From positions 5,820,001-5,884,000 of the forward strand of contig NZ_JAUALB010000001.1 of assembly GCF_030345795.1 (NCBI RefSeq): a stretch of DNA of 64,000 nucleotides. Reading direction: 5' to 3'. Below are positions 1-64,000 of the stretch, piece by piece; the stretch's first letter is position 1; each line of letters begins with the position of its first letter. This DNA comes from Micromonospora sp. WMMA1363 (lineage in GTDB: Bacteria; Actinomycetota; Actinomycetes; Mycobacteriales; Micromonosporaceae). Both the position numbers and the translations under genes were made by a program. Under the pieces are notes generated by a model. It was not told the origin of the DNA. It ran no database searches and saw only the letters and a list, made by a program, of their open reading frames with translations.

Positions 1-864
1 GTTTTCGCGGCGATCGACGCGGGCTGCGCGGCCGTCCGGGTGAACCCGGGCAACATCCGCCAGTTCGACGACAAGGTCAAGGAAATCGCCAAGGCCGCCG
101 GCGACGCCGGCGTGCCGATCCGGATCGGCGTGAACGCCGGATCGCTGGACAAGCGGCTGCTGGCCAAGCATGGCAAGGCCACCGCCGAGGCGTTGGTCGA
201 GTCGGCGCTGTGGGAGTGTTCGCTGTTCGAAGAGCACGACTTCCGGGACATCAAGATCTCCGTGAAGCACAACGACCCGGTGGTGATGATCCGGGCGTAC
301 CGGCAGCTCGCCGAGAAGTGCGACTATCCGCTGCACCTGGGGGTGACCGAGGCCGGGCCGGCGTTCCAGGGCACCATCAAGTCGGCGGTGGCCTTCGGCG
401 CGCTGCTCGCCGAGGGCATCGGCGACACCATCCGGGTGTCCTTGTCCGCCCCGCCGGTCGAGGAAATCAAGGTCGGCGCCGCGATCCTGGAGTCGCTCGG
501 CCTGCGAGAGCGCGGGCTGGAGATCGTCTCCTGCCCGTCCTGCGGGCGTGCCCAGGTGGACGTCTACAAGCTCGCCGAGGAGGTCACCGCCGGCCTGGAG
601 GGGCTGCCGGTGCCGCTGCGGGTCGCCGTGATGGGGTGCGTGGTGAACGGGCCCGGTGAGGCCCGCGAGGCTGACCTGGGGGTCGCATCCGGCAACGGCA
701 AGGGCCAGATCTTCGTCAAGGGCCAGGTCATCAAGACCGTCCCCGAGGGGCAGATCGTGGAGACGCTGATCGAGGAGGCACTCCGGCTGGCCGAGGAGAT
801 GGGCGCCGAGCTGCCCGAGGAGCTGCGCGGCCTGACCTCCGGCGCCACCGTCACCGTGCACTGA
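1..864 (+). CDS. ispG: 4-hydroxy-3-methylbut-2-enyl diphosphate synthase, C-terminal part
   Basis: This is the 3' part of ispG (gcpE), the [4Fe-4S] enzyme that reductively opens methylerythritol cyclodiphosphate in the MEP isoprenoid pathway in the cytoplasm. The frame is open from the first base of the window, so the start lies upstream. The visible part shows VNPGNIR and NAGSLD of the TIM-barrel half and the iron-sulphur half with SCPSCGRAQ and [11 protein letters not shown], whose three cysteines and glutamate hold the cluster. About 287 residues are visible, against roughly 380-390 for the whole protein. It ends normally with TGA. In related actinomycetes ispG is preceded by dxr and a site-2 protease and followed by an acetyltransferase gene, as here. 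Confidence 0.97.
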
Positions 865-1074
865 GCGCGGCATCGTCACCTGGTGCCGACCGTCGGCGTG
901 CGCTGAGTTGGTGCCCGCAACGACCACCGGTCGAGTCGGCGCGCTCGCTCCACGGCCAGTCGTACCAAAGGTCAATGATGTCTATGCGTCCGGCTGACAG
1001 GTGCCCCCCGGCGGTCGGAGTGTGATGGTCCGGTCGGCCAACACGTCCTCCCTCGATCTGGCAGGCTGGTAGCC

Positions 1075-1914
1075 GTGCTGACGGTGCCAGTACGGCAACT
1101 GGGGGAATCGGAGCGCCGCGCGGTCGAGCAACTGCTCGACCTCGACCCGTACGCGGGCGCGCAGGTCGCTGAGCGGGTCGCCGAGCGGGGGCTTGCCTGG
1201 TGGCGGGCCGAGGGACGGGTCTTCGGCTACGGCAGCCGTCGGCACCTGGAGTCCGTCTGCTGGCTCGGCGGCAACCTTACCCCGGTGCTCGCCAGCGGGC
1301 CGGCCGTCGCCGCCTTCGCCGACCTGCTCGCCGAGGAGGATCGGCTCTGCTCGTCGATCGTCGGTCGCGCCGACGAGGTGCTCGGGCTCTGGGATCGGCT
1401 CTCGGCGACCTGGGGCCCGGCCCGGGACATCCGCCCCAACCAGCCGCTGCTCGCCACCGACTCGATGCCCGCCGTGCCCGCCGATCCGCACGTGCGCTGC
1501 GTGCGCCGGGGGGAGACGGACCGGCTCTTCCCGGCGGCGGTGGCGATGTACACCGAGGAGGTGGGTGTCTCGCCACTGGCCGAGGACGGCGGGCGCGGCT
1601 ACCGCTGCCGGGTGGCGGACCTGGTCCGAGCCGGCCGGGCGTACGCCCGGTTCGTCGACGGGGCGGTCGTCTTCAAAGCCGAACTGGCGGTGGTGACCCG
1701 GCGGACCGCGCAGGTGCAGGGCGTCTGGGTGGCCCCCGAGTGGCGGGGCCGGGGGATCGCGACGGCGGCGATGGCCGCCGTGGTGCGGGACGCGTTGCAG
1801 CGCGTCGCGCCGACCGTCAGCCTCTACGTGAACGATTTCAACCTGCCCGCCCGCCGGGTGTACGAACGCTGCGGCTTCCGGCCGGTCGGCACCCTTGCCA
1901 CCGTTCTATTCTGA
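1075..1914 (+). CDS. GNAT family acetyltransferase with DUF4081 N-terminal half
   Basis: The 279-residue protein has an N-terminal half resembling DUF4081 and a C-terminal GNAT fold with the acetyl-CoA binding stretch VWVAPEWRGRGIATAAM (near residue 220) and the closing YVNDFNLPARRVYERCGF motif, typical of N-acetyltransferases. It corresponds in position and build to the acetyltransferase that follows gcpE in mycobacteria (Rv2867c, from memory). The substrate is unknown. The start is GTG at 1075; there is no good ribosome binding site, and CAGGCT lies 8 nt before the start, so the message could be leaderless. It lies 210 bp after ispG, a gap that could hold its own promoter. Confidence 0.88.
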   Translation: MLTVPVRQLGESERRAVEQLLDLDPYAGAQVAERVAERGLAWWRAEGRVFGYGSRRHLESVCWLGGNLTPVLASGPAVAAFADLLAEEDRLCSSIVGRADEVLGLWDRLSATWGPARDIRPNQPLLATDSMPAVPADPHVRCVRRGETDRLFPAAVAMYTEEVGVSPLAEDGGRGYRCRVADLVRAGRAYARFVDGAVVFKAELAVVTRRTAQVQGVWVAPEWRGRGIATAAMAAVVRDALQRVAPTVSLYVNDFNLPARRVYERCGFRPVGTLATVLF

Positions 1915-1970
1915 CTGCCGCCGCTTCGACCTGACCGCCGCCTGACAGCCTGACCGCCGCGTCGGTCGAT

Positions 1971-2029
1971 CCGTTCGGGTCTGACCCGTTCGGGTCTGAC
2001 CCGTTCGGGTCTGGCCCGTCTGGTCTGAC
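1971..2029. repeat. 15-bp tandem repeat between two genes
   Basis: Three tandem copies of CCGTTCGGGTCTGAC (1971-1985, 1986-2000, 2001-2015, the last with one change) are followed by a degenerate fourth copy. It lies in the roughly 290-bp gap between the acetyltransferase and the ABC operon, of which the rest holds only the promoter described next. No coding potential is seen. It is one of several short tandem repeats of unrelated sequence at gene ends in this window. Confidence 0.85.
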
Positions 2030-2178
2030 CTGTCCGGCCGGATGGCTGCTCGGCCGCTCCGCCCGACGGTGGACGGCCTCGTCCGGGCTGGGTTCGCGCG
2101 GCGCTGCGCCGGATGACCCGGATCACGTCGGGTGAGGGGTTCCGAATCGGCGGGCCGGAACTATGCTGGCCATGTTTT

Positions 2179-2195
2179 TATACTGACCAGTCAGT
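2179..2195 (+). promoter_or_regulatory. Promoter -10 box overlapped by TetR-type palindromic operator
   Basis: TATACT at 2179-2184 is a good -10 box. It overlaps a perfect inverted repeat ACTGAC-CA-GTCAGT at 2182-2195, the size and style of a TetR-family operator. The likely start of transcription falls inside or just after the palindrome, so a bound repressor would block the polymerase. The operon it drives ends with a TetR-family gene (5391-5984), the natural candidate for binding here. No convincing -35 box was seen. That this palindrome is the operator is inference; the palindrome and its overlap with TATACT are direct. Confidence 0.72.
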
Positions 2196-2210
2196 TTAGG
2201 GAGTGGCTTG

Positions 2211-3122
2211 GTGGGGGACGTGGTCGTCGAGGCACGCGGATTGGGCATGCGTACCCGCCGCGGCTGGGTGTTCCGGGACGTCGACCTGACCGCGGCCCGC
2301 GGTGAGTTGCACGCGGTGATCGGCTTACCCGGCAGCGGGCGGACATCGCTGCTGCTCGCGCTCGCCGGCCGCTTCCCGACCACCCACGGGCGGCTGCTCC
2401 GGCACGGTCCGGCGGCCCTGGGGCACGTCCCGGGGGTGCACGAGCCCGACCCGGCCCTGACCGTCGCGGAGCACATCCGGGAGCGACTGCTGCTCCTCGG
2501 ACCCGTCCCACGCCGACGCCGCCAGCTGGTGCCGATGGCGGCGCTGCGGGCCCGGCGCGCCTACCGGCGGGACGCCTACGCCACCGCGATCTCGGGCGCC
2601 GACCTCACCGGCGACCTGCCCTTCGATCCGGCCACCCGAGGCCGGGACCTCACCCCACTGCACCGTCAGGTGCTCGGGCTCGTCCTTGCCACGCTGAGTG
2701 GCCCCGCGTTGATCGTCGCCGACGACGTGGACGCCGGGTCGGACCCAACCGAGCGGGCCTGGCTCTGGGCGACGCTGGCGCACCTGGCCGACCAGGGGTA
2801 CGCGGTGCTCGCCACCGCCCGCGCCCTCGAACTGGGCACCCCGGCGGTCGTCCACCGCCTCGGGGACCCCTCCGCCCATGCCATCCCCGGGCACCGTCCG
2901 CACCCGCATCCCCCGGCCGTCAGCGCAGCCCGGGCCACCGGACGGCATCGAGCCGGCCACGGCAGCCGAGTCGCCCCGTCCGCGGCCGATTCCGCCCCGT
3001 CCACGGCCGTTCCCGTCCCGTCCGGGGCCGATTCCGCCCCGTCCGGGGCCGTTCCCGTCCCGTCCGGGGCCGTTCCCGTCCCGTCGGCGACCGACGCCGA
3101 GACCACCAAGGTGGACCAGTGA
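2211..3122 (+). CDS. ABC-type ATPase with degenerate signature motif
   Basis: The 303-residue protein has an ABC nucleotide-binding domain. Walker A reads GLPGSGRTS, with arginine in place of the invariant lysine. Walker B reads PALIVADDVD, with aspartate where the catalytic glutamate normally sits, and no LSGGQ signature is visible in front of it. It may bind ATP poorly or act structurally. The last 90 residues are a Pro/Ala/His-rich tail with a seven-residue repeat (PSGAVPV or PSGADSA). GTG at 2211 lies 7 nt after AGGGAG; TTG at 2208 is an alternative. It overlaps the membrane-protein gene that follows by 4 nt, so the two are translationally coupled and probably form a transporter. Confidence 0.8.
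   Translation: MGDVVVEARGLGMRTRRGWVFRDVDLTAARGELHAVIGLPGSGRTSLLLALAGRFPTTHGRLLRHGPAALGHVPGVHEPDPALTVAEHIRERLLLLGPVPRRRRQLVPMAALRARRAYRRDAYATAISGADLTGDLPFDPATRGRDLTPLHRQVLGLVLATLSGPALIVADDVDAGSDPTERAWLWATLAHLADQGYAVLATARALELGTPAVVHRLGDPSAHAIPGHRPHPHPPAVSAARATGRHRAGHGSRVAPSAADSAPSTAVPVPSGADSAPSGAVPVPSGAVPVPSATDAETTKVDQ
2967..3092. repeat. 21-bp in-frame tandem repeat encoding a 7-residue tail repeat
   Basis: About six copies of a 21-bp unit lie end to end (for example 3009-3029, 3030-3050, 3051-3071, 3072-3092; the earliest, 2967-2987, is degenerate). Two versions alternate, beginning GTTCCCGTCCCG or GATTCCGCCCCG. The unit length is a multiple of three, so copy number can change without loss of frame in the C-terminal tail of the ATPase. 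Confidence 0.85.
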
Positions 3123-5353
3123 GCGTGTTCCGACTCGCCCGATTCGAGCTGCGGCGGATGACCCGCGGCCGGCTGCCCCGGGCCGCACTCGCCGTGCTCA
3201 CCGTCATCCCGCTGCTCTACGGCGCGCTCTACCTGTACGCGTTCTGGGACCCGTACGGAAAGCTGGACCGGATCCCGGTGGCGCTGGTCAACGCCGACCG
3301 CCCGGCCACCGCGAGCGACGGCAGCACCGTGCAGGCCGGGCAGGACCTCAGCGACGAACTGCTCGACCGGCAGGTCTTCGGCTGGCACGTCACCAACGCC
3401 GAGGACGCCGCGGCCGGCCTCCGCAATGGCCGCTACCACCTGGTGTTCGCCATCCCGGCGGAGTTCTCCGCCACCCTCGCCGCCGGCCCCGACCCGCAGC
3501 GGCCCGCCCAGCAGGGGCGGCTGAAACTGGTCAGCGACGACGCGAACAACTACCTGTCCGGCCTGCTCGCCCGGTCCGCCTTCAGCGAGATCCGGGCCGC
3601 CGCCGCGGAGGGCGCCGCCGCGGGCTACTTCGCGGAGATGCTGGTCGGTTTCACCGACGCGAAGGCGGAGACCGCTCGGGCGGCCGAGGGCGCGGGCACG
3701 GTCGCCGACGGGCTGAGTAGGTCAACGGACGGCGCCGCGACGATCGCCGACAAGCTTGACCAGAGCGCCGGCGGTGCCGGTGACCTGGCCGACGGCCTGG
3801 ATGCTTCCGCCGACGGCGCCGGCCAGCTCGCCGGTGGTCTCGACCGAAGCGTGACCGGTGCCGATGAGCTGGCCGACGGGATCGGGCAGCTACGGACCGG
3901 GGCGGTGCAGCTCGCCGACGGCACGGCGCGGGCGGCCGCCACCACCCGAACCGTCGCCGACCGGGTCGACGCCGCAGCCGGCCAGGTGGAGCCGGTCCTG
4001 CGGGAGAACGCCGAACTGATCGCGACGTCCGCCACCGCCGTGGCCGAGGGCGCCGAGGCACTGGCCGCCGGGCTGGACGTGCTACCCGCCCGGGCAGAGG
4101 CGGCCGTCACCGCCGCCCAAACCGTCCGCGACCGCCTCGACGCCCTGGTCGCCGCGCACCCCGAGCTGGCCGACGATCCCTCCGTGATCGCCGCCCGCCG
4201 GGCCGCCGACCAGGCGGTCGCCGCCGCCGAGGCGGTGGCGACCGGGCTGGAACCGACCGACCTGGACGCGCTGCGGCAGCAGATGACGAGGGTGGCCGCG
4301 ACCGCCCGGGAGATCGCGGCGAGGGCCCCGCACCTCGCCGACGACGTCGCCGGCGCCCGCGCCAAGGTGGACGAGCTGGCGACCGGCCTGGCCACCCTCG
4401 CCGAGGGCAGCGCCCGGTTACGGGACGGCCTGGGCGCGGCGGCCACCGGCGCCGACGAGCTGCACGGCGGCCTGTTCCGGCTCGCCAGCGGAGCCCGCGA
4501 ACTGGACGGCGGGCTCGAGCGGCTCGGCGCCGGCAGCCAGCGGCTCGCCGGCGGCCTCGTCCGGCTGGAAGGCGGCGCGGGTGACCTCGCCGACGGCCTC
4601 ACCCGGCTCGGCTCCGGCGCCGGGGACCTCGCCGACGGGCTCGCCGCCGGGGCCGGGAAGATCCCCGGGTACGACGACGCGGACGCCCGCGCCGACGTCC
4701 TCGGCGACCCGGTGGCGCTGGACCACACCGCCCGCAACCCCGCCGGCTCGTACGGGGTGGGCTTCGCCCCGTACTTCCTCGGGCTGGCCCTCTGGGTCGG
4801 CGCGATGATCACGTACCTGCTGCTGCGACCCCTCAACCGGCGGCACGTGATGTCCGGTGCGCCCGCCTGGCGGGTGACGCTGGCGGGCTGGCTGCCCGCC
4901 GCGGCGATCGGCCTGGCTCAGGCCGGGGTGCTCTTCACGGTGGTGACGGTGGCGCTCGGGTTGGACCCGGTGCGACCCGTCGCGACCCTCGGGCTGCTCG
5001 CGCTGACCTCGCTCGCCTTCACCGCGCTCGTGCAGTGGCTCGGGGCGCAGCTCGGCCCGGCCGGCCGGCTGGTGGCGCTGGCGCTGCTCATGCTCCAGCT
5101 CACCTCCTCCGGCGGCACCTACCCCGTGCAGACCTCGCCCGCCTTCTTCGAGGCCGTTCACCCGTTCATGCCGATGAGCTACGTGGTGTCGGCGCTGCGG
5201 CACACGGTCAACGGCGGGACGGTCGAGCCGGTGGTGACCGGGGTGCTGGTGCTCGTCGCGTTCGGCATGGCGGCGCTCGCGCTGACCGGGTTCGCCGCGC
5301 GGCGAACCCGCCGGCTGACCCCGGCCACCCTTCACCCCGAGCTGACCATGTGA
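3119..5353 (+). CDS. YhgE/Pip family ABC-2-type membrane protein
   Basis: The 744-residue protein starts with a positively charged end and one membrane segment (about residues 22-42). An extracellular region of about 500 residues follows, with IPVALVNAD near residue 55 as in the YhgE/Pip family. Many turns of a repeat like GAGDLADGL suggest a long helical or coiled stalk. The protein closes with five or six membrane segments (about residues 555-735) of the ABC-2 permease type. Relatives include phage infection protein and type VII secretion partner proteins. Its job here is probably export, together with the ATPase with which it overlaps by 4 nt; the substrate is unknown. A TetR gene follows after 37 nt in the same operon. 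Confidence 0.85.
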   Translation: MSVFRLARFELRRMTRGRLPRAALAVLTVIPLLYGALYLYAFWDPYGKLDRIPVALVNADRPATASDGSTVQAGQDLSDELLDRQVFGWHVTNAEDAAAGLRNGRYHLVFAIPAEFSATLAAGPDPQRPAQQGRLKLVSDDANNYLSGLLARSAFSEIRAAAAEGAAAGYFAEMLVGFTDAKAETARAAEGAGTVADGLSRSTDGAATIADKLDQSAGGAGDLADGLDASADGAGQLAGGLDRSVTGADELADGIGQLRTGAVQLADGTARAAATTRTVADRVDAAAGQVEPVLRENAELIATSATAVAEGAEALAAGLDVLPARAEAAVTAAQTVRDRLDALVAAHPELADDPSVIAARRAADQAVAAAEAVATGLEPTDLDALRQQMTRVAATAREIAARAPHLADDVAGARAKVDELATGLATLAEGSARLRDGLGAAATGADELHGGLFRLASGARELDGGLERLGAGSQRLAGGLVRLEGGAGDLADGLTRLGSGAGDLADGLAAGAGKIPGYDDADARADVLGDPVALDHTARNPAGSYGVGFAPYFLGLALWVGAMITYLLLRPLNRRHVMSGAPAWRVTLAGWLPAAAIGLAQAGVLFTVVTVALGLDPVRPVATLGLLALTSLAFTALVQWLGAQLGPAGRLVALALLMLQLTSSGGTYPVQTSPAFFEAVHPFMPMSYVVSALRHTVNGGTVEPVVTGVLVLVAFGMAALALTGFAARRTRRLTPATLHPELTM

Positions 5354-5390
5354 GGATGCTGAGGGTCAGCCGGAGCCCGGGGAGGCGCGC

Positions 5391-5984
5391 ATGACGGACG
5401 GACGGAGCCGACGGCGGCAGGACACCCGCCAACGCCTCTTCGAGGCGGCCGTGGAACTCATCGCCGAGCAGGGCTTCTCCGCCACCACCGTGGACGACAT
5501 CGCCGCTCGCGCCGGAGTCGCCAAGGGCACCGTCTACTACAACTTCCAGTCCAAGACGATCCTCTTCGAGGAGCTGCTCAAGCACGGTATCGGCCTGCTC
5601 ACCGCCGAGTTCCGGGCCGCCGTGGCCGGGCTGCCGCCCCGGGAGGCGTTGGCCGCCCTGGTCCGAGCCGAGCTGGAGTACATCCGTCGCTACCGCGCCT
5701 TCGCCCAGCTGCTGCTGTCCGAGATGTGGCGGACCAACCGCGAGTGGCAGCAGACCCTGCGGCTGCTACGCGGTCAGGCGATCGAGGTGATCGCGGAGAC
5801 CGTACGCGCCGGCGTCACCAGCGGTGACCTGCCGGCGGACCTGGACGTGCGGACCGCCTCATCCGCCCTGTTCGGCGTCGGCCTGGTGGTCGCCGTGGAC
5901 TGGCTCGTCTTCGCGCCGGATCGACCGTTGGAGGACGTCCAAGAGGCGCTGCTGCGGATCGTGCGCCGGGTAGCCGAGGTGTGA
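5391..5984 (+). CDS. TetR/AcrR family transcriptional regulator
   Basis: The 197-residue protein has an N-terminal helix-turn-helix with AGVAKGTVYYNF (about residues 41-52), the recognition helix region of TetR regulators, and a C-terminal ligand-binding helical domain. It is the third gene of the operon that starts at 2211. It probably represses that operon from the ACTGAC-CA-GTCAGT palindrome at 2182-2195 and is relieved by a small molecule handled by the transporter. ATG at 5391 is preceded by GGAGG in a suitable place. The inducer cannot be told from sequence. Confidence 0.92.
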   Translation: MTDGRSRRRQDTRQRLFEAAVELIAEQGFSATTVDDIAARAGVAKGTVYYNFQSKTILFEELLKHGIGLLTAEFRAAVAGLPPREALAALVRAELEYIRRYRAFAQLLLSEMWRTNREWQQTLRLLRGQAIEVIAETVRAGVTSGDLPADLDVRTASSALFGVGLVVAVDWLVFAPDRPLEDVQEALLRIVRRVAEV

Positions 5985-6033
5985 CGACGGTTCCCTTCGC
6001 CACCATGCGGCACCCGCCGGGGCGCGGGCGGCG

Positions 6034-7104
6034 TCAGCCGACGGCGCGCAGGTACGGGGCGGGCCAGGACGACGCGGCGCCGAGCTTCGCGGCGGCGCGG
6101 TGCGGCCAGTACGGGTCGCGGAGCAGCTCCCGGCCGAGCAGCACCAGGTCGGCCTCGCCGGAGGCCACGATCTGCTCGGCCTGCTCCGGCTCGACGATCA
6201 CGCCAACCGCGCCGGTGGCGATCCCGGCGTCCCGGCGGATCCGGGCGGCCAGCGGCACCTGGTAGCCCGGCCCGACGGGGATGCTCGCGTCCGGCGATGC
6301 CCCGCCGGAGGAACAGTCGACCAGGTCCACGCCCGCGTGGGCCAGCTCACCGGCGAGCGCCACGCTGTCCTCGACGGTCCAGCCGCCGGGCACCCAGTCG
6401 GTGGCCGAGATCCGGGCCAGCACCGGCACGTCCTCCCCGACGGTGGCGCGGACCGCCCGGGCCACCGCGAGAGTGAGGCGCATCCGCCCGGCACGGTCAC
6501 CGCCCCACCGGTCGGTGCGGTGGTTGGTCAGCGGGGACAGGAACTCGTGCAGCAGGTAACCGTGCGCGGCGTGGATCTCCACCGCCTCGAAGCCGGCAGC
6601 GACAGCCCGGCCGGCCGCCGCCGCGAACGCCTCGACCACCCCGGCGAGGCCGGTCTCGTCCAGCGCCGTCGGGCGGCGGTAGCCGGCGACGAACGGTTCG
6701 TCGCCCGGGCCGACCGGGGACCAGCCGCCCTCGGTGTCCGGCACCCCGCCCCGCTGCGGCGACCACGGCCGGTGCGTCGAGGCCTTGAAGCCGGCGTGCG
6801 CCAGCTGCACCGCCGGGAGCGCGCCCTGCGCGGCGACGAACGCGGTCACCGGCCGCCACGCGTCGACGTGGGCGTCGGACCACAGCCCGGTGTCCTGGGG
6901 GCTGATCCGTCCCTCGGGTACCACGGCGGTCGCCTCGGTCAGGACCAGGCCGGCGCCGCCGACCGCCCGGGTGCCCAGGTGCACGAGGTGCCAGTCGGTG
7001 GGCAGGCCGTCCGGGCCGGCCGAGTACTGGCACATCGGTGCGACGGCGACCCGGTTGGGCAGCGTCACCGCGCGCAGGGTGAGGGGGCTGAACAGGGCGG
7101 TCAT
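6034..7104 (-). CDS. Old yellow enzyme family NADH:flavin oxidoreductase
   Basis: The 356-residue protein is an FMN-dependent TIM-barrel ene-reductase of the old yellow enzyme (YqjM-like) class. It begins LFSPLTLRAVTLPNRVAVAP and carries MCQYSA, whose cysteine tunes the flavin in this subclass, then HAAHGYLLHEFLSPL and NHRTDRWGG. Such enzymes reduce activated C=C bonds of enones or quinone-like compounds; the true substrate is unknown. ATG at 7104 is chosen because GAGAGGACG lies just upstream; an upstream in-frame start at 7134 would add ten residues without homology. It lies 59 nt after the symporter gene on the same strand and may share its transcript. Confidence 0.92.
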   Translation of the reverse strand: MTALFSPLTLRAVTLPNRVAVAPMCQYSAGPDGLPTDWHLVHLGTRAVGGAGLVLTEATAVVPEGRISPQDTGLWSDAHVDAWRPVTAFVAAQGALPAVQLAHAGFKASTHRPWSPQRGGVPDTEGGWSPVGPGDEPFVAGYRRPTALDETGLAGVVEAFAAAAGRAVAAGFEAVEIHAAHGYLLHEFLSPLTNHRTDRWGGDRAGRMRLTLAVARAVRATVGEDVPVLARISATDWVPGGWTVEDSVALAGELAHAGVDLVDCSSGGASPDASIPVGPGYQVPLAARIRRDAGIATGAVGVIVEPEQAEQIVASGEADLVLLGRELLRDPYWPHRAAAKLGAASSWPAPYLRAVG

Positions 7105-7163
7105 CGCATCGTCCTCTCGGTCGCGCGACGGCACCGCGGGGTGCCTTCGCGGGGTGGGGTTCG

Positions 7164-8456
7164 TCAGGCTGGGATGGGAACCGGCTCGCCGTCCCGGGTC
7201 GGCTGCGGCTCCCGCTCGACCGGGTCCCGGCGACCCGCGGAGTCGTACGAGGCGCGGTCGAGGGTGCCCTCACGGGCGGCCACGATCGTCGGTACGAGCG
7301 CCTGACCGGCCACGTTGGTGGCGGTCCGGATCATGTCCAGGATCGGGTCGACGGCCAGGAGCAGTCCCGCGCCGGCCAGCGGCAGGCCGAGCGTGCTCAG
7401 GGTGAGGGTCAGCATGACGACCGCCCCGGTCAGCCCGGCGGTCGCCGCCGAGCCCACCACGGACACGAAGGCGATCAGCAGGTAGTCGGTGACACCCAGC
7501 TCGACGCCGAAGACCTGCGCCACGAAGATCGCGGCCAGGGCCGGGTAGATCGCCGCGCACCCGTCCATCTTCGTGGTGGCGCCGAACGGCACCGCGAAGG
7601 ACGCGTACTCGCGGGGGACACCGAGGCGCTCGACCGAGCGTTGGGTCACCGGCATGGTGCCGACCGAGGAGCGGGAGACGAACGCCAGCTCGATGGCCGG
7701 CCACACGCCGGCGAAGAAGCGCAGCGGGTTGAGTCGTCCGGCGGTCACCAGCAGCAGCGGGTAGACCACGAACAGCACGATCGCGCAGCCGACGTACACC
7801 GCGGTGGTGAAGCGGGCGAGTGGGGCCAGCAGGTTCCAGCCGTACGACGCGACGGCGTTGCCGATCAGACCCAGGGTGCCGATCGGGGCGAGCCGGATCA
7901 CCCACCAGAGCGCCTTCTGGACGATCTCCAGCAGCGCGCGGTTGAGGTCGACGAACGGCTCGGCGGCCTTGCCGACCAACAGTGCGGCGGCCCCGACGAC
8001 CAGGGCGAGGAAGACGATCTGGAGAACGTTGCCGTCCACGAAGGCGCCGACCGGGTTGGTCGGCACGATGCCGGTGAGGAAGTCGGTCCAGGAACCGGTC
8101 CGGGTGGGGGCGGTGGCGGCGGCGGTGTCCAGTGTGACCCCACGACCGGGGTCGGTGAGCAGGCCGAGGCCGAGGCCGACACCGACCGCGATCAACGCGG
8201 TCGCGCCGAACCAGAGCAGCGTCTTGAGCGCCAACCGGGCCGCGTTGGTCACGCCGCGCAGGCTGACCACGCTGACCACGATGGCGGTGAAGACCAGCGG
8301 CGGTACGGCCAGTTTGAGTAGCTGGACGAAGAGGCCACCGACGGTGTCGAGGGTGCTGGTCAGCCAGGACAGGTCGTACGCGCGGGCGACGAAGCCGAGC
8401 GCCACGCCGAGTACGAGGCCGAGCAGGATCTGCAGGGAAAAGGGGATCTTGCGCAT
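7164..8456 (-). CDS. Dicarboxylate/amino acid:cation symporter (DAACS family)
   Basis: The 430-residue membrane protein belongs to the sodium or proton coupled DAACS family (GltP, DctA, TcyP). It has about eight membrane segments, the re-entrant loop serine stretch SRSSVGTMPVTQ, and FGATTKMDGCAAIYP in the place of the family motif NMDGT, here with Lys for Asn. Substrates in the family are dicarboxylates, glutamate/aspartate or cystine, and the sequence alone does not decide. A small peptide gene with a late Cys codon ends 40 nt upstream (8497-8586), which hints at control by cysteine supply and so at a cystine-type substrate; that is inference. The 19 or so C-terminal residues are polar and charged. 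Confidence 0.92.
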   Translation of the reverse strand: MRKIPFSLQILLGLVLGVALGFVARAYDLSWLTSTLDTVGGLFVQLLKLAVPPLVFTAIVVSVVSLRGVTNAARLALKTLLWFGATALIAVGVGLGLGLLTDPGRGVTLDTAAATAPTRTGSWTDFLTGIVPTNPVGAFVDGNVLQIVFLALVVGAAALLVGKAAEPFVDLNRALLEIVQKALWWVIRLAPIGTLGLIGNAVASYGWNLLAPLARFTTAVYVGCAIVLFVVYPLLLVTAGRLNPLRFFAGVWPAIELAFVSRSSVGTMPVTQRSVERLGVPREYASFAVPFGATTKMDGCAAIYPALAAIFVAQVFGVELGVTDYLLIAFVSVVGSAATAGLTGAVVMLTLTLSTLGLPLAGAGLLLAVDPILDMIRTATNVAGQALVPTIVAAREGTLDRASYDSAGRRDPVEREPQPTRDGEPVPIPA

Positions 8457-8496
8457 GGCGGGTCCAGGTCTGGAACGGGGTTGGTCAGGGGCGCTG

Positions 8497-8586
8497 TCAG
8501 GGCACGAGTCGCGCCGGACAGGTACCGCTGGCCTGCCGCCGCAGGTCGACGTACAGCCGCACCGTGAGATTCCAGACGTTGGTCAT
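8497..8586 (-). CDS. Putative 29-residue leader peptide of the symporter gene
   Basis: ATG at 8586 opens a 29-residue frame ending in TGA at 8497-8499. Its second half reads RLYVDLRRQASGTCPAR. This resembles the small actinobacterial 'putative leader peptides' (pattern R-x-VDL-R-x-x-S-x-x-C) found in front of sulphur and transport genes. The frame is preceded by TAGGCT and 8 nt, and no Shine-Dalgarno sequence, so it would be translated from a leaderless message. It ends 40 nt before the symporter start, an arrangement fit for attenuation by slow translation at the Cys codon. The family match is from memory of the pattern and cannot be searched here. Confidence 0.65.
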   Translation of the reverse strand: MTNVWNLTVRLYVDLRRQASGTCPARLVP

Positions 8587-8594
8587 CGCCGGTG

Positions 8595-8600
8595 AGCCTA
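8595..8600 (-). promoter_or_regulatory. -10 box (TAGGCT) for leader peptide and symporter
   Basis: On the minus strand TAGGCT is followed by 8 nt and then the ATG of the leader peptide gene at 8586. The same hexamer at the same distance precedes several other starts in this window. Transcription would begin at or very near the A of the start codon. No clear -35 box was seen. Confidence 0.6.
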
Positions 8601-8911
8601 CGGCGACCCCCACCGGGCGAGAAGGACCGATGGCGGTGACGCTCCTTACAGCTGGCGCCCGGAGGGCCGGGTGGAGTCGTGCTCACCGACGACCGACGGG
8701 GAGAGGGACGGCGGCCACCCGGCAGCGCGGCGCCGCGCCGGGAGCGGGGCGCGGAGCACCAGCCCCCGGGCGTCGCCGAGGTGCGCGGAGCGCCCCCGTC
8801 GACACCACGGGTGACCGGACGGCGACCCATCGCCGGGTAAATGCGTTGAGTGGCCGGGCCGGGTCGGTGAGTCTGACCGCATCGCCGTCGCCTGCCGTGA
8901 GGGGTTCCGCC
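8601..8911. other. Intergenic stretch between divergent transporter genes
   Basis: About 310 bp separate the leader-peptide promoter (leftward) from the ABC exporter start (rightward). An open frame runs through it into the exporter from 8564, but its translation is Arg/Ala/Gly/Pro-rich without family features. I read it as untranslated leader and promoter region. GAGGGG at 8899-8904 is the likely ribosome binding site of the exporter. Confidence 0.5.
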
Positions 8912-11900
8912 GTGCGTCTGCTCCGCGACCTGTTCGCCACCGCGCCCCGCCGCATGGCGATCGCGACCGTGCTGGTCGTGCTCGGCGCCGGTGGTCAGAC
9001 GGCCGCCGCGGCGCTGGCCGGGCCGGTCCTGCTGCACCGGTCCACCGGATACTTCACCGTCCTGGCCGCCGCGCTCGTCGCCGCCGTGGTCAGCGACCTC
9101 GTGGTCGGCCTGGTGCTGGCGGGCGTGACCGCGGACTGGTCGGCCGCCGTGCGGCGCCGGCTCTGCCGGGTCGCGTTCGGGCAGGACCTGCCCGCCCTGG
9201 AGAGCACACCGGTCGGCGAGCTGCTCGACCGCATCGACGGTGACGTCTACCAGGTCGCCGCCGCGGTACGGGGGCAGGGCGCCCGCATCGCGCAGCTACT
9301 CGCGGTCGGCTTGCTTTCCACGGTGGTGGCAGTCGGCGTCTGGTGGCCGGCCGGCGTCACCATGGTGCTGCTCGCCGGCGGGCTCGTCATCGGCCTGCGC
9401 CGGCCCACCGCGCGGATCGTCCCGGCGCGAATGGCGGAGGAGGAGGCCTGGTCCGACCTGGCGGCGGTGATGGAGGAGGCCATCCACGGCCAGGACGACG
9501 TCCGCACCAGCCTGGCCCAGCCGTACGTGCTGCGGCTCTACGCGAACCGCGCGGCGGCCGTTCTCTCCCGCGGCCTGCGGGTGTGGCGGATGTCCGCCAA
9601 GGTCACCACCGTGGCGGCGGCTGTGACCAGGGCCGGGATCGCCGCGGTGGTCCTCGCCGGGACGTGGGCGCTGGCCACCGGCCGGATCGACGGCGCCCGG
9701 CTGACCGCCGTATGGCTGCTCGCCATCGCCTTCGGCGCCACGGTGGAGCACGTCAGCCGGATGCTGCCCGAGTTGCAGTACGCGCTCGGGGCCTGGGGCC
9801 GGGTGCGGCTGCTCGAGGACTCCGCACAGGAGCCCACCGGCGGGCTGCCTCCGCTCGACGGTGACCTGACGGTGCGGGGGCTCACCTTCCGCTACCCGGC
9901 GGCTGACGGCACCCGTGGGCCCGCTCTGCACGACGTCGACCTGACCTTCACCCGGGGGCGCTCGTACGCCCTGGTCGGCCGGACCGGCTCCGGCAAGTCC
10001 ACCCTGGCCAAGGTGCTGACCCGGGCGGTCGAGGTGCCGCCCGGCACGGTCTTCTTCGGCGGCCGGGACGTGCGTGACCTCGACCTCGAGCAACTGCGTC
10101 GGTGGGTTGCGGTGGTGCCGCAACGCACCGAGATCCTGGCCGGAACGCTCGCCGAGAACGTCGCGCTCTTCGATCCGGATCTGCTCGACGGCGCCGCCCG
10201 CGCGTTGCACGAGTTGGGCCTCGCCGGCTGGATCGCCGAGCTGCCGGACGGTCTGCGGACCCGGCTCGGCGAGGGCGGACACGTCCTGTCGGCCGGGCAG
10301 GAGCAGCTGGTCGCGTTCGCTCGGATCCTGGTGCGGGACCCGCACGTGGTGATCCTGGACGAGGCCACCGCCCGACTCGACCCGGTCACCGAGGCGCGGG
10401 TGCAGCGTGCCACCGAGCGGCTGCTGGCCGACCGGATCGGCATCGTCATCGCCCACCGGCTGTCTTCCGTGCGGCACTGCGACGAAGTGGTGGTGCTGGC
10501 CGACGGTGCGGTGGCCGAGGCGGGGCCGTTGCGGGAGTCGGCGCGCTTCGCCGAGCTGCTCGCCACCAGCCACACCGGCGCGTACGCCCGGACCGGCGCG
10601 GGTGGCGGCGGGGTCGATCTGCTGGAGGGCCCGGAGCCGGAGCTTGCGCCGCCGCCCGACCCGGTTCCGGCCGGGGCGCCGCCCGACCCGGTTCCGGCGT
10701 CGCCGGTGGCCGTCGCGTCGCAGGACCGGACGCCACCACCGGCGGCGCCGCTCGCGACGACTCTCCGGGAGATCGCCCGGCTGCTGACCAACGATCCACG
10801 GTACGGGCTGGCGGCGTTGGCGCTGTTCATGCTGACGGTGCTGGTCGGCCTGGACGGCCCCGTCCTACCGTGGCTCTGGGCGGACGTGGTCGACGGGGTC
10901 GGCGACCCGTGGCTGCCGGCGCTGGGCATCGCCGCCGGGCTGCTGGTCACCCTGCCGGTGCCCTGGTACACCAGCATCTGGTTCGCGCAGTGGTGGGTAC
11001 GGCAGATGCTGCGGATCAGCCTGCGCCTGGTGGCGGGACAGACCGGGCCCCGGCGGGTGAGCGCGCACAGCCCCGCCGAGGTGGTGGCCCAGGGCGGCGA
11101 CACCGAACGGGTGGTGGAGCTGGCCGACAACCTGCTGGACCAGTCGGCGGCGGTCGTCCTGCTGGTGGCGATGACCGTGATCTCCGGCAGTGTGGTACCC
11201 GGGCTCTTCCTCGCCGGGACGATGCTGGTGTCCGGGCTGGTGGCATCGCTGTTCGGAGCACGGCTGGCGGGCACCGCGCGGGCGACGGTGGCGGCCCGGG
11301 CCGTGTTCGCGACCTCGCTGGTCTCCGCGCTGGCCGCCGCCCGCACGGTGAAACTGGCCGGCGCGACCCGGCCGGTGCTCGCTCACCTCGCCAGCCTGGA
11401 CGTGACGCGGAGCGAGCGCCAACGGCGGGAGATCTCGTTGCATGTGTGGTCGCGGTCGACGCCGGCGCTGGTCAGCGGGCTGTTGCCGATCGGCGCCTGG
11501 GCGCTGTTCCTCAACGGTCGGCTCTCGGCGGGGGCGACCCTGGTCGCCGTGTCCACGCTCGCCGCGGCGCGCTGGTTCGCGTGGACCACCGCGTCGCTGG
11601 TCTCCCAGGTGCCGTCGGCGCGGGTGTGGACCCACCGGACGGTGGCGATGACCGGGGTGGCCGCGTACTCGACCGCCGTGCCGGACGTGGACCTGGCCAC
11701 CGGGCGGGCACCGGCGCCGGCCGCGCCGTCCCGGCACCCGCTGCGCCGGTTGGAGCTGACCGGCTTCGGCGTCCGGCACGCCGACGGCGAGCCGGCCGTC
11801 CGGGACGTCGACCTGACCGTGGAGCGCGGTCAGCTGGTGCTGGTGGTAGGGCCAGTCGGCTCGGGGAAGTCGTCGCTGCTGCGTGCCCTGGCCGGAATCG

Positions 11901-12424
11901 CACCGCACACCGGGCGGCTGACCTGGAACGGCGAGCCGGTGACCGAGCCAGAACTGTTCCTGCGTCCGCACCAGGTGGGCTACGTCGGCCAACTGCCCCG
12001 GGTGCTGTCCGGGACGATCACCGACAACATCACCCTCGGCCACCCGGTGGACGCCGCGGCGGCCGTGTCGACCGCGCAGCTCGACCACGACCTGGCGGCG
12101 TCCGGGGCCGGTCTCGGGCTGGTCATCGGGCACCGGGGCACCCGGCTCTCGGGCGGGCAGCTGCAGCGTCTCGCGCTGGCCCGCGCGCTCGCGCCGCGTA
12201 CCGAGCTGCTGGTCGCCGACGACGTTTCGTCCGCGCTGGACGTCACGACGGAACTGGCGCTCTGGGCGGCGCTGCGCGCGCACGGCGTGACGGTGGTGGG
12301 CGCGACGTCGAAGCGGGCGGCGCTGGTGCGCGCCGATCACGTCGTCGTGCTCGACAACGGTCGGGTCGCCGCCCAGGGCGCCTGGCGTGACCTGGAACCA
12401 GCCTGGTCGCACCTGGCCGGCTGA
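8912..12424 (+). CDS. Fused ABC exporter (membrane-ATPase-membrane-ATPase)
   Basis: The 1170-residue protein carries two complete half-transporters in one chain. The first membrane domain (about residues 15-280) is followed by an ATPase with Walker A GRTGSGKST, the signature LSAGQ and Walker B VVILDEATARLD. A Pro/Ala-rich linker comes next (PPPDPVPAGAPPDPVPASP). The second membrane domain (about 620-900) is followed by an ATPase with GPVGSGKSS, LSGGQLQR and LLVADDVSSALD. In the second site aspartate replaces the catalytic glutamate and the first has a changed signature, so the two ATP sites are unequal, as in many heterodimeric exporters. GTG at 8912 was preferred for its Shine-Dalgarno sequence. 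The substrate is unknown; drugs, lipids or peptides are usual for the family. Confidence 0.9.
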   Translation: MRLLRDLFATAPRRMAIATVLVVLGAGGQTAAAALAGPVLLHRSTGYFTVLAAALVAAVVSDLVVGLVLAGVTADWSAAVRRRLCRVAFGQDLPALESTPVGELLDRIDGDVYQVAAAVRGQGARIAQLLAVGLLSTVVAVGVWWPAGVTMVLLAGGLVIGLRRPTARIVPARMAEEEAWSDLAAVMEEAIHGQDDVRTSLAQPYVLRLYANRAAAVLSRGLRVWRMSAKVTTVAAAVTRAGIAAVVLAGTWALATGRIDGARLTAVWLLAIAFGATVEHVSRMLPELQYALGAWGRVRLLEDSAQEPTGGLPPLDGDLTVRGLTFRYPAADGTRGPALHDVDLTFTRGRSYALVGRTGSGKSTLAKVLTRAVEVPPGTVFFGGRDVRDLDLEQLRRWVAVVPQRTEILAGTLAENVALFDPDLLDGAARALHELGLAGWIAELPDGLRTRLGEGGHVLSAGQEQLVAFARILVRDPHVVILDEATARLDPVTEARVQRATERLLADRIGIVIAHRLSSVRHCDEVVVLADGAVAEAGPLRESARFAELLATSHTGAYARTGAGGGGVDLLEGPEPELAPPPDPVPAGAPPDPVPASPVAVASQDRTPPPAAPLATTLREIARLLTNDPRYGLAALALFMLTVLVGLDGPVLPWLWADVVDGVGDPWLPALGIAAGLLVTLPVPWYTSIWFAQWWVRQMLRISLRLVAGQTGPRRVSAHSPAEVVAQGGDTERVVELADNLLDQSAAVVLLVAMTVISGSVVPGLFLAGTMLVSGLVASLFGARLAGTARATVAARAVFATSLVSALAAARTVKLAGATRPVLAHLASLDVTRSERQRREISLHVWSRSTPALVSGLLPIGAWALFLNGRLSAGATLVAVSTLAAARWFAWTTASLVSQVPSARVWTHRTVAMTGVAAYSTAVPDVDLATGRAPAPAAPSRHPLRRLELTGFGVRHADGEPAVRDVDLTVERGQLVLVVGPVGSGKSSLLRALAGIAPHTGRLTWNGEPVTEPELFLRPHQVGYVGQLPRVLSGTITDNITLGHPVDAAAAVSTAQLDHDLAASGAGLGLVIGHRGTRLSGGQLQRLALARALAPRTELLVADDVSSALDVTTELALWAALRAHGVTVVGATSKRAALVRADHVVVLDNGRVAAQGAWRDLEPAWSHLAG

Positions 12425-12575
12425 CGTACGGCGCCGAGCCCGGCTCCGTGGCAACCTGCGTCGACCCGGGGACATCGGATGGTGCACGGCAACGTCCACC
12501 TCAGCAGGGTCATGACGACGGGCGGCGGCCACGATCGGCTCGATGGCCCGCAGTCGCCCGCGGCTGCTCGTGCCC

Positions 12576-13373
12576 CTAGGTCCGGCGGAGGGCGATGGCG
12601 GCCGCGGTGGCGGCGCCCCAGAGCAGCACGGCCAGGAGCAGTAGCCGCTCCAGGGCCCCGACCAGGGAGCCACGGCCCACGGTCAGCATCGCCAGTCCCA
12701 TCGCCCCGGCCAGCGGCAGCGCTACTCCGGCGGCCGTGCCGGCGAGCCGGCGCAGCGGCCTCCCGGCCCGCGGTGAGAGCGTGATCGCCACCATCGCGAA
12801 GACCACCGCCGCGGTCGCCGCGACGCTTGCACCGCCGTGCACCAGGTCGGCCACCGTGGTCCGCTCGAACGGCGGCAGGGGGCAGCCGGCACTGCACGTG
12901 ACGGCACCGGAGAGCAGGGTGAGGGCACCACCGGCGGCCAGGAGGGCGGCGGCCACCCGCAGTCCTGTCGGGAGTGCGGCCGCGACCAGTATCAGCGCCG
13001 CGGCCAGGGCGAAGATGCCGCTCCGGTACGCCGGAGCGGACGGGCTGTCGGCGACGCCCGCCTCACTCACGTAGCCGGTCAGGGCGGAACCCGGGCCGGT
13101 GACCACAGCGACGGTCACGGTGACCGCCCCCGCGAGGATGCTGCCGACGGCGACGGACGCGGCGGCGGCCCGGGGAACGCCCCCGGCCGGCCCGGGGTGT
13201 CGCGGGCCGAGCCGGTCGGGCTGGCGCGGGTCCGCGCGGCGTAGGTGGCCCACGCCTGTGCGGCGCGACTCGGTCACGCCCGTGCGGCGCGACTCGGTCA
13301 CGCCCGTGCGGCGCGACTCGGTCACGCCCGTGCGGCGCGACTCGGCCACGCCCGCGCGGCGCGCGTCAGCCAC
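12576..13373 (-). CDS. DUF998 family membrane protein with repeat-encoded N-terminus
   Basis: From about residue 70 the protein has six hydrophobic segments in the style of DUF998 membrane proteins (VGSILAGAVTVTVAVVTG, then YRSGIFALAAALILVAAAL). Its function is unknown. The first 40 or so residues come from a 24-bp tandem repeat and read TESRRTGV several times; they are not like the family. The GTG at 13373 overlaps the end of the upstream GST-like gene by 8 nt, so this start would be coupled. A start nearer the first membrane segment (about 13190) is just as possible. It faces the ABC exporter gene, with 150 bp between their ends. Confidence 0.65.
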   Translation of the reverse strand: MADARRAGVAESRRTGVTESRRTGVTESRRTGVTESRRTGVGHLRRADPRQPDRLGPRHPGPAGGVPRAAAASVAVGSILAGAVTVTVAVVTGPGSALTGYVSEAGVADSPSAPAYRSGIFALAAALILVAAALPTGLRVAAALLAAGGALTLLSGAVTCSAGCPLPPFERTTVADLVHGGASVAATAAVVFAMVAITLSPRAGRPLRRLAGTAAGVALPLAGAMGLAMLTVGRGSLVGALERLLLLAVLLWGAATAAAIALRRT

Positions 13374-13383
13374 GCCCGTGCGG
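13251..13383. repeat. 24-bp tandem repeat over a gene junction
   Basis: Five full copies of a 24-bp unit (13251-13274, 13275-13298, 13299-13322, 13323-13346, 13347-13370, the last more diverged) and a 13-bp partial copy lie end to end. The array covers the stop codon of the GST-like gene (13366-13368) and the N-terminal coding part of the DUF998 gene. On the minus strand each unit encodes eight residues, TESRRTGV. The array may have grown by slippage and moved the junction. Confidence 0.9.
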
Positions 13384-14331
13384 AGTCGTCCAACCGGTCA
13401 GGTCCGGGCCGAGCGGGACGATCCCGGTCGGGTTGATCTGCCGGTGGGTGGCGTAGTAATGCCGCTTGATCTGGTCGAAGTCCACCGTCTCGCCGAAGCC
13501 GGGCGTCTGGAACAGATCCCGTGCGTACGCCCACAGCACCGGCATCTCGGTCAGTTTGGTCCGGTTGCACTTGAAGTGCCCGTGGTACGCCACGTCGAAG
13601 CGGACCAGGGTGGTGAACAGCCGCACGTCGGCCTCCGTGATCGAGTCACCCATCAGGTAGCGCCGCCCGGCCAGTCGCTCCGACAGGACGTCCAGCCGGG
13701 CGAAGAGCGCTCGGAACGCGTCGTCGTACGCCGACTGCGAGGTGGCGAACCCGCATCGGTAGACGCCGTTGTTCACGTCCCGGTGGACCTCCGCCATCAG
13801 CGCATCCATCTCCGGCCGCAGGTCCTGCGGGTACAGGTCCGGGGCGCCGGGCCGGTGCAGCGACCGCCACTGCGTCGACAGGTCGAGGGTGAGCTGCGGG
13901 TAGTCGTTGGTGACCACCTGGCCGGTGAGCGTGTCGATCAGCGCCGGGACGGTCACCCGGCCGGTGTAGTCGGGGTCGCTCGCGAGGTACGCCTCGGAGA
14001 GGTAGCCGATGCCGAGCACCGGGTCGAAGCCGTCCGGGTCAAGGCTGAACCGCCAGCCCCGCTCGTCCCGGATCGGGTCGACGGTGCCGAGTGAGATCGC
14101 GTCCTGCAGACCGAGCAGCCCGCGGACGATCCGGGCCCGGTGCGCCCACGGGCAGGCCCGGCACCAGATCAGCCGGTACCGGCCCGGCTCCAACGGCCAG
14201 CGCTCCCGCGCGTCCGGGCCGCCACCAGGCGGGGAGTCGGAGTCCGGGGTGACCCGGCCGGTGAAGCGGTTGGGTTGTCGCACGAACTCGCCACCGCCAC
14301 TGGTCTCTGCGCTGAACTCGGCCCGGGCCAT
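13366..14331 (-). CDS. Glutathionyl-hydroquinone-reductase-like GST (Xi class)
   Basis: The 321-residue protein belongs to the ECM4/YqjG group of omega/xi-like glutathione transferases. It has the active-site CRACPWAHR (Cys near residue 58), TVPALIDTLTGQVVTNDYPQ at the thiol-binding part and the helical C-terminal domain with MGDSITEADVRLFTTLVRFD. Family members remove a thiol from thiolated hydroquinones; actinomycetes use mycothiol rather than glutathione, so the true partner thiol is uncertain. The last four residues (HGRG) come from the 24-bp repeat. TAGGTT lies 6 nt before ATG 14331 with no Shine-Dalgarno sequence, so the mRNA is probably leaderless. It is divergent from the thiolase gene. 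Confidence 0.92.
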   Translation of the reverse strand: MARAEFSAETSGGGEFVRQPNRFTGRVTPDSDSPPGGGPDARERWPLEPGRYRLIWCRACPWAHRARIVRGLLGLQDAISLGTVDPIRDERGWRFSLDPDGFDPVLGIGYLSEAYLASDPDYTGRVTVPALIDTLTGQVVTNDYPQLTLDLSTQWRSLHRPGAPDLYPQDLRPEMDALMAEVHRDVNNGVYRCGFATSQSAYDDAFRALFARLDVLSERLAGRRYLMGDSITEADVRLFTTLVRFDVAYHGHFKCNRTKLTEMPVLWAYARDLFQTPGFGETVDFDQIKRHYYATHRQINPTGIVPLGPDLTGWTTPHGRG

Positions 14332-14337
14332 GCCGTC

Positions 14338-14343
14338 AACCTA
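14338..14343 (-). promoter_or_regulatory. -10 box (TAGGTT) for the GST-like gene
   Basis: On the minus strand TAGGTT is followed by GACGGC and then the ATG at 14331. The 6-nt distance puts the transcription start at or next to the start codon. It is one of the clearest leaderless-type promoters in the window. Confidence 0.6.
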
Positions 14344-14433
14344 TCCCGACCCGGCGCGGATATCCTGGCCCCGGAGCGTCACTCGTGACCCGTCGGCGCC
14401 CACCCTGCCTTTCCCACCCCCGAAGGACTCCCG

Positions 14434-15639
14434 ATGACCGTGGCATACCTGGTGGCCGGTGTCCGCACCCCGATCGGCCGGTACGGCGGCGCGCTCGCCG
14501 GCGTCCGTCCGGACGACCTGGCCGCGCACGTGATCCGCGAACTGGTCGCCCGCCACCCGTCGGTGGACTGGGCCCGCACCGACGACGTCATTCTCGGCTG
14601 CGCGAACCAGGCCGGCGAGGACAACCGGAACGTGGCCCGGATGGCGGTGCTGCTCGGCGGTCTGCCCCAGGAGGTGCCGGGCAGCACCGTCAACCGGCTC
14701 TGCGGCTCCGGCCTCGACGCCCTCGCCATCGCCGCCCGGTCCGTCGTCGCCGGGGAGGCCGACCTCGTGGTGGCCGGCGGCGTGGAGAGCATGAGCCGGG
14801 CGCCGTTCGTCCTGCCCAAGGCCGAGACCGCCTTCGCGCGCACCGCCGAGGTGCACGACACCACGATCGGCTGGCGGCTGGTCAACCCGCTGATGAAGCA
14901 GGGCTGGGGCATCGACTCGATGCCGGAGACCGCGGAGAACGTCGCCGCCGAGTACGGCGTCGACCGCGCCACGCAGGACGAGTTCGCGTACCGCTCCCAG
15001 CAGCGCGCGGCGAAGGCGCAGGCCGACGGCCGGTTTGCCGAGGAGATCGTGCCGGTGACCGCCCCCGTCGGCCGCCGGGAGACCAGGCAGGTCGACCTCG
15101 ACGAGCACCCCCGGGAGACCTCGCTGGAGAAGCTGGCCGCGTTGCCCACCCCGTTCCGGGCCGGCGGCACGGTCACCGCCGGCAACTCCTCCGGCGTCAA
15201 CGACGGGGCGGTCGCGCTGCTCGTCGCCTCCGAGGCGGCGGTCGCGCGGTACGACCTGACCCCGCTGGCCCGGGTCGCCGGGGCCGCGGCGGCCGGCGTG
15301 CCGCCGCGGATCATGGGGGTCGGGCCGGTGCCGGCCACCCGCCGGCTGCTCGACCGCCTCGGCCTCGGCCTGACCGACGTGGACGTGGTCGAGCTGAACG
15401 AGGCGTTCGCCGCGCAGGCCGTGGCCGTGCTGCGGGAGTTGGGCCTGCCCGAGGACGCCGAGCACGTCAACCCGAACGGTGGGGCCATCGCGTTGGGCCA
15501 CCCGCTCGGCGCGAGCGGTGCACGGCTGGCGCTGACCGCCGCGCTGGAGCTGCGTCGCCGCGCTGGCCGGCGGGCCCTGGCCACCATGTGCGTCGGTGTG
15601 GGACAGGGCATCTCGTTGTTGTTGGAGTCCGCCGGCTGA
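14434..15639 (+). CDS. Acetyl-CoA C-acyltransferase (thiolase, PcaF-like)
   Basis: The 401-residue thiolase II cleaves or forms 3-ketoacyl-CoA. It shows the nucleophile NRLCGSGLDA (Cys near residue 90), the histidine motif GHPLGASGARL and the second active cysteine in CVGVGQG. The stretch GCANQAGEDNRNVARMA is typical of 3-oxoadipyl-CoA thiolases (PcaF/PaaJ type), but no aromatic-degradation genes lie nearby, so general fatty-acid or ketone use is also possible. ATG at 14434 has AAGGAC upstream. It stands alone, divergent from the GST-like gene. Confidence 0.93.
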   Translation: MTVAYLVAGVRTPIGRYGGALAGVRPDDLAAHVIRELVARHPSVDWARTDDVILGCANQAGEDNRNVARMAVLLGGLPQEVPGSTVNRLCGSGLDALAIAARSVVAGEADLVVAGGVESMSRAPFVLPKAETAFARTAEVHDTTIGWRLVNPLMKQGWGIDSMPETAENVAAEYGVDRATQDEFAYRSQQRAAKAQADGRFAEEIVPVTAPVGRRETRQVDLDEHPRETSLEKLAALPTPFRAGGTVTAGNSSGVNDGAVALLVASEAAVARYDLTPLARVAGAAAAGVPPRIMGVGPVPATRRLLDRLGLGLTDVDVVELNEAFAAQAVAVLRELGLPEDAEHVNPNGGAIALGHPLGASGARLALTAALELRRRAGRRALATMCVGVGQGISLLLESAG

Positions 15640-16035
15640 CGACCACCCGACCCGTACCGCACTTTCCACGCTCTCCCTCGCTACCGGACTCCTCCCGGGC
15701 CGGTAGTCGACCGGCTGGCACACCACCCCGGCGCAGGAGGAAGCGCTGCGCGCGGGACACCGCGCAGGGCGCGGGGCGCGGTGAACCGGACGGCCGGCGG
15801 CGCGTAGCCCCGCAGCGTGATCAGCCCGGGCCGGACCTGGTCCGCCGCACCAGTGGCGAGCGCCGTGCCCGGGACGTCGGCGACAGCCGCGTCAGGCGTG
15901 CAGATCGCCGTCGGTAGTGCGTGGGTGCTGCGTTCCTACGCGAGGTCGATGTCACTCCCGGGTGGCGCTCGACGTTGGTGGGAATGCCGCTGCCCACATG
16001 CCCTCCGCTCCGACGACTCGCCGTCCACTACGAAG
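15640..16035. other. Gene-free stretch after the thiolase gene
   Basis: Nearly 400 bp follow the thiolase stop without a recognisable gene. Short open frames exist, but their translations are Arg/Ser/Pro-rich and lack the codon pattern of neighbouring genes. No clear terminator hairpin was found. Confidence 0.45.
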
Positions 16036-16069
16036 CCACCGTCACCCATCGGCCACCGTCACCCATCGG
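16036..16069. repeat. 17-bp direct repeat, two copies
   Basis: CCACCGTCACCCATCGG occurs twice back to back (16036-16052 and 16053-16069), about 45 bp before the promoter-like palindrome of the methyltransferase gene. No function is evident. Confidence 0.8.
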
Positions 16070-16110
16070 CCGTCGTCAACCAGCGGCTCCGAGCCCACCA
16101 AGACACGGGT

Positions 16111-16128
16111 TAGAGTGGTGAGCACCAC
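16111..16128 (+). promoter_or_regulatory. Promoter-like TAGAGT with overlapping palindrome
   Basis: TAGAGT at 16111-16116 could be a -10 box. It overlaps the perfect inverted repeat GTGGTG-AG-CACCAC at 16115-16128, which could be an operator. The methyltransferase start lies about 100 nt downstream. The palindrome is direct; its role is inference. Confidence 0.4.
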
Positions 16129-16224
16129 ACGATCCGCGGGTCGACCGGTAGGCCTCCGCGTGTCCGCACGCGCCCCGGCACCGGTTCCCTCCCGCACCGC
16201 GGCGACGACTTGGGGTGCAGCACA

Positions 16225-17043
16225 GTGCAGATGCCGAGCGGACTTCCCGCCGAGGTCGACCTCTCCCGGCCCAGCGCGGCCCGGGTGTACGACTACTTCC
16301 TCGGTGGTGCCCACAACTTCGAGATCGACCGGCAGCTCGCTGGGCAGATCGCGAGCATGACCCCGAACCTCGCGGCCACCATGCGCGCGGGTCGAGAGTT
16401 CCTCCGTCGCACCGTACGGACCCTGCTGGACGGCGGTATCGACCAGTTCCTCGACATCGGCTCCGGCATCCCGACCGTCGGCAACGTGCACGAGGTCGCC
16501 CAGGCCGTGAACCCGAAGGCCCGGGTGGTCTACGTGGACATCGACCCGGTCGCGGTGGCGCACAGCCGGGAACTGCTGGTCGGTAACGACCTGGCCGGTG
16601 CCATCCATGCCGACCTGCGGGAGCCGGAGAAGATCCTGGCCGAGTCCCGCGCGTCCGGCCTGCTCGACTTCGACCGGCCACTGGGCATCCTGCTCGCCGG
16701 GGTGGTGCACTTCATCCCGGACGCCGACCGGCCCGGCGATGTCATGGCGACGCTCCGGGCCGCCGCTGTCCCCGGCAGCCACCTGGTGATCTCCCACTCC
16801 ACGTACGAGGACCAGCCGCAGGAGATGCTCGACGCCCAGCGCCTGTCGGCGCGGACCGACACCGAGATCACACTGCGCTCCCGTGCCGAGATCACCCGCT
16901 TCTTCGGGGACTGGACGATCCTGGAGCCCGGCGTCGTGCACATGCCGATGTGGCGGCCCGACGTTCCGTCCGACGTGACCGACAAGCCGGAGCAGTTCGG
17001 TGCCTTCGGTGGCGTGGCCCGCTACGACCGGCCCGCCGGCTGA
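16225..17043 (+). CDS. SAM-dependent methyltransferase, DUF574 family
   Basis: The 272-residue protein has the hallmark start of DUF574 methyltransferases, LSRPSAARVYDYFLGGAHNF, then FLDIGSGIPTVGNVHEVAQ (SAM-binding loop I) and VVYVDIDPVAVAHS (acidic residue for the ribose). The family is abundant in actinomycetes, and its substrates are mostly unknown. GTG at 16225 follows GGGG by 9 nt; TTG 16210 and ATG 16231 are alternatives. The gene ends only 5 nt before the PAS-GGDEF-EAL gene, so the two are almost surely cotranscribed. This suggests a link to cyclic-di-GMP signalling that I cannot define further. Confidence 0.88.
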   Translation: MQMPSGLPAEVDLSRPSAARVYDYFLGGAHNFEIDRQLAGQIASMTPNLAATMRAGREFLRRTVRTLLDGGIDQFLDIGSGIPTVGNVHEVAQAVNPKARVVYVDIDPVAVAHSRELLVGNDLAGAIHADLREPEKILAESRASGLLDFDRPLGILLAGVVHFIPDADRPGDVMATLRAAAVPGSHLVISHSTYEDQPQEMLDAQRLSARTDTEITLRSRAEITRFFGDWTILEPGVVHMPMWRPDVPSDVTDKPEQFGAFGGVARYDRPAG

Positions 17044-17048
17044 TCGAG

Positions 17049-19211
17049 GTGACGGCCGTCCCGGTGCCGGGCGGGCCCGACCTCAGCCGGGCCGGCGCCC
17101 GGGGTTACGCGCACGAGTGGGCTCGCGCCGTGCGTCGGCTCGGCTTCGTGCCGCTGAGTGCGGGCGAGACGGAGCGGCTGCTGCACCTGCACACCGTCCG
17201 GCTGGCGCAGGCACTGCTCGCCGACCCGTTCTCGACCCGCCCGGCCGCGGAGGTGGGTCGGGCGCTGGTCGAGGCGCACCTGACCGAGCCGGGCGTGCTC
17301 GACTGGTCGGTGCGGGCCCTCGGTGACCGTTTCCTGCCCCAGGTGCTGCCCGACCGGATCGGTGACGACTGCACGGCGGACCGCGTCGCCGCGGTGCAGG
17401 GTGCGCTCGCGGCCGGGTTCACCCGGGCGCTGCGGGACCGCACCTTCGCCCAGCAGGAGCGGATCGCCCGGTCCGCCTGGCAGGCTCGGGACGAGGTGGA
17501 GCAGGCGCTGCGGGACAGCGAGGCACGGTTCCGGGCGCTGTTTGTCGGGGCGGCGATCGGGATCGGCATCGCCGGCGTCGACGGCCAGGTCATCGACGTC
17601 AACCAGGCGTTCGAAGAGATGCTCGGCTACTCCCGGGAGGAGCTGCGGCAGATCAACGTGGCGGCGCTGTTCCACGCCGACGACGCCGCCGGGATGTGGG
17701 AGCTGTACCAGGAACTGATCGAGGGTAAACGCGACTCGGCCCGGGTCGAGAAGCGTTACTACCGCAAGGACGGCAGCGTCGTCTGGACCGACCTGGCGGT
17801 CTCGCTGATTCGGTACGACGACGGCCGCCCCCGGTTCACGGTGGCGATGGTCGAGGACATCACCGAGCGGTACGAGCTCCAGCAGCGGTTCCGTTTCCAG
17901 GCGTTGCACGACCCGCTCACCGGCCTGCCCAACCGGACTCTCTTCTTCGAGACCCTCGACCGGGTCTTCGACACCGCTGACGCCGAGCGCCGTGTCGGCG
18001 TCTGTTTCCTGGACCTGGACGGTTTCAAGGCGGTCAACGACAGTCACGGCCACGACTTCGGCGACCAGCTGCTGGCCGTGATCGCCCGCCGGCTCGCCGA
18101 CGGAGTCGCCGGTCAGGGACACCTGGTGGCCCGGATGGGTGGTGACGAATTCGTGATCCTGGTCGACGACGTCGAGGACGTGGTCGCGGTCGCCGAGGCC
18201 GCCCTGGCCGCCGTCGCCGCGCCGGTGCGCATCGATGACCAGGAGCTCATGGTCTCGGCCAGCGTCGGCGTCGTGGAGTGCCCCGTCGGTACGACCAACG
18301 CGTCGGAGCTGATGAAGGCCGCCGACACCACACTGTACTGGGCCAAGGCGGACGGCCGCGGCCGGTGGGCGATGTGGGACCCGGAGCGCTGCGCGCAGGA
18401 CATCGCCCGCTCCGCGCTGGTCGCCGGGCTGCCGGCGGCGTTGGACCGGGGTGAGTTCGTGCTGCACTACCAGCCGATCGTGTCCCTGGTGAAGGGCTCG
18501 ATGCTCGCCGTCGAGGCGCTCGTCCGTTGGCAACACCCCGAGTTGGGTCGGATCGGACCGGACCGGTTCATCGGACTGGCCGAGGAGACCGGCCTGATTG
18601 TCCAGCTCGGCGAGTGGGTGCTCCGGCAGGCCTGCCGCGACGCGGACGCGTGGCGGCGCGAGTTCCCCGACGTCCGCCTGGTGGTGAGTGTCAACCTCTC
18701 CGCCCGGCAGGTGGAAGATCCGGCCATCGTGGACACGGTGGCCGACGCGTTGGGGCGCAACCGGTTGCCCGCCGACCTGTTGCAGCTGGAGCTCACCGAG
18801 AGCGCCGTGATGGGCACCGCTGGCGAACCACTGAGGTCACTGCACCGCCTGGCCGGGCTGGGGGTGCGGTTGGCGATCGACGACTTCGGCACCGGCTACT
18901 CGAACCTGGCCTATCTGCGCCGGCTGCCGATCCACTGCCTGAAGCTGGCCGGGCCGTTCGTGGAGGGAATTCGCGGGGACGGGCCCGAGCCGGCGACCGG
19001 CCATCGGGACGAACGGATCGTCGACGCGCTGGTCCGGCTGGCGCACGCCTTGGAGCTGCGGGTGACCGCCGAGGCGGTGGAGACGCCGGTGCAGGCCGAG
19101 CGGCTGCGCGTGTTGCGCTGCGACACCGGGCAGGGCCGCTGGTTCGGCCCACCGGTGCCGGCGGCGGAGATCACCGCCCGGCTGCGCGGTACCGGAAAGG
19201 AAACCGGGTGA
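17049..19211 (+). CDS. PAS-GGDEF-EAL cyclic-di-GMP signalling protein
   Basis: The 720-residue protein begins with an unassigned helical domain (about residues 1-150). A PAS sensor follows (about 155-280, with GIGIAGVDGQVIDVNQAFEE), then a GGDEF diguanylate cyclase domain with intact RMGGDEFVIL and LDLDGFKAVNDSHGHDFGD, and an EAL phosphodiesterase domain with AVEALVRWQHPELG, LELTES, DDFGTGYSNLAYL, AEAVET and DTGQG. Both active sites look largely complete. One departure is LKLAGPFV in place of the usual KIDxxFV, where an aspartate has become alanine. No membrane segment is seen, so it should act in the cytoplasm. GTG at 17049 was chosen because it follows the methyltransferase stop directly; an upstream frame exists but has no homology. 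Confidence 0.9.
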   Translation: MTAVPVPGGPDLSRAGARGYAHEWARAVRRLGFVPLSAGETERLLHLHTVRLAQALLADPFSTRPAAEVGRALVEAHLTEPGVLDWSVRALGDRFLPQVLPDRIGDDCTADRVAAVQGALAAGFTRALRDRTFAQQERIARSAWQARDEVEQALRDSEARFRALFVGAAIGIGIAGVDGQVIDVNQAFEEMLGYSREELRQINVAALFHADDAAGMWELYQELIEGKRDSARVEKRYYRKDGSVVWTDLAVSLIRYDDGRPRFTVAMVEDITERYELQQRFRFQALHDPLTGLPNRTLFFETLDRVFDTADAERRVGVCFLDLDGFKAVNDSHGHDFGDQLLAVIARRLADGVAGQGHLVARMGGDEFVILVDDVEDVVAVAEAALAAVAAPVRIDDQELMVSASVGVVECPVGTTNASELMKAADTTLYWAKADGRGRWAMWDPERCAQDIARSALVAGLPAALDRGEFVLHYQPIVSLVKGSMLAVEALVRWQHPELGRIGPDRFIGLAEETGLIVQLGEWVLRQACRDADAWRREFPDVRLVVSVNLSARQVEDPAIVDTVADALGRNRLPADLLQLELTESAVMGTAGEPLRSLHRLAGLGVRLAIDDFGTGYSNLAYLRRLPIHCLKLAGPFVEGIRGDGPEPATGHRDERIVDALVRLAHALELRVTAEAVETPVQAERLRVLRCDTGQGRWFGPPVPAAEITARLRGTGKETG

Positions 19212-19448
19212 GCGGCCTGCCCGCGAGGTGAGGGCGGCGGCGCGGGACGGGTGTCGGGCACGGCGGATGCCGTACCTGTGAGAGAGAGGTGACGCGCCCC
19301 GCGCCGCCGCGGTGTCGGGCGGTCCGAGCGCCCGACGGTGGCCCGTCGCGATCGGGCCTGGTCACAGCCTCAAGGATGCGGCGGGCGCAGCGGACCGGCA
19401 ACGGAATTTGCGCGCGGTCCCACCGGCGACACTTTCCCGCCCGTGACC

Positions 19449-19487
19449 CCGGGCCGGACGCCGGGCTCCGACCGGCGTCCGGCCCGG
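19449..19487. terminator. Perfect 16-bp hairpin between GGDEF-EAL and synthetase genes
   Basis: The arms 19449-19464 (CCGGGCCGGACGCCGG) and 19472-19487 are exact reverse complements around a 7-nt loop. There is no T tract. It lies 240 nt after one gene and 28 nt before the -35 box of the next, so it can end transcription of the former or insulate the latter. The remaining bases of this roughly 350-bp gap show no gene. Confidence 0.6.
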
Positions 19488-19514
19488 CGATGCCGATCCC
19501 GGCGGCAGGGGCCA

Positions 19515-19543
19515 TTGACGGCCGTCCCGATTGCCAGTAGACC
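19515..19543 (+). promoter_or_regulatory. Promoter of the glnA4-like operon (TTGACG-17-TAGACC)
   Basis: TTGACG at 19515-19520 is followed by exactly 17 nt and TAGACC at 19538-19543. Transcription would begin near 19550, shortly before the ATG at 19564. This is the best-formed vegetative-type promoter I see in the window. Confidence 0.65.
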
Positions 19544-19563
19544 ATGGTGATGGGGATCCGCCG

Positions 19564-20928
19564 ATGAGGAAGCCGCCGCTCACCCTGGAGCAGCTGCGGG
19601 TCGCCGTCGCCGAGGGCGAGATCGACACGGTCGTGTTGGCCCTGGTCGACATGCAGGGGCGGTTGCAGGGAAAACGGTTCCACGCGCCCTACTTCCTGGA
19701 GCAGGTGGCCGGGCACGGCAGCGAGGGCTGCAACTACCTGCTCGCCGTCGACGTCGACATGAACACCGTTGACGGGTACGCAATGTCGAGCTGGGAGCGG
19801 GGCTACGGCGACTTCGCGATGGTGCCGGACCTGACGACGCTGCGGCGGGTGCCGTGGCAGCCGGGCACGGCGATGGTCCTGGCCGACCTGGAGTGGCTGG
19901 ACGGCTCCGGGCCGGTCGTGGCCTCACCCCGGCAGATCCTGCGTCGGCAGCTCGACCGGCTGGCCGGGCACGGTCTGACCGCGTACGCGGGCACCGAACT
20001 GGAATTCGTGCTCTACCGCGACTCGTACGAGGCGGCGTGGCGGCGCGGCTACCGGGACCTCACGCCGGCCAACCAGTACAACGTGGACTACTCGCTGTTG
20101 GGTACCGCCCGGGTGGAGCCGCTGCTGCGGCGGATCCGCACCGAGATGGCCGGCGCCGGGCTCACCCCGGAGAGCGCCAAGGGCGAGTGCAACCTCGGTC
20201 AGCACGAGATCGCTTTCCGGTACGACGAGGCGGTGTCCTGCGCCGACCACCACGTGATCTACAAGAACGGCGCCAAGGAGATCGCCGCCCAGGAGGGCAT
20301 GTCGATCACCTTTATGGCCAAGCCCAACCCGCGGGAGGGCAACTCGTGTCACATCCACTTCTCGGTGCGGGACAGTGAGCGGCGGTCGGCGATGCCGGGC
20401 GACGGGCCGGCGCACCTGTCGCCCACCGGGCAGCGGGTGGTGGCCGGGCTGCTCGCCACGATGCGGGAATTCAGCCTGCTCTTCGCCCCCAACGTCAACT
20501 CGTACAAGCGCTACCAGCCGGGGTCCTTCGCCCCGACCACGGTGCGCCGGGGCACCGACAACCGCACCTGTGCGCTGCGGCTGGTGGGCCACGGCGAGGG
20601 GATGCGGGTGGAGAACCGGGTGCCCGGCGCGGACGTCAACCCGTACCTGGCGATCGCCGCGCTGGTGGCCGGCGCGGTGCACGGTCTGGACCAGGAACTG
20701 CAGCTGGGCGCGGAGTGCACCGGCAACGCGTACGACGACGCGCGGGCTGAGCGGGTGCCCGGCACCCTGCGCCAGGCCCTGGACCTGTGGCGCGACTCGA
20801 CGGTGGCCAGGGACGCCTTCGGCGACGAGGTCGTCGCCCACTACGCCAACCAGGCACGGGTCGAGCTGGCTGCCTTCGACACCGCCGTGACGGACTGGGA
20901 GCTCTTCCGTGGTTTCGAACGTCTCTGA
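19564..20928 (+). CDS. Glutamine-synthetase-like ligase (GlnA4 type)
   Basis: The 454-residue protein belongs to the glutamine synthetase family, with the catalytic ELEFVLY, GECNLGQHEIAF, NSCHIHFS and the arginine-rich NRTCALRLVGHGEG. The context of aldehyde dehydrogenase, SDR and map matches M. tuberculosis glnA4-aldC-SDR-mapB (Rv2860c-Rv2857c and Rv2861c, from memory). GlnA4-type enzymes in Streptomyces gamma-glutamylate ethanolamine rather than ammonia, so this gene probably serves amine catabolism, not nitrogen assimilation. The glutamine amidotransferase that sits in the mycobacterial cluster is absent here. ATG 19564 follows GGGGAT; it overlaps the next gene by 20 nt, implying coupling. 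Confidence 0.88.
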   Translation: MRKPPLTLEQLRVAVAEGEIDTVVLALVDMQGRLQGKRFHAPYFLEQVAGHGSEGCNYLLAVDVDMNTVDGYAMSSWERGYGDFAMVPDLTTLRRVPWQPGTAMVLADLEWLDGSGPVVASPRQILRRQLDRLAGHGLTAYAGTELEFVLYRDSYEAAWRRGYRDLTPANQYNVDYSLLGTARVEPLLRRIRTEMAGAGLTPESAKGECNLGQHEIAFRYDEAVSCADHHVIYKNGAKEIAAQEGMSITFMAKPNPREGNSCHIHFSVRDSERRSAMPGDGPAHLSPTGQRVVAGLLATMREFSLLFAPNVNSYKRYQPGSFAPTTVRRGTDNRTCALRLVGHGEGMRVENRVPGADVNPYLAIAALVAGAVHGLDQELQLGAECTGNAYDDARAERVPGTLRQALDLWRDSTVARDAFGDEVVAHYANQARVELAAFDTAVTDWELFRGFERL

Positions 20929-22295
20929 CCCGCCGGGGACGAGCCAGGTGTGGAACCCGGCCACCGGGGAGCGGATCGCCACGGTGGCGGGCACCTCGCG
21001 GGAGGAGACGGATGCGGCGATCGGGCGGGCCGCCGCCGCCTACGGGGCCTGGCGCGATCTCGCGCCGGGCGAGCGGGCGCGGCTGCTGCGGCGGTTCGCG
21101 GTCCTCGTCGACGAGCACGTGGCGGAACTGGCGCTGCTGGAGGTGCGCAACGCCGGGCACACCATCGGCAACGCCCGCTGGGAGGCTGGCAACGTCCGCG
21201 ACGTGCTCGACTACTACGCGGGCGCGCCGGAGCGGCTGACCGGACGGCAGATCCCGGTGCCCGGTGGCCTCGATGTGACCTGCCACGAGCCGCTCGGCGT
21301 GGTCGGGGTGATCGTTCCGTGGAACTTTCCCATGCCGATCGCTGCCTGGGGCTTCGCCCCCGCCCTCGCCGCCGGCAACACGGTGGTGCTCAAGCCCGCC
21401 GAGCTGACCCCGCTCACCGCGCTGCGCCTGGCCGAGCTGGGGCGTGCGGCGGGTCTGCCCGAAGGTGTGTTCACCGTGCTGCCCGGGGCGGGTTCGGTCG
21501 TGGGGGAGCGGTTCGTCAGCCACCCGGCGGTACGCAAGATCTGCTTCACCGGTTCCACCGAGGTCGGCACCCCGGATCATGGCCGGCTGCGCCGCACAGG
21601 TGAAGCGGCTGACGCTGGAACTGGGCGGGAAGTCCGCCAACCTGGTCTTCGCCGACGCCGACCTGCACCGCGCCGCGGCCACCGCCCCGTACGCGGTCTT
21701 CGACAACGCCGGCCAGGACTGCTGCGCCCGGTCCCGGATCCTGGTCCAGCGCCCGGTGTACGACCGGTTCCTGGAGCTGCTCGAACCGGCCGTGCGCGGG
21801 CTGCGGGTGCAGGACCCGGTCGCCGAGACCGCCGAGATGGGCCCGCTGATCTCCGCCGGGCAACGGGACCGGGTGGCCGGGTACGTCGACGGGGCCACGG
21901 TCGCCTTCACCGGCTCGTGCCCGGACGGTCCCGGCTCCTGGTATCCCCCGACGGTGTTGCTCGCCGACTCGCCGGCGGACCGACACTGGCGGGATGAGAT
22001 CTTCGGCCCGGTGGTGTCGGTGCTGCCGTTCGACGACGAGGCCGAGGCGGTACGGCTCGCCAACGACACCGAGTACGGGCTTTCCGGCTCGATCTGGACC
22101 CGCGACGTGGGGCGGGCGGTGCGGATGGCGCGGGCGGTCGAGGCGGGCAACCTCAGCGTCAACTCGCACTCCTCGGTGCGTTACTGGACGCCGTTCGGCG
22201 GGATGAAACGCTCCGGCCTGGGCCGGGAGCTCGGTCCGGACGCGCTGCACGCCTTCACCGACGTCAAGAACGTGTTCATCGCGACGGAAGGGTGA
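20909..22295 (+). pseudogene. Aldehyde dehydrogenase gene with one frameshift
   Basis: The gene encodes an NAD(P)-dependent aldehyde dehydrogenase of the aldC type, but the frame breaks once. The first part (from GTG 20909) is normal up to KICFTGSTEVGT near 21569. The continuation RIMAGCAAQVKRLTLELGGK and the rest are in the next frame, to TGA at 22293-22295. At 21570-21573 there are four Cs where three would keep the frame (GTCGGCACCCGGATC expected), so a single inserted C explains it. The catalytic Glu (LELGG) and Cys (NAGQDCCARS) lie after the break. It is either a recent inactivation or a sequencing error. The whole protein would have about 461 residues and oxidise the aldehyde formed from a gamma-glutamylated amine. 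Confidence 0.88.
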
Positions 22296-22299
22296 TGCC

Positions 22300-23067
22300 G
22301 TGCGGGGACGGTTGACCGGCCGGGTGGCGGTGGTGACCGGAGCGGGTAGTGGGATCGGGCGGGCCACCGTGCGGCGGTTCGCCGCCGAGGGGGCCCGGGT
22401 GGTGTGCGTGGACATCGACGCCCAGGCGGGCAACCGGGCCGCGGTCGAGGTCGGTGGGGAGTTCGTCGCAGCCGACGTCGCCGACGAGCCGGCGGTCCGG
22501 GATCTCTTCGCCGGCGTGGTCGAGCGGCACGGACGGGTGGACGTGGCGTTCAACAACGCCGGCATCTCCCCGCCGGACGACGATTCCATTCTGGCGACCG
22601 GGCTGGACGCCTGGGAGCGGGTGCTGCGGGTCAACACGACAAGCGTCTACCTGTGCTGCAAGCACGTGATCCCGCACATGCGCCGGCAGGGCAAGGGGTC
22701 GATCATCAACACCGCCTCGTTCGTCGCGCTGATGGGGGCGGCCACCTCGCAGATCGCGTACACCGCCAGCAAGGGCGGGGTGCTGGCGATGACCCGGGAA
22801 CTGGGGGTGCAGTTCGCCCGGGAGGGGATCCGGGTCAATGCCCTCTGCCCCGGTCCGGTGGCCACCCCACTGCTGCTGGAGCTGTTCGCCGCCGATCCGG
22901 AGCGAGCCGCCCGACGACTGGTGCACGTGCCGATGGGCCGGTTCGGGGCCCCGGAGGAGATCGCCGCCGCGGTGGCCTTCCTGGCCAGCGACGACGCCTC
23001 GTTCATGACCGCCGCGCAGTTCGTCGTCGATGGTGGGATCACCGGCGCGTACGTGACGCCGCTGTGA
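22300..23067 (+). CDS. Short-chain dehydrogenase/reductase
   Basis: The 255-residue classical SDR has TGAGSGIG for cofactor binding, NNAG near residue 87, a Ser in NTASF and the catalytic YTASK. An aspartate after the second strand (VCVDID) indicates NAD(H) rather than NADP(H). GTG 22300 lies 4 nt after the aldehyde dehydrogenase stop, so it belongs to the same operon and probably acts on an alcohol or hydroxy intermediate of the same amine-catabolic route. It corresponds in position to mycobacterial Rv2857c. Confidence 0.92.
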   Translation: MRGRLTGRVAVVTGAGSGIGRATVRRFAAEGARVVCVDIDAQAGNRAAVEVGGEFVAADVADEPAVRDLFAGVVERHGRVDVAFNNAGISPPDDDSILATGLDAWERVLRVNTTSVYLCCKHVIPHMRRQGKGSIINTASFVALMGAATSQIAYTASKGGVLAMTRELGVQFAREGIRVNALCPGPVATPLLLELFAADPERAARRLVHVPMGRFGAPEEIAAAVAFLASDDASFMTAAQFVVDGGITGAYVTPL

Positions 23068-23287
23068 CTCGGCCGCCGAGCCGGAGGCATCGCGAACGTG
23101 GCGCCGGTGCGCTGACCCCGGACCGAGCGGATGGCCCGGCTCGGCCCGGTCCGTGCCCACCCGAGACCCGTGTGGGGCGTGGGACCTCGGGCGGGCCGGG
23201 CCACGACGGTGGCCGGATGGCCCGGGCGGTTGCGGCGGTGCGGCGGTTGCGGCGGGCGGTGGCGGGAGTCACCGGGTGGCGCGGCGA

Positions 23288-23293
23288 TAGGCT
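23288..23293 (+). promoter_or_regulatory. -10 box (TAGGCT) for map
   Basis: TAGGCT is followed by TGCGTC and the ATG at 23300. No Shine-Dalgarno sequence precedes the start, so a leaderless message is likely. It makes map independent of the preceding operon. The 230 bp between SDR and map hold no other feature I can support. Confidence 0.6.
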
Positions 23294-23299
23294 TGCGTC

Positions 23300-24157
23300 A
23301 TGACCGTCCGTGCGCCGCTGACCCCAGGCACGCTCTCCCCGTGGCGGCCCGTGCCCGCCCACATCCCCCGACCCGAGTACGTGGGGAAGAAGCGACCGCA
23401 GGAGTGGCGTGGCTCCCACGTGCAGACCCCGGAGACCATCGAGAAGATGCGGCTGGCCGGGCGGCTGGCGGCGCAGGCCACCCAACTCGCGGGCGAACAC
23501 TGCAAGCCGGGCGTGACCACCGACGAGATCGACAAGGTGGTGCACGAGTTTCTCTGCGACCACGACGCCTACCCGTCGACGCTCGGCTACAAGGGGTTTC
23601 CCAAGTCCTGTTGCACCAGCATCAACGAGGTGATCTGCCACGGCATACCCGACTCGACGGTGCTCCAGGACGGCGACATCGTCAACGTCGACGTGACCGC
23701 CTACCTCGACGGGGTGCACGGCGACACCGACGCGACGTTCTGCGTGGGCGAGGTGGGCGAGGAGGCCCGGCTGCTGGTCGAGCGCACCCACGAGGCGATG
23801 ATGCGCGGTATCCGCGCCGTCGCTCCGGGCCGGCAGATCAACGTGATCGGCCGGGTCATCGAGTCGTACGCGAAGCGCTTCGGCTACGGCGTGGTGCGCG
23901 ACTTCACCGGCCACGGCATCGGGGAGTCCTTCCACAGCGGGCTCTACGTGCCGCACTACGACAGCCCGCGCCCCACGGACGTGATGGAGCCGGGGATGAC
24001 CTTCACCATCGAGCCGATGATCACCCTCGGCACCTACCAGTACGACATGTGGGACGACGGGTGGACGGTGGTGACCAAGGACCGGAAGTGGACCGCCCAG
24101 TTCGAGCACACGATCGTCGTCACCGAGGACGGCAACGAGATCCTGACGCTGCCGTGA
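23300..24157 (+). CDS. map: Methionine aminopeptidase, type I with N-terminal extension
   Basis: The 285-residue enzyme removes the initiator methionine from new proteins. The metal ligands are visible in [19 protein letters not shown] (two Asp), [11 protein letters not shown] (His), TIEPM (Glu) and QFEHTI (Glu). An N-terminal extension of about 40 residues with PxxP motifs ([16 protein letters not shown]) is like that of mycobacterial MetAP1c and may bind the ribosome. The type is metal-dependent and cytoplasmic. It overlaps the next gene by 4 nt (GTGA), so the VIT protein gene is translated with it. Confidence 0.96.
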
Positions 24158-24867
24158 CCGACACCCCGGCGGCGCTGCGCGAGGCGCACCACGCGGACGT
24201 GTCCGGTGGCCGGCTTCGGCCGGCGGTCTTCGGTGCGATGGACGGCCTGGTCACCAACATCGCCCTGATCGCGGGCGTCGGCGGCGGTGGGGTGTCGCCG
24301 CGTACCGTCGTGCTCGCCGGGACCGCTGGCCTGGTGGCCGGCGCCATCTCGATGGGGCTGGGCGAGTACACCAGCGTCCGGTCGGCGAACGAGCAGGTGA
24401 CCGCCGAGGTCGCCAAGGAGCGGCGGGAGTTGGAGCGGCACCCCGAGGCCGAGGCGCGGGAACTCGCCGACGCGTGGGTCGCGCGCGGCCTGCCCCGGGA
24501 TCTCGCGACGCAGGTCGCCGAGGCGGTGCGCCGCAACCCCGAGGAGGCGCTGCGGGTGCACGTCCGGGAGGAACTGGGCGTCGACCCGGACGACCAGCCC
24601 AGCCCGTGGGTCGCCGCCGTCTCGTCGTTCCTGTTCTTCTCGGTCGGTGCCCTGGTACCGCTGCTGCCCTACCTGCTCGGCCTCACCAGCCTCTGGCTGG
24701 CCCTGGGGGTGGGCGGTCTCGGGCTCTTCCTGGCCGGTGCGGTCGTCGCTCGGTTCACCAGCCGGCCCTGGTGGTCCAGCGGACTGCGCCAGCTGCTGCT
24801 CGGCGTGCTGGCCGCCGTCGCGACGTACGCCATCGGCGCCCTCATCGGCATTCAGGGTGGCGGGTAA
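24154..24867 (+). CDS. VIT1/CCC1 family metal transporter
   Basis: The 237-residue membrane protein has the family start [16 protein letters not shown], a second membrane segment with [21 protein letters not shown], a soluble charged middle (about residues 75-145) with acidic residues that could bind metal, and three C-terminal membrane segments. Members move Fe(II) or Mn(II). The large open frame beginning at 23131 is only the shadow upstream extension; GTG 24154 overlaps the map stop codon and gives the right length. Confidence 0.9.
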
Positions 24868-24872
24868 GGGCC

Positions 24873-24922
24873 CGTGACGCCTCGGCCGGCGAGGAGCCGT
24901 GACGCCTCGGCCGGCGAGGAGC
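24873..24922. repeat. 25-bp tandem repeat, two copies
   Basis: A 25-bp unit (starting CGTGACGCCTCGG) occurs twice without interruption, at 24873-24897 and 24898-24922, just after the VIT gene stop. No coding role is evident. Confidence 0.85.
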
Positions 24923-25013
24923 CCGTCGCCGGGCTGCCAGCTCCTCGGCCTGCCGCTGACTCCCGGTAGGCGTGCCCGGCGGTCGGGCCCGCTGCCGTGC
25001 CCCCGGCCACCGG

Positions 25014-25169
25014 TCCCGCCAGCCGGTGCCGCACCAGGCTGCTCCCGCAGTGGTCCAGCCAGCGGATCTCGGCCTCGGCCTCGGCCTGGCAGAGCATCGC
25101 GTCCAGGACCAGGCGCCAGGGCAGATCCTCGGTCGGGTCGCTGGCGTCCTCGAGCCGGGTCAGCTCCTG
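25014..25169 (-). pseudogene. Possible gene remnant with helical domain
   Basis: On the minus strand a frame with consistent G/C third positions reads QELTRLEDASDPTEDLPWRL, then VLDAMLCQAEAEAEIRWLDH. It looks like a true protein segment of about 50 residues, reminiscent of the C-terminal helical domain of PadR-type regulators. It lacks any start codon with a domain before it: the region upstream is the end of the DUF4439 gene, and downstream the frame dissolves into Gly/Ala-rich sequence to 24852. I take it as a leftover 3' fragment. The PadR comparison is from pattern memory and weak. Confidence 0.35.
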
Positions 25170-25215
25170 GGGGGCCGACTGGTGGCGGCCCGCTGGGTCT
25201 GTGGGGCGCCCCGGT

Positions 25216-25665
25216 TCAGCCGGGCCGCCCCGGGAACGGCACGGTCAGCGGCGTGATCCCGGCGGCCCGTCGCCACCGGGTGGCGCGTACGGCGCAGTCG
25301 ACCAGTGCGGCGAGCGCCCGTTCCCGGTCGGCGCCGGTGGTGTCCGTCACGGCGGCCCGCCAGAACGCACCGGTCCGTTCCTCCACCTCGACGGCGAGCC
25401 GGAGCGCGCTCGCGCTGTCGGTGACCGGGAACGGTAGGGCGTAGCCGGCCTGGTCGGGTGGGACACCGTCGCCGTCGGTGCTGAGCTTCAGGACGAGTTC
25501 ATCGCGCCGCCGCCGGTGCGCCGCCTCGGCGTCGCGTGCGGCCTTGCGAGCGGCGTCGGTGAGGCGTACCCCGATCGGGCCGTAGGCCCAGCTGGCGGCG
25601 TACTCGGCGGTGAGCGCCGCACGGAGCGCGGCGGCTGGGCTCGTGGTGGGGGTCGGCGCGGTCAC
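25216..25665 (-). CDS. DUF4439 ferritin-like protein
   Basis: The 149-residue all-helical protein has EYAASWAYGPIGVRLTD near its start and RRRRDEL in the middle, as in the DUF4439 ferritin-like group found in actinomycetes next to the rimP-nusA operon. Function is unknown; metal ligands are not obvious. Its start overlaps the stop of the lipoprotein gene by 4 nt, so the pair is coupled and read leftward, away from rimP. It is likely the counterpart of the conserved Rv2844. Confidence 0.75.
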   Translation of the reverse strand: MTAPTPTTSPAAALRAALTAEYAASWAYGPIGVRLTDAARKAARDAEAAHRRRRDELVLKLSTDGDGVPPDQAGYALPFPVTDSASALRLAVEVEERTGAFWRAAVTDTTGADRERALAALVDCAVRATRWRRAAGITPLTVPFPGRPG

Positions 25666-26180
25666 CGGAGTGCCTCCAGGTGGGTGGCCCGGGCGGCGAC
25701 GATGGACGCGAGCAGCGCAGCCCGCTCGGCCGGTGCCGCCACGCAGGCCCGAACGGCTGTGTCCCGGGCCGCCGTCTCGCGTTCCCGCAGTGTGGTGAGT
25801 GCCGTGTCCGGGTTGCCCGTCGGGGTGGCGCTCGGGGAGCCGGTGGGCGACGGTGCGGCCATTCGGGCGACGCGGGCCAGCTCCGCCCCGTGCGCGGCGT
25901 GTGCCTCGGCGATCGGAGTCAGCTGGCCGGCCAGCGTGGGGTGTGCGGCGGCGGCGTCGCGGTACGCCGCGGCGAGCGCGAACGCCTCGTTGACCAGCGG
26001 CGCGAGCGGATCTGGTGCCGGCTCCTCGTCGCGGTCGAATGGATCACAGCCGGCGAGCGGTGCCATGGCACCGCTGAGCGTCAGCAGGACGCCGGCTTGG
26101 ATCACCTTTCGCCGGGAATGCCCGGTTGTCCGGCCGTGCTCTGGTGTTCTGCCCGTCGTCACCGGACAAGTCAACACCAT
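25662..26180 (-). CDS. Lipoprotein with Tat-like signal
   Basis: The 172-residue protein has a signal of the twin-arginine style (SRRKVIQAGVLLTLSG) ending in a lipobox LAGC near residue 45, so the mature protein should be lipid-anchored outside the membrane. The mature part is helical and Ala-rich, with a Ser/Pro/Thr insert (SPTGSPSATPTGNP) and LRERETAARDTAVRA. It pairs with the DUF4439 gene by a 4-nt overlap. Function is unknown; similar helical segments suggest a ferritin-like relation. ATG 26180 was preferred; the longer frame upstream is proline- and arginine-rich noise. Confidence 0.75.
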   Translation of the reverse strand: MVLTCPVTTGRTPEHGRTTGHSRRKVIQAGVLLTLSGAMAPLAGCDPFDRDEEPAPDPLAPLVNEAFALAAAYRDAAAAHPTLAGQLTPIAEAHAAHGAELARVARMAAPSPTGSPSATPTGNPDTALTTLRERETAARDTAVRACVAAPAERAALLASIVAARATHLEALR

Positions 26181-26335
26181 CCCGGCCGGCGGTGTGACCA
26201 CGGGCGTCGGTGCGCCGACCGGGCCGCAGGGCGGGCGGCGCGTTACGCTCTGCGCAACCACCGGCGCGTCCGCCCCGGTGGCGTAACGTCGTGGCGACCG
26301 GACCGGGTGCCGTCGACCAGCAGAAGGGGCGCCAG

Positions 26336-27016
26336 ATGACCCAGCGTGGCCGTGCCACCCGGCCGGCGGGGCCGACGGGACGACCGCGGCGCACCGCCGG
26401 CCCGCGGGGCGCCGACCGCGTCCCCCGTGGCGCCGACCTCGCCGCACGGCGCGCCCGGCTGCGGGAGGTCGTCGAGCCGGTGGTCACCGCTGCCGGATAC
26501 GACCTGGAGGATCTCACCGTGTCCCGGGCCGGCCGCCGGCACGTCGTGCGGGTGATCGTGGACGCCGACGGTGGGATCAGCCTGGACGCCGTCGCCGAGG
26601 TCTCCAGGGCCGTCTCCGCCGCCCTGGACGTCGCCGAAGAGGCGGGCGGGGACATCGTGGCCGGGGAGTACCAGCTCGAGGTCAGCTCGCCGGGCGTGGA
26701 CCGCCCGCTCACCCTGCCGCGGCACTGGCGGCGCAACTCCGGCCGGCTGGTCCGGGTGACCGTGCGTGGTGGCGAGTCCGGCGGAGACCGGCAGGTCACC
26801 GGCCGGATCGTCGAGGCCGACGACGAGCGGTTGGTGCTGGAGTCCGCCGCCGGCCGCGCGGAGTGGGCGTACGCCGACCTGGGCCCGGGCCGGGTGCAGG
26901 TCGAGTTCACCCGCCTCGACGAAATCGACAGCATCGACGAGGCCGGCGACGCCGGCCAGGACCCCGACGACTTCGACGACTTCGACGACGACGATGTGGA
27001 GGACGAGGAGAGGTGA
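26336..27016 (+). CDS. rimP: Ribosome maturation factor RimP
   Basis: The 226-residue protein assists maturation of the 30S subunit. It has the N-terminal alpha/beta domain with [19 protein letters not shown] and [20 protein letters not shown], and [15 protein letters not shown] before the SH3-like C-terminal domain. An Arg/Pro-rich leader of 40 residues and an acidic tail ([17 protein letters not shown]) flank the core. ATG 26336 follows AGAAGGGG. It is the first gene of the rimP-nusA-ylxR-infB operon and overlaps nusA by 4 nt. Confidence 0.95.
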
Positions 27017-28056
27017 ACATCGACCTCGCGGCGCTGCGCGCACTGGAGCGCGAGCGGGAGATCCCGTTCGACACGATCCTCGCGGCGATCGAGACCGCGC
27101 TACTGACGGCGTACCGGCACACCGAGGGTGCCGAGCCGCACGCGCGGGTGGAGATCGACCGCAGATCCGGCGCGGCCCTGGTGTACGCGCAGGAGGTGGA
27201 CGCCGACGGCGGCGTGGTGCGGGAGTGGGACGACACCCCGCACGACTTCGGCCGGATCGCGGCGATGACCGCCAAGCAGGTGATCCTCCAGCGGCTGCGG
27301 GAGGCCACCGACGAGGCGCACTTCGGTGAGTACGTGGGCCGTGACGGCGACCTGGTCACCGGCGTGGTGCAGGCACACGAGGCGCGCGCCGAGAAGGGCA
27401 TCGTCAGCGTCGACCTGGGCAAGCTGGAGGGCGTGCTGCCCCAGTCGGAGCAGGTGCCCGGAGAGCGGTACGCGCACGGCGAGCGGATCCGCTGCGTCGT
27501 GGTGCACGTGGCGAAGGGAATGCGCGGCCCGCAGATCACGCTGTCCCGATCGCATCCGGCGCTGGTGAAGAAGTTGTTCGCCCTGGAGGTGCCGGAGATC
27601 GCCGACGGCACGGTCGAGATCGGCGCGATCGCGCGTGAGGCGGGTCACCGTACGAAGATCGCGGTCCGTTCGACCGCGTCCGGCGTGAACGCCAAGGGAG
27701 CCTGCATCGGGCCGATGGGGCAGCGGGTGCGGGCCGTGATGAGCGAGCTGCACGGTGAGAAGATCGACATTATCGACTGGTCGGAGGACCCGGCGACCTT
27801 CGTCGGCAACGCGCTCTCGCCGGCCAAGGCGCTGCGGGTGGACGTGGTCGACCTGGCGGCCCGCACGGCGCGGGTGACCGTGCCGGATTTCCAGCTCTCG
27901 CTCGCCATTGGCCGCGAGGGGCAGAACGCCCGGCTTGCCGCCCGGTTGACCGGTTGGCGAATCGACATCCGCTCGGACGCCGAGCAGGCCGGGGTGGTCG
28001 GGCGTGGCGGAGCGGATCAAGTCCCGGAGCCGGGCGGCGCGATCTCCGGAAGCTAG
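27013..28056 (+). CDS. nusA: Transcription termination/antitermination protein NusA
   Basis: The 347-residue protein binds RNA polymerase and nascent RNA. It has the N-terminal polymerase-binding domain (LRALERERE onward), an S1 domain (about residues 110-180), and two KH domains with [18 protein letters not shown] and [18 protein letters not shown]. It lacks the C-terminal acidic repeats of the E. coli protein, which is normal for actinomycetes. GTG 27013 overlaps the rimP stop as GTGA. The same transcript continues to ylxR after 16 nt. Confidence 0.96.
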
Positions 28057-28072
28057 GGGTAGACTTTCTCCG

Positions 28073-28405
28073 GTGGCACGACGCGCGCAACCGGAACGCA
28101 CCTGTGTGGGATGCCGGAGGCGTGCGCCGGCCGGTGAGCTACTGCGGATCGTCGCGATCGGTGACGAGGCTGGTCACAGCCTCCGACCCGATCCGGCCCG
28201 CGGAATGCCGGGTCGGGGGGCGAACATGCACCCGGATCCGGCCTGCTTCGCGCAGGCGGTGCGGCGCCGCGCCTTCGGGCGGGCACTGCGCATCACCGAG
28301 GTCCTTGACCACGGTGATCTTGCGGAGTATCTCGATGCGCCAACCACGACGTCCGGTCAACCCGACCGGGCGCGGGTCGCTAGCAAGGTAGGACGACCGA
28401 CATGA
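28073..28405 (+). CDS. YlxR family RNA-binding/nucleoid protein
   Basis: The 110-residue basic protein has the family start RRAQPERTCVGCRRRAP, the GRGANMHPDPACF motif and RRAFGRALRI. YlxR proteins sit between nusA and infB in many bacteria and bind RNA or act as nucleoid-associated regulators. GTG 28073 gives the usual start; an upstream start at 28004 would overlap nusA by 53 nt. The tail after residue 85 (PTTTSGQPDRARVASKVG) is not conserved. Confidence 0.85.
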   Translation: MARRAQPERTCVGCRRRAPAGELLRIVAIGDEAGHSLRPDPARGMPGRGANMHPDPACFAQAVRRRAFGRALRITEVLDHGDLAEYLDAPTTTSGQPDRARVASKVGRPT

Positions 28406-28498
28406 GCACACGATGAAGTCGCAGAAATGACCAGGCTTCAAGTGCACGAGTGAGGTCGCTGCGGGTGCTGCCCGCACGACCTCGGAGTGAGGAGTGCA

Positions 28499-31483
28499 GT
28501 GGCAGGAAAGGCCCGCGTACACGAGCTCGCCAAGGAGCTCGGGGTCGAAAGCAAGACCGTTCTCGCCAAGCTCAAGGAGATGGGCGAGTTCGTGAAGTCC
28601 GCGTCCAGCACCGTCGAGGCGCCGGTCGCCCGACGGCTGCGTAACGCGTTCGTCAACAACGCCGGTTCTCCGGCGCCGGCCGCCCCGCCGGCGACCGCCG
28701 TCTCGGCGCCGACCCCGACCCCGACCCCATCGCCGACCCCATCGCCGACTCCGGGCGCGCCCCGCGTCTCGGCCAAGCCGATGCCGCCCCGGCGGCTGGG
28801 TACGCCGACCCCTGGACCGAAGCCCAAGGCCCCGGTGCCGGGCCCGCCGCCGGCGTCGCCGGTCGTGAAGCCGGCGAGTGCCCACGACATCGAGGTGGCG
28901 GCCGCCGAGGCGCGCGCCGCCGCCCTGAAGGCCGAGCAGGAAGCCGCGGTAAAGGCGGCGCAGGCTGCCCGGCAGCAGCAGCGGGAGAACGTGCGGCGAG
29001 AGCCGCCGGGCGGGGGCGGTCCGCGTCCCGGCCCCCGTCCCGGCCCCGGCGCCATGCCGCCCCGGCCGGGCTCCCCGGCCGCCGGGCGTACCGGCGGTCC
29101 CACTCCCGGCCCCGGTGGCCGGCCCGGTGGCCGCCCGCCGGCGCGTGGTGCCGGTAACAACCCGTTCGGCATCCAGGGCGGTCAGCAGCAGCGCCCGCCG
29201 GCCGCCGGTGCGGCCGGTCCGCGGCCGAGCCCGGCGTCCATGCCGCCGCGGCCGAGTCCGGCGTCGATGCCGCCGCGGCCGAGCCCGGCGTCCATGCCCA
29301 GCCAGCGGCCGGGTCGTCCGGGTGGTCCCGGCGCCGGCCGTCCCGGCGCGGGTGCTGGCCGTCCCGGCGGTGGTGGCGGCGGTGGATACCGCGGTGGCGG
29401 TGGCGGCGGTGGATACCGCGGCGGCCCCGGTGGCGGTGGCGGCGGTGGATACCGCGGCGGCCCCGGTGGCGGTGGCGGTGGCGGCGGCTTCCGGCCGGGT
29501 GCTCCGGCCGGTGGTGGCGGTCGCCCGGGCGGCGGTGGCCGTGGCCGCGGCGGCGGCGCGGCGGGTGCCTTCGGGCGTCCGGGCGGTAAGCCGACCCGTG
29601 GTCGGAAGTCCAAGAAGCAGCGCAGACAGGAGTTCGACAACCTGTCGGCCCCGACCATGTCCTCGGGCGCGCCTCGGGGTCAGGGTCAGGTCGTCAGACT
29701 GTCCCGTGGCGCCTCGCTGTCGGACTTCGCCGACAAGATCAACGCTAACCCGGGTTCGCTGGTCCAGGAGATGTTCAACCTGGGCGAGATGGTGACCGCG
29801 ACCCAGTCCTGCTCCGACGACACCTTGCTGCTGCTCGGTGAGCACCTGGGCTTCAACGTCCAGATCGTCAGCCCGGAGGACGAGGACCGCGAGCTGCTCG
29901 CGCAGTTCAACATCGACCTCGACGCCGAGGTGGCGGAGGACCGGCTGGTCAGCCGGCCGCCGGTGGTGACCGTCATGGGTCACGTCGACCACGGTAAGAC
30001 CAAGCTGCTCGACGCGATTCGCAAGGCGAACGTGGTGGCTGGTGAGGCGGGTGGCATCACCCAGCACATCGGCGCGTACCAGGTCCATGTCCCGCATGAG
30101 GGCGAGGACCGGGCGATCACCTTCATCGACACCCCGGGTCACGAGGCGTTCACCGCCATGCGGGCCCGTGGTGCTCAGGTCACCGACATCGTGATCCTGG
30201 TGGTCGCGGCCGACGACGGTGTGATGCCGCAGACGATCGAGGCGCTCAACCACGCCAAGGCGGCGGACGTGCCGATCGTGGTCGCGGTCAACAAGGTCGA
30301 CAAGCCGGAGGCGAACCCGGACAAGGTCCGTCAGCAGCTGACCGAGTACGGCCTGGTCGCCGAGGAATACGGCGGCGACACCATGTTCGTCAACGTGGCG
30401 GCCAAGCCCGGCATCGGTATCGAGGACCTGCTCGAGGCCGTCCTGCTGACCGCCGACGCGTCGCTGGAGCTGACCGCTCCGACCGACGGGCCGGCGCAGG
30501 GTGTGGCGATCGAGGCGCACCTGGACAAGGGGCGGGGCGCGGTCGCCACGGTGCTGGTGCAGAAGGGCACCCTGCGGGCCGGGGACTCGATCGTCGCCGG
30601 TGGGGCGCACGGTCGAGTCCGGGCGATGCTCGACGACAACGGCAACCAGGTTGCCGAGGCGGGTCCGGCCCGGCCGGTCCTGGTGCTCGGTCTGACCGCG
30701 GTGCCGGGCGCGGGCGACACCTTCCTCGCCGCGGCCGACGATCGTACGGTGCGGCAGATCGCCGAGCAGCGGCAGGCGCGGCGGCGGGCGGCGGCGTTCG
30801 CCAACTCCCGTGGCCGGGCCACCCTCGAGACGCTCATGGAGCAGCTCAAGGAGGGCGAGAAGACGTCGCTCAACCTGGTGCTCAAGGGCGACGTCTCCGG
30901 TTCTGTGGAGGCCCTCGAGGATGCCCTGTTCAACCTCGACATCCCCGAGGAGGTTCAGCTCAGGATCATCCACCGGGGTGTTGGTGCGATCACCGAGAGC
31001 GACGTCATGCTCGCGAGCGCCTCGTCCGAGGCGGTCACGATCATCGGCTTCAACGTGCGGGCCGCCAACAAGGTCCGTGAAATGGCCGACCGCGAGGGCG
31101 TGGAGATCCGGTACTACACCGTCATCTACCAGGCCATCGAGGAGATCGAGGCGGCGCTCAAGGGCCTGCTCAAGCCCGAGTACGAGGAGGTCGAGCTGGG
31201 CGCCGCGGAGGTCCGCGAGGTCTTCCGCTCGTCCAAGATCGGCAACATCTCCGGATGTATCGTCCGGTCGGGCCTCATCCGGCGCAACGCCAAGGCGCGG
31301 CTGCTGCGCGACGGCGCGGTGGTGGCGGACAATCTCACCATCAGCTCGCTCAAGCGGTTCAAGGACGACGCGACCGAGGTGCGCGAGGGCTTCGAGTGCG
31401 GTCTGACCCTGGGTGGTTACAACAACGTCCAGGTCGGCGACGTGATCGAGACCTTCGAGATGCGGGAGAAGGCGCGCGCCTGA
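28499..31483 (+). CDS. infB: Translation initiation factor IF-2
   Basis: The 994-residue GTPase places initiator tRNA on the 30S subunit. The N-terminal IF2N domain ([16 protein letters not shown]) is followed by a long low-complexity region to about residue 385, rich in Pro, Ala and Gly. It has three PRPSPASMP turns and a glycine-rich part with GGGGYRGG repeats ending in [11 protein letters not shown]. The G domain has GHVDHGKT (near residue 490), DTPGHEAFT and NKVDK, followed by the usual C-terminal domains. GTG 28499 follows GAGGAG. A striking hairpin follows the stop codon. Confidence 0.97.
29223..29513. repeat. In-frame Pro and Gly repeats inside infB
   Basis: 29223-29300 holds three copies of a 30-bp unit encoding PRPSPASMP(P/S), and 29360-29500 holds GGT/GGC-rich units encoding [12 protein letters not shown] turns. 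All lie in the unstructured linker between the IF2N domain and the GTPase. Their length should be variable between strains. Confidence 0.8.
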
Positions 31484-31493
31484 CCCGCTGAGA

Positions 31494-31543
31494 CACATGA
31501 TCAAGGGGTTTACGCCGACAGGTGTAAACCCCTTGATCATGTG
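31494..31543. terminator. Perfect 20-bp inverted repeat after infB
   Basis: CACATGATCAAGGGGTTTAC (31494-31513) and its exact reverse complement (31524-31543) flank a 10-nt loop, 10 nt after the infB stop. It is much richer in A and T than its surroundings. It has no T tract, so it would not be a textbook terminator. It could end transcription in an actinomycete, be an RNA-stability or processing hairpin, or be a small mobile palindrome. Its left arm can be read as an open frame on either strand, but the coding look is a by-product of the palindrome. Confidence 0.75.
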
Positions 31544-31571
31544 GGGGTGTGTCCGGGTATCGTCCGGGACG

Positions 31572-31865
31572 ATGTTCACCGGAACCGTGGTTTTCGATCT
31601 GCTGTTGCCGGGCGACTCCCGGTCACTCAAGGCCAAGCGCTCCTACGTGCGGCCGATCGTGGCGGCGCTGCGCCGCTTCGAGGTGTCGGCCGCCGAGGTG
31701 GGGGCGCTCGACCTGTACGGTCGGGCGGAGATCGGCGTGGCCGTGGTGGCCGCCGAGGCCGCGCACGTGCGCGACGTACTGGATTCGTGCGAACGCCTCG
31801 TGGCCGGCCGGCCGGAGGTCGAAGTGCTGTCGGCGCGCCGGCGCCTGCACGGCGCGGACGACTGA
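31572..31865 (+). CDS. DUF503 (YlxP-like) protein
   Basis: The 97-residue protein begins MFTGTVVFDLLLPGDSRSLK and continues with KRSYVRPIVAALRR and AEIGVAVVAAEAAHVRDVLD, as in the DUF503/YlxP family that lies between infB and rbfA in many bacteria. It is a small alpha/beta protein thought to take part in ribosome maturation. The infB hairpin lies directly upstream. TATCGT 8-9 nt before the ATG may be a -10 box, which would give this gene and rbfA their own start of transcription. Confidence 0.9.
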   Translation: MFTGTVVFDLLLPGDSRSLKAKRSYVRPIVAALRRFEVSAAEVGALDLYGRAEIGVAVVAAEAAHVRDVLDSCERLVAGRPEVEVLSARRRLHGADD

Positions 31866-32007
31866 TCGTGCGTTTGCCCGGCCAGTGCCGGCGGCGCACG
31901 GCAGTGCCGGCGGCGCGGGTAGTGTTCGAGGTGTTGGCCGGCCGGGCCGGGTGACGTTCCGCGTCTCCCGGCGGCGGTCGGGAGCGGGACGCCGTGGAGG
32001 TGGCGAG

Positions 32008-32484
32008 ATGTCGGATCCGGCCAAGGTACGCCGGCACGCGGAGCGGGTGCGTGAACTGGTCGCGTCGGTGGTGCGCAGCCAGATCAAGGATCCCCGACTC
32101 GGCATGATCACCATCACCGACGCCCGGATCACCGCCGACCTGCGGGACGCCACGGTCTTCTACACGGTGCTCGGTGACGCTGCCGCCCAGTCGGGCACGG
32201 CCGCGGCCCTGGAGAGCGCCAAGGGCATGCTGCGCAGCACGGTGGGCAAGGCCCTCGGGTTGCGGCACTCGCCGACGCTGACCTTCGTCCTCGACGACGT
32301 GCAGGACCAGGTCAAGCACATCGACGACCTGCTGGCCCAGGCCCGCCACGCGGACGCCGAGGTGCAGCGGATCGCCGCCCGGGCCGAGTACGCGGGCGAC
32401 GCCCAGCCGTACCGGCTGGACGACGAGGCCGAGGACGACACCGCGGAGGCCGACGAGCTGCCTCAGGGCGGGGACCAACGGTGA
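32008..32484 (+). CDS. rbfA: Ribosome-binding factor A
   Basis: The 158-residue KH-like protein binds the 30S precursor for 16S rRNA 5'-end maturation. It begins with AKVRRHAERVRELVAS and has QIKDPRLGMITITDARI and RHSPTLTFVLDD, all typical. The last 30 residues are acidic and poorly conserved. ATG 32008 follows GGAGGTGG. The stop overlaps the GTG of the next gene (GTGA), so the DHH protein is translated with it. Confidence 0.96.
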   Translation: MSDPAKVRRHAERVRELVASVVRSQIKDPRLGMITITDARITADLRDATVFYTVLGDAAAQSGTAAALESAKGMLRSTVGKALGLRHSPTLTFVLDDVQDQVKHIDDLLAQARHADAEVQRIAARAEYAGDAQPYRLDDEAEDDTAEADELPQGGDQR

Positions 32485-33593
32485 CCGGCCCCGCCGGCGG
32501 AGGGCTGGCCGAAGCGGCCTCCGCCGGTGTCGTCGCGACCTCCACCGAGGCCGGTTCGGCGGTGTCGGCTGGGCCGGCGGAGGCGGACTGGGCGGCGGCG
32601 TTGGCCGCCGTCCGCGGCATCCCGGCTGACGCGCGGATCCTGCTGGTCTGTCACGTCAACCCGGACGGCGACGCGCTCGGCAGCATGCTCGGCTTCGGCC
32701 TCGGCCTGCGCCGGCTGGGCTTGCGGCGGGTGCGGGCCACCTTTCCCGGACCGCCGGAGGTGCCGGAGACGCTGCGCGGGCTGCCGGGCGAGGAGTTGCT
32801 GGTGCCGGCGACCGACGCGGACCCAGACCCGAACCTGGTGGTCTGCTTCGACGCGGCGAGCGAATCCCGGCTGGGCGAGCTGGTCGACCGGCTGGTGACC
32901 GCCGACATCGCTCTGGTGCTCGACCACCACGCGTCGAACACCCGGTTCGGGGCGGTCAACCTGGTCGACCCTCGGGCCGCCGCCACCTCCGTGATCGTCG
33001 ACGAGCTGCTGACCCGCCTCGGGGTGCCGCTCGACGCGGAGATCGCGGAGTGCCTCTACGTCGCGTTGAGCACCGACACCGGCTCGTTCCGGTTCGAGGC
33101 CACCACGCCGGCGGTGCACCGGCTCGCGGCCCGGCTGATCGCCACCGGCATCCGGCCCGGTGAGATCTCCCGCCGGATCTACGACACCCGGCCGTTCGGC
33201 GCGGTGCGGCTCTTCGGCGAGGTGCTCGGTCGCGCGCGGCTGGAGCCGGCGGCGGCGGCCGGCCGGGGTATGGTCTGGACCTACGCGACGCTGGACGACC
33301 TGGTGCGGCACGGGCAGCGGCCGTGCGTGCTGGAGGCGCTCATCGACTCCGTGCGGTGCACGGCAGAGGCCGACGTGAGCTGTGTGGCGAAGCAGACCTC
33401 CCGCGACGAGTGGGCGGTGTCACTGCGTAGCAAGGGCGCGGTGGACGTCAGCCGGGTGGCGGTGGCGCTGGGCGGCGGGGGGCACCGGTTCGCGGCCGGT
33501 TTCACCGGACGGGGCGCCGTCGAGCAGATGGTCGACGGTGTCCGTGCGGAGTTGGACGCCGCGCTGCTCGACTCCGAACCCGGCCGACCCTGA
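32481..33593 (+). CDS. DHH family phosphoesterase (NrnA-like)
   Basis: The 370-residue protein resembles bifunctional oligoribonuclease/pAp phosphatase NrnA, which degrades short RNA fragments and 3',5'-ADP; in mycobacteria the homologue (Rv2837c) also hydrolyses cyclic di-AMP. The first domain has HVNPDGDALGSMLG, CFDAAS and LDHHASN for two manganese ions; the DHHA1 domain has GGGGHRFAAGF. The first 35 residues are Ala/Gly-rich extension. It follows rbfA with a 4-nt overlap. Confidence 0.92.
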   Translation: MTGPAGGGLAEAASAGVVATSTEAGSAVSAGPAEADWAAALAAVRGIPADARILLVCHVNPDGDALGSMLGFGLGLRRLGLRRVRATFPGPPEVPETLRGLPGEELLVPATDADPDPNLVVCFDAASESRLGELVDRLVTADIALVLDHHASNTRFGAVNLVDPRAAATSVIVDELLTRLGVPLDAEIAECLYVALSTDTGSFRFEATTPAVHRLAARLIATGIRPGEISRRIYDTRPFGAVRLFGEVLGRARLEPAAAAGRGMVWTYATLDDLVRHGQRPCVLEALIDSVRCTAEADVSCVAKQTSRDEWAVSLRSKGAVDVSRVAVALGGGGHRFAAGFTGRGAVEQMVDGVRAELDAALLDSEPGRP

Positions 33594-33752
33594 CCTGCCG
33601 ACACACCTCACCGGCGGTTGCCCTCCACGTCCGCCGGCCACCCGCCGTGGCTGGCGCACCGGGGTGGGCCACCGTCGACAGGTGGGAAGATCAGGGTGGT
33701 TTCGGGGAGTGTCCATCTTCCCGCCGTCGGGGACGGTGGGCAGAATTGCGGG

Positions 33753-34160
33753 ATGGAGCAGCCCCACGACCTCACCGTCGAGGCGCCGCGCGCCTGGGAC
33801 CGTCCCGCCGTCGCCGTGCCGGTGCTCATCTGCCTGTCGTTGGTCGGTGGCCGGTTCCCGTCCTTCTCGGTCGAGGCGAACATCTGGACGCTCGGCACCG
33901 GCGGTGTGCTGATCTGGCTCGGTTTGAGCAACCGGGTACCCCGGCGGTCGGCGCCGGAGCGTCTCGAAGCCGGCGCGGTGTGGTGGACGCTGCCGGTGGT
34001 GGTGTTCGTGGTGTTCGAGGGCGCCACTTTCGCGGCCGCCGCAGGCGACGACTTCCCCACCTTCTCCCGGCTGGCCGATCCGCTGCTGGAGGACCGGCTG
34101 GTTCGCTCGGCGACCTGGCTGACGTGGCTGTCCGCGTTCTGGGGGCTGGTGCGACGGTGA
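33753..34160 (+). CDS. Small membrane protein of unknown function
   Basis: The 135-residue protein has four likely membrane segments (for example PAVAVPVLICLSLVGGRF and WWTLPVVVFVVFEGATFA) and short polar loops, with no domain I recognise. ATG 33753 is chosen because the protein before it in the same frame is Pro/Gly-rich noise. Its stop overlaps the start of the next small membrane gene, so the two are coupled and may form a complex. The place between the NrnA-like gene and dinF may be specific to this family of actinomycetes. Confidence 0.68.
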   Translation: MEQPHDLTVEAPRAWDRPAVAVPVLICLSLVGGRFPSFSVEANIWTLGTGGVLIWLGLSNRVPRRSAPERLEAGAVWWTLPVVVFVVFEGATFAAAAGDDFPTFSRLADPLLEDRLVRSATWLTWLSAFWGLVRR

Positions 34161-34369
34161 TGCGGGCGCTGGCGATCGGTGGTTTCCTGGCGGCGTTGGT
34201 GCTCTTCGCCGCCGTCGAGTGGGCGGCACGGCGCGAGGGATCCCGGATCCCCACCCTCGGCGAGGTCTGCGCCTACGTGATGCGTTACGAGGTGGGCTCG
34301 GTGCCGGTCGGCCGGATCGGCCTCTTCGGCTTCTGGTGGTGGCTGGGCTGGCACTTCCTGGCCCGCTGA
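34157..34369 (+). CDS. Small membrane protein, DUF6186-like
   Basis: The 70-residue protein has two membrane segments, one at the start (ALAIGGFLAALVLFAAVEW) and one at the end (GLFGFWWWLGWHFLAR), with a charged link RREGSRIPTLGEVCAYVMRY. The GTG at 34157 overlaps the preceding stop as GTGA; ATG 34160 is the alternative. It resembles short actinobacterial proteins named DUF6186 as I remember them, but I am not sure. Role unknown. Confidence 0.6.
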   Translation: MMRALAIGGFLAALVLFAAVEWAARREGSRIPTLGEVCAYVMRYEVGSVPVGRIGLFGFWWWLGWHFLAR

Positions 34370-34640
34370 GGGCACGTGGGCCGCGCCATGGCCGTCCAGA
34401 TGCCGGGAACGCTGGGCAGCATGTGGACCTGAACGATAGCTTGGGGATTGACCGGCGCCGTCCGACGACGCTGGTCGTGGGCGGTGGGGCCGTACCCGGC
34501 GCCGCCTCCCTCCAGGGTCGGACCGACCCGGGCCGACGCCCCAGCAGCTCCGGTGACCCCGGATGAGCTGCGGGCGCACAGACTGCCCGTGCGTTCCACC
34601 GTCGTGTCGGTGGCTCGCGCCCCTGGAAGGGATCACCACC

Positions 34641-34730
34641 ATGCCAAGCAAGCCCAAGCCCGAGACCACGGACGAGGCCCGCGAGCAGATGCGTCGCGCC
34701 CTGCAGACCTCGATGGACACCCGCCAGTGA
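34641..34730 (+). CDS. Possible 29-residue small protein
   Basis: ATG 34641 opens a 29-residue frame (MPSKPKPETTDEAREQ and on) that ends at TGA 34728-34730. GGAAGGGAT lies 8-10 nt upstream as a good ribosome binding site, codons end mostly in G or C, and a stem-loop follows 14 nt after the stop. It is basic and acidic by turns and likely forms one amphipathic helix. It lies in the roughly 500-bp gap before dinF, which otherwise shows no gene. I do not recognise it. Confidence 0.5.
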   Translation: MPSKPKPETTDEAREQMRRALQTSMDTRQ

Positions 34731-34744
34731 GGTCGGTGTCGATC

Positions 34745-34792
34745 GGTTGACGCTCGGTCCAGGCGGCACACCGCCGGGGTCGAGCGTCAACC
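34745..34792. terminator. Nested hairpin after the small gene, before dinF
   Basis: GGTTGACGCTCG (34745-34756) pairs exactly with 34781-34792, and inside it GGCGG (34762-34766) pairs with CCGCC (34771-34775). The structure lies just after the 29-residue frame and about 80 nt before dinF. It probably ends the upstream transcript; no T tract follows. Confidence 0.6.
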
Positions 34793-34874
34793 AACCCCCG
34801 GGCGGGTGGGTTCGGTCCGGTAAGCGATCATCGAGGTTGCGCCCCTTACCTTGGCCGTGCCAGGATCGGCCTCG

Positions 34875-36203
34875 ATGAGCCAGCCGGTCGCCACCGCCCC
34901 CGAGAACGCGCCGCCCCGACGGATCGCGGCGCTCGCTCTGCCCGCCCTCGCGGTGCTGGCCGCCGAACCGCTCTATGTCCTGGTCGACACCGCGGTGGTG
35001 GGGCACCTGGGGCGGATCCCGCTCGCCGCGCTGGCGATCGGCGGCACCGTGCTGACCCTCATCGCCTGGCTCGGCACCGTCGTCGCGTACGGCACGACCG
35101 GCAGGTCCGCACGGCGGTTCGGTGCGGGTGACCGGTCCGCCGCGGTGGCCGAGGGGGTGCAGGCGTCCTGGCTCGCCCTCGGGGTGGGATTGTCGGTTGC
35201 CGTCGGCATGCAGGGCTTCGGCGGGGCGCTCGGGCGCGCCCTCGCCGGAGCGGACGGCGCCGTAGCCGACGCCGCCGCACAGTGGCTGCGCATCGCGGCG
35301 CTCGGCGCTCCGGGTCTGCTGCTCGCCGCCGCCGGCAACGGCTGGCTGCGCGGCATCCAGGACACCCGCCGCCCGCTGTACTTCGTGCTCGGGCCGAACC
35401 TGCTCTCCGCGCTGCTCTGCCCGCTGCTGGTCTATCCGGCCGGGCTCGGCCTGGCCGGCTCGGCGGTGGCCAACGTGGTCGCGCAGACGATCTCCGGCGG
35501 TCTCTTCGTCCGGGCGCTGGTCGCCGAAGGGGCGGCCCTGCGTCCGCGCTCCCGGGCCATCGCGCAGCAGCTCGTACTCAGTCGGGACCTGCTGATCCGC
35601 GGCCTCGCCTTCCAGCTGAGCTTCCTGTCCGCCACCGCGGTGGCGGCCCGCTTCGGCGCGGCGACCGTCGGGGCCCACCAGATCGCCCTGCAGCTGTGGT
35701 TCTTCACCGCGCTGGTGCTCGACGCGCTCGCCATCGCGGCCCAGGCGCTCGTCGGCGCCGCGCTGGGGGCCGGCGACGCCGCCGCGGCGCGCGGTCTCGC
35801 CCGCCGGATCGGCGTTCTCGGTGGGCTCTGCGGCGTGGCGTTCGCCGTGCTCATCGCCGCCGGCGCCGGCGTGGTCCCGGGATGGTTCAGCTCGGATGCG
35901 CAGGTGCGCGACCAGGCGATGGTGGCCTGGCCCTGGTTCGTGGGGATGCTGCCGCTGGCGGGAATCGTCTTCGCCCTCGACGGTGTGCTGATCGGTGCCG
36001 GGGACGTCCGCTACCTGCGCAACCTGACCATCGTGGCGGCGCTGGGTGGCTTCCTGCCGGCGATCTGGCTGGCCTACGGGCTCGATCTGGGGCTCGGCGG
36101 GATCTGGGCCGGGCTCACGCTCTTCGTCGTGCTCCGGCTGGTTGCCCTACTGCTCCGGCTGCGCTCCGGTGGCTGGGCGGTGGTCGGCGCGGTACGGGCC
36201 TGA
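34875..36203 (+). CDS. dinF: MATE family efflux protein (DinF type)
   Basis: The 442-residue membrane protein has about twelve membrane segments and the MATE family start LALPALAVLAAEPLYVLVDT, then AVVGHLG near residue 55 and GNGWLRGIQDTRRPLYFVLG in the middle. DinF-type pumps use a sodium or proton gradient to expel toxic cations or oxidative products. In mycobacteria dinF likewise follows the NrnA gene. ATG 34875 follows AGGATCGG; an in-frame ATG at 34851 is possible but adds unconserved residues. Confidence 0.92.
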   Translation: MSQPVATAPENAPPRRIAALALPALAVLAAEPLYVLVDTAVVGHLGRIPLAALAIGGTVLTLIAWLGTVVAYGTTGRSARRFGAGDRSAAVAEGVQASWLALGVGLSVAVGMQGFGGALGRALAGADGAVADAAAQWLRIAALGAPGLLLAAAGNGWLRGIQDTRRPLYFVLGPNLLSALLCPLLVYPAGLGLAGSAVANVVAQTISGGLFVRALVAEGAALRPRSRAIAQQLVLSRDLLIRGLAFQLSFLSATAVAARFGAATVGAHQIALQLWFFTALVLDALAIAAQALVGAALGAGDAAAARGLARRIGVLGGLCGVAFAVLIAAGAGVVPGWFSSDAQVRDQAMVAWPWFVGMLPLAGIVFALDGVLIGAGDVRYLRNLTIVAALGGFLPAIWLAYGLDLGLGGIWAGLTLFVVLRLVALLLRLRSGGWAVVGAVRA

Positions 36204-36311
36204 CCGGCGCCGTGGCTCTGGCCGGGTCGTGCACGGGGCGCCGGTGGCCGGGCGCGTGGCGGGCGAACTGTCCGGCGGGCGACGCGGCCGGGCACAAGGA
36301 CCGTCCGGCGG

Positions 36312-36617
36312 TCAGGCCATCCCGAACAGGGCGTTGGCGGCCAGCACCAGCGCCAGCGCCACCAGGAAGGAGAGAACGGACGCCACCACCTTCACCGTGT
36401 TCGGGTAGCGCTGGTGGAGCCGGCGCCGCCCCTGCCACGACCACCAGCCGCGCCGGAGCGCGGCGACGCCCGGCAGCGTCAGGACCGCCGTGGCCGTCCG
36501 GTCGCCGACCGTGCGGCGCGGGGGCGGCGGGTCGAGCATCCAGTCCGGCAGGGTGGATGGTTGACGCGGTGTGCGCAGCTTCGGCGGCGAAGGCCGGTTG
36601 GCGGATGACGTGGACAT
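36312..36617 (-). CDS. Small C-terminally anchored membrane protein
   Basis: The 101-residue protein has a Pro-rich basic N-terminal half (RPSPPKLRTPRQPSTLPDW) and one membrane segment at the very end (KVVASVLSFLVALALVLAAN), so the body should face the cytoplasm. AGGAGGG lies 5 nt before ATG 36617, the best ribosome binding site around, which fixes the start. It is convergent with dinF. I do not recognise a family. Confidence 0.68.
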   Translation of the reverse strand: MSTSSANRPSPPKLRTPRQPSTLPDWMLDPPPPRRTVGDRTATAVLTLPGVAALRRGWWSWQGRRRLHQRYPNTVKVVASVLSFLVALALVLAANALFGMA

Positions 36618-37202
36618 CGAACCCTCCTGCGGTCCAGGACGCGCGCCGGCGCGACGGGCGGCACTGTGGACATCCTGCCAGGACGGGGCAAACATCACCG
36701 CCCGGGTTTCGCGGTGTCCCGTCGTCATGCCGAACATCGTCCCGCAACTCGGGTGACGACACACCGGTTCCGGGACGGGTTTCGGGGCTCGGCGACCTGC
36801 GGAAACAGCGGGGCCGCTGGCCGCGTGCGGGTCGTCCCGGACACCCTCGTCTCCGCGACGATGGCGGGCAGGTGCGGATGACGCCGCCGATGAATCCCTC
36901 TCGAATTATCGGTGAGCACCACCGCGGCCAGCCGCTGCCCTAACCGTCCACCAGCCGAGTCTCGCCGCGGCGTTCGGCTGGCAGACCTGGCGGCACTGGA
37001 AGCCACCGGCAGCACCGGCTATCGCGGCATCTCTCGGGCCGACCCGGCTCACTGCACTGGTGGGGCGGCGTACTCGTCACCCTCGCACTGCTACTCGGAG
37101 CCGCCGCACCCATCCTCCATCTCCTGACCGGGCGCAAGGAAACAACGGGGCCTACGGGACCCAGGTGCGTCCGGCCCCGTCGCCGCTCACGCGCGGGCTC
37201 GG
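36618..37202. other. Gene-free stretch with a possible membrane-segment remnant
   Basis: About 585 bp carry no complete gene. Near 37058-37145 a frame reads WWGGVLVTLALLLGAAAPIL with G/C-ending codons and looks like a left-over membrane segment. It has no start, and it runs out before the next promoter. The rest shows nothing I can name. Together with the next two entries it makes this a graveyard of old genes. Confidence 0.4.
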
Positions 37203-37208
37203 TACGGT
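37203..37208 (+). promoter_or_regulatory. -10 box (TACGGT) before the broken unknown gene
   Basis: TACGGT is followed by GATCCG and the GTG at 37215, the same leaderless arrangement seen at living genes of this window. The promoter appears intact although the gene behind it is not. Confidence 0.5.
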
Positions 37209-37214
37209 GATCCG

Positions 37215-37754
37215 GTGAGCGTATGGCGGCGCAAGGAGCCCGAGAAGCCGGCCGTCCAGTTCGTGAAGACAGAACTCGTGGAGGGCGGGACCTACCAGCC
37301 GGCACGCCCATTGAGCACGGCCTCCGTCCACCGCTACCCGAACGCGTCCCGTCGAGCACCCACTGCGCGTGGTGCGGCTTCTACGTCGAGCCGTTCGACG
37401 TGTCCCAGATGCCCAGCACCGCCACGACATTCGAGCTGTGGTGCACGCCGCCAGGGACAGGCTCGCGGACGTCGCGCGAGAGCAGGTCTTCGACAAGACC
37501 CAGGGGTTCGAGCTTCCGCGCCGGGTGGTGTTCTTTCAGGGCGAGCTAAACAACGAGATGAGATCAGCGACGCCTACGGCGTGATCGAGGAGGACAGCCC
37601 CGAGGTCCGCCCGTACACCACCTCGCCGGCAGTACCACTCGACCGCCGACGATCAGTGATCGTCAAAGGGTCCCGCATGGGGCGGGGGCTGCGCGGGCAT
37701 CTGGCGAAATCGCCTCGGGTCGGCGCCAGTCAAACCAGTACCATCCCGCCGTGA
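37215..37754 (+). pseudogene. Unknown protein gene broken by at least three frameshifts
   Basis: A once-single protein can be followed through all three frames. It begins SVWRRKEPEKPAVQFVKTEL at 37215, shifts near 37320 to VPSSTHCAWCGFYVEPFDVS, shifts near 37440 to HAARDRLADVAREQVFDKTQ, and shifts near 37555 to EISDAYGVIEEDSPEVRPYT. Each piece has plausible protein character and G/C-ending codons only in its own frame. The CAWC pair is a possible metal site. I recognise no family. Loss of function is clear unless the sequence is poor here. Confidence 0.7.
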
Positions 37755-38143
37755 CCATCGCCACAACACCCGAACGGAAGCAGGGAAACGTCGGCAATCG
37801 GCCGGGAGGACACGGCTCCCCACGCCGCCGCGCGGCGGCACCGCGAGCGCCACCACGGCGGGGAATGTCCTGCCCGTGGCGCGGGCCAACCGGGGCGACC
37901 CGGCACGTCGTCGACCTGATACTGACGGTGATAATCTTCGATACTGTCGACCTATGCGCCAGCCTCGACAGCGAGCTCCGAAACACCCGGCAGGACCAGA
38001 GACGAACTCGGCGACGTGGGCGGTGCGCGCAGCACGGTGGTCCCCGTCAGCCCAGGCCGAATGCGCCGGCCGTGTCCGCTGACGTCCTCGCTGTCCTGCG
38101 GCTCGCGCCGCTCGCGATCGGATGGCCGAGTGCGTATCGGTTC
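37755..38143. other. Gene-free stretch between two pseudogenes
   Basis: About 390 bp without a supported gene. An open frame from 37751 passes through it, but its translation is Arg/Pro-rich and lacks family features. A T-rich patch near 37920-37945 (for example CTGACGGTGATAATCTTC) may be an old promoter. Confidence 0.4.
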
Positions 38144-38617
38144 ATGCGGCGCGAGGTCGACCAGATCGTCGATGTCTTCGACGTTGGTGCGGCTGCGTGG
38201 AGTGATGCTGGCGGATATGGACGGGGGCCGATCCGAGGCCGGGGAGATGGTCTGAGAGCGCAGAGGAGGCGCTGCGTGAGCGCCGCTCGGCTCGCTGGCA
38301 GTGTTCGTGGTGGATAGGAACGTGGCGCCAAGGGGTTGGCCGCGTGCGCGGTCGGTGTCATAGAGCACCGACTGGGTGGTCCGGACAACCCAGTCGGTGA
38401 TGTGGGATACGTCTTCAACGTAGCCACGGATCGTGACTGCCGCAGACGTGGCTATTCGCGGGCTTGCGTGCAGGCGCTCCTCGGTTGGTATCAGCAGGGG
38501 AGAGTCACGAGAGTGGATCTGCGGGCTTCCCGAGACGGCGAGTCGCTCTACCGGGCGTGGGGCTTTGCGCCGACGCATTCTCCGACCATGCGTCTGGTGC
38601 TACCGGCGTTGCCGTAG
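38144..38617 (+). pseudogene. GNAT acetyltransferase gene with several frameshifts
   Basis: The C-terminal half is in one frame from about 38336 and is a typical GNAT: HRLGGPDNPVGDVGYVFNVA, then RRRGYSRACVQALLGWY and VDLRASRDGESLYRAWGF, to TAG 38615-38617. The N-terminal half is in pieces: MRREVDQIVDVFD from ATG 38144, LVRLRGVMLADMDGG from about 38187 in another frame, and LAVFVVDRN near 38293 in a third. At least three frame changes are needed to join them, so it is dead. It once encoded an actinobacterial acetyltransferase of about 160 residues. Confidence 0.75.
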
Positions 38618-39131
38618 CCGTCGGTGGACGTCAGAGGCGGCGCTGTCGAGGCTGGCGGTGGATGGGACATGCGTACGAACGTGACCCATGCGCGCCTGGC
38701 CCGCACCGACGCCGGCGACACTTCGATCCTGCCGACCCCGCGTCGCCTGGGGGACATTTCGGTCGCTGCGCCAGTCGGGCAGCCAGGGCTTGGGTGGTTG
38801 TCGTGGGTGTCTGGTTGGTGCCGGTGTGGGGTGTGCCCGGGGGTGGGCTGGTGGTGGAATGCCGGTGGGGGTGGGGGCGTTGCACGGTGGCGACGGCCGT
38901 GGGAGTGTCCCGCTGGTGAGCGGGTGTGGGTCCGCCGGGAATGGTGGTGGGCCGCCGGTCGTTACATCTGGACCCGGCGCCGTGTGCGTGTCCCCCCGGG
39001 CGTGGCGGTGGCCGTTGGCTCTTCCTTGTTTTGCCCTTTCTTGTTTGGTGAGCGCCGGACGGTGCTTGTACCCCTGCGCCCTGACTCCCTCGGGTGTGTG
39101 TGGGTGTCGACCCCCGAATGGAGCGTCTTTC
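38618..39131. other. Long G/T-rich leader region of the secreted protein gene
   Basis: Over 500 bp without a supported gene. 38790-38885 is almost devoid of A and very rich in G and T, with many runs such as GTGGGGTGTGCCCGGGGGTG that could form G-quadruplexes in DNA or RNA. Later, 39005-39045 is T-rich (TTGTTTTGCCCTTTCTTG), unusual for this genome. The region may hold a promoter and a structured leader for the gene at 39132. I compared it with the cyclic-di-AMP riboswitch and did not find its core. Confidence 0.45.
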
Positions 39132-39716
39132 ATGAACACGGTCTTCCGTCGTAGTGTCCTTGGTGTCGCTGGTCTGGCTCTGAGTACCGGTGTCGTCGCT
39201 GGTCCTCTGACGGCTGTCACCGACACCGCGCCCGCCTCCGCTGCGGCTGGGGTGGTGCGGGTGGAGAAGCCGGACGCCGGCAAGCTGGTTGCGCACGGGA
39301 CGCAGGGTGAGCAGTCCCGGATCGACTTGGGTGACGAGCAGGTCGCGAATGTGAAGGCGATCGTCGCGGCGACGAAGAAGGCGGGTATGGACGAGCGGGC
39401 TGCCGTGGTCGCGGTCGCCACCGCGCTGCAGGAGTCGAAGCTGGAGAATCTGGGTCACCTGGGTGACCGTAACGACCACGACTCGCAGGGCCTGTTCCAG
39501 CAGCGTCCGTCCTCGGGTTGGGGCACGGTGGAGCAGATCACCGACCCGGAGTACTCGACTACCGCGTTCCTGAAGGGTTTGAAGCAGGTCGACGGTTGGC
39601 AGGACATGCCGTTGACCGAGGCCGCGCAGACGGTGCAGGTGTCGGCGTACCCGTTCCACTACGCCCAGTGGGAAACCCAGGCCGCTGACCTCGTCGCCGA
39701 ACACTGGACCAGCTGA
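39132..39716 (+). CDS. Secreted lysozyme-like (transglycosylase-type) protein
   Basis: The 194-residue protein has a signal peptide with a cut likely after ASA near residue 37 (VFRRSVLGVAGLALSTGVVA is its core). The mature part has VKAIVAATKKAGMDERAAVV, then ATALQESKLENLGHLGDRND, DSQGLFQQRPSSGWG and YPFHYAQWE. This is the layout of actinobacterial lysozyme-like wall proteins, with Glu in QESK as candidate catalyst. It likely trims peptidoglycan outside the cell. ATG 39132 follows GGAG. Third codon positions use T more often than in neighbouring genes. Flanking pseudogenes and a recombinase remnant suggest it arrived by transfer. Confidence 0.8.
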   Translation: MNTVFRRSVLGVAGLALSTGVVAGPLTAVTDTAPASAAAGVVRVEKPDAGKLVAHGTQGEQSRIDLGDEQVANVKAIVAATKKAGMDERAAVVAVATALQESKLENLGHLGDRNDHDSQGLFQQRPSSGWGTVEQITDPEYSTTAFLKGLKQVDGWQDMPLTEAAQTVQVSAYPFHYAQWETQAADLVAEHWTS

Positions 39717-39762
39717 CCCACCAAGCCACACAACCTGACCCCACAAGGGGGAAACAAGCTGC

Positions 39763-39792
39763 TGGCCGGCACCCGGGTTCGGGTGCCGGCCA
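39763..39792 (+). terminator. 13-bp hairpin after the secreted protein gene
   Basis: TGGCCGGCACCCG (39763-39775) pairs exactly with 39780-39792 around a GGTT loop, 46 nt after the stop codon. It is a strong GC-rich stem without a clear T tract, as is usual for actinomycete terminators. Confidence 0.75.
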
Positions 39793-39819
39793 ACAGCCGT
39801 CTCTGGGTGCGGCGACAGA

Positions 39820-39927
39820 GTGCACTTCTACGGCACGCACTCCGTCGACATCGACGGCGCGCTCGCCCAGCTCGACGTGGACGGCTACCGGCCGCTGCGG
39901 CTGTCCGAGGTGTCCCCGCTCGGGTGA
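39820..39927 (+). CDS. 35-residue fragment of unknown origin
   Basis: From GTG 39820 a frame reads HFYGTHSVDIDGALAQLDVD and ends PLRLSEVSPLG before TGA 39925. Codons end in G or C almost throughout, and the segment looks like the C-terminus of a real protein. No ribosome binding site precedes it, and it overlaps the end of the recombinase remnant on the other strand. It is probably a gene end left behind by a deletion. I do not recognise it. Confidence 0.3.
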   Translation: MHFYGTHSVDIDGALAQLDVDGYRPLRLSEVSPLG

Positions 39928-40185
39928 TCGGGTGCGGCCGGAGCAGCGCCGCCGGCGATGTCCAGCGCCCGGTACAGCGTCGAACGGCCGACGCCGAGGT
40001 GCGCGGCGATCGCCGCCGGGCTGGAGCCGGTCCAGGGTGGCGCGCAGCTTCGGCCGCTGGCCACGGGTACTCGCCGTCTCCACCACCACCTCGCGGCAGT
40101 GCGCGCCGGCCAGGGCGTCGAGCTGCGTCCGATGGTCCTGGCCGCGGGTCGACACCCGGGCGTACCCGACGCGGATCCGGTTGTG
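39885..40185 (-). pseudogene. Serine recombinase (resolvase) remnant with internal deletion
   Basis: On the minus strand the 5' part reads RIRVGYARVSTRGQDHRTQL and on to ATLDRLQPGGD. This is the catalytic start of Tn3-type resolvases with the active serine in ARVST. Directly after, in another frame, comes SPAAIAAHLGVGRSTLYRAL, the helix-turn-helix end of the same family. About 100 residues that should lie between are missing, and the two halves are out of frame. The remnant marks an old mobile element or integration event beside truB. Confidence 0.75.
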
Positions 40186-40262
40186 CGGCTGCGCGGCGCC
40201 GGCCGGCGCGACGGTGGAGGCGGTGACGGCCGCTCCCGCCCGTTCTGGCAGGCTTGGCGGCC

Positions 40263-41147
40263 GTGAGCGCAGACGGACTGATCGTGGTCGACAAGCCCGG
40301 CGGCGTGACGTCGCACGACGTGGTGGCGCGTGTGCGGCGGCTGGCCCGGACCCGGCGGGTCGGGCACGGCGGCACGCTCGACCCGATGGCCACCGGCGTC
40401 CTCGTGATCGGCGTGGGCCGGGCCACTCGGCTGCTGACCTACGTGATCGGGGCCGGCAAGAGCTACGCCGCCACGATCCGGCTCGGCCAAACGACCGTCA
40501 CCGACGACGCCGAGGGCGACGTGGTCGCGAGCACGCCCGCCGGGCTGGTCACCGACGACGCGATCCGGGCCGCCCTCGCGGCACTCACCGGCGAGGTGGA
40601 CCAGGTGCCCAGCGCGGTCAGCGCAATCAAGATCGACGGACGGCGGGCGTACAAGCGGGTCCGGGAGGGGGAGAACGTCGTCCTGCCGGCGCGCCGGGTC
40701 ACCATCTCCCGCCTCGCGGTGCGGGCCATCCGGCGGGACCAGCCCGACGTGGTGGACGTGGACGTCGCGGTGACCTGCTCCTCCGGCACGTATGTGCGGG
40801 CGATCGCCCGAGACCTCGGCCTCGCGCTCGGTGTTGGCGGCCACCTGACCGCGCTGCGGCGTACCGCGGTGGGCGGTTTCACGCTGGCGGAGGCCGCCGC
40901 CCTCGACGAGCTGGAGCAACGGGCGCCCGAGGTGGTCACGCTGCCGCTCGCCGCGGCCGCCGACCGGTTCTTCCCACGCCGGGAGGCCAGCGCGGCCGAG
41001 GAGCGGGTGCTCTCGCACGGTGGCCCGCTGGACTCGGTCGGGATCGACGGCCCGTACGCGGTGTTCGGCCCGACCGGCGGGTTGATCGCTATCGTCAGCG
41101 AGCAGGACGGTCGAGCCCGCGCGGAGATCGTGTTGGCCCCGGCCTGA
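40263..41147 (+). CDS. truB: tRNA pseudouridine(55) synthase TruB
   Basis: The 294-residue enzyme makes pseudouridine 55 in the T-arm of tRNAs. Its start GLIVVDKPGGVTSHDVVARV is typical, and the catalytic aspartate lies in GHGGTLDPMATGVL (near residue 40). SSGTYVRAIARDLG and the C-terminal domain follow. GTG 40263 is preferred; TTG 40254 would add three residues. It starts only 80 nt from the recombinase remnant, so any foreign insertion ended at its promoter. Confidence 0.95.
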   Translation: MSADGLIVVDKPGGVTSHDVVARVRRLARTRRVGHGGTLDPMATGVLVIGVGRATRLLTYVIGAGKSYAATIRLGQTTVTDDAEGDVVASTPAGLVTDDAIRAALAALTGEVDQVPSAVSAIKIDGRRAYKRVREGENVVLPARRVTISRLAVRAIRRDQPDVVDVDVAVTCSSGTYVRAIARDLGLALGVGGHLTALRRTAVGGFTLAEAAALDELEQRAPEVVTLPLAAAADRFFPRREASAAEERVLSHGGPLDSVGIDGPYAVFGPTGGLIAIVSEQDGRARAEIVLAPA

Positions 41148-41184
41148 CGGCGGGGCGGTCGGCGGTCGGTAGGGGAGGAGCAGC

Positions 41185-42114
41185 ATGCAACGGTGGCGGG
41201 GGTACGACGCGGCGCCCGGTGGTTGGGGGCGGTCCGTCGTCACCATCGGCGTCTTCGACGGCGTGCACCAGGGGCACCAGGCGACCATCGGCCACGCCGT
41301 CGCCCGGGCCGGGGAGCTGGGGGTCACGTCGGTGGTCGTCACCTTCGACCCGCACCCGGCGGAGGTGGTGCGGCCGGGCTCGCACCCGGCGGTGCTCACC
41401 GAGCCGGCCCGCAAGGCCGAGTTGATCGAGGCGCTCGGCGTGGACGTGCTCTGCGTGGTGCCGTTCACGCCGGAGTTCTCCCGCCTCCCGGCGGAGGAGT
41501 TCGCGCACGACGTCCTGGTCGAGCACCTGCACGCGGCGCGGGTGGTGGTGGGCGACAACTTCCGGTTCGGGCACCGGGCCGCCGGTGACGTGGCCCTGCT
41601 GGAGCGGCTGGGCCGGACCTTCGGCTTCGCCGTCGAGGGGGCGCCGCTGGTGTCCGCGGCGGGGACGGTCTTCTCCTCGACGTACATCCGCTCGTGCGTG
41701 GACGCCGGTGACGTGATGGCCGCTGCCGTCGCGCTGGGCCGACCGCACCGGCTGGAGGGGGTGGTGGTGCGGGGTGACCAGCGTGGCCGCGAGTTGGGCT
41801 TCCCCACCGCCAACCTGCTCTGCCACCGGTACGCCGCGATCCCCGCCGACGGCATCTACGCCGCTCGGCTGGTCCGGCGCGGCCATCGGGAACCGCTGAT
41901 GGCGGCCGTGTCCGTCGGTACCAACCCGACCTTCTCCGGCCGGGAACGGCGGGTCGAGGCGTACGTGCTCGACTTCGCCGGCGACCTGTACGGTGAACGG
42001 CTCGCCCTGGACTTCGTGGCGCACCTGCGGGGGCAGGTCCGCTACGACTCGATCGAGCCGCTGGTGGCTCAGATCGCCGAGGACGTCGAGCGGACCCGTC
42101 TGGCGCTGGGTTGA
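41185..42114 (+). CDS. ribF: Bifunctional riboflavin kinase/FAD synthetase
   Basis: The 309-residue enzyme turns riboflavin into FMN and then FAD. The N-terminal adenylyltransferase has GVFDGVHQGHQ and later SSTYIRSCVDAGD; the C-terminal kinase has GRELGFPTANL and the metal-binding PTAN. GGGGAGGAG lies just before ATG 41185. It follows truB by 37 nt and is probably in the same transcript. Confidence 0.96.
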   Translation: MQRWRGYDAAPGGWGRSVVTIGVFDGVHQGHQATIGHAVARAGELGVTSVVVTFDPHPAEVVRPGSHPAVLTEPARKAELIEALGVDVLCVVPFTPEFSRLPAEEFAHDVLVEHLHAARVVVGDNFRFGHRAAGDVALLERLGRTFGFAVEGAPLVSAAGTVFSSTYIRSCVDAGDVMAAAVALGRPHRLEGVVVRGDQRGRELGFPTANLLCHRYAAIPADGIYAARLVRRGHREPLMAAVSVGTNPTFSGRERRVEAYVLDFAGDLYGERLALDFVAHLRGQVRYDSIEPLVAQIAEDVERTRLALG

Positions 42115-42192
42115 CGACGCAACACGCCGGTGGCGCCGGGGTGGCTCGGCGTGGTCGGCGGCCCTTGACCGGCCGGTCTGATCGGGTGCTGG

Positions 42193-42334
42193 TAGGCTGA
42201 CCGTAACGTCGGCTGGCCGACGTGGGGCCTCGCGTGCCTGCACGACGCCGCGGGTGCGAGGACCGTCCGGTCCCGTTCGGGGCGAGACCCGACACGGCGG
42301 ACATCACCGAACGACCCATCGAAACAGGGAGAAC
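42193..42334 (+). promoter_or_regulatory. Promoter and structured leader of rpsO
   Basis: TAGGCT at 42193-42198 may be a -10 box, which would give a leader of about 130 nt. It contains CGTCGGC-TG-GCCGACG (42207-42222), a perfect short stem, and CCTCGC/GCGAGG (42228-42233 with 42256-42261). Leaders of rpsO often bind protein S15 for feedback control, and this one could do so; that is inference from the gene, not from a matched motif. A TTGACC at 42165 is 22 nt from TAGGCT, too far for a normal -35 box. Confidence 0.4.
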
Positions 42335-42604
42335 ATGGCGCTCGACAAGGAAGCCAAGGCCCAGATCCGCACGGAGTACGCGACCGTCGACGGCGACACC
42401 GGTTCGCCGGAGGTGCAGGTCGCGGTCCTCACCAAGCGGATCGCGGACCTGACCGAGCACCTGAAGGTGCACAAGCACGACCACCACAGCCGCCGCGGGC
42501 TGCTGCTGCTGGTCGGCCGCCGCCGTCGGCTGCTCAACTACGTGCAGAAGAAGGACATCAACCGATACCGGTCGCTCATCGAGCGGCTCGGTCTGCGTCG
42601 GTGA
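42335..42604 (+). CDS. rpsO: 30S ribosomal protein S15
   Basis: The 89-residue protein binds 16S rRNA early in 30S assembly. The full family pattern is present: [37 protein letters not shown] and [23 protein letters not shown] 42335 follows AGGGAGA. A stem-loop terminator lies directly after it, before pnp, as in many bacteria where rpsO and pnp are neighbours. Confidence 0.98.
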
Positions 42605-42609
42605 TGTGT

Positions 42610-42640
42610 CGGGGGAGTGGCTGATCGGGCCGCTCCCCCG
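42610..42640 (+). terminator. Terminator between rpsO and pnp
   Basis: CGGGGGAGTGG (42610-42620) pairs with CCGCTCCCCCG (42630-42640), with one G-T pair, around a 9-nt loop. It lies 6 nt after the rpsO stop and is followed by CTCCGTTTC. About 200 bp without a gene then lead to pnp. Confidence 0.75.
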
Positions 42641-42841
42641 CTCCGTTTCATCCGCAGGAACACCGAACAACCAGGGCCGCGCGACCACTCGACACACCGG
42701 GGCAGGTCAGCGTACCGGTCTCCGGTAGTGGCCCCCGGGCATCCGGCACGACGCCGACCGCCCGGGCGCTTCGATCGAAGACCGGCCGTCTGAACAGCTC
42801 CGCGTCGCGGGTCCGTTTCACGCGAAGGAGCACAACCGCAG

Positions 42842-45220
42842 ATGACCGAGAGTAACCTCGGCACCGAATCCCGCACCGCCGTGATCGACAACGGGTCCTT
42901 CGGCACCCGTGAGGTCACCTTCTCCACCGGCCGGCTGGCCCGCCAGGCCGCCGGCTCCGTCATCGCCCAGCTCGGCGAGACGATCGTCCTCTCCGCCACC
43001 ACCGCGGGTAAGCAGCCGAAGGAGCAGTTCGACTTCTTCCCGCTGACCGTCGACGTCGAGGAGCGGATGTACGCCGCGGGCCGGATTCCCGGCTCGTTCT
43101 TCCGCCGGGAGGGCCGCCCCAGCGAGGACGCGATCCTCACCTGCCGGCTGATCGACCGGCCGCTGCGCCCGTCGTTCGTCAAGGGCCTGCGTAACGAGGT
43201 GCAGGTCGTCGAGACCGTCCTGGCGCTCGACCCGCGGCATCCGTACGACGTGGTGGCGATCAACGCCGCCTCGATGTCGACCACGCTCTCCGGCCTGCCG
43301 TTCTCCGGCCCGATCGGAGCCACCCGGATGGCGCACGTCGACGGCCAGTGGGTCGCCTTCCCGACGCACGAGGAACTGGCCCGCGCCACCTTCGACATGG
43401 TCGTGGCCGGCCGTTCCCTGCCGGACGGTGATGTCGCGATCATGATGGTCGAGGCCGAGGCCACCGAGCACACCGTGAAGCTGGTCGCCGACGGCGCGCC
43501 CGCGCCGACCGAGGAGGTCGTGGCGAGCGGTCTGGAGGCGGCAAAGCCCGCCATCCGCGAGCTGTGCCGGGCGCAGAGCGAGCTGGCCGAGGTGGCCGCC
43601 AAGCCGGTCATCGAGTACCCGGTCTTTCTCGACTACTCCGACGACGCGTACGAGGCGGTGGCCGAGTTCGCTCGGGCCGACGTCGCCGAGGCCCTCCAGA
43701 TCGCCAGCAAGTCGGTCCGTGAAGAGGCCCTGGACGCGGTCAAGGCGCGGATGCTGGCGGAGGTCGGCCCGCGCTTCGAGGGCCGGGAGAAGGAGCTGTC
43801 CGCCGCGTTGCGGTCGCTGACCAAGTCCGAGGTCCGCAGCCGGGTGCTGCGTGAGCAGGTCCGGATCGACGGCCGTGGCCCACGGGACATCCGCCCGTTG
43901 TCCGCCGAGGTCGGCGTGTTGCCCCGGGTGCACGGCTCGGCGCTGTTCGAGCGTGGCGAGACCCAGATCCTGGGCGTCACCACGCTGAACATGCTTCGCA
44001 TGGAGCAGGCGCTGGACACCCTCTCCCCGGAAAAGTCCAAGCGGTACATGCACAACTACAACTTCCCGCCGTACTCGACCGGTGAGACCGGCCGGGTCGG
44101 CTCGCCGAAGCGGCGCGAGATCGGCCACGGCGCGCTCGCCGAGCGGGCGCTGATCCCGGTGCTGCCGTCGCGCGAGGAGTTCCCGTACGCCATCCGCCAG
44201 GTTTCCGAGGCACTCGGCTCCAACGGTTCCACGTCGATGGGCTCGGTCTGCGCCTCGACGCTCGGCCTGCTCTCCGCCGGTGTGCCGCTCAAGGCGCCGG
44301 TCGCCGGCATCGCCATGGGCCTCATCTCCGATGAGGTCGACGGCAAGAACCAGTACGTGACGCTGACCGACATCCTCGGCGCCGAGGACGCGTTCGGCGA
44401 CATGGACTTCAAGGTGGCCGGCACCCGCGACTTCGTCACCGCGCTCCAGCTGGACACCAAGCTCGACGGCATCCCGTCGGACGTGCTGGCCGCCGCGCTG
44501 CAGCAGGCGCACGAGGCCCGGCAGACGATCCTGGACGTGATGCAGCGGGCGATCGAGCAGCCGGCCCCGATGTCGGACTACGCGCCGCGGGTCACCACGG
44601 TCAAGATCCCGGTCGACAAGATCGGTATGGTGATCGGCCCGAAGGGCCAGACGATCAACGCGATCCAGGACGAGACCGGCGCCGAGATCTCCATCGAGGA
44701 CGACGGCACCATCTACGTCGGTGCGACCAACGGCCCGTCCGCGCAGGCGGCGGTCGAGCGGATCAACGCCATCGCCAACCCGACGCTGCCGAAGGCCGGC
44801 GACCGTTTCCTCGGCACGGTGGTCAAGACGGCCGCGTTCGGCGCGTTCGTCTCGCTGCTGCCGGGCCGCGACGGCCTGCTGCACATCTCCAAGGTGGGTG
44901 ACGGCAAGCGGGTCGAGAAGGTCGAGGACTTCCTCAACGTCGGCGACAAGGTCGAGGTGGAGATCGCCGACATCGACCAGCGAGGCAAGATCTACCTGGA
45001 CAAGGTGCGTCCGGAGGGTGCCGAGGCGCCGACCGCCGGCGAGGACGCCGGTGGCGAGCGTCCGGCCGGCCGGGACCGGGGCGACCGTGGTCCGCGCGAC
45101 CGGGGCGACCGCGATCGTGGCGGCGAGCGCGGCAGCCGCGGCCCGGACCGCGGTGACCGGGGCGAGGGCGGCGAGGGCGGCGGCGACTCGCGTCCGCGTC
45201 GCCGCACCCGGCACAGCTGA
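42842..45220 (+). CDS. pnp: Polyribonucleotide nucleotidyltransferase
   Basis: The 792-residue PNPase degrades RNA with phosphate or adds tails; in actinomycetes it has been studied as guanosine pentaphosphate synthetase (GpsI). It has two RNase PH domains (about residues 15-240 and 330-560; for example [20 protein letters not shown] and [20 protein letters not shown]), a KH domain from about 588 ([17 protein letters not shown]) and an S1 domain from about 653 ([20 protein letters not shown]). The last 65 residues form an Arg/Gly/Asp-rich tail with RDRGDRG repeats, probably disordered and RNA-binding. ATG 42842 follows GAAGGAG. Confidence 0.97.
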
Positions 45221-45265
45221 CAGAACGACCGCACCACCCACCCCTCGTCGAACCGGGAGTATTAC

Positions 45266-47483
<2,218 letters not shown>

Positions 47484-48490
47484 GTCAGCTGGTCGGTTCA
47501 TCCGGTGAATCCGCTGGTCGGATCGGCCGGGGCGGCTCTAGACGATCTATTCCGAGGGGTACGGGGTAGTGAAGGGAGGCGAGGGCGTCCATGATCGAAG
47601 TTGCGAAGCAACGATGACCATGGAGGCCACGTGCACGTCGATCGGGACACCCTCGCCACCGCACTGTACGTGAAGATCGACGACGTGTTGAAGTCGTCGC
47701 CCCAGCTCACCCGGTGGCGACCCGCGGTCGGGATCGCCCCGAAGATCACCGACGCCGAACTGATCACCCTCGCGGTGCTGCAAGCCCTGCTCGGCTACCA
47801 CAAAGAAGCCCGCTGGATCCGTCACGCCCGCATGAACCTGACCCACCTGTTCCCCTACATCCCGAAACAGCCCGGGTACAACAAGCGGCTACGGACACTC
47901 GGCACGCAGATCACCCACCTGATCCGGGTCCTGGCCCTGGACACCGACCTGTGGCAGCACCCGGTGCGCATCGCCGACTCCACCCCGGTGGAATGCGGAC
48001 GCTCCCGCGAGACCGTCACACGCTCTGATCTGGCCGGGTGGGCCACCTACGGCTACTGCGCCTCGCACTCGCGTCGCTTCTGGGGCCTGCGTCTGCACCT
48101 GGTCACCACCGTGCACGGACTGCCCGTGGCATTCGCCCTGACCACCGCCAAGACCGACGAACGCGAAGCACTCATGGACCTGTTCGACCTGGACACCGGC
48201 CTGTTGACCCACCCCGACGGGCTGATCCTGGTCGTGGACAAGGGCTACCGCGACGCCGCCACCGAACGACAGCTCACCGAACGCGGCGTCACCATGATCC
48301 GCCCCGCCTACCGCACCGAGAAGCCACGCCCCGGACGGACACTGCTGCGCGCTGTGCGACAGAACATCGAGTCCGTCAACCAAACCCTCAAAGGTCAACT
48401 CGACCTCGAACGACACGGCGGCCGTACCGGCACCGGCGTACTCGTACGCGTCGCACAACGCATCCTCGCCATGACCGCCGCGATCTGGCA

Positions 48491-50508
48491 CCCGAGTTCG
48501 ACAGTTGGTGGGCATGCGGGGCGGATCGGCGGCGGATCCGTGCAGGTGAGAGGGCTGGCACCCATCGGAGACTGTCCAGAGGCGTGGGCAAACGGATTTG
48601 CCGTGGGTCTTGTTCTGGCCAGGCTTGTTGTCTGATGATGCGGGCATGTACTTGCGGAAGATCCAACGGCGGAACAAGGACGGGTCGGTGGTGCGATACC
48701 TCCAACTCGCCCACAACCGACGGGTCGGCGGCACCACGCAGGCCGAGGTGCTGGTCAACTTCGGCCGCGAGGACCGTCTGGACGTCGACGGGTTGCGCCG
48801 CCTGGTCGCCTCCATCAACCGCTACCTCGGCGAGGAGGACGAGGTCGCCGCGTCGCTGGGCGCCGAGGAGGCCGGGCCGCTGACGGTGGAGTTCTCCCGG
48901 CCGCTCGGGGCGAGCTGGCTGCTCGACGGGCTGTGGAAACTGTTGGGCATCGACACCGCCCTGGCCTCCCGCATCGACGGGCGCAAGTTCCGCACCGACG
49001 TCGAGCGCACGATCTTCGCGCTGGTCGCCAACCGGGCCATCGCCCCCGCCTCCAAGCTCGCCGCCGCCGAGTGGGCCACCCGCGACCAGGTCATCCCCGG
49101 CCTGGACGCACTGGCCGAGCAGCACGCCTACCGCGCCATGGACCTGCTCGTCGCCGCCGATGTCCACGCCGCCGTGCAGGAAGCGGTGTTCTTCTCCGCC
49201 GCACACCTGCTCAACCTCGAAGTCGACCTGGTCTTCTTCGACACCACCTCCACCTACTTCGAACGCGACACTGCGGACGACCCGGACGGCGAGAGCTCCA
49301 GCCTGCGCCAGTACGGGCACTCCAAGGACCACCGCAAGGACCTGCCCCAGATCGTCATCGGACTGGCCGTCACCCGCGAGGGCATCCCCGTGCGCTGCTG
49401 GACCTGGCCCGGCGGCACCAACGACCAGACCGTGATCACCGAGGTCAAGGACGGCCTGCGCGACTGGCGGCTCGGCCGGGTGGTCACCGTCTGCGACACC
49501 GGATTCTCCTCCGAGGCCAACCAGTCCTACCTGCGCCGGGCCGGCGGCCACTACATCACCGGCATCAAGATGCGCGAAGGCTCCCACCGCGCCGACCAGG
49601 CCCTGGCCCGCCAGGGCCGCTACCAGGAAGTACGCGACAACCTGCGCGTCAAAGAGGTCCGCCTCGACGGCGACGAGGGCAGACGCTTCATCATCTGCCA
49701 CAACCCCACCGAGGCCGAACGCGATGCCGCCCGACGCGAAGACCAACTCACCGCGATCCGCGAGGAGTTGACGCGCATCAAGACCGCCCGGGAAGCCGAC
49801 GCGACCAAGGCGAAGGCCAAGGCCGCCAAGACCGGCAAGCGCCCCACGGCCCCCTCGGACGCCCCGCACCGCAAGGCCGAGTGCGCGCTGCGCGACCACC
49901 CTGCCCTCGGCCGCTGGCTCAAGCAGCACCCCACCACCGGACGGCTGTCCATCGACACCGCCAAGGTCGCCGCCGAGGCCCGCCTGGACGGCAAGTACCT
50001 CCTCGCCACCAGCGACCCCGACCTGTCCGCCGAGGACATCGCGCTCGGCTACAAGAACCTCCTCGAAGCCGAACGCGCCTTCCGCACCCTGAAATCCACC
50101 CTCGACCTGCGGCCGGTCTACCACCGCCTCGACGAGCGGATACGCGCTCACGTGCTGCTGTGCTGGCTCGCCTTGCTACTGATCCGCGTCGCTGAGCGCC
50201 GCACCCAGCAGTCCTGGCCCAAGATCGCCGCCGAACTCGGCCGGATCCACCAGGTCACCCTCTCCGGCCCGGCCGGCAGCCTCCAGCAGACCACCCGGCT
50301 CACCGACACCCAGACCAAACTCTTCACCGACTGCGGTGTCCCGCTCCCGCCAAAGATGAGCAGCCTCAAGACCGCCGAATAGCCGCTGAGCTGGGAAAAC
50401 AGGATCCGGAGCCGTGGGCAAACGGCCCCGAAGCCTCCCCACGCCCATCGCCCCAGGTCAACCCGCAGATCCGCCACCGCCGCATGCCCGCCAACCGTCG
50501 AAGCCGGG
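48491..50508 (+). mobile_element. IS1634-family element inserted in the IS982 transposase gene
   Basis: The 2018-bp element is bounded by imperfect inverted repeats of 29 bp (48491-48519 and 50480-50508, 25 of 29 matching, beginning CCCG). The 5-bp target duplication TGGCA lies on both sides (48486-48490 and 50509-50513). It carries one intact transposase gene and looks recently active. Removing it and one TGGCA restores the outer transposase exactly. Confidence 0.9.
48646..50382 (+). CDS. IS1634-family transposase
   Basis: The 578-residue DDE transposase begins MYLRKIQRRNKDGSVVRYLQ, as in the IS1634/IS1549 group. It has the first catalytic aspartate in LVFFDTTSTYFE, the second in VCDTGFSSEANQSYL, a Lys/Ala-rich charged linker (about residues 375-400) and the C-terminal EAERAFRTLKSTLDLRPVYH with the catalytic glutamate region. 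The frame is intact. The start at 48646 matches the usual N-terminus; the frame is open 48 nt further up without homology. Confidence 0.9.
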   Translation: MYLRKIQRRNKDGSVVRYLQLAHNRRVGGTTQAEVLVNFGREDRLDVDGLRRLVASINRYLGEEDEVAASLGAEEAGPLTVEFSRPLGASWLLDGLWKLLGIDTALASRIDGRKFRTDVERTIFALVANRAIAPASKLAAAEWATRDQVIPGLDALAEQHAYRAMDLLVAADVHAAVQEAVFFSAAHLLNLEVDLVFFDTTSTYFERDTADDPDGESSSLRQYGHSKDHRKDLPQIVIGLAVTREGIPVRCWTWPGGTNDQTVITEVKDGLRDWRLGRVVTVCDTGFSSEANQSYLRRAGGHYITGIKMREGSHRADQALARQGRYQEVRDNLRVKEVRLDGDEGRRFIICHNPTEAERDAARREDQLTAIREELTRIKTAREADATKAKAKAAKTGKRPTAPSDAPHRKAECALRDHPALGRWLKQHPTTGRLSIDTAKVAAEARLDGKYLLATSDPDLSAEDIALGYKNLLEAERAFRTLKSTLDLRPVYHRLDERIRAHVLLCWLALLLIRVAERRTQQSWPKIAAELGRIHQVTLSGPAGSLQQTTRLTDTQTKLFTDCGVPLPPKMSSLKTAE

Positions 50509-50587
50509 TGGCACAACTGGACCACCGGCCAACCCGTCATGCGCTCCCTCATCGCCTACGACCACTGATCCCTCGGAATAGATCGTC

Positions 50588-50593
50588 TAGGCT
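50588..50593 (+). promoter_or_regulatory. -10 box (TAGGCT) for the GNAT gene, next to the IS end
   Basis: TAGGCT is followed by 6 nt and GTG 50600. Its first three bases are part of the CTAG that borders the IS982 element. Everything upstream of the -10 box, including any native -35 box, was replaced by IS sequence. The gene now depends on whatever the IS end offers. Confidence 0.55.
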
Positions 50594-50599
50594 GCCGGG

Positions 50600-51100
50600 G
50601 TGATCGACTCAGACCTCCGGGACCGGCTCGGGCGCCGGGTGACCCTGCGCCCGGTCGACGACGACAACTGGCGGGCGGTGGCGGACGTCGCCCCGCGGGA
50701 CGACCAGCGGGCCTGGGTGCCCGCCCTCGCCGCCCGCTATCTGCTGTTGACCGACCGCTCCGACGTGTGGACCTCGCTCGCCGTCTACGCCGACGAGACC
50801 GTCGTCGGCCACGTCATGTGGGGCGTCGACGACGACGGGTCACGGTGGATCGGCGGGATGCTGATCGACGCGGCCGAGCAGGACCACGGCGTCGGCCGGG
50901 CGACCGTGGTGACCCTCGCCCGGTGGCTGGCCGGTCAGGGCGGGCCGGTGCGGCTGTCGTACCACCCCGACAACAGCTCGGCCGCCCACCTCTACACCAG
51001 CCTCGGTTTCGTCCCGACCGGTGCAACCGAGGACGACGAGATCGTCGTGGAACGCGTCGCTCCGCCAGAACTGCGTCCGGACGCGGGCGCGGACCGGTAG
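50600..51100 (+). CDS. GNAT family acetyltransferase
   Basis: The 166-residue protein is a complete single-domain GNAT: VTLRPVDDDNWRAVADVAPR at the start, GGMLIDAAEQDHGVGRATVV for acetyl-CoA binding, and LSYHPDNSSAAHLYTSLGF near the end. It resembles spermidine/spermine-type acetyltransferases such as BltD/PaiA in layout, but the substrate is not known. GTG 50600 has no ribosome binding site and follows a -10 box by 6 nt. Confidence 0.85.
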   Translation: MIDSDLRDRLGRRVTLRPVDDDNWRAVADVAPRDDQRAWVPALAARYLLLTDRSDVWTSLAVYADETVVGHVMWGVDDDGSRWIGGMLIDAAEQDHGVGRATVVTLARWLAGQGGPVRLSYHPDNSSAAHLYTSLGFVPTGATEDDEIVVERVAPPELRPDAGADR

Positions 51101-51107
51101 GCGGCGG

Positions 51108-51155
51108 GTCCGACAGCCCGGCGGTCCGACAGCCCGGCGGTCCGACAGCCCGGCG
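51108..51155. repeat. 16-bp tandem repeat, three copies
   Basis: GTCCGACAGCCCGGCG occurs three times in a row (51108-51123, 51124-51139, 51140-51155) between two convergent GNAT genes. No coding role is evident. Confidence 0.9.
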
Positions 51156-51165
51156 GGTCCGCCGG

Positions 51166-51221
51166 CCCCGTGGCCGATCCGCCGGCTATCCGGCCCCGTG
51201 GCCGATCCGCCGGCTATCCGG
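51166..51221. repeat. 28-bp tandem repeat, two copies, containing a stop codon
   Basis: A 28-bp unit beginning CCCCGTGGCCGATCC lies at 51166-51193 and again at 51194-51221. The second copy includes the stop codon (51214-51216) of the minus-strand GNAT gene; the first copy repeats the same stop sequence downstream. The repeat may have arisen by duplication of the gene's end. Confidence 0.9.
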
Positions 51222-51798
51222 CCTCGCCGGACGGTCGTGCCGGTACGGCCACGTGCAGGCGCAGCTGCGGGACCAGCATGTCGTCCACGTCCAGGGCGCG
51301 GGCCGCACCGTCCGGCTCCCAGCCGGCGCCGGTGAGAAACTTCCGGGTCGCCGTGTCACCGTCGAACGCCCACGCCACCGCCCGGGTGAACCCGTCGTCG
51401 CGCCAGTGGTCCACACACGCCGCCAGCAGCCGACTGCCATGCCCCCGCCGGCCCCAACGCGGCTCCACCAGCAGGTCGGTGACCGCGACGACCTCCTTGC
51501 CGAGCGCCTCCGCGGGCTCGCCGGGGGCCAGGGCCTCGGCATCGGCCGGGCCGGCGGCGGCGAACCCCACCAGGTACGATTGCTCGGCCTGTTCGACGGC
51601 GACAAGCACCCGGTGGGCGTTGGAGGGCGGCTCCTGCACCGCCGCGCTCCACCGCCGGGCCAGCCAGGCCTCGTCCAGGTTGTCGAGCACGTGCCGGGGC
51701 AGGACGCGGCGGTACGCGACCCGCCAGGTCGCGAGCTGGAGGCGGGCGATCTCGCCGCTGTCGCCCGGACGCGCCGGGCGGACGTATCCGAGGGCCAT
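51214..51798 (-). CDS. GNAT family acetyltransferase
   Basis: The 194-residue protein starts MALGYVRPARPGDSGEIARL, with the family WRVAYRRVLP stretch, the coenzyme A loop LLVEPRWGRRGHGSRLLAAC and FDGDTATRKFLTGAGWEPDG at the end. It has no relation to the facing GNAT beyond the fold. The substrate is unknown. It faces the GNAT at 50600 and is divergent from the glycosyltransferase gene, whose start is 35 nt away, so the two share a small promoter region. Confidence 0.87.
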   Translation of the reverse strand: MALGYVRPARPGDSGEIARLQLATWRVAYRRVLPRHVLDNLDEAWLARRWSAAVQEPPSNAHRVLVAVEQAEQSYLVGFAAAGPADAEALAPGEPAEALGKEVVAVTDLLVEPRWGRRGHGSRLLAACVDHWRDDGFTRAVAWAFDGDTATRKFLTGAGWEPDGAARALDVDDMLVPQLRLHVAVPARPSGEAG

Positions 51799-51833
51799 GG
51801 CACGGAAGCCTACGCAGGGCGAGGGAGGCGACG

Positions 51834-53084
51834 GTGGCGCAGGGTGCCGGACGGACGGTCGGACAGGTCGTCGGCGTCGCCGGGCTCGCCGTCGCGGTGA
51901 GTCTCTTCCTGTCCGTGGCCGCCGTGCGGCACGGCTTCTTCGATCTCCAGGTCTACTACGGCGCGTTGCGCCACTGGGTGCACGACGGCGGGGAGATCTA
52001 CGACTACCTGCGGCCGTTCACCCAGTACGGTTTCACGTACCCGCCGTTCGCCGCCCTGGTGATGCTGCCGATGGCGTACCTGCCCTGGACGGCCGCGATC
52101 GTGGTGAGCGTGACCGCCAGCGTGGTGGTCACCGCGGTGCTCTTCTGGTGGCTGGTCGACCCGATCTCGCGCCGGGCCGGGTGGACCCGCTGGTTCGCCC
52201 TGGCGGTGGCGCTCTGCCTGGTCGCCGCGTACGAGCCCATGCGTGAGACGGTCAACTTCGGCCAGGTGAACATGCTCCTGCTGTTCCTGGTGGCGGCGGA
52301 CCTGCTCCGGCTGCTGCCGACCGGCAGCCGGTGGGCGGGGGTGGGTGTCGGTCTCGCCACCGCGATCAAGCTGACCCCGGGGATCTTCCTCGTCTACCTG
52401 CTGGTGACCGGCCGTTGGCGGGCGGCGGTCACCGCGACGGGCGCCGCGGCCGGCGCGACCCTGCTCGCCGCGGCGCTCTTTCCGGCCGCCTCCCGCGAGT
52501 TCTGGACCGAGGCGCTGTGGAACACCAACCGGGTGGGGGAACTGGCGTTCGTCTCCAATCAGTCGCTGCGGGGGGTGGTGGCCCGGCTGAACCCGGCGGA
52601 GCCGAGCACGCTCGCCTGGCTGGCGCTGGTGGTGGCCACGCTCGCGCTCTGGGTGTGGCGGTCCCGGGCCGCCGTGGCCGCCGGTGACGAGGCGACCGGG
52701 CTGGCGCTGACCGGCGTGGTGATGTGCCTGGTCAGTCCGGTCACCTGGGTGCACCACCTGGTCTGGCTGCTGCCGGCGTTGATCCTCCTGGTCGACAACG
52801 CCATGGCCGCGTCCGCCGGCAGCCGCCGGCGCCGGGTCCTGCTGGCTGCCGCCGTCGTCGGGTACGCGTTCCTGACCAGCCGCGTCGTGTGGGCCTGGGA
52901 GCGGGACTTCACCGGCGTCGACGGCTTCCTCGGCAGCAACACCTACGTCTGGATCAGCCTGGCGCTGCTCGCCTTCCTGCCGGTGCGGTCGCCGTCGGTG
53001 GCTTCGCCAACGCCGCTCGCCGGGGTGGAACGCACCGGGGAAGCCGAGGAGCGGTCCCGCTCCGGTGTCATACCGCTTAACTAG
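51834..53084 (+). CDS. GT87-type polyprenyl-phosphate mannosyltransferase-like protein
   Basis: The 416-residue membrane protein has about ten membrane segments and belongs to the GT-C glycosyltransferase family 87 (DUF2029). It shows FFDLQVYYGALRHWVHDGGE with the catalytic-type aspartate, YGFTYPPFAALVMLPMAYLP, FGQVNMLLLFLVAADLL and TWVHHLVWLLPALI. Family members move mannose from polyprenyl phosphate to lipomannan-type glycolipids on the outer face of the membrane. The C-terminal tail of 25 residues is polar. GTG 51834 follows GAGGGAGG. Confidence 0.85.
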   Translation: MAQGAGRTVGQVVGVAGLAVAVSLFLSVAAVRHGFFDLQVYYGALRHWVHDGGEIYDYLRPFTQYGFTYPPFAALVMLPMAYLPWTAAIVVSVTASVVVTAVLFWWLVDPISRRAGWTRWFALAVALCLVAAYEPMRETVNFGQVNMLLLFLVAADLLRLLPTGSRWAGVGVGLATAIKLTPGIFLVYLLVTGRWRAAVTATGAAAGATLLAAALFPAASREFWTEALWNTNRVGELAFVSNQSLRGVVARLNPAEPSTLAWLALVVATLALWVWRSRAAVAAGDEATGLALTGVVMCLVSPVTWVHHLVWLLPALILLVDNAMAASAGSRRRRVLLAAAVVGYAFLTSRVVWAWERDFTGVDGFLGSNTYVWISLALLAFLPVRSPSVASPTPLAGVERTGEAEERSRSGVIPLN

Positions 53085-53087
53085 GGT
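53082..53087 (+). promoter_or_regulatory. -10 box (TAGGGT) for the YcaQ-like gene
   Basis: TAGGGT overlaps the stop codon (TAG, 53082-53084) of the glycosyltransferase gene and lies 8 nt before ATG 53096. It fits the leaderless pattern of the window. Confidence 0.5.
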
Positions 53088-53095
53088 CCCAGGCG

Positions 53096-54325
53096 ATGGC
53101 CGTACCGGAATCGCTCTCGCTCGCCCAGGCTCGGCGCATCGCGCTGGCCGCCCAGGGCTTCACCGACCCCGCGCCCGCCGGCGCGCCAACCCGTCGACAC
53201 CTGCGCCGCGTGCTCGACCGGGTCGGGCTGATCCAGATGGATTCGGTCAACGTGCTACAGCGTGCGCACTACCTGCCGCTGTACAGCAGGCTCGGTCCTT
53301 ACCCGACCACGCTGCTCGACGCCGCGGCCTACCGCCGCCCCCGTGACCTCTTCGAGTACTGGGGGCACGAGGCGTCGCTGGTGCCGGTCGGGCTGCACGC
53401 CGCGCTGCGGTGGCGGATGGCCCGCGCCCGCACCGAGGCGTGGGGCGGCATGCGCCGCATCGCCGCGGAGCAGCCGGGCCTGGTGGCCTGGGTCCGCGAC
53501 GAGGTGGCTGCCAAGGGGCCGCTCACCGCCGCCGAGATCGAGCACGACGCCCCTCGGGAGACCGGCAACTGGGGATGGAACTGGTCGGCGGTCAAGCGGG
53601 CACTGGAGTTCCTGTTCTGGGCGGGCGAGGTCACCGCTGCCGGGCGCACCACCTCCTTCGCGCGCCGCTACGACCTGCCGGAACGGGTGCTGCCGGCCGC
53701 CGCGCTGGAGGAACCGACCCCGACCGACGCCGAGGCGTACCGGACGCTCGTCGCCGTGGCCGCCCGGTCACTCGGGGTGGCTGCCGAGCCCGAGCTGCGG
53801 GACTACTTCCGGTTGCCGGTGGCCGGGGCCCGCGCGGCGGTCGCCGAGCTGGCGGAGGCGGGCGAACTGCTGCCGGTGCGGGTGCACGGCTGGCGGCAGC
53901 CGGCCTGGCTGCACGCGCGGGCCCGACTGCCTCGCCGGGTGCGCGGCAACACCCTGGTCAGCCCGTTCGATCCGGTGGTCTGGGAACGGGGCCGCGCCGA
54001 GCGGCTGTTCGACTTCAGCTATCGCATCGAGATCTACGTGCCGGCGCCCCAGCGGGTGCACGGCTACTACGTGCTGCCGTTCCTGCAGGGTGAGCGGTTC
54101 ACCGCTCGGGTCGACCTGAAGGCCGACCGCAAGGCGCGCGTGCTCCGGGTGCCGGCGGCCTGGCTCGAATCCGGCGCGGACCCGGGGGAGACCGCGCTCG
54201 CGCTCGCCGCCGAGCTGTACCGGCTCGCCGGCTGGCTCGGGCTGGACGCCGTGGCGCCCCCGGCGGTCGGGGACCTGGCGGCGCCCCTCGCCGCCGCGCT
54301 GGCGGGCGTGTCCGGTGTACCGTGA
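53096..54325 (+). CDS. YcaQ-like DNA glycosylase (winged-helix protein)
   Basis: The 409-residue protein matches the YcaQ/AlkX family, which removes bulky lesions and unhooks interstrand crosslinks in DNA. It has repeated winged-helix domains. The QMDSVNVLQRAHYLPLYSRL stretch (near residue 48) carries the QxD motif of the active site, and NTLVSPFDPVVWERGRAERL follows at about 285. In natural-product producers relatives protect against self-made alkylating agents, but no such cluster is seen here. It overlaps the next gene by 4 nt. Confidence 0.88.
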   Translation: MAVPESLSLAQARRIALAAQGFTDPAPAGAPTRRHLRRVLDRVGLIQMDSVNVLQRAHYLPLYSRLGPYPTTLLDAAAYRRPRDLFEYWGHEASLVPVGLHAALRWRMARARTEAWGGMRRIAAEQPGLVAWVRDEVAAKGPLTAAEIEHDAPRETGNWGWNWSAVKRALEFLFWAGEVTAAGRTTSFARRYDLPERVLPAAALEEPTPTDAEAYRTLVAVAARSLGVAAEPELRDYFRLPVAGARAAVAELAEAGELLPVRVHGWRQPAWLHARARLPRRVRGNTLVSPFDPVVWERGRAERLFDFSYRIEIYVPAPQRVHGYYVLPFLQGERFTARVDLKADRKARVLRVPAAWLESGADPGETALALAAELYRLAGWLGLDAVAPPAVGDLAAPLAAALAGVSGVP

Positions 54326-54915
54326 TCCGCGTGACGAGCGTTGAGGGACCGCGAGGCGACGCGGCGCCGCAGCTGGCCGCGCCGGGCGTGGCGATCGGGT
54401 CGGACGTCCAGGTCGACCCGCAGGCCGGGTGGCCGGCGGGGCAGGCACCGCCGTATCCGACCGCGGAGCCGGACCGGCTGACCCGGTTCGTGGTCCGGCT
54501 GCACGAGCGCTCACCCCGCTGGATGGCGCCGCTGGCCGCCCTCGGCTGCGTCGCCGCCGGCATCGGCTACACGCTGATCAGCGATCCGACCCGGTCCGCG
54601 CCCGACGCGGCGCCGACCTGCCTGCTCAAGCTGACCACCGGCCTGGACTGCCCCGGCTGCGGCGGCACCCGTGCCCTCTGGTACGTGCTGCACGCCGATG
54701 TGCCCGCCGCCGCCCGCCACCACTTCCTCTTCGTCTTCGCCCTGCCCTTCCTGGCGTACCTCTTCCTGGCGTGGGCGGGGAAACAGGCGTTCGGCTGGCG
54801 GCTGCCCGAGCTGCGGATCGACACCAGGGTGATCGGCGTCTTCCTGGCCGCCTGGTTTGCCTTCTCGGTGCTGCGCAACCTGCCCTGGGCCCCGTTCACC
54901 GCACTGTACGTCTGA
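54322..54915 (+). CDS. DUF2752 membrane protein
   Basis: The 197-residue protein has a polar N-terminal part of 65 residues and three membrane segments. Between the first and second lies TCLLKLTTGLDCPGCGGTRA, the CPGCGGTRA motif that defines DUF2752. The cysteines may bind metal or a small molecule; the function is unknown. GTG 54322 overlaps the stop of the YcaQ-like gene as GTGA, so the two are coupled. Confidence 0.85.
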   Translation: MIRVTSVEGPRGDAAPQLAAPGVAIGSDVQVDPQAGWPAGQAPPYPTAEPDRLTRFVVRLHERSPRWMAPLAALGCVAAGIGYTLISDPTRSAPDAAPTCLLKLTTGLDCPGCGGTRALWYVLHADVPAAARHHFLFVFALPFLAYLFLAWAGKQAFGWRLPELRIDTRVIGVFLAAWFAFSVLRNLPWAPFTALYV

Positions 54916-54987
54916 CCGCCAGGCGGCCACGTCCAGGTGGCGGGCGACGTGCGGTGACCGGTCGTGCCGGCGCGTGGGACACGTCGT

Positions 54988-55060
54988 GGGCGATCGGCAT
55001 CGCCTTGGGCGACGGGCATCGCCTTGGGTGACCGGCATCGCTTTGGGTGACCGACATTGC
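54988..55060. repeat. 19-bp tandem repeat before thyX
   Basis: Three copies of a 19-bp unit (54988-55006, 55007-55025, 55026-55044), such as GGGCGATCGGCATCGCCTT, and a partial fourth to 55060 lie in the gap between the DUF2752 gene and thyX. Copies differ at a few positions. Confidence 0.85.
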
Positions 55061-55100
55061 AGCGGGCGGGCCTGGCTTGGGCGGGGTGGGGGCGCGCCAC

Positions 55101-55106
55101 TACAGT
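55101..55106 (+). promoter_or_regulatory. -10 box (TACAGT) for thyX
   Basis: TACAGT is followed by 7 nt and ATG 55114, the leaderless spacing seen elsewhere in the window. Confidence 0.5.
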
Positions 55107-55113
55107 CGCAGGA

Positions 55114-55866
55114 ATGCCGGACATGGTGCAGCCCCAGGTCAAGCTCATCGCGTGGACTCATTTCGCGGCCCCGGACGACGTGCCGTGGTCGACCGACGCC
55201 GACGGCGGCCAGGCGCTCGCCGAATTCGCCGGCCGGGCCTGCTACCAGAGCTGGAAGAAGCCGAACCCGGCCACCGCGACCAACGCCGGCTACCTCGCCC
55301 ACATCCTGGAGGTCGGGCACCTCTCCGTGCTGGAGCACGGCTCGGTGAGCTTCTACTTCACCGGGGTGTCCCGGTCGTTCACCCACGAACTCATCCGGCA
55401 CCGGCACTTTTCATATTCCCAGCTCTCCCAGCGGTACGTGCCGGAGCGGGACGCGGCGATGGTCGAGCCGGCGGTGATCGCCGAGGACCCGGAACTGCAC
55501 AAGAGGTTCGTCGAGGCGGCCGAGGCGAGCGTCCGCGCGTACACCGAGCTGCTGGAGGGGCTGGAGCAGCGGTTCGTCGACGAGTCGAACCCCACCCTGC
55601 GGCGCAAGCGTGCCCGGCAGGCGGCGCGGGCGGTGCTGCCGAACGCCACGGAGACCCGCATCGTGGTCACCGGCAACTACCGGGCGTGGCGGCATTTCAT
55701 CGCCATGCGCGCCACCGAGCACGCCGACGTGGAGATCCGTGAGCTGGCCGTGGAGTGCCTACGACAGCTCCAGGAGGTCGCCCCGAACGTGTTCAACGAC
55801 TTCGTCATCTCGGCCTTGCCGGACGGCACCGAGGTGGCGGCCAGCCCGCACGCCGAGATGTCCTGA
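55114..55866 (+). CDS. thyX: Flavin-dependent thymidylate synthase
   Basis: The 250-residue FAD enzyme makes dTMP from dUMP with methylene-tetrahydrofolate and NADPH. The ThyX motif [13 protein letters not shown] is complete (near residue 95), and [18 protein letters not shown] closes the active site. ATG 55114 is favoured by the -10 box; an upstream in-frame start at 55057 would include repeat-derived sequence. It lies just before dapA and rnj, as in mycobacteria. Confidence 0.96.
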
Positions 55867-55900
55867 GCCCTTCCCCGCGGGGGGCTCGGTGGTCGTCCGC

Positions 55901-55906
55901 TAGGTT
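55901..55906 (+). promoter_or_regulatory. -10 box (TAGGTT) for dapA
   Basis: TAGGTT is followed by GGACGC and ATG 55913. The same box precedes dapB at 46697 at nearly the same distance. Confidence 0.6.
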
Positions 55907-55912
55907 GGACGC

Positions 55913-56839
55913 ATGACGCACGACCACCCTGACACCCTCGGCCGGGCCGCGTCCCGGCCGTTCGGGCGTCTGCTCACGGCCATGGTGACGCCCCTGCACC
56001 CCGACGGCTCGCTCGACCTGGACGGGGCGGCCCGGTTGGCGAACCACCTGGTCGAGGAGCAGGGCAACGACGCGCTGGTGGTCAACGGCACCACCGGCGA
56101 GTCGCCGACCACCACCGACGCGGAGAAGGAGCACCTGATCCGGGTCGTGGTGGAGACAGTCGGCGACCGCGCGAAGGTCGTGGCCGGGGTCGGCACCAAC
56201 GACACCCGGCACACCATCGAGCTGGCCGCCGCCGCCGAGAAGGCCGGCGCGCACGGCCTGCTGGTGGTGACCCCGTACTACAACAAGCCGCCGCAGGCGG
56301 GCCTGCTGCGGCACTTCACCGCGGTGGCGGACGCGAGCGGGCTGCCGGTGATGCTCTACGACATCCCGCACCGCGCCGGTGTGCCGATCGAGACCGAGAC
56401 GCTGGTCCGGCTCGCCGAGCACGGCCGGATCGTCGCCGTGAAGGACGCCAAGGGCGACCTGACCGCGTCGAGCTGGGTGACCAGCCGGACGAGCCTCGCC
56501 TTCTACTGCGGCGAGGACTCGCTCACGCTGCCCGCCCTGGCCGTGGGCGCGGTCGGGGTGGTCGGCACCTCGACCCACTTCACCGGGGTGCAGACCCAGC
56601 GGATGATCCGGGCGTACGACGCGGGTGACACCGCGACGGCGCTCGCCCTGCATCGCCGGCTGCTGCCGCTCTACACCGGCATTTTCCGCACCCAGGGCAC
56701 GATCCTGGTCAAGGCGGGCCTCGCGGCGAAGGGACTCCCGGCCGGCCCGGTGCGCCCGCCGCTGGTCGACGCCACCGCCGGTCAACTCGCCCAGCTCCGC
56801 GCCGACTGCGCGGCGGTCGGGTTGGACCTTCCCGAATGA
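55913..56839 (+). CDS. dapA: 4-hydroxy-tetrahydrodipicolinate synthase
   Basis: The 308-residue TIM-barrel enzyme condenses pyruvate with aspartate semialdehyde as the first step to lysine and diaminopimelate. NGTTGESPTT binds the substrate, YNKPPQ carries the catalytic tyrosine, and the Schiff-base lysine lies in VAVKDAKGDL (near residue 175). It is followed after 52 nt by rnj, an order shared with mycobacteria. Confidence 0.97.
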   Translation: MTHDHPDTLGRAASRPFGRLLTAMVTPLHPDGSLDLDGAARLANHLVEEQGNDALVVNGTTGESPTTTDAEKEHLIRVVVETVGDRAKVVAGVGTNDTRHTIELAAAAEKAGAHGLLVVTPYYNKPPQAGLLRHFTAVADASGLPVMLYDIPHRAGVPIETETLVRLAEHGRIVAVKDAKGDLTASSWVTSRTSLAFYCGEDSLTLPALAVGAVGVVGTSTHFTGVQTQRMIRAYDAGDTATALALHRRLLPLYTGIFRTQGTILVKAGLAAKGLPAGPVRPPLVDATAGQLAQLRADCAAVGLDLPE

Positions 56840-56891
56840 TCGAACGACACGATGGACGCCGGGTGACGGCGTCGCAGAACGAGGTGAACGC

Positions 56892-58580
56892 GTGACCGAG
56901 GCGCACATCGAGGCAGAACTGCCGCCGCCGCTGCCGGCGGGTGGACTGCGGATCATTCCGCTCGGCGGGCTCGGTGCCATCGGTCGGAACATGACCGTCT
57001 TCGAGTACGACGGAAAGCTACTGATCGTCGACTGCGGGGTGCTCTTCCCGGACGTGGAACAGCCCGGCGTCGACCTGATCCTGCCCGACTTCGGGCCGAT
57101 CCTGGACCGGCTCGACGACGTGCAGGCGATCGTGCTCACCCACGGTCACGAGGACCATATCGGCGCGGTGCCGTACCTGCTCGCCCACAAGCCGGACATC
57201 CCCCTGGTCGGTTCGCAGTTCACCCTCTCCCTGGTGGAGGCGAAGCTCGCCGAGCGGCGGATCCAGCCGTACACGCTGACCGTGCGGGAGGGGGGACGGG
57301 AGCGGCTCGGCCCGTTCGAGTGCGAGTTCTTCGCGGTCAACCACTCGATCCCGGACGCGCTCGCCGTCGCCATCCGCACCCCGGCCGGCCTGGTGCTGCA
57401 CACCGGCGACTTCAAGATGGACCAGCTCCCGCTGGACGGCCGGATCACCGACCTGGCCGGCTTCGCCCGACTCGGTGCCGAGGGCGTCGACCTGCTCCTG
57501 TCCGACTCCACCAACGCCGAGATCCCCGGCTTCGTCACGCCCGAGCGGGAGATCGGCCCGGTGCTCGACTCGATCTTCGCCAAGGCCCGCGGTCGGATCA
57601 TCGTGGCCTCGTTCGCCTCGCACGTGCACCGGGTGCAGCAGGTCTTCGACTCGGCCGTCGAGCATGGGCGCAAGGTGGCTCTGATCGGCCGTTCGATGGT
57701 CCGCAACATGGGCATCGCCCGGGATCTGGGCCTGCTGAACATCCCGCCCGGGCTCGTCGTGGGCCTCGAAGAGGCCACCACGATGTCGCCCGAGCAGATC
57801 GTGCTGATGTCCACCGGTTCCCAGGGCGAGCCGATGAGCGCCCTCGGCCGGATGGCCAGCGGCGACCACCGGCACATCACCATCGCCCCCGGCGACACGG
57901 TCGTGTTGGCCTCCTCGCTGGTGCCGGGTAACGAGACCTCGGTCTACCGGGTGATCAACCGGTTGGCCCGCGCCGGCGCGGTCGTGGTGCACAAGGACGT
58001 GGCCAAGGTGCACGTGTCCGGTCACGCTCCCGCCGGGGAGCTGCTCTACCTGCTCAACGTCACGCGTCCGAGCAACCTGATGCCGGTACACGGCGAATGG
58101 CGGCACCTGCGTGCCCACGCCCGGCTCGGCATCGAGTCCGGCGTGGCGCCCGACCGGGTGGTGCTCTGCGAGGACGGTGACGTCGTCGACCTCGTCGAGG
58201 GCCGGGCCAGCCTGGTCGGGCACGTCAAGAGCCGCTACGTCTACGTCGACGGCCTGGCCGTCGGCGATGTGTCCGAGTCGCTGCTCACCGAGCGCCGGAT
58301 CCTCGGCGACGGCGGGTTCATCGCCGCCACCGTCGTCATCGACTCGGTCACCGGCAAGGTGGTCGGCGGGCCGACCGTCTCCGCCAAGGGCTTCTCCGAG
58401 GATCCGGAGGCGTTCAACCCGGTGGTGCCGCTGATCACCGAGGCGCTCAACCGGGCCGCCGCCGAGGGCATCACCGACCCGCACCAGCTCCAGCAGATCG
58501 TCCGGCGCACCGTCGGGCGGTGGGTCAACGACGCGTACCGGCGTCGGCCCATGATCGTCCCGACCGTCGTCGAGGTCTGA
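56892..58580 (+). CDS. rnj: Ribonuclease J
   Basis: The 562-residue metallo-beta-lactamase ribonuclease has both endo- and 5'-exonuclease activity in its family. The zinc motif is HGHEDHIGAVPYL (near residue 83). Then come NHSIPDALAVAI, HTGDFKMDQ, SDSTNAE, the beta-CASP part with SFASHVHRVQQV and STGSQGEPMSAL, and HVSGHAPAGEL near the end. GTG 56892 follows AGGTGA. A perfect stem-loop after the stop ends the dapA-rnj transcript. Confidence 0.96.
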   Translation: MTEAHIEAELPPPLPAGGLRIIPLGGLGAIGRNMTVFEYDGKLLIVDCGVLFPDVEQPGVDLILPDFGPILDRLDDVQAIVLTHGHEDHIGAVPYLLAHKPDIPLVGSQFTLSLVEAKLAERRIQPYTLTVREGGRERLGPFECEFFAVNHSIPDALAVAIRTPAGLVLHTGDFKMDQLPLDGRITDLAGFARLGAEGVDLLLSDSTNAEIPGFVTPEREIGPVLDSIFAKARGRIIVASFASHVHRVQQVFDSAVEHGRKVALIGRSMVRNMGIARDLGLLNIPPGLVVGLEEATTMSPEQIVLMSTGSQGEPMSALGRMASGDHRHITIAPGDTVVLASSLVPGNETSVYRVINRLARAGAVVVHKDVAKVHVSGHAPAGELLYLLNVTRPSNLMPVHGEWRHLRAHARLGIESGVAPDRVVLCEDGDVVDLVEGRASLVGHVKSRYVYVDGLAVGDVSESLLTERRILGDGGFIAATVVIDSVTGKVVGGPTVSAKGFSEDPEAFNPVVPLITEALNRAAAEGITDPHQLQQIVRRTVGRWVNDAYRRRPMIVPTVVEV

Positions 58581-58591
58581 CCCGCACGCTC

Positions 58592-58623
58592 CGACGCCCG
58601 CCGGTTACTCCCGGCGGGCGTCG
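58592..58623 (+). terminator. Terminator after rnj
   Basis: CGACGCCCGCCGG (58592-58604) pairs exactly with 58611-58623 around a 6-nt loop (TTACTC), 11 nt after the rnj stop, followed by TCGCGTTTCG. Confidence 0.85.
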
Positions 58624-58727
58624 TCGCGTTTCGCCATCGTTTTCCATCAATTGTTCAACCTTGGCCGACCCGCCCCCGTACCTCGCTGTGGCTGGCGTGA
58701 CCGCGCCGGCCGGGAGGAGCGAGACGG

Positions 58728-59903
58728 ATGGACCGCAGACGATGGGCAGCCATCGGCGTGATGGTGGCGACGGTGGGCGCGGCGGCGGCGGTGACGCTGC
58801 CCTCGTTCGCCGGGGAGAAGACAGCTTCCCCTGGCGAGGGCGCCACACCAACGAACGGGGACCTCGCGCCGGAGGTGGTCGACGCGATGCGGCGCGACCT
58901 GTCCCTCACCGCCGAACAGGTCACGACCCGGATCCGTACCGAGCGTTGGGCGACCGGGATGGTCAGCGAGCTGCGCAGTGAACTCGGCGCCGACTACGGC
59001 GGAAGCTGGCTCGGCGCGGACGGCCGGACCCTGAACGTCGCGGTCGCCGACCGGGCGGCGACAGAGCGGGTCCGCGCCGCCGGGGCGGTGCCGAAGCTGG
59101 TCGCCCGGGGCGTGGGTGAACTCGACGCGTACAAGACCCGGCTGGACCGGGCCGGCGGCGCGGCGTCCGACGCGGTGTCCGGCTGGTACGTGGACGTCGC
59201 CGACAACGCGTTGGTGGTGCTGGCCGAAACCGGTGCGGAGGAGGCCGCCTGGCGGCTGGTCGACCGCACCCGCGTACCCCGGCCGGCGGTGCGGGTGGAG
59301 GCCAGCGCGGAGACACCCCGGCTGCTCTTCGACGTCCGGGGCGGTGACCCGTTCATCATCAACCGCGCTGGCCGGTGCTCGGTGGGCTTCTCCGTCGTCG
59401 GCGGCTTCGTGACCGCCGGGCACTGCGGCCAGGTGGGCGCCCGGACGGCCGGGGCGAACGGCATCGGCCAGGGGGTCTTCCGGGCCTCGTCGTTCCCCGG
59501 CGACGACTGGGCAGTGGTCCAGGTCAACAACGCGTGGACTCCGCGGCCGGTGGTCAACGACTTCAACGGCGGGACGGTGCCGGTTGCCGGCGCGCGGGAG
59601 GTGCCGGTCGGCGCGTCGATCTGCCGGTCCGGCTCCACCACCGGCGCCCGGTGCGGCGTCGTCCAGGCCCGCAACGCCACCGTGCGCTACGCGGAGGGAA
59701 CGGTCACCGGGCTGGTCCGCACCAACGTCTGCGCCGAGCGGGGCGACTCCGGCGGCGCCTGGATCTCCGGTGACCAGGCACAGGGGGTCACCTCCGGCGG
59801 ATCCGGGGACTGTACCCGGGGCGGTGTCACGTTCTTCCAGCCGCTGCGCGAGATCCTCGACCGCAACGGCCTGACCCTGGTCACGACCCAGAACACGCGG
59901 TAG
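58728..59903 (+). CDS. Secreted S1 serine protease with pro-domain (streptogrisin-like)
   Basis: The 391-residue preproprotein has a signal peptide (RRRWAAIGVMVATVGAAAAV, cut near residue 28) and a pro-domain of about 170 residues with VVDAMRRDLSLTAEQVTTRI, as in alpha-lytic protease folding helpers. The chymotrypsin-like catalytic domain has its triad visible: His in FVTAGHCG, Asp in PGDDWAVVQV, Ser in ERGDSGGAW. Cysteine pairs around the His and Ser are present (CSVGF...GHCG and CRSGSTTGARCG). GGGAGGAG lies upstream of ATG 58728. It is probably an extracellular digestive protease. Confidence 0.94.
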   Translation: MDRRRWAAIGVMVATVGAAAAVTLPSFAGEKTASPGEGATPTNGDLAPEVVDAMRRDLSLTAEQVTTRIRTERWATGMVSELRSELGADYGGSWLGADGRTLNVAVADRAATERVRAAGAVPKLVARGVGELDAYKTRLDRAGGAASDAVSGWYVDVADNALVVLAETGAEEAAWRLVDRTRVPRPAVRVEASAETPRLLFDVRGGDPFIINRAGRCSVGFSVVGGFVTAGHCGQVGARTAGANGIGQGVFRASSFPGDDWAVVQVNNAWTPRPVVNDFNGGTVPVAGAREVPVGASICRSGSTTGARCGVVQARNATVRYAEGTVTGLVRTNVCAERGDSGGAWISGDQAQGVTSGGSGDCTRGGVTFFQPLREILDRNGLTLVTTQNTR

Positions 59904-59916
59904 CGACCAGATCCCG

Positions 59917-59940
59917 GCCGGACCGGTGAACCGGCCCGGC
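59917..59940. terminator. Hairpin between convergent genes
   Basis: GCCGGACCGG (59917-59926) and CCGGCCCGGC (59931-59940) pair with one mismatch around a TGAA loop, between the ends of the protease gene and the YbjN-type gene. It can serve both strands. Confidence 0.6.
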
Positions 59941-59955
59941 GGGGTTCGGCGCGGC

Positions 59956-61617
59956 TCAGGGCAGGGCGGCCACCGCGTCGGCGTACGCCGAGCCGGTGCG
60001 GACCGCCGCCTCCAGCAGCACGTCCAGCTGGACCGGGGCCACCCCGTGCGACAGGTCCGTGCGAACGTCCCCGGCCAGCACCAGCTCGTCGCCAGCATCG
60101 TGCACATAGGCCGCCGGCAGTAGCCGGTCGTGGTTCCAGGAGTTGCAGAACGCGTACGCCTCGGAGCGCCGGCCGGCCGGGAGCCGGCGACTGGCCACGC
60201 TCCGCACGTGCAGGATCTCGCCCCGTTCCCCGGCCTGCCGGACCTGGATGAGCGCCTCGCCCCAGCGCCCGACCACGGTGTCGGCGGCGTCCACCGCGTA
60301 CCGGTCACCACGCCGGTCGAGGGCGGTGGTGATGAGCGCCAGGCTGAGGGGTACGGGCACGTCGGGTCCGTCGTCGTCGGCCCCGTCGGCGGGGTGGTCG
60401 TCGTCGGCCCCGTCGGCGGGGTGGTCGTCGGCGGGGTGGTCGTCGACCTCCCCGCCGGGCGGCAGCGGCACGGGGGCGGCGAGCGCCCGCTCAGCCAACC
60501 AGGACGCGATCCGCCCGGACTGGTGACCGGTGCCGTTGCGGGCGTCGAAGCTGCCGGCGAGCCCGGTGGCCAGGTCGAGCAGCACCGCCCCGAGGGCCTC
60601 GACGTCGAGGTCCGCGGCGGGCCGCGGCCCGTGGGCCGGGCGGTGCACCGCCCGGCCCCCGAGCCCCGCCTCGGTCGCGACGGCGCATACCAGTGCTCCG
60701 GCCGTGGCGAACTCCATGGCGGACAGCTCGTCGTCGGCGTGGTCGAGCCTCGGCAACTGCTCGGCGAGCACGTCCAGCCCTCGCGTGAGGTGCCCGCCGA
60801 GGGCACAGAAGCGCAGGTGGGCGGCGAGGAACGGAAAGGCGGCACGCTCCCGCCGGTGCCGCCGGTAGGCCTGTACGTGTGCCGTCGCCGCCCGCGTCGG
60901 CTCATCCGCCCGCAGCCAGGGCAGCAGCGCCGCGGCGAGCGCCCGACCGGGCGCCTCCGTGCAGCCCGCCGAGCCGGGTTCGGCCAGCATGTCCAGCGCG
61001 GCCCGCCAGTCGCCCCAGCCGGCGAGCAGCTCCGCCCGCCGCGCGGTGGCGCAGTCCGGGCACCCGCCGGCCGGTTCCGGGATGGCGGCCGTCCAACGGT
61101 CGAACCAGCTCCGCGCGGCCGGTTCGTCGCCCAGATGGTCGGCGATCCGGCAGTGTAGCTCGGCGGTCACCGCCGCGCTGCTGGCGGCGAGGTCGTCGAG
61201 TAGGGCCTGAGCCTGCTCCAGTCCGACCCGTGGGCTGCCGAGCAGGGCTTCGACCGCGTACCGCTGGTATCGCGACAGCAGTTCCCGGCCGCCGGGCGGC
61301 AGCAGGTCCGGCCGGCGGCCGGTGGCGGCGAGGCAGCGGCGGACCGGCTCGACCAGCCGCCACCGCTGCCCGTGCACCAGATACGTCTCGATCAGCGTCA
61401 GCCGGGCACCGAGGGCCGCCCGGTCGTCACCGGTGGCGTCGGCGTGCGCGGCGATGCGTTCCAGCTCCGCGTCGCGTGCCTCGCCGTCGGGGGAGTCCCG
61501 GGCGTCGGCCAGTTCCTCGGCGAGGGCGCGCTGGTCCCGTCCCGGCCGGCGCCGGCCGGGCAGCCACCCCGGCCAGCCGAACTCCTCCAGCCCCCGGCCG
61601 CCGGACTGCCCGGTCAC
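59956..61617 (-). CDS. Large protein with helical repeats and YbjN-type C-terminus
   Basis: The 553-residue protein has an N-terminal part of about 390 residues that looks like helical (TPR-like) repeats, including AELHCRIADHLGDEPAARSW, with a CPDCATARRAELL cysteine pair near residue 182. A low-complexity acidic link follows, with DDHPADGADD repeats (about 395-420). The C-terminal domain of 130 residues resembles the neighbouring small protein (WGEALIQVRQAGERGEILHV; FCNSWNHDRLLPAAYVHDAG), i.e. YbjN-like. GTG 61617 overlaps the stop of the small gene by 4 nt, so the two are coupled. Function unknown. Confidence 0.8.
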   Translation of the reverse strand: MTGQSGGRGLEEFGWPGWLPGRRRPGRDQRALAEELADARDSPDGEARDAELERIAAHADATGDDRAALGARLTLIETYLVHGQRWRLVEPVRRCLAATGRRPDLLPPGGRELLSRYQRYAVEALLGSPRVGLEQAQALLDDLAASSAAVTAELHCRIADHLGDEPAARSWFDRWTAAIPEPAGGCPDCATARRAELLAGWGDWRAALDMLAEPGSAGCTEAPGRALAAALLPWLRADEPTRAATAHVQAYRRHRRERAAFPFLAAHLRFCALGGHLTRGLDVLAEQLPRLDHADDELSAMEFATAGALVCAVATEAGLGGRAVHRPAHGPRPAADLDVEALGAVLLDLATGLAGSFDARNGTGHQSGRIASWLAERALAAPVPLPPGGEVDDHPADDHPADGADDDHPADGADDDGPDVPVPLSLALITTALDRRGDRYAVDAADTVVGRWGEALIQVRQAGERGEILHVRSVASRRLPAGRRSEAYAFCNSWNHDRLLPAAYVHDAGDELVLAGDVRTDLSHGVAPVQLDVLLEAAVRTGSAYADAVAALP

Positions 61618-62090
61618 CGCAGCACCGCGCCGGGCAGGTGGGCCACCTCGTTGGCGAGCTGGCAGCCGGTGGTGATGCCGCAGTCGAGGAGCTGGTTGAG
61701 CTGGTGCGGCGTCACCCCGTGCTCCAGGTCGGTGATGACCTCACCGCAGACCCGGGCCCACCCGTCGTCCTCGACGTGGACGAACGCCTTCGGCCAGAGC
61801 CGGTCGTGGTTCCACGCGTTGCAGAAGACGTGCAACGCCGGGACGTACTCGATGGGGAACGTCGGTGCCGCCACGGTGCGCACCTGGAGTAGTTCCCCGG
61901 CCGCGCCCGGGCGCAGGAACCAGATCAGGCTGTCGGCCCACCGGCCGACCAGGTCGCCGGCCGGGTCGGTCTCCACCACGTACCCCCGGCCGGCGAGCAC
62001 GGTGGCGATCAGCTCACCGGTCAGGGGGCGCAGCGTGCCCGGGTACCCGGTCAGAGTTCGGTCCGGATCGTCCGCGATCGGCGACGCCAT
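61614..62090 (-). CDS. YbjN domain protein
   Basis: The 158-residue protein is a single YbjN-type domain: LAGRGYVVETDPAGDLVGRW, then LIWFLRPGAAGELLQVRTVA and VFCNAWNHDRLWPKAFVHVE. YbjN proteins share the fold of type III secretion chaperones and occur widely in actinomycetes without a settled function. GAAGGGATG is a good ribosome binding site for ATG 62090. It starts 112 nt from the divergent ftsK and is the first gene of a coupled pair. Confidence 0.82.
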   Translation of the reverse strand: MASPIADDPDRTLTGYPGTLRPLTGELIATVLAGRGYVVETDPAGDLVGRWADSLIWFLRPGAAGELLQVRTVAAPTFPIEYVPALHVFCNAWNHDRLWPKAFVHVEDDGWARVCGEVITDLEHGVTPHQLNQLLDCGITTGCQLANEVAHLPGAVLR

Positions 62091-62190
62091 GGGGGCATCC
62101 CTTCTGAGGCGGATATCACGACCGGCGGCGATTCACGCTACGACGCGCGGACACGACCCGGAAAAGCGGCGATCTGCCGGGTGCCACCGT

Positions 62191-62196
62191 TAGGTT
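62191..62196 (+). promoter_or_regulatory. -10 box (TAGGTT) for ftsK
   Basis: TAGGTT is followed by GATGCT and ATG 62203, with no Shine-Dalgarno sequence, so ftsK is probably translated from a leaderless message. Confidence 0.6.
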
Positions 62197-62202
62197 GATG
62201 CT

Positions 62203-64000
62203 ATGGCGGGCCGTACCTCTCAGGCGAGCCGGCGGCGCGGCGCGTCGCCGCGTGGCACCACCAACAACCGTGCCCGCCAGCCGGCGAAGAAGGCCCGCAC
62301 GTCCGCCCGGCGCCGCACCGCCGCACGCCCCGGACCCGCCGCCTACCTCGGCCGGGCGCTCGGAGCGCTGTGGATGGGCCTGGCGCACGGCACGGGCTGG
62401 GCGGTGCGCGCCGCGGGCCGGCAGGCCGCCGCCGCCCGTGATCTGGACCCGGAGCACCGGCGTGACGGCGCCGGGCTGCTGGTCTTCGGCCTCGCCCTGC
62501 TCAGCGCGGTGGCGATCTGGTTTTCCGGGGCCGGCCCGGTGGGGGAGCGGCTGGCCGACAGCGTCCGGCTCTTTCTCGGCGCGATCGCCATCGTGGTGCC
62601 GGTGCTGCTGATGATCGGCGCCTGGCGGCTGATGCGTCAGCCCGCCGACCCCGAGCACCGCGGTCGCGGCCTGGTCGGCTGGGGGTCCATGCTGATCGCC
62701 ACCGCGGCGATGCTGCACATCGGGCAGGATCCGGTGGACCCGGTCCAGCGAGACTTCGCCGGTGGCCTGGTCGGCGCCGGCGTCGGCAGTCTGCTGGAAC
62801 GGGCGGTGACCGCCTGGGTGGCCGTGCCGCTGCTGGTCCTGCTGCTGGTCTTCGGGCTGTTGGTGGTCACCGCGACGCCGATCAACAAGATTCCCGAGCG
62901 GCTGGGTTTGCTGGCCGACGCGGTGGCCGGCACGCCGCCCGCCGAGCAGGAGGCGGCGGTTGCCGAGAAACCGGCCCGTAAACGCCCGGCGAAGCGGATG
63001 CCGCCACCGGTGGAACCGGACGACGTCGACGACCTGGCGGGTGCCGACCTCCAGGACACGCTCGTGCTGCCCCGCAAGCGCCCGGCGAGGGTGCCGGCCG
63101 GCCGCAAGCCGGCCGAGCCCCCCGAACACTCGCCACTGCCCACGCGGGCCGAGCAGCTTGCCCTGACCGGGCTGGCCGGCGACTACGCCCTGCCCCCGGC
63201 GAACCTGATGAGCAGCGGTGCCGCGCCGAAGACCCGGAGCAAGGCCAACGACGAGGTGATCGCCGCGCTGACTGGCGTCTTCGAGCAGTTCGACGTGGAC
63301 GCCGCGGTCACCGGCTTCACCCGGGGCCCGACGGTCACCCGGTACGAGGTCGAGCTTGGCCCGGGCGTCAAGGTCGAGCGGATCACCCAGCTTTCCCGGA
63401 ACATCGCGTACGCGGTGAAGTCGCCGGACGTCCGGATCCTCAGCCCGATCCCGGGCAAGAGCGCGGTCGGCGTGGAGATCCCGAACACCGACCCGGAGAA
63501 CGTGTCCCTCGGCGACGTGCTGCGCTCCCGGGCGGCCACCAGCGATCACCACCCGATGGTGGTGGCGCTGGGCAAGGACATCGAGGGCGGCTACGTGGTG
63601 GCCAACCTCGCGAAGATGCCGCATATCCTGATCGCGGGGGCCACCGGCGCGGGCAAGTCGTCCTGCCTCAACTCGCTGCTGGTGTCGATCCTGACCCGGG
63701 CGACGCCGGACGAGGTGCGGCTGCTGCTGATCGACCCGAAGCGGGTCGAGATGACCGGCTACGAGGGCATCCCGCACCTGGTCACGCCGATCGTGACGAA
63801 CGCCAAGAAGGCTGCCGACTCACTGGAGTGGGTCGTCCGCGAGATGGACATGCGGTACGACGACCTCGCTGCCAACGGGGTTCGGCACATCGACGACTTC
63901 AACCGCAAGGTGCGCACCGGCGAGATCAAGGCGCCGCCGGGCAGCGAGCGGGAGATCCGGCCGTATCCGTACCTGCTGGTGATCGTGGACGAGCTGGCCG
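62203..64000 (+). CDS. ftsK: DNA translocase FtsK, N-terminal part
   Basis: The first 599 residues are visible; the gene continues beyond the window. A basic N-terminal tail (about 1-45) is followed by four membrane segments (about residues 85-230) and a charged Pro/Ala-rich linker (240-330). The motor domain has GFTRGPTVTRYEVELGPGVK, the Walker A GATGAGKSS (near residue 480), LLLIDPKRVEMTGYEGIPHL and the Walker B LLVIVDELA at the edge. It anchors at the septum and pumps chromosome ends apart during division. It is divergent from the YbjN pair. Confidence 0.96.
   Translation, partial: MAGRTSQASRRRGASPRGTTNNRARQPAKKARTSARRRTAARPGPAAYLGRALGALWMGLAHGTGWAVRAAGRQAAAARDLDPEHRRDGAGLLVFGLALLSAVAIWFSGAGPVGERLADSVRLFLGAIAIVVPVLLMIGAWRLMRQPADPEHRGRGLVGWGSMLIATAAMLHIGQDPVDPVQRDFAGGLVGAGVGSLLERAVTAWVAVPLLVLLLVFGLLVVTATPINKIPERLGLLADAVAGTPPAEQEAAVAEKPARKRPAKRMPPPVEPDDVDDLAGADLQDTLVLPRKRPARVPAGRKPAEPPEHSPLPTRAEQLALTGLAGDYALPPANLMSSGAAPKTRSKANDEVIAALTGVFEQFDVDAAVTGFTRGPTVTRYEVELGPGVKVERITQLSRNIAYAVKSPDVRILSPIPGKSAVGVEIPNTDPENVSLGDVLRSRAATSDHHPMVVALGKDIEGGYVVANLAKMPHILIAGATGAGKSSCLNSLLVSILTRATPDEVRLLLIDPKRVEMTGYEGIPHLVTPIVTNAKKAADSLEWVVREMDMRYDDLAANGVRHIDDFNRKVRTGEIKAPPGSEREIRPYPYLLVIVDELA

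Follow-up and report, generated by a model that had tools for sequence, protein, structure and literature searches.

Leaderless short open reading frames (ORFs) containing Cys codons are reported to act as attenuators in Mycobacterium smegmatis (Canestrari et al. 2020). Leader peptides with runs of Cys codons were described in 2005 before the cys operons of Mycobacterium and P. acnes and before cbs of B. longum, and Rho was proposed to act at the Mycobacterium leaders (PMC1262725). In Rhodobacterales, the upstream ORF uORFC-8-2 precedes cysS and carries conserved Cys codons, for which ribosome-mediated attenuation was proposed (PMC8632094).

A related arrangement is found in a 64,000-nucleotide stretch of Micromonospora sp. 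WMMA1363 DNA (the window), where a 29-codon ORF with a late Cys codon precedes a DAACS symporter gene. We consider it likely that this ORF is a cysteine-responsive leader of the NF042934/Ms5788A/Ms4527A family. It would control a DAACS symporter of cystine type and probably, within this lineage, the old-yellow-enzyme gene that follows. The features of the locus, all on the minus strand, are as follows.

8621..8650, minus strand: conserved box TGTAAGGAGCGTCAC-N9-TCCTTC, upstream of the promoter
8595..8600, minus strand: -10-like hexamer TAGGCT in the sequence, 8 nt before the leader ATG
8497..8586, minus strand: leader peptide ORF, 29 codons plus stop (ATG 8586-8584, TGA 8499-8497)
8569..8582, minus strand: 5' arm of helix P1, leader codons 2-6, duplex with 8464-8476
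8518..8520, minus strand: codon 23, TGT (Cys), proposed regulatory codon, nine codons after Asp14
8464..8476, minus strand: 3' arm of helix P1, GTTCCAGACCTGG, overlapping the symporter's ribosome-binding site, duplex with 8569-8582
8462..8466, minus strand: Shine–Dalgarno (SD)-like TGGAC, 5 nt before the symporter ATG
7164..8456, minus strand: DAACS/SDF symporter, 430 amino acids, with the TcyP-like motif GCAAIYPA (PF00375, E 3.2e-105)
6034..7134, minus strand: old yellow enzyme family protein (PF00724), the next gene after the symporter and likely on the same transcript

The leader ORF translates to MTNVWNLTVRLYVDLRRQASGTCPARLVP (29 amino acids), with R10, D14 and C23 as its motif residues; C23 is its single Cys codon, and a run of Cys codons is absent. 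The leader stop is separated by 40 nt from the symporter ATG at 8456 on the same strand. The layout given in the preliminary description, comprising TAGGCT, the 8-nt spacing, the ATG at 8586, the 40-nt gap and the symporter start, is present in the sequence as reported, but the minus-strand orientation of all these elements went unmentioned there. The frame does run into CPAR as had been described, but CPAR is followed by three residues (LVP) instead of the four claimed. On the plus strand, a long divergent ORF (8564-12424) encoding an ABC-type protein overlaps the first codons of the leader as listed; its true start is probably further in. An Rfam search of the window gave a single match, the Actino-pnp RNA (RF01688, 42714-42786, plus strand, 52.4 bits, above the gathering score), and none at the leader.

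Among genomes sampled at three ranks, the symporter is present in 46 of 150 for the family, 122 of 151 for the genus and 76 of 296 for the class. From these, 200 distinct loci were assembled, comprising all 46 of the family, 95 of the 122 of the genus (13 shared with the family set) and 75 of the 76 of the class (three shared). In 188 of the 200 loci, a short ORF encoding R-x{1,2}-[VLIM]-D-x{2,10}-C lies no more than 480 nt ahead of the symporter; the identical test returned 1/200 in antisense, 1/225 in downstream windows and 24/1000 in shuffled sequence. The symporters of the 12 leader-less loci are 59–65% identical to that of the window in ten cases and 68–69% in two; one of these loci (L156) offered only 355 bases upstream. 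Conservation of the peptide in relatives, which the preliminary description had put forward as the check on its proposal, therefore holds. The RLYVDLR type of leader, to which 105 loci belong, is confined to the window's own family (104 loci) and one locus of another family (L158). Further types include LTRRRHLDFCRVSTVLC and its relatives, RLHVDLCR and, in other families, MxNIWGLTxR.HVD.

The actinomycete peptide family invoked in the preliminary description exists as the NCBIfam model NF042934 (cis_reg_atten, 'putative leader peptide'). The window's peptide scores 22.7 bits against this model (E 5.4e-5), below the cut-off of 27 bits, which is exceeded by two of ten typed relatives before the same symporter (30.9 and 29.6 bits). 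The leader shares with NF042934 members a short ORF closely upstream on the same strand, with Arg(-4), Asp(0) and Cys(+9) spelled TGT. Relatives of the window's peptide also give weak matches, none above cut-off, to the Cys-rich leader models Ms5788A and Ms4527A, which we take to be linked to the work of Canestrari et al. 2020. The family has thus been described before; the copy in the window has one Cys and scores below the threshold. In profile searches NF042934 matched in 89 of 118 genomes of the class and in 12 of 198 genomes of a phylum-wide draw, all 12 from the window's own class. Many of these leaders stand before genes other than the symporter, presumably including rhodanese-like, CysK-like and sulfite/nitrite-reductase-like genes, named by eye from next ORFs that were not always in the right frame. 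The window's own genome contains a second family leader, MGTFLTKRRAVDLCRVATCLCRPVI (L001, C1:3478571-3478624, minus strand), with TGT at Asp+9; the gene about 200 nt downstream of it is, by eye, presumably rhodanese-like.

The position of the Cys and its codon are both conserved. The motif Cys stands at Asp+9 and is spelled TGT in all 164 distinct symporter leaders, whose other Cys codons are TGC 91 times and TGT 16 times; the positional conservation is as the preliminary description would have it. Among NF042934-profile leaders, the Asp+9 codon is TGT in 70 of 70 (69 distinct stretches). This set joins 30 automatically fetched loci to 40 more from the list; the profile is blind to codons, and the reading required Cys at +9 with its codon left free. 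Three stretches lie off the expected place, all in loci truncated by the end of a contig. In the 40 later loci, Cys at other positions is TGC 35 times and TGT 8 times. The Ms4527A profile matched in 37 of 61 genomes of the order, and among the 30 loci fetched Asp+9 is TGT in 26, with a mixed spelling elsewhere (TGC 10, TGT 9, mainly from poly-Cys leaders). The remaining four have TGC, which rules out UGU as an absolute rule. These four leaders (L328, L329, L330 and L333) come from four genomes, all of GTDB family f3, and are a natural experiment on the codon rule. TGT leaders occur in that family too (L316 and the symporter leader L157). Cys is spelled TGC 820 times and TGT 112 times (12% TGT) in long ORFs of the fetched loci, and 139 and 17 times, respectively, in genes of the window, both backgrounds being filtered for G or C at third positions, which lowers TGT somewhat. 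Inside 100 symporter genes the counts are TGC 174 and TGT 1. As the loci are related, none of these codon counts represents independent events.

Thus conservation applies to the amino acids, as in a protein, and at a single position to the codon as well. UGU as a piece of a longer fixed word is ruled out, as the neighbouring codons vary. Because UGU persists amid very different flanking RNA, we infer a role in decoding and not in base pairing, which suggests that the codon itself forms part of the cysteine sensor. More tentatively, the sensor may be codon-specific: the R-x-x-V-D-x-x-R chain would sensitise the ribosome such that one rare UGU, read by G-U wobble and placed exactly at Asp+9, would suffice for sensing Cys-tRNA, with this fixed spacing and codon recurring across the class, in front of cystine-type symporters as well as sulphur genes.

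Conservation extends to the ORF and its motif, to the place of the Cys and to its synonymous spelling as UGU. The reading given in the preliminary description is well supported as a whole; we infer that the peptide senses the supply of Cys-tRNA, and the switching step would run as follows. Ribosomes would start at or next to the mRNA 5' end. When Cys-tRNA is scarce, a ribosome would pause with UGU (codon 23) in its A site, aided by UGU being decoded slowly through wobble and perhaps also by the conserved R-x-x-V-D stretch of the nascent chain inside the exit tunnel. This pause, which may come with a queue of ribosomes reaching to the start of the leader, would block codons 2–6 from pairing with the symporter's ribosome-binding site and thereby raise transporter synthesis. 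When cysteine suffices, the ribosome would run off and helix P1 would hide that site.

In RLYVDLR-type loci, codons 2–6 are complementary to CCAGAC...UUGGA at the symporter's ribosome-binding site, forming P1. The duplex occurs at the same place in 24 of 24 loci (L011-L034), and 17 of them reach p<0.05 relative to shuffled intergenic sequence. Combining the loci gives p 2.5e-14, which is too strong a figure because they are related. Over the 105 loci, with 28 distinct arms, own arms pair better than permuted ones (-16.04 versus -15.02 kcal/mol, s.d. 0.30, p 0.0005), but the mean of swapped arms is beaten in only 50 of the 105, and CCAGA[CU] is missing in 33. Nucleotide 9 pairs with its partner above chance (19 versus 9.8, p 0.0005, in the 96 of 105 loci with an anchor), nucleotides 16 to 18 fall below significance, and nucleotides 11, 12 and 14 are invariant; the shuffle, permutation and covariation tests all ignore phylogeny. 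P1 is ruled out as a general output device by a mean z of -0.17 to 0.16 in four other leader groups, compared with -1.85 in 60 RLYVDLR-type loci, so in those groups the regulatory output may differ. A hairpin inside the leader, P2, also appears in folds; both of its arms are coding, and it is not claimed as an element.

Ribosome footprints were masked in partition-function folds of the 105 loci. Simple masking, in which a stall at the Cys codon opens the binding site, is not supported: access changed by +0.003 on average, rising in 5 of the 105 loci and falling in 5. A ribosome masked at the leader start raised access by 0.044 on average, and a full queue by 0.066 (51 of 105 up, 10 down), but in the window's own sequence the queue left the SD less open (0.40 to 0.28). 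As mask folding does not bear out the simplest model, a queue of ribosomes stacked from codon 23 to the start is offered only as a suggestion.

The lack of a clear opening of the binding site, together with the missing P1 in other leader groups and the Rho proposed for Mycobacterium cys leaders (PMC1262725), would be expected if the same Cys-sensing leader had a transcriptional output, with the stalled ribosome preventing Rho-dependent or weak intrinsic termination in the leader region and P1 being incidental. We regard this as rather unlikely, given that a search of 8380-8720 for an intrinsic terminator between leader and symporter found no terminator-like site, that the gap between the two is just 40 nt, and that P1 has a conserved noncoding arm whose pairing with its own leader is stronger than with permuted leaders.

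Cysteine-responsive decoding may also be set against an arrest peptide, in which the nascent chain itself, within the ribosome tunnel, detects a small molecule such as cysteine or cystine and the Cys codon merely marks the stop position. In classical attenuators the regulatory codons alone matter. Here Arg(-4), Asp(0) and Arg(+3) are constant as amino acids yet variably spelled, with five codons for Arg(-4) and two for Asp in the NF042934 set, as an arrest peptide would have it. But the rare UGU at +9 is kept although UGC gives the same peptide, which points to decoding and makes an arrest peptide quite improbable. A conserved structured RNA with an incidental, untranslated ORF fits part of the nucleotide conservation in RLYVDLR-type leaders, where it coincides with helices, and is hardly credible, since across groups the amino acids stay while codons and P1 change, and the leader has no Rfam match. 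The amino-acid conservation over many families would suit a self-acting product, such as a transporter subunit or a modified peptide, but such a role is most improbable for a peptide with a conserved synonymous codon and a motif that precedes unrelated genes.

Upstream of the leader, a TANNNT hexamer lies 5–10 nt before the ATG in 104 of 105 RLYVDLR-type loci, compared with 2 of 2100 random positions. This conserved -10-like box would fit a leaderless start. Against such a start, the anti-SD energy before the leader ATG (-3.74) does not fall short of that at the symporter (-3.08), so the leader may have a ribosome-binding site of its own. Upstream of this promoter, a GTAAGG-N4-TCAC box followed by a TCCTT-like half is present in 95 of the 105 RLYVDLR-type loci (23 of 24 in L011-L034), compared with 2 of 83 other leaders, and the longer pattern has a single exact site in its own genome, at the window locus. 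The box at 8621..8650 is possibly the site of a transcription factor. No regulator gene consistently adjoins it among the upstream ORFs of 12 loci inspected by eye. Inspection by eye shows that LTRRRH-type loci share another box, GTATGCGATC-nCTCAC, in a comparable position.

Compared with proteins from the annotated E. coli genome, the symporter shows 31.6% identity to TcyP, 30.0% to GltP, 26.0% to SstT and 24.8% to DctA. It shares with TcyP the motif G-C-A-x-[LIV]-Y-P-A with a one-residue insertion, which GltP, DctA and SstT are without; the G-C-A-x-[LIV]-Y-P motif with its insertion is present in 11 of 11 symporter relatives tested. As it was derived here from one TcyP, the motif is a lead and not an established signature. 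No leader is known to precede E. coli TcyP. A small tree gives the symporter no firm placement, and its identity to TcyP is hardly above that to GltP. Its best solved relatives are aspartate transporters, and its named close relatives, among the best 120 listed, are mostly Micromonospora proteins. TcyP (YdjN) of E. coli imports cystine (PMC4383340); the window's symporter resembles it in family (SDF) and in the motif, and differs in sharing only 31.6% identity. Taken together with the leader, this makes cystine or a closely related compound the likeliest substrate. The motif adds some weight to the cystine uptake predicted in the preliminary description.

The gene after the symporter encodes an old yellow enzyme in 47 of 51 RLYVDLR-type loci with long flanks and in none of 49 others. 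Its suspected sharing of the leader's control is thus plausible within the RLYVDLR-type lineage but not beyond it. The pairing of a cystine-type transporter with an old yellow enzyme is lineage-specific.

Through the leader, a transporter that is widespread in actinomycetes and whose specificity is open becomes linked to the supply of cysteine, which amounts to a prediction of its substrate. Should the UGU rule prove functional, replacing UGU by the synonymous UGC ought to blunt regulation, which would test directly whether attenuators respond to the identity of a codon as well as to its amino acid. The rule would likewise account for the working of leaders that have only one Cys codon. It further provides a simple mark for finding additional members of the family. 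The leader family is already known; the UGU rule, the association with a TcyP-like symporter and P1 are new relative to the literature searched. The near-invariant UGU at a fixed distance from a conserved Asp is the point deserving attention. A literature search covering titles, abstract openings and passages found no fixed UGU codon in this leader family, no leader before this symporter and no P1-type pairing; Canestrari et al. 2020 may contain such observations.

Like NF042934 leaders, the window's leader is a short ORF that precedes a gene and carries the motif R-x-x-V-D-L-x-R-x-x-S-x-x-C; it differs in scoring below the cut-off (22.7 versus 27 bits), in its single Cys and in preceding a DAACS symporter. 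It is like uORFC-8-2 in being an upstream ORF with conserved Cys codons and proposed ribosome-mediated attenuation, whereas uORFC-8-2 has tandem Cys codons with UGC dominant and an intrinsic terminator (PMC8632094). The leaders of the 2005 description similarly have Cys codons near the end of the leader ORF and no terminator found, but they have runs of Cys codons and precede biosynthetic operons (PMC1262725). With the polycysteine leaderless short ORFs of M. smegmatis reported by Canestrari et al. 2020, the window's leader shares a leaderless-type arrangement, a late Cys codon, a downstream gene of the cysteine economy and a proposed unmasking of the downstream ribosome-binding site. The M. 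smegmatis ORFs have a Cys run where the window's leader has one Cys codon, and in the window's lineage the proposed masking partner is, in contrast to those ORFs, formed by the leader's own first codons.
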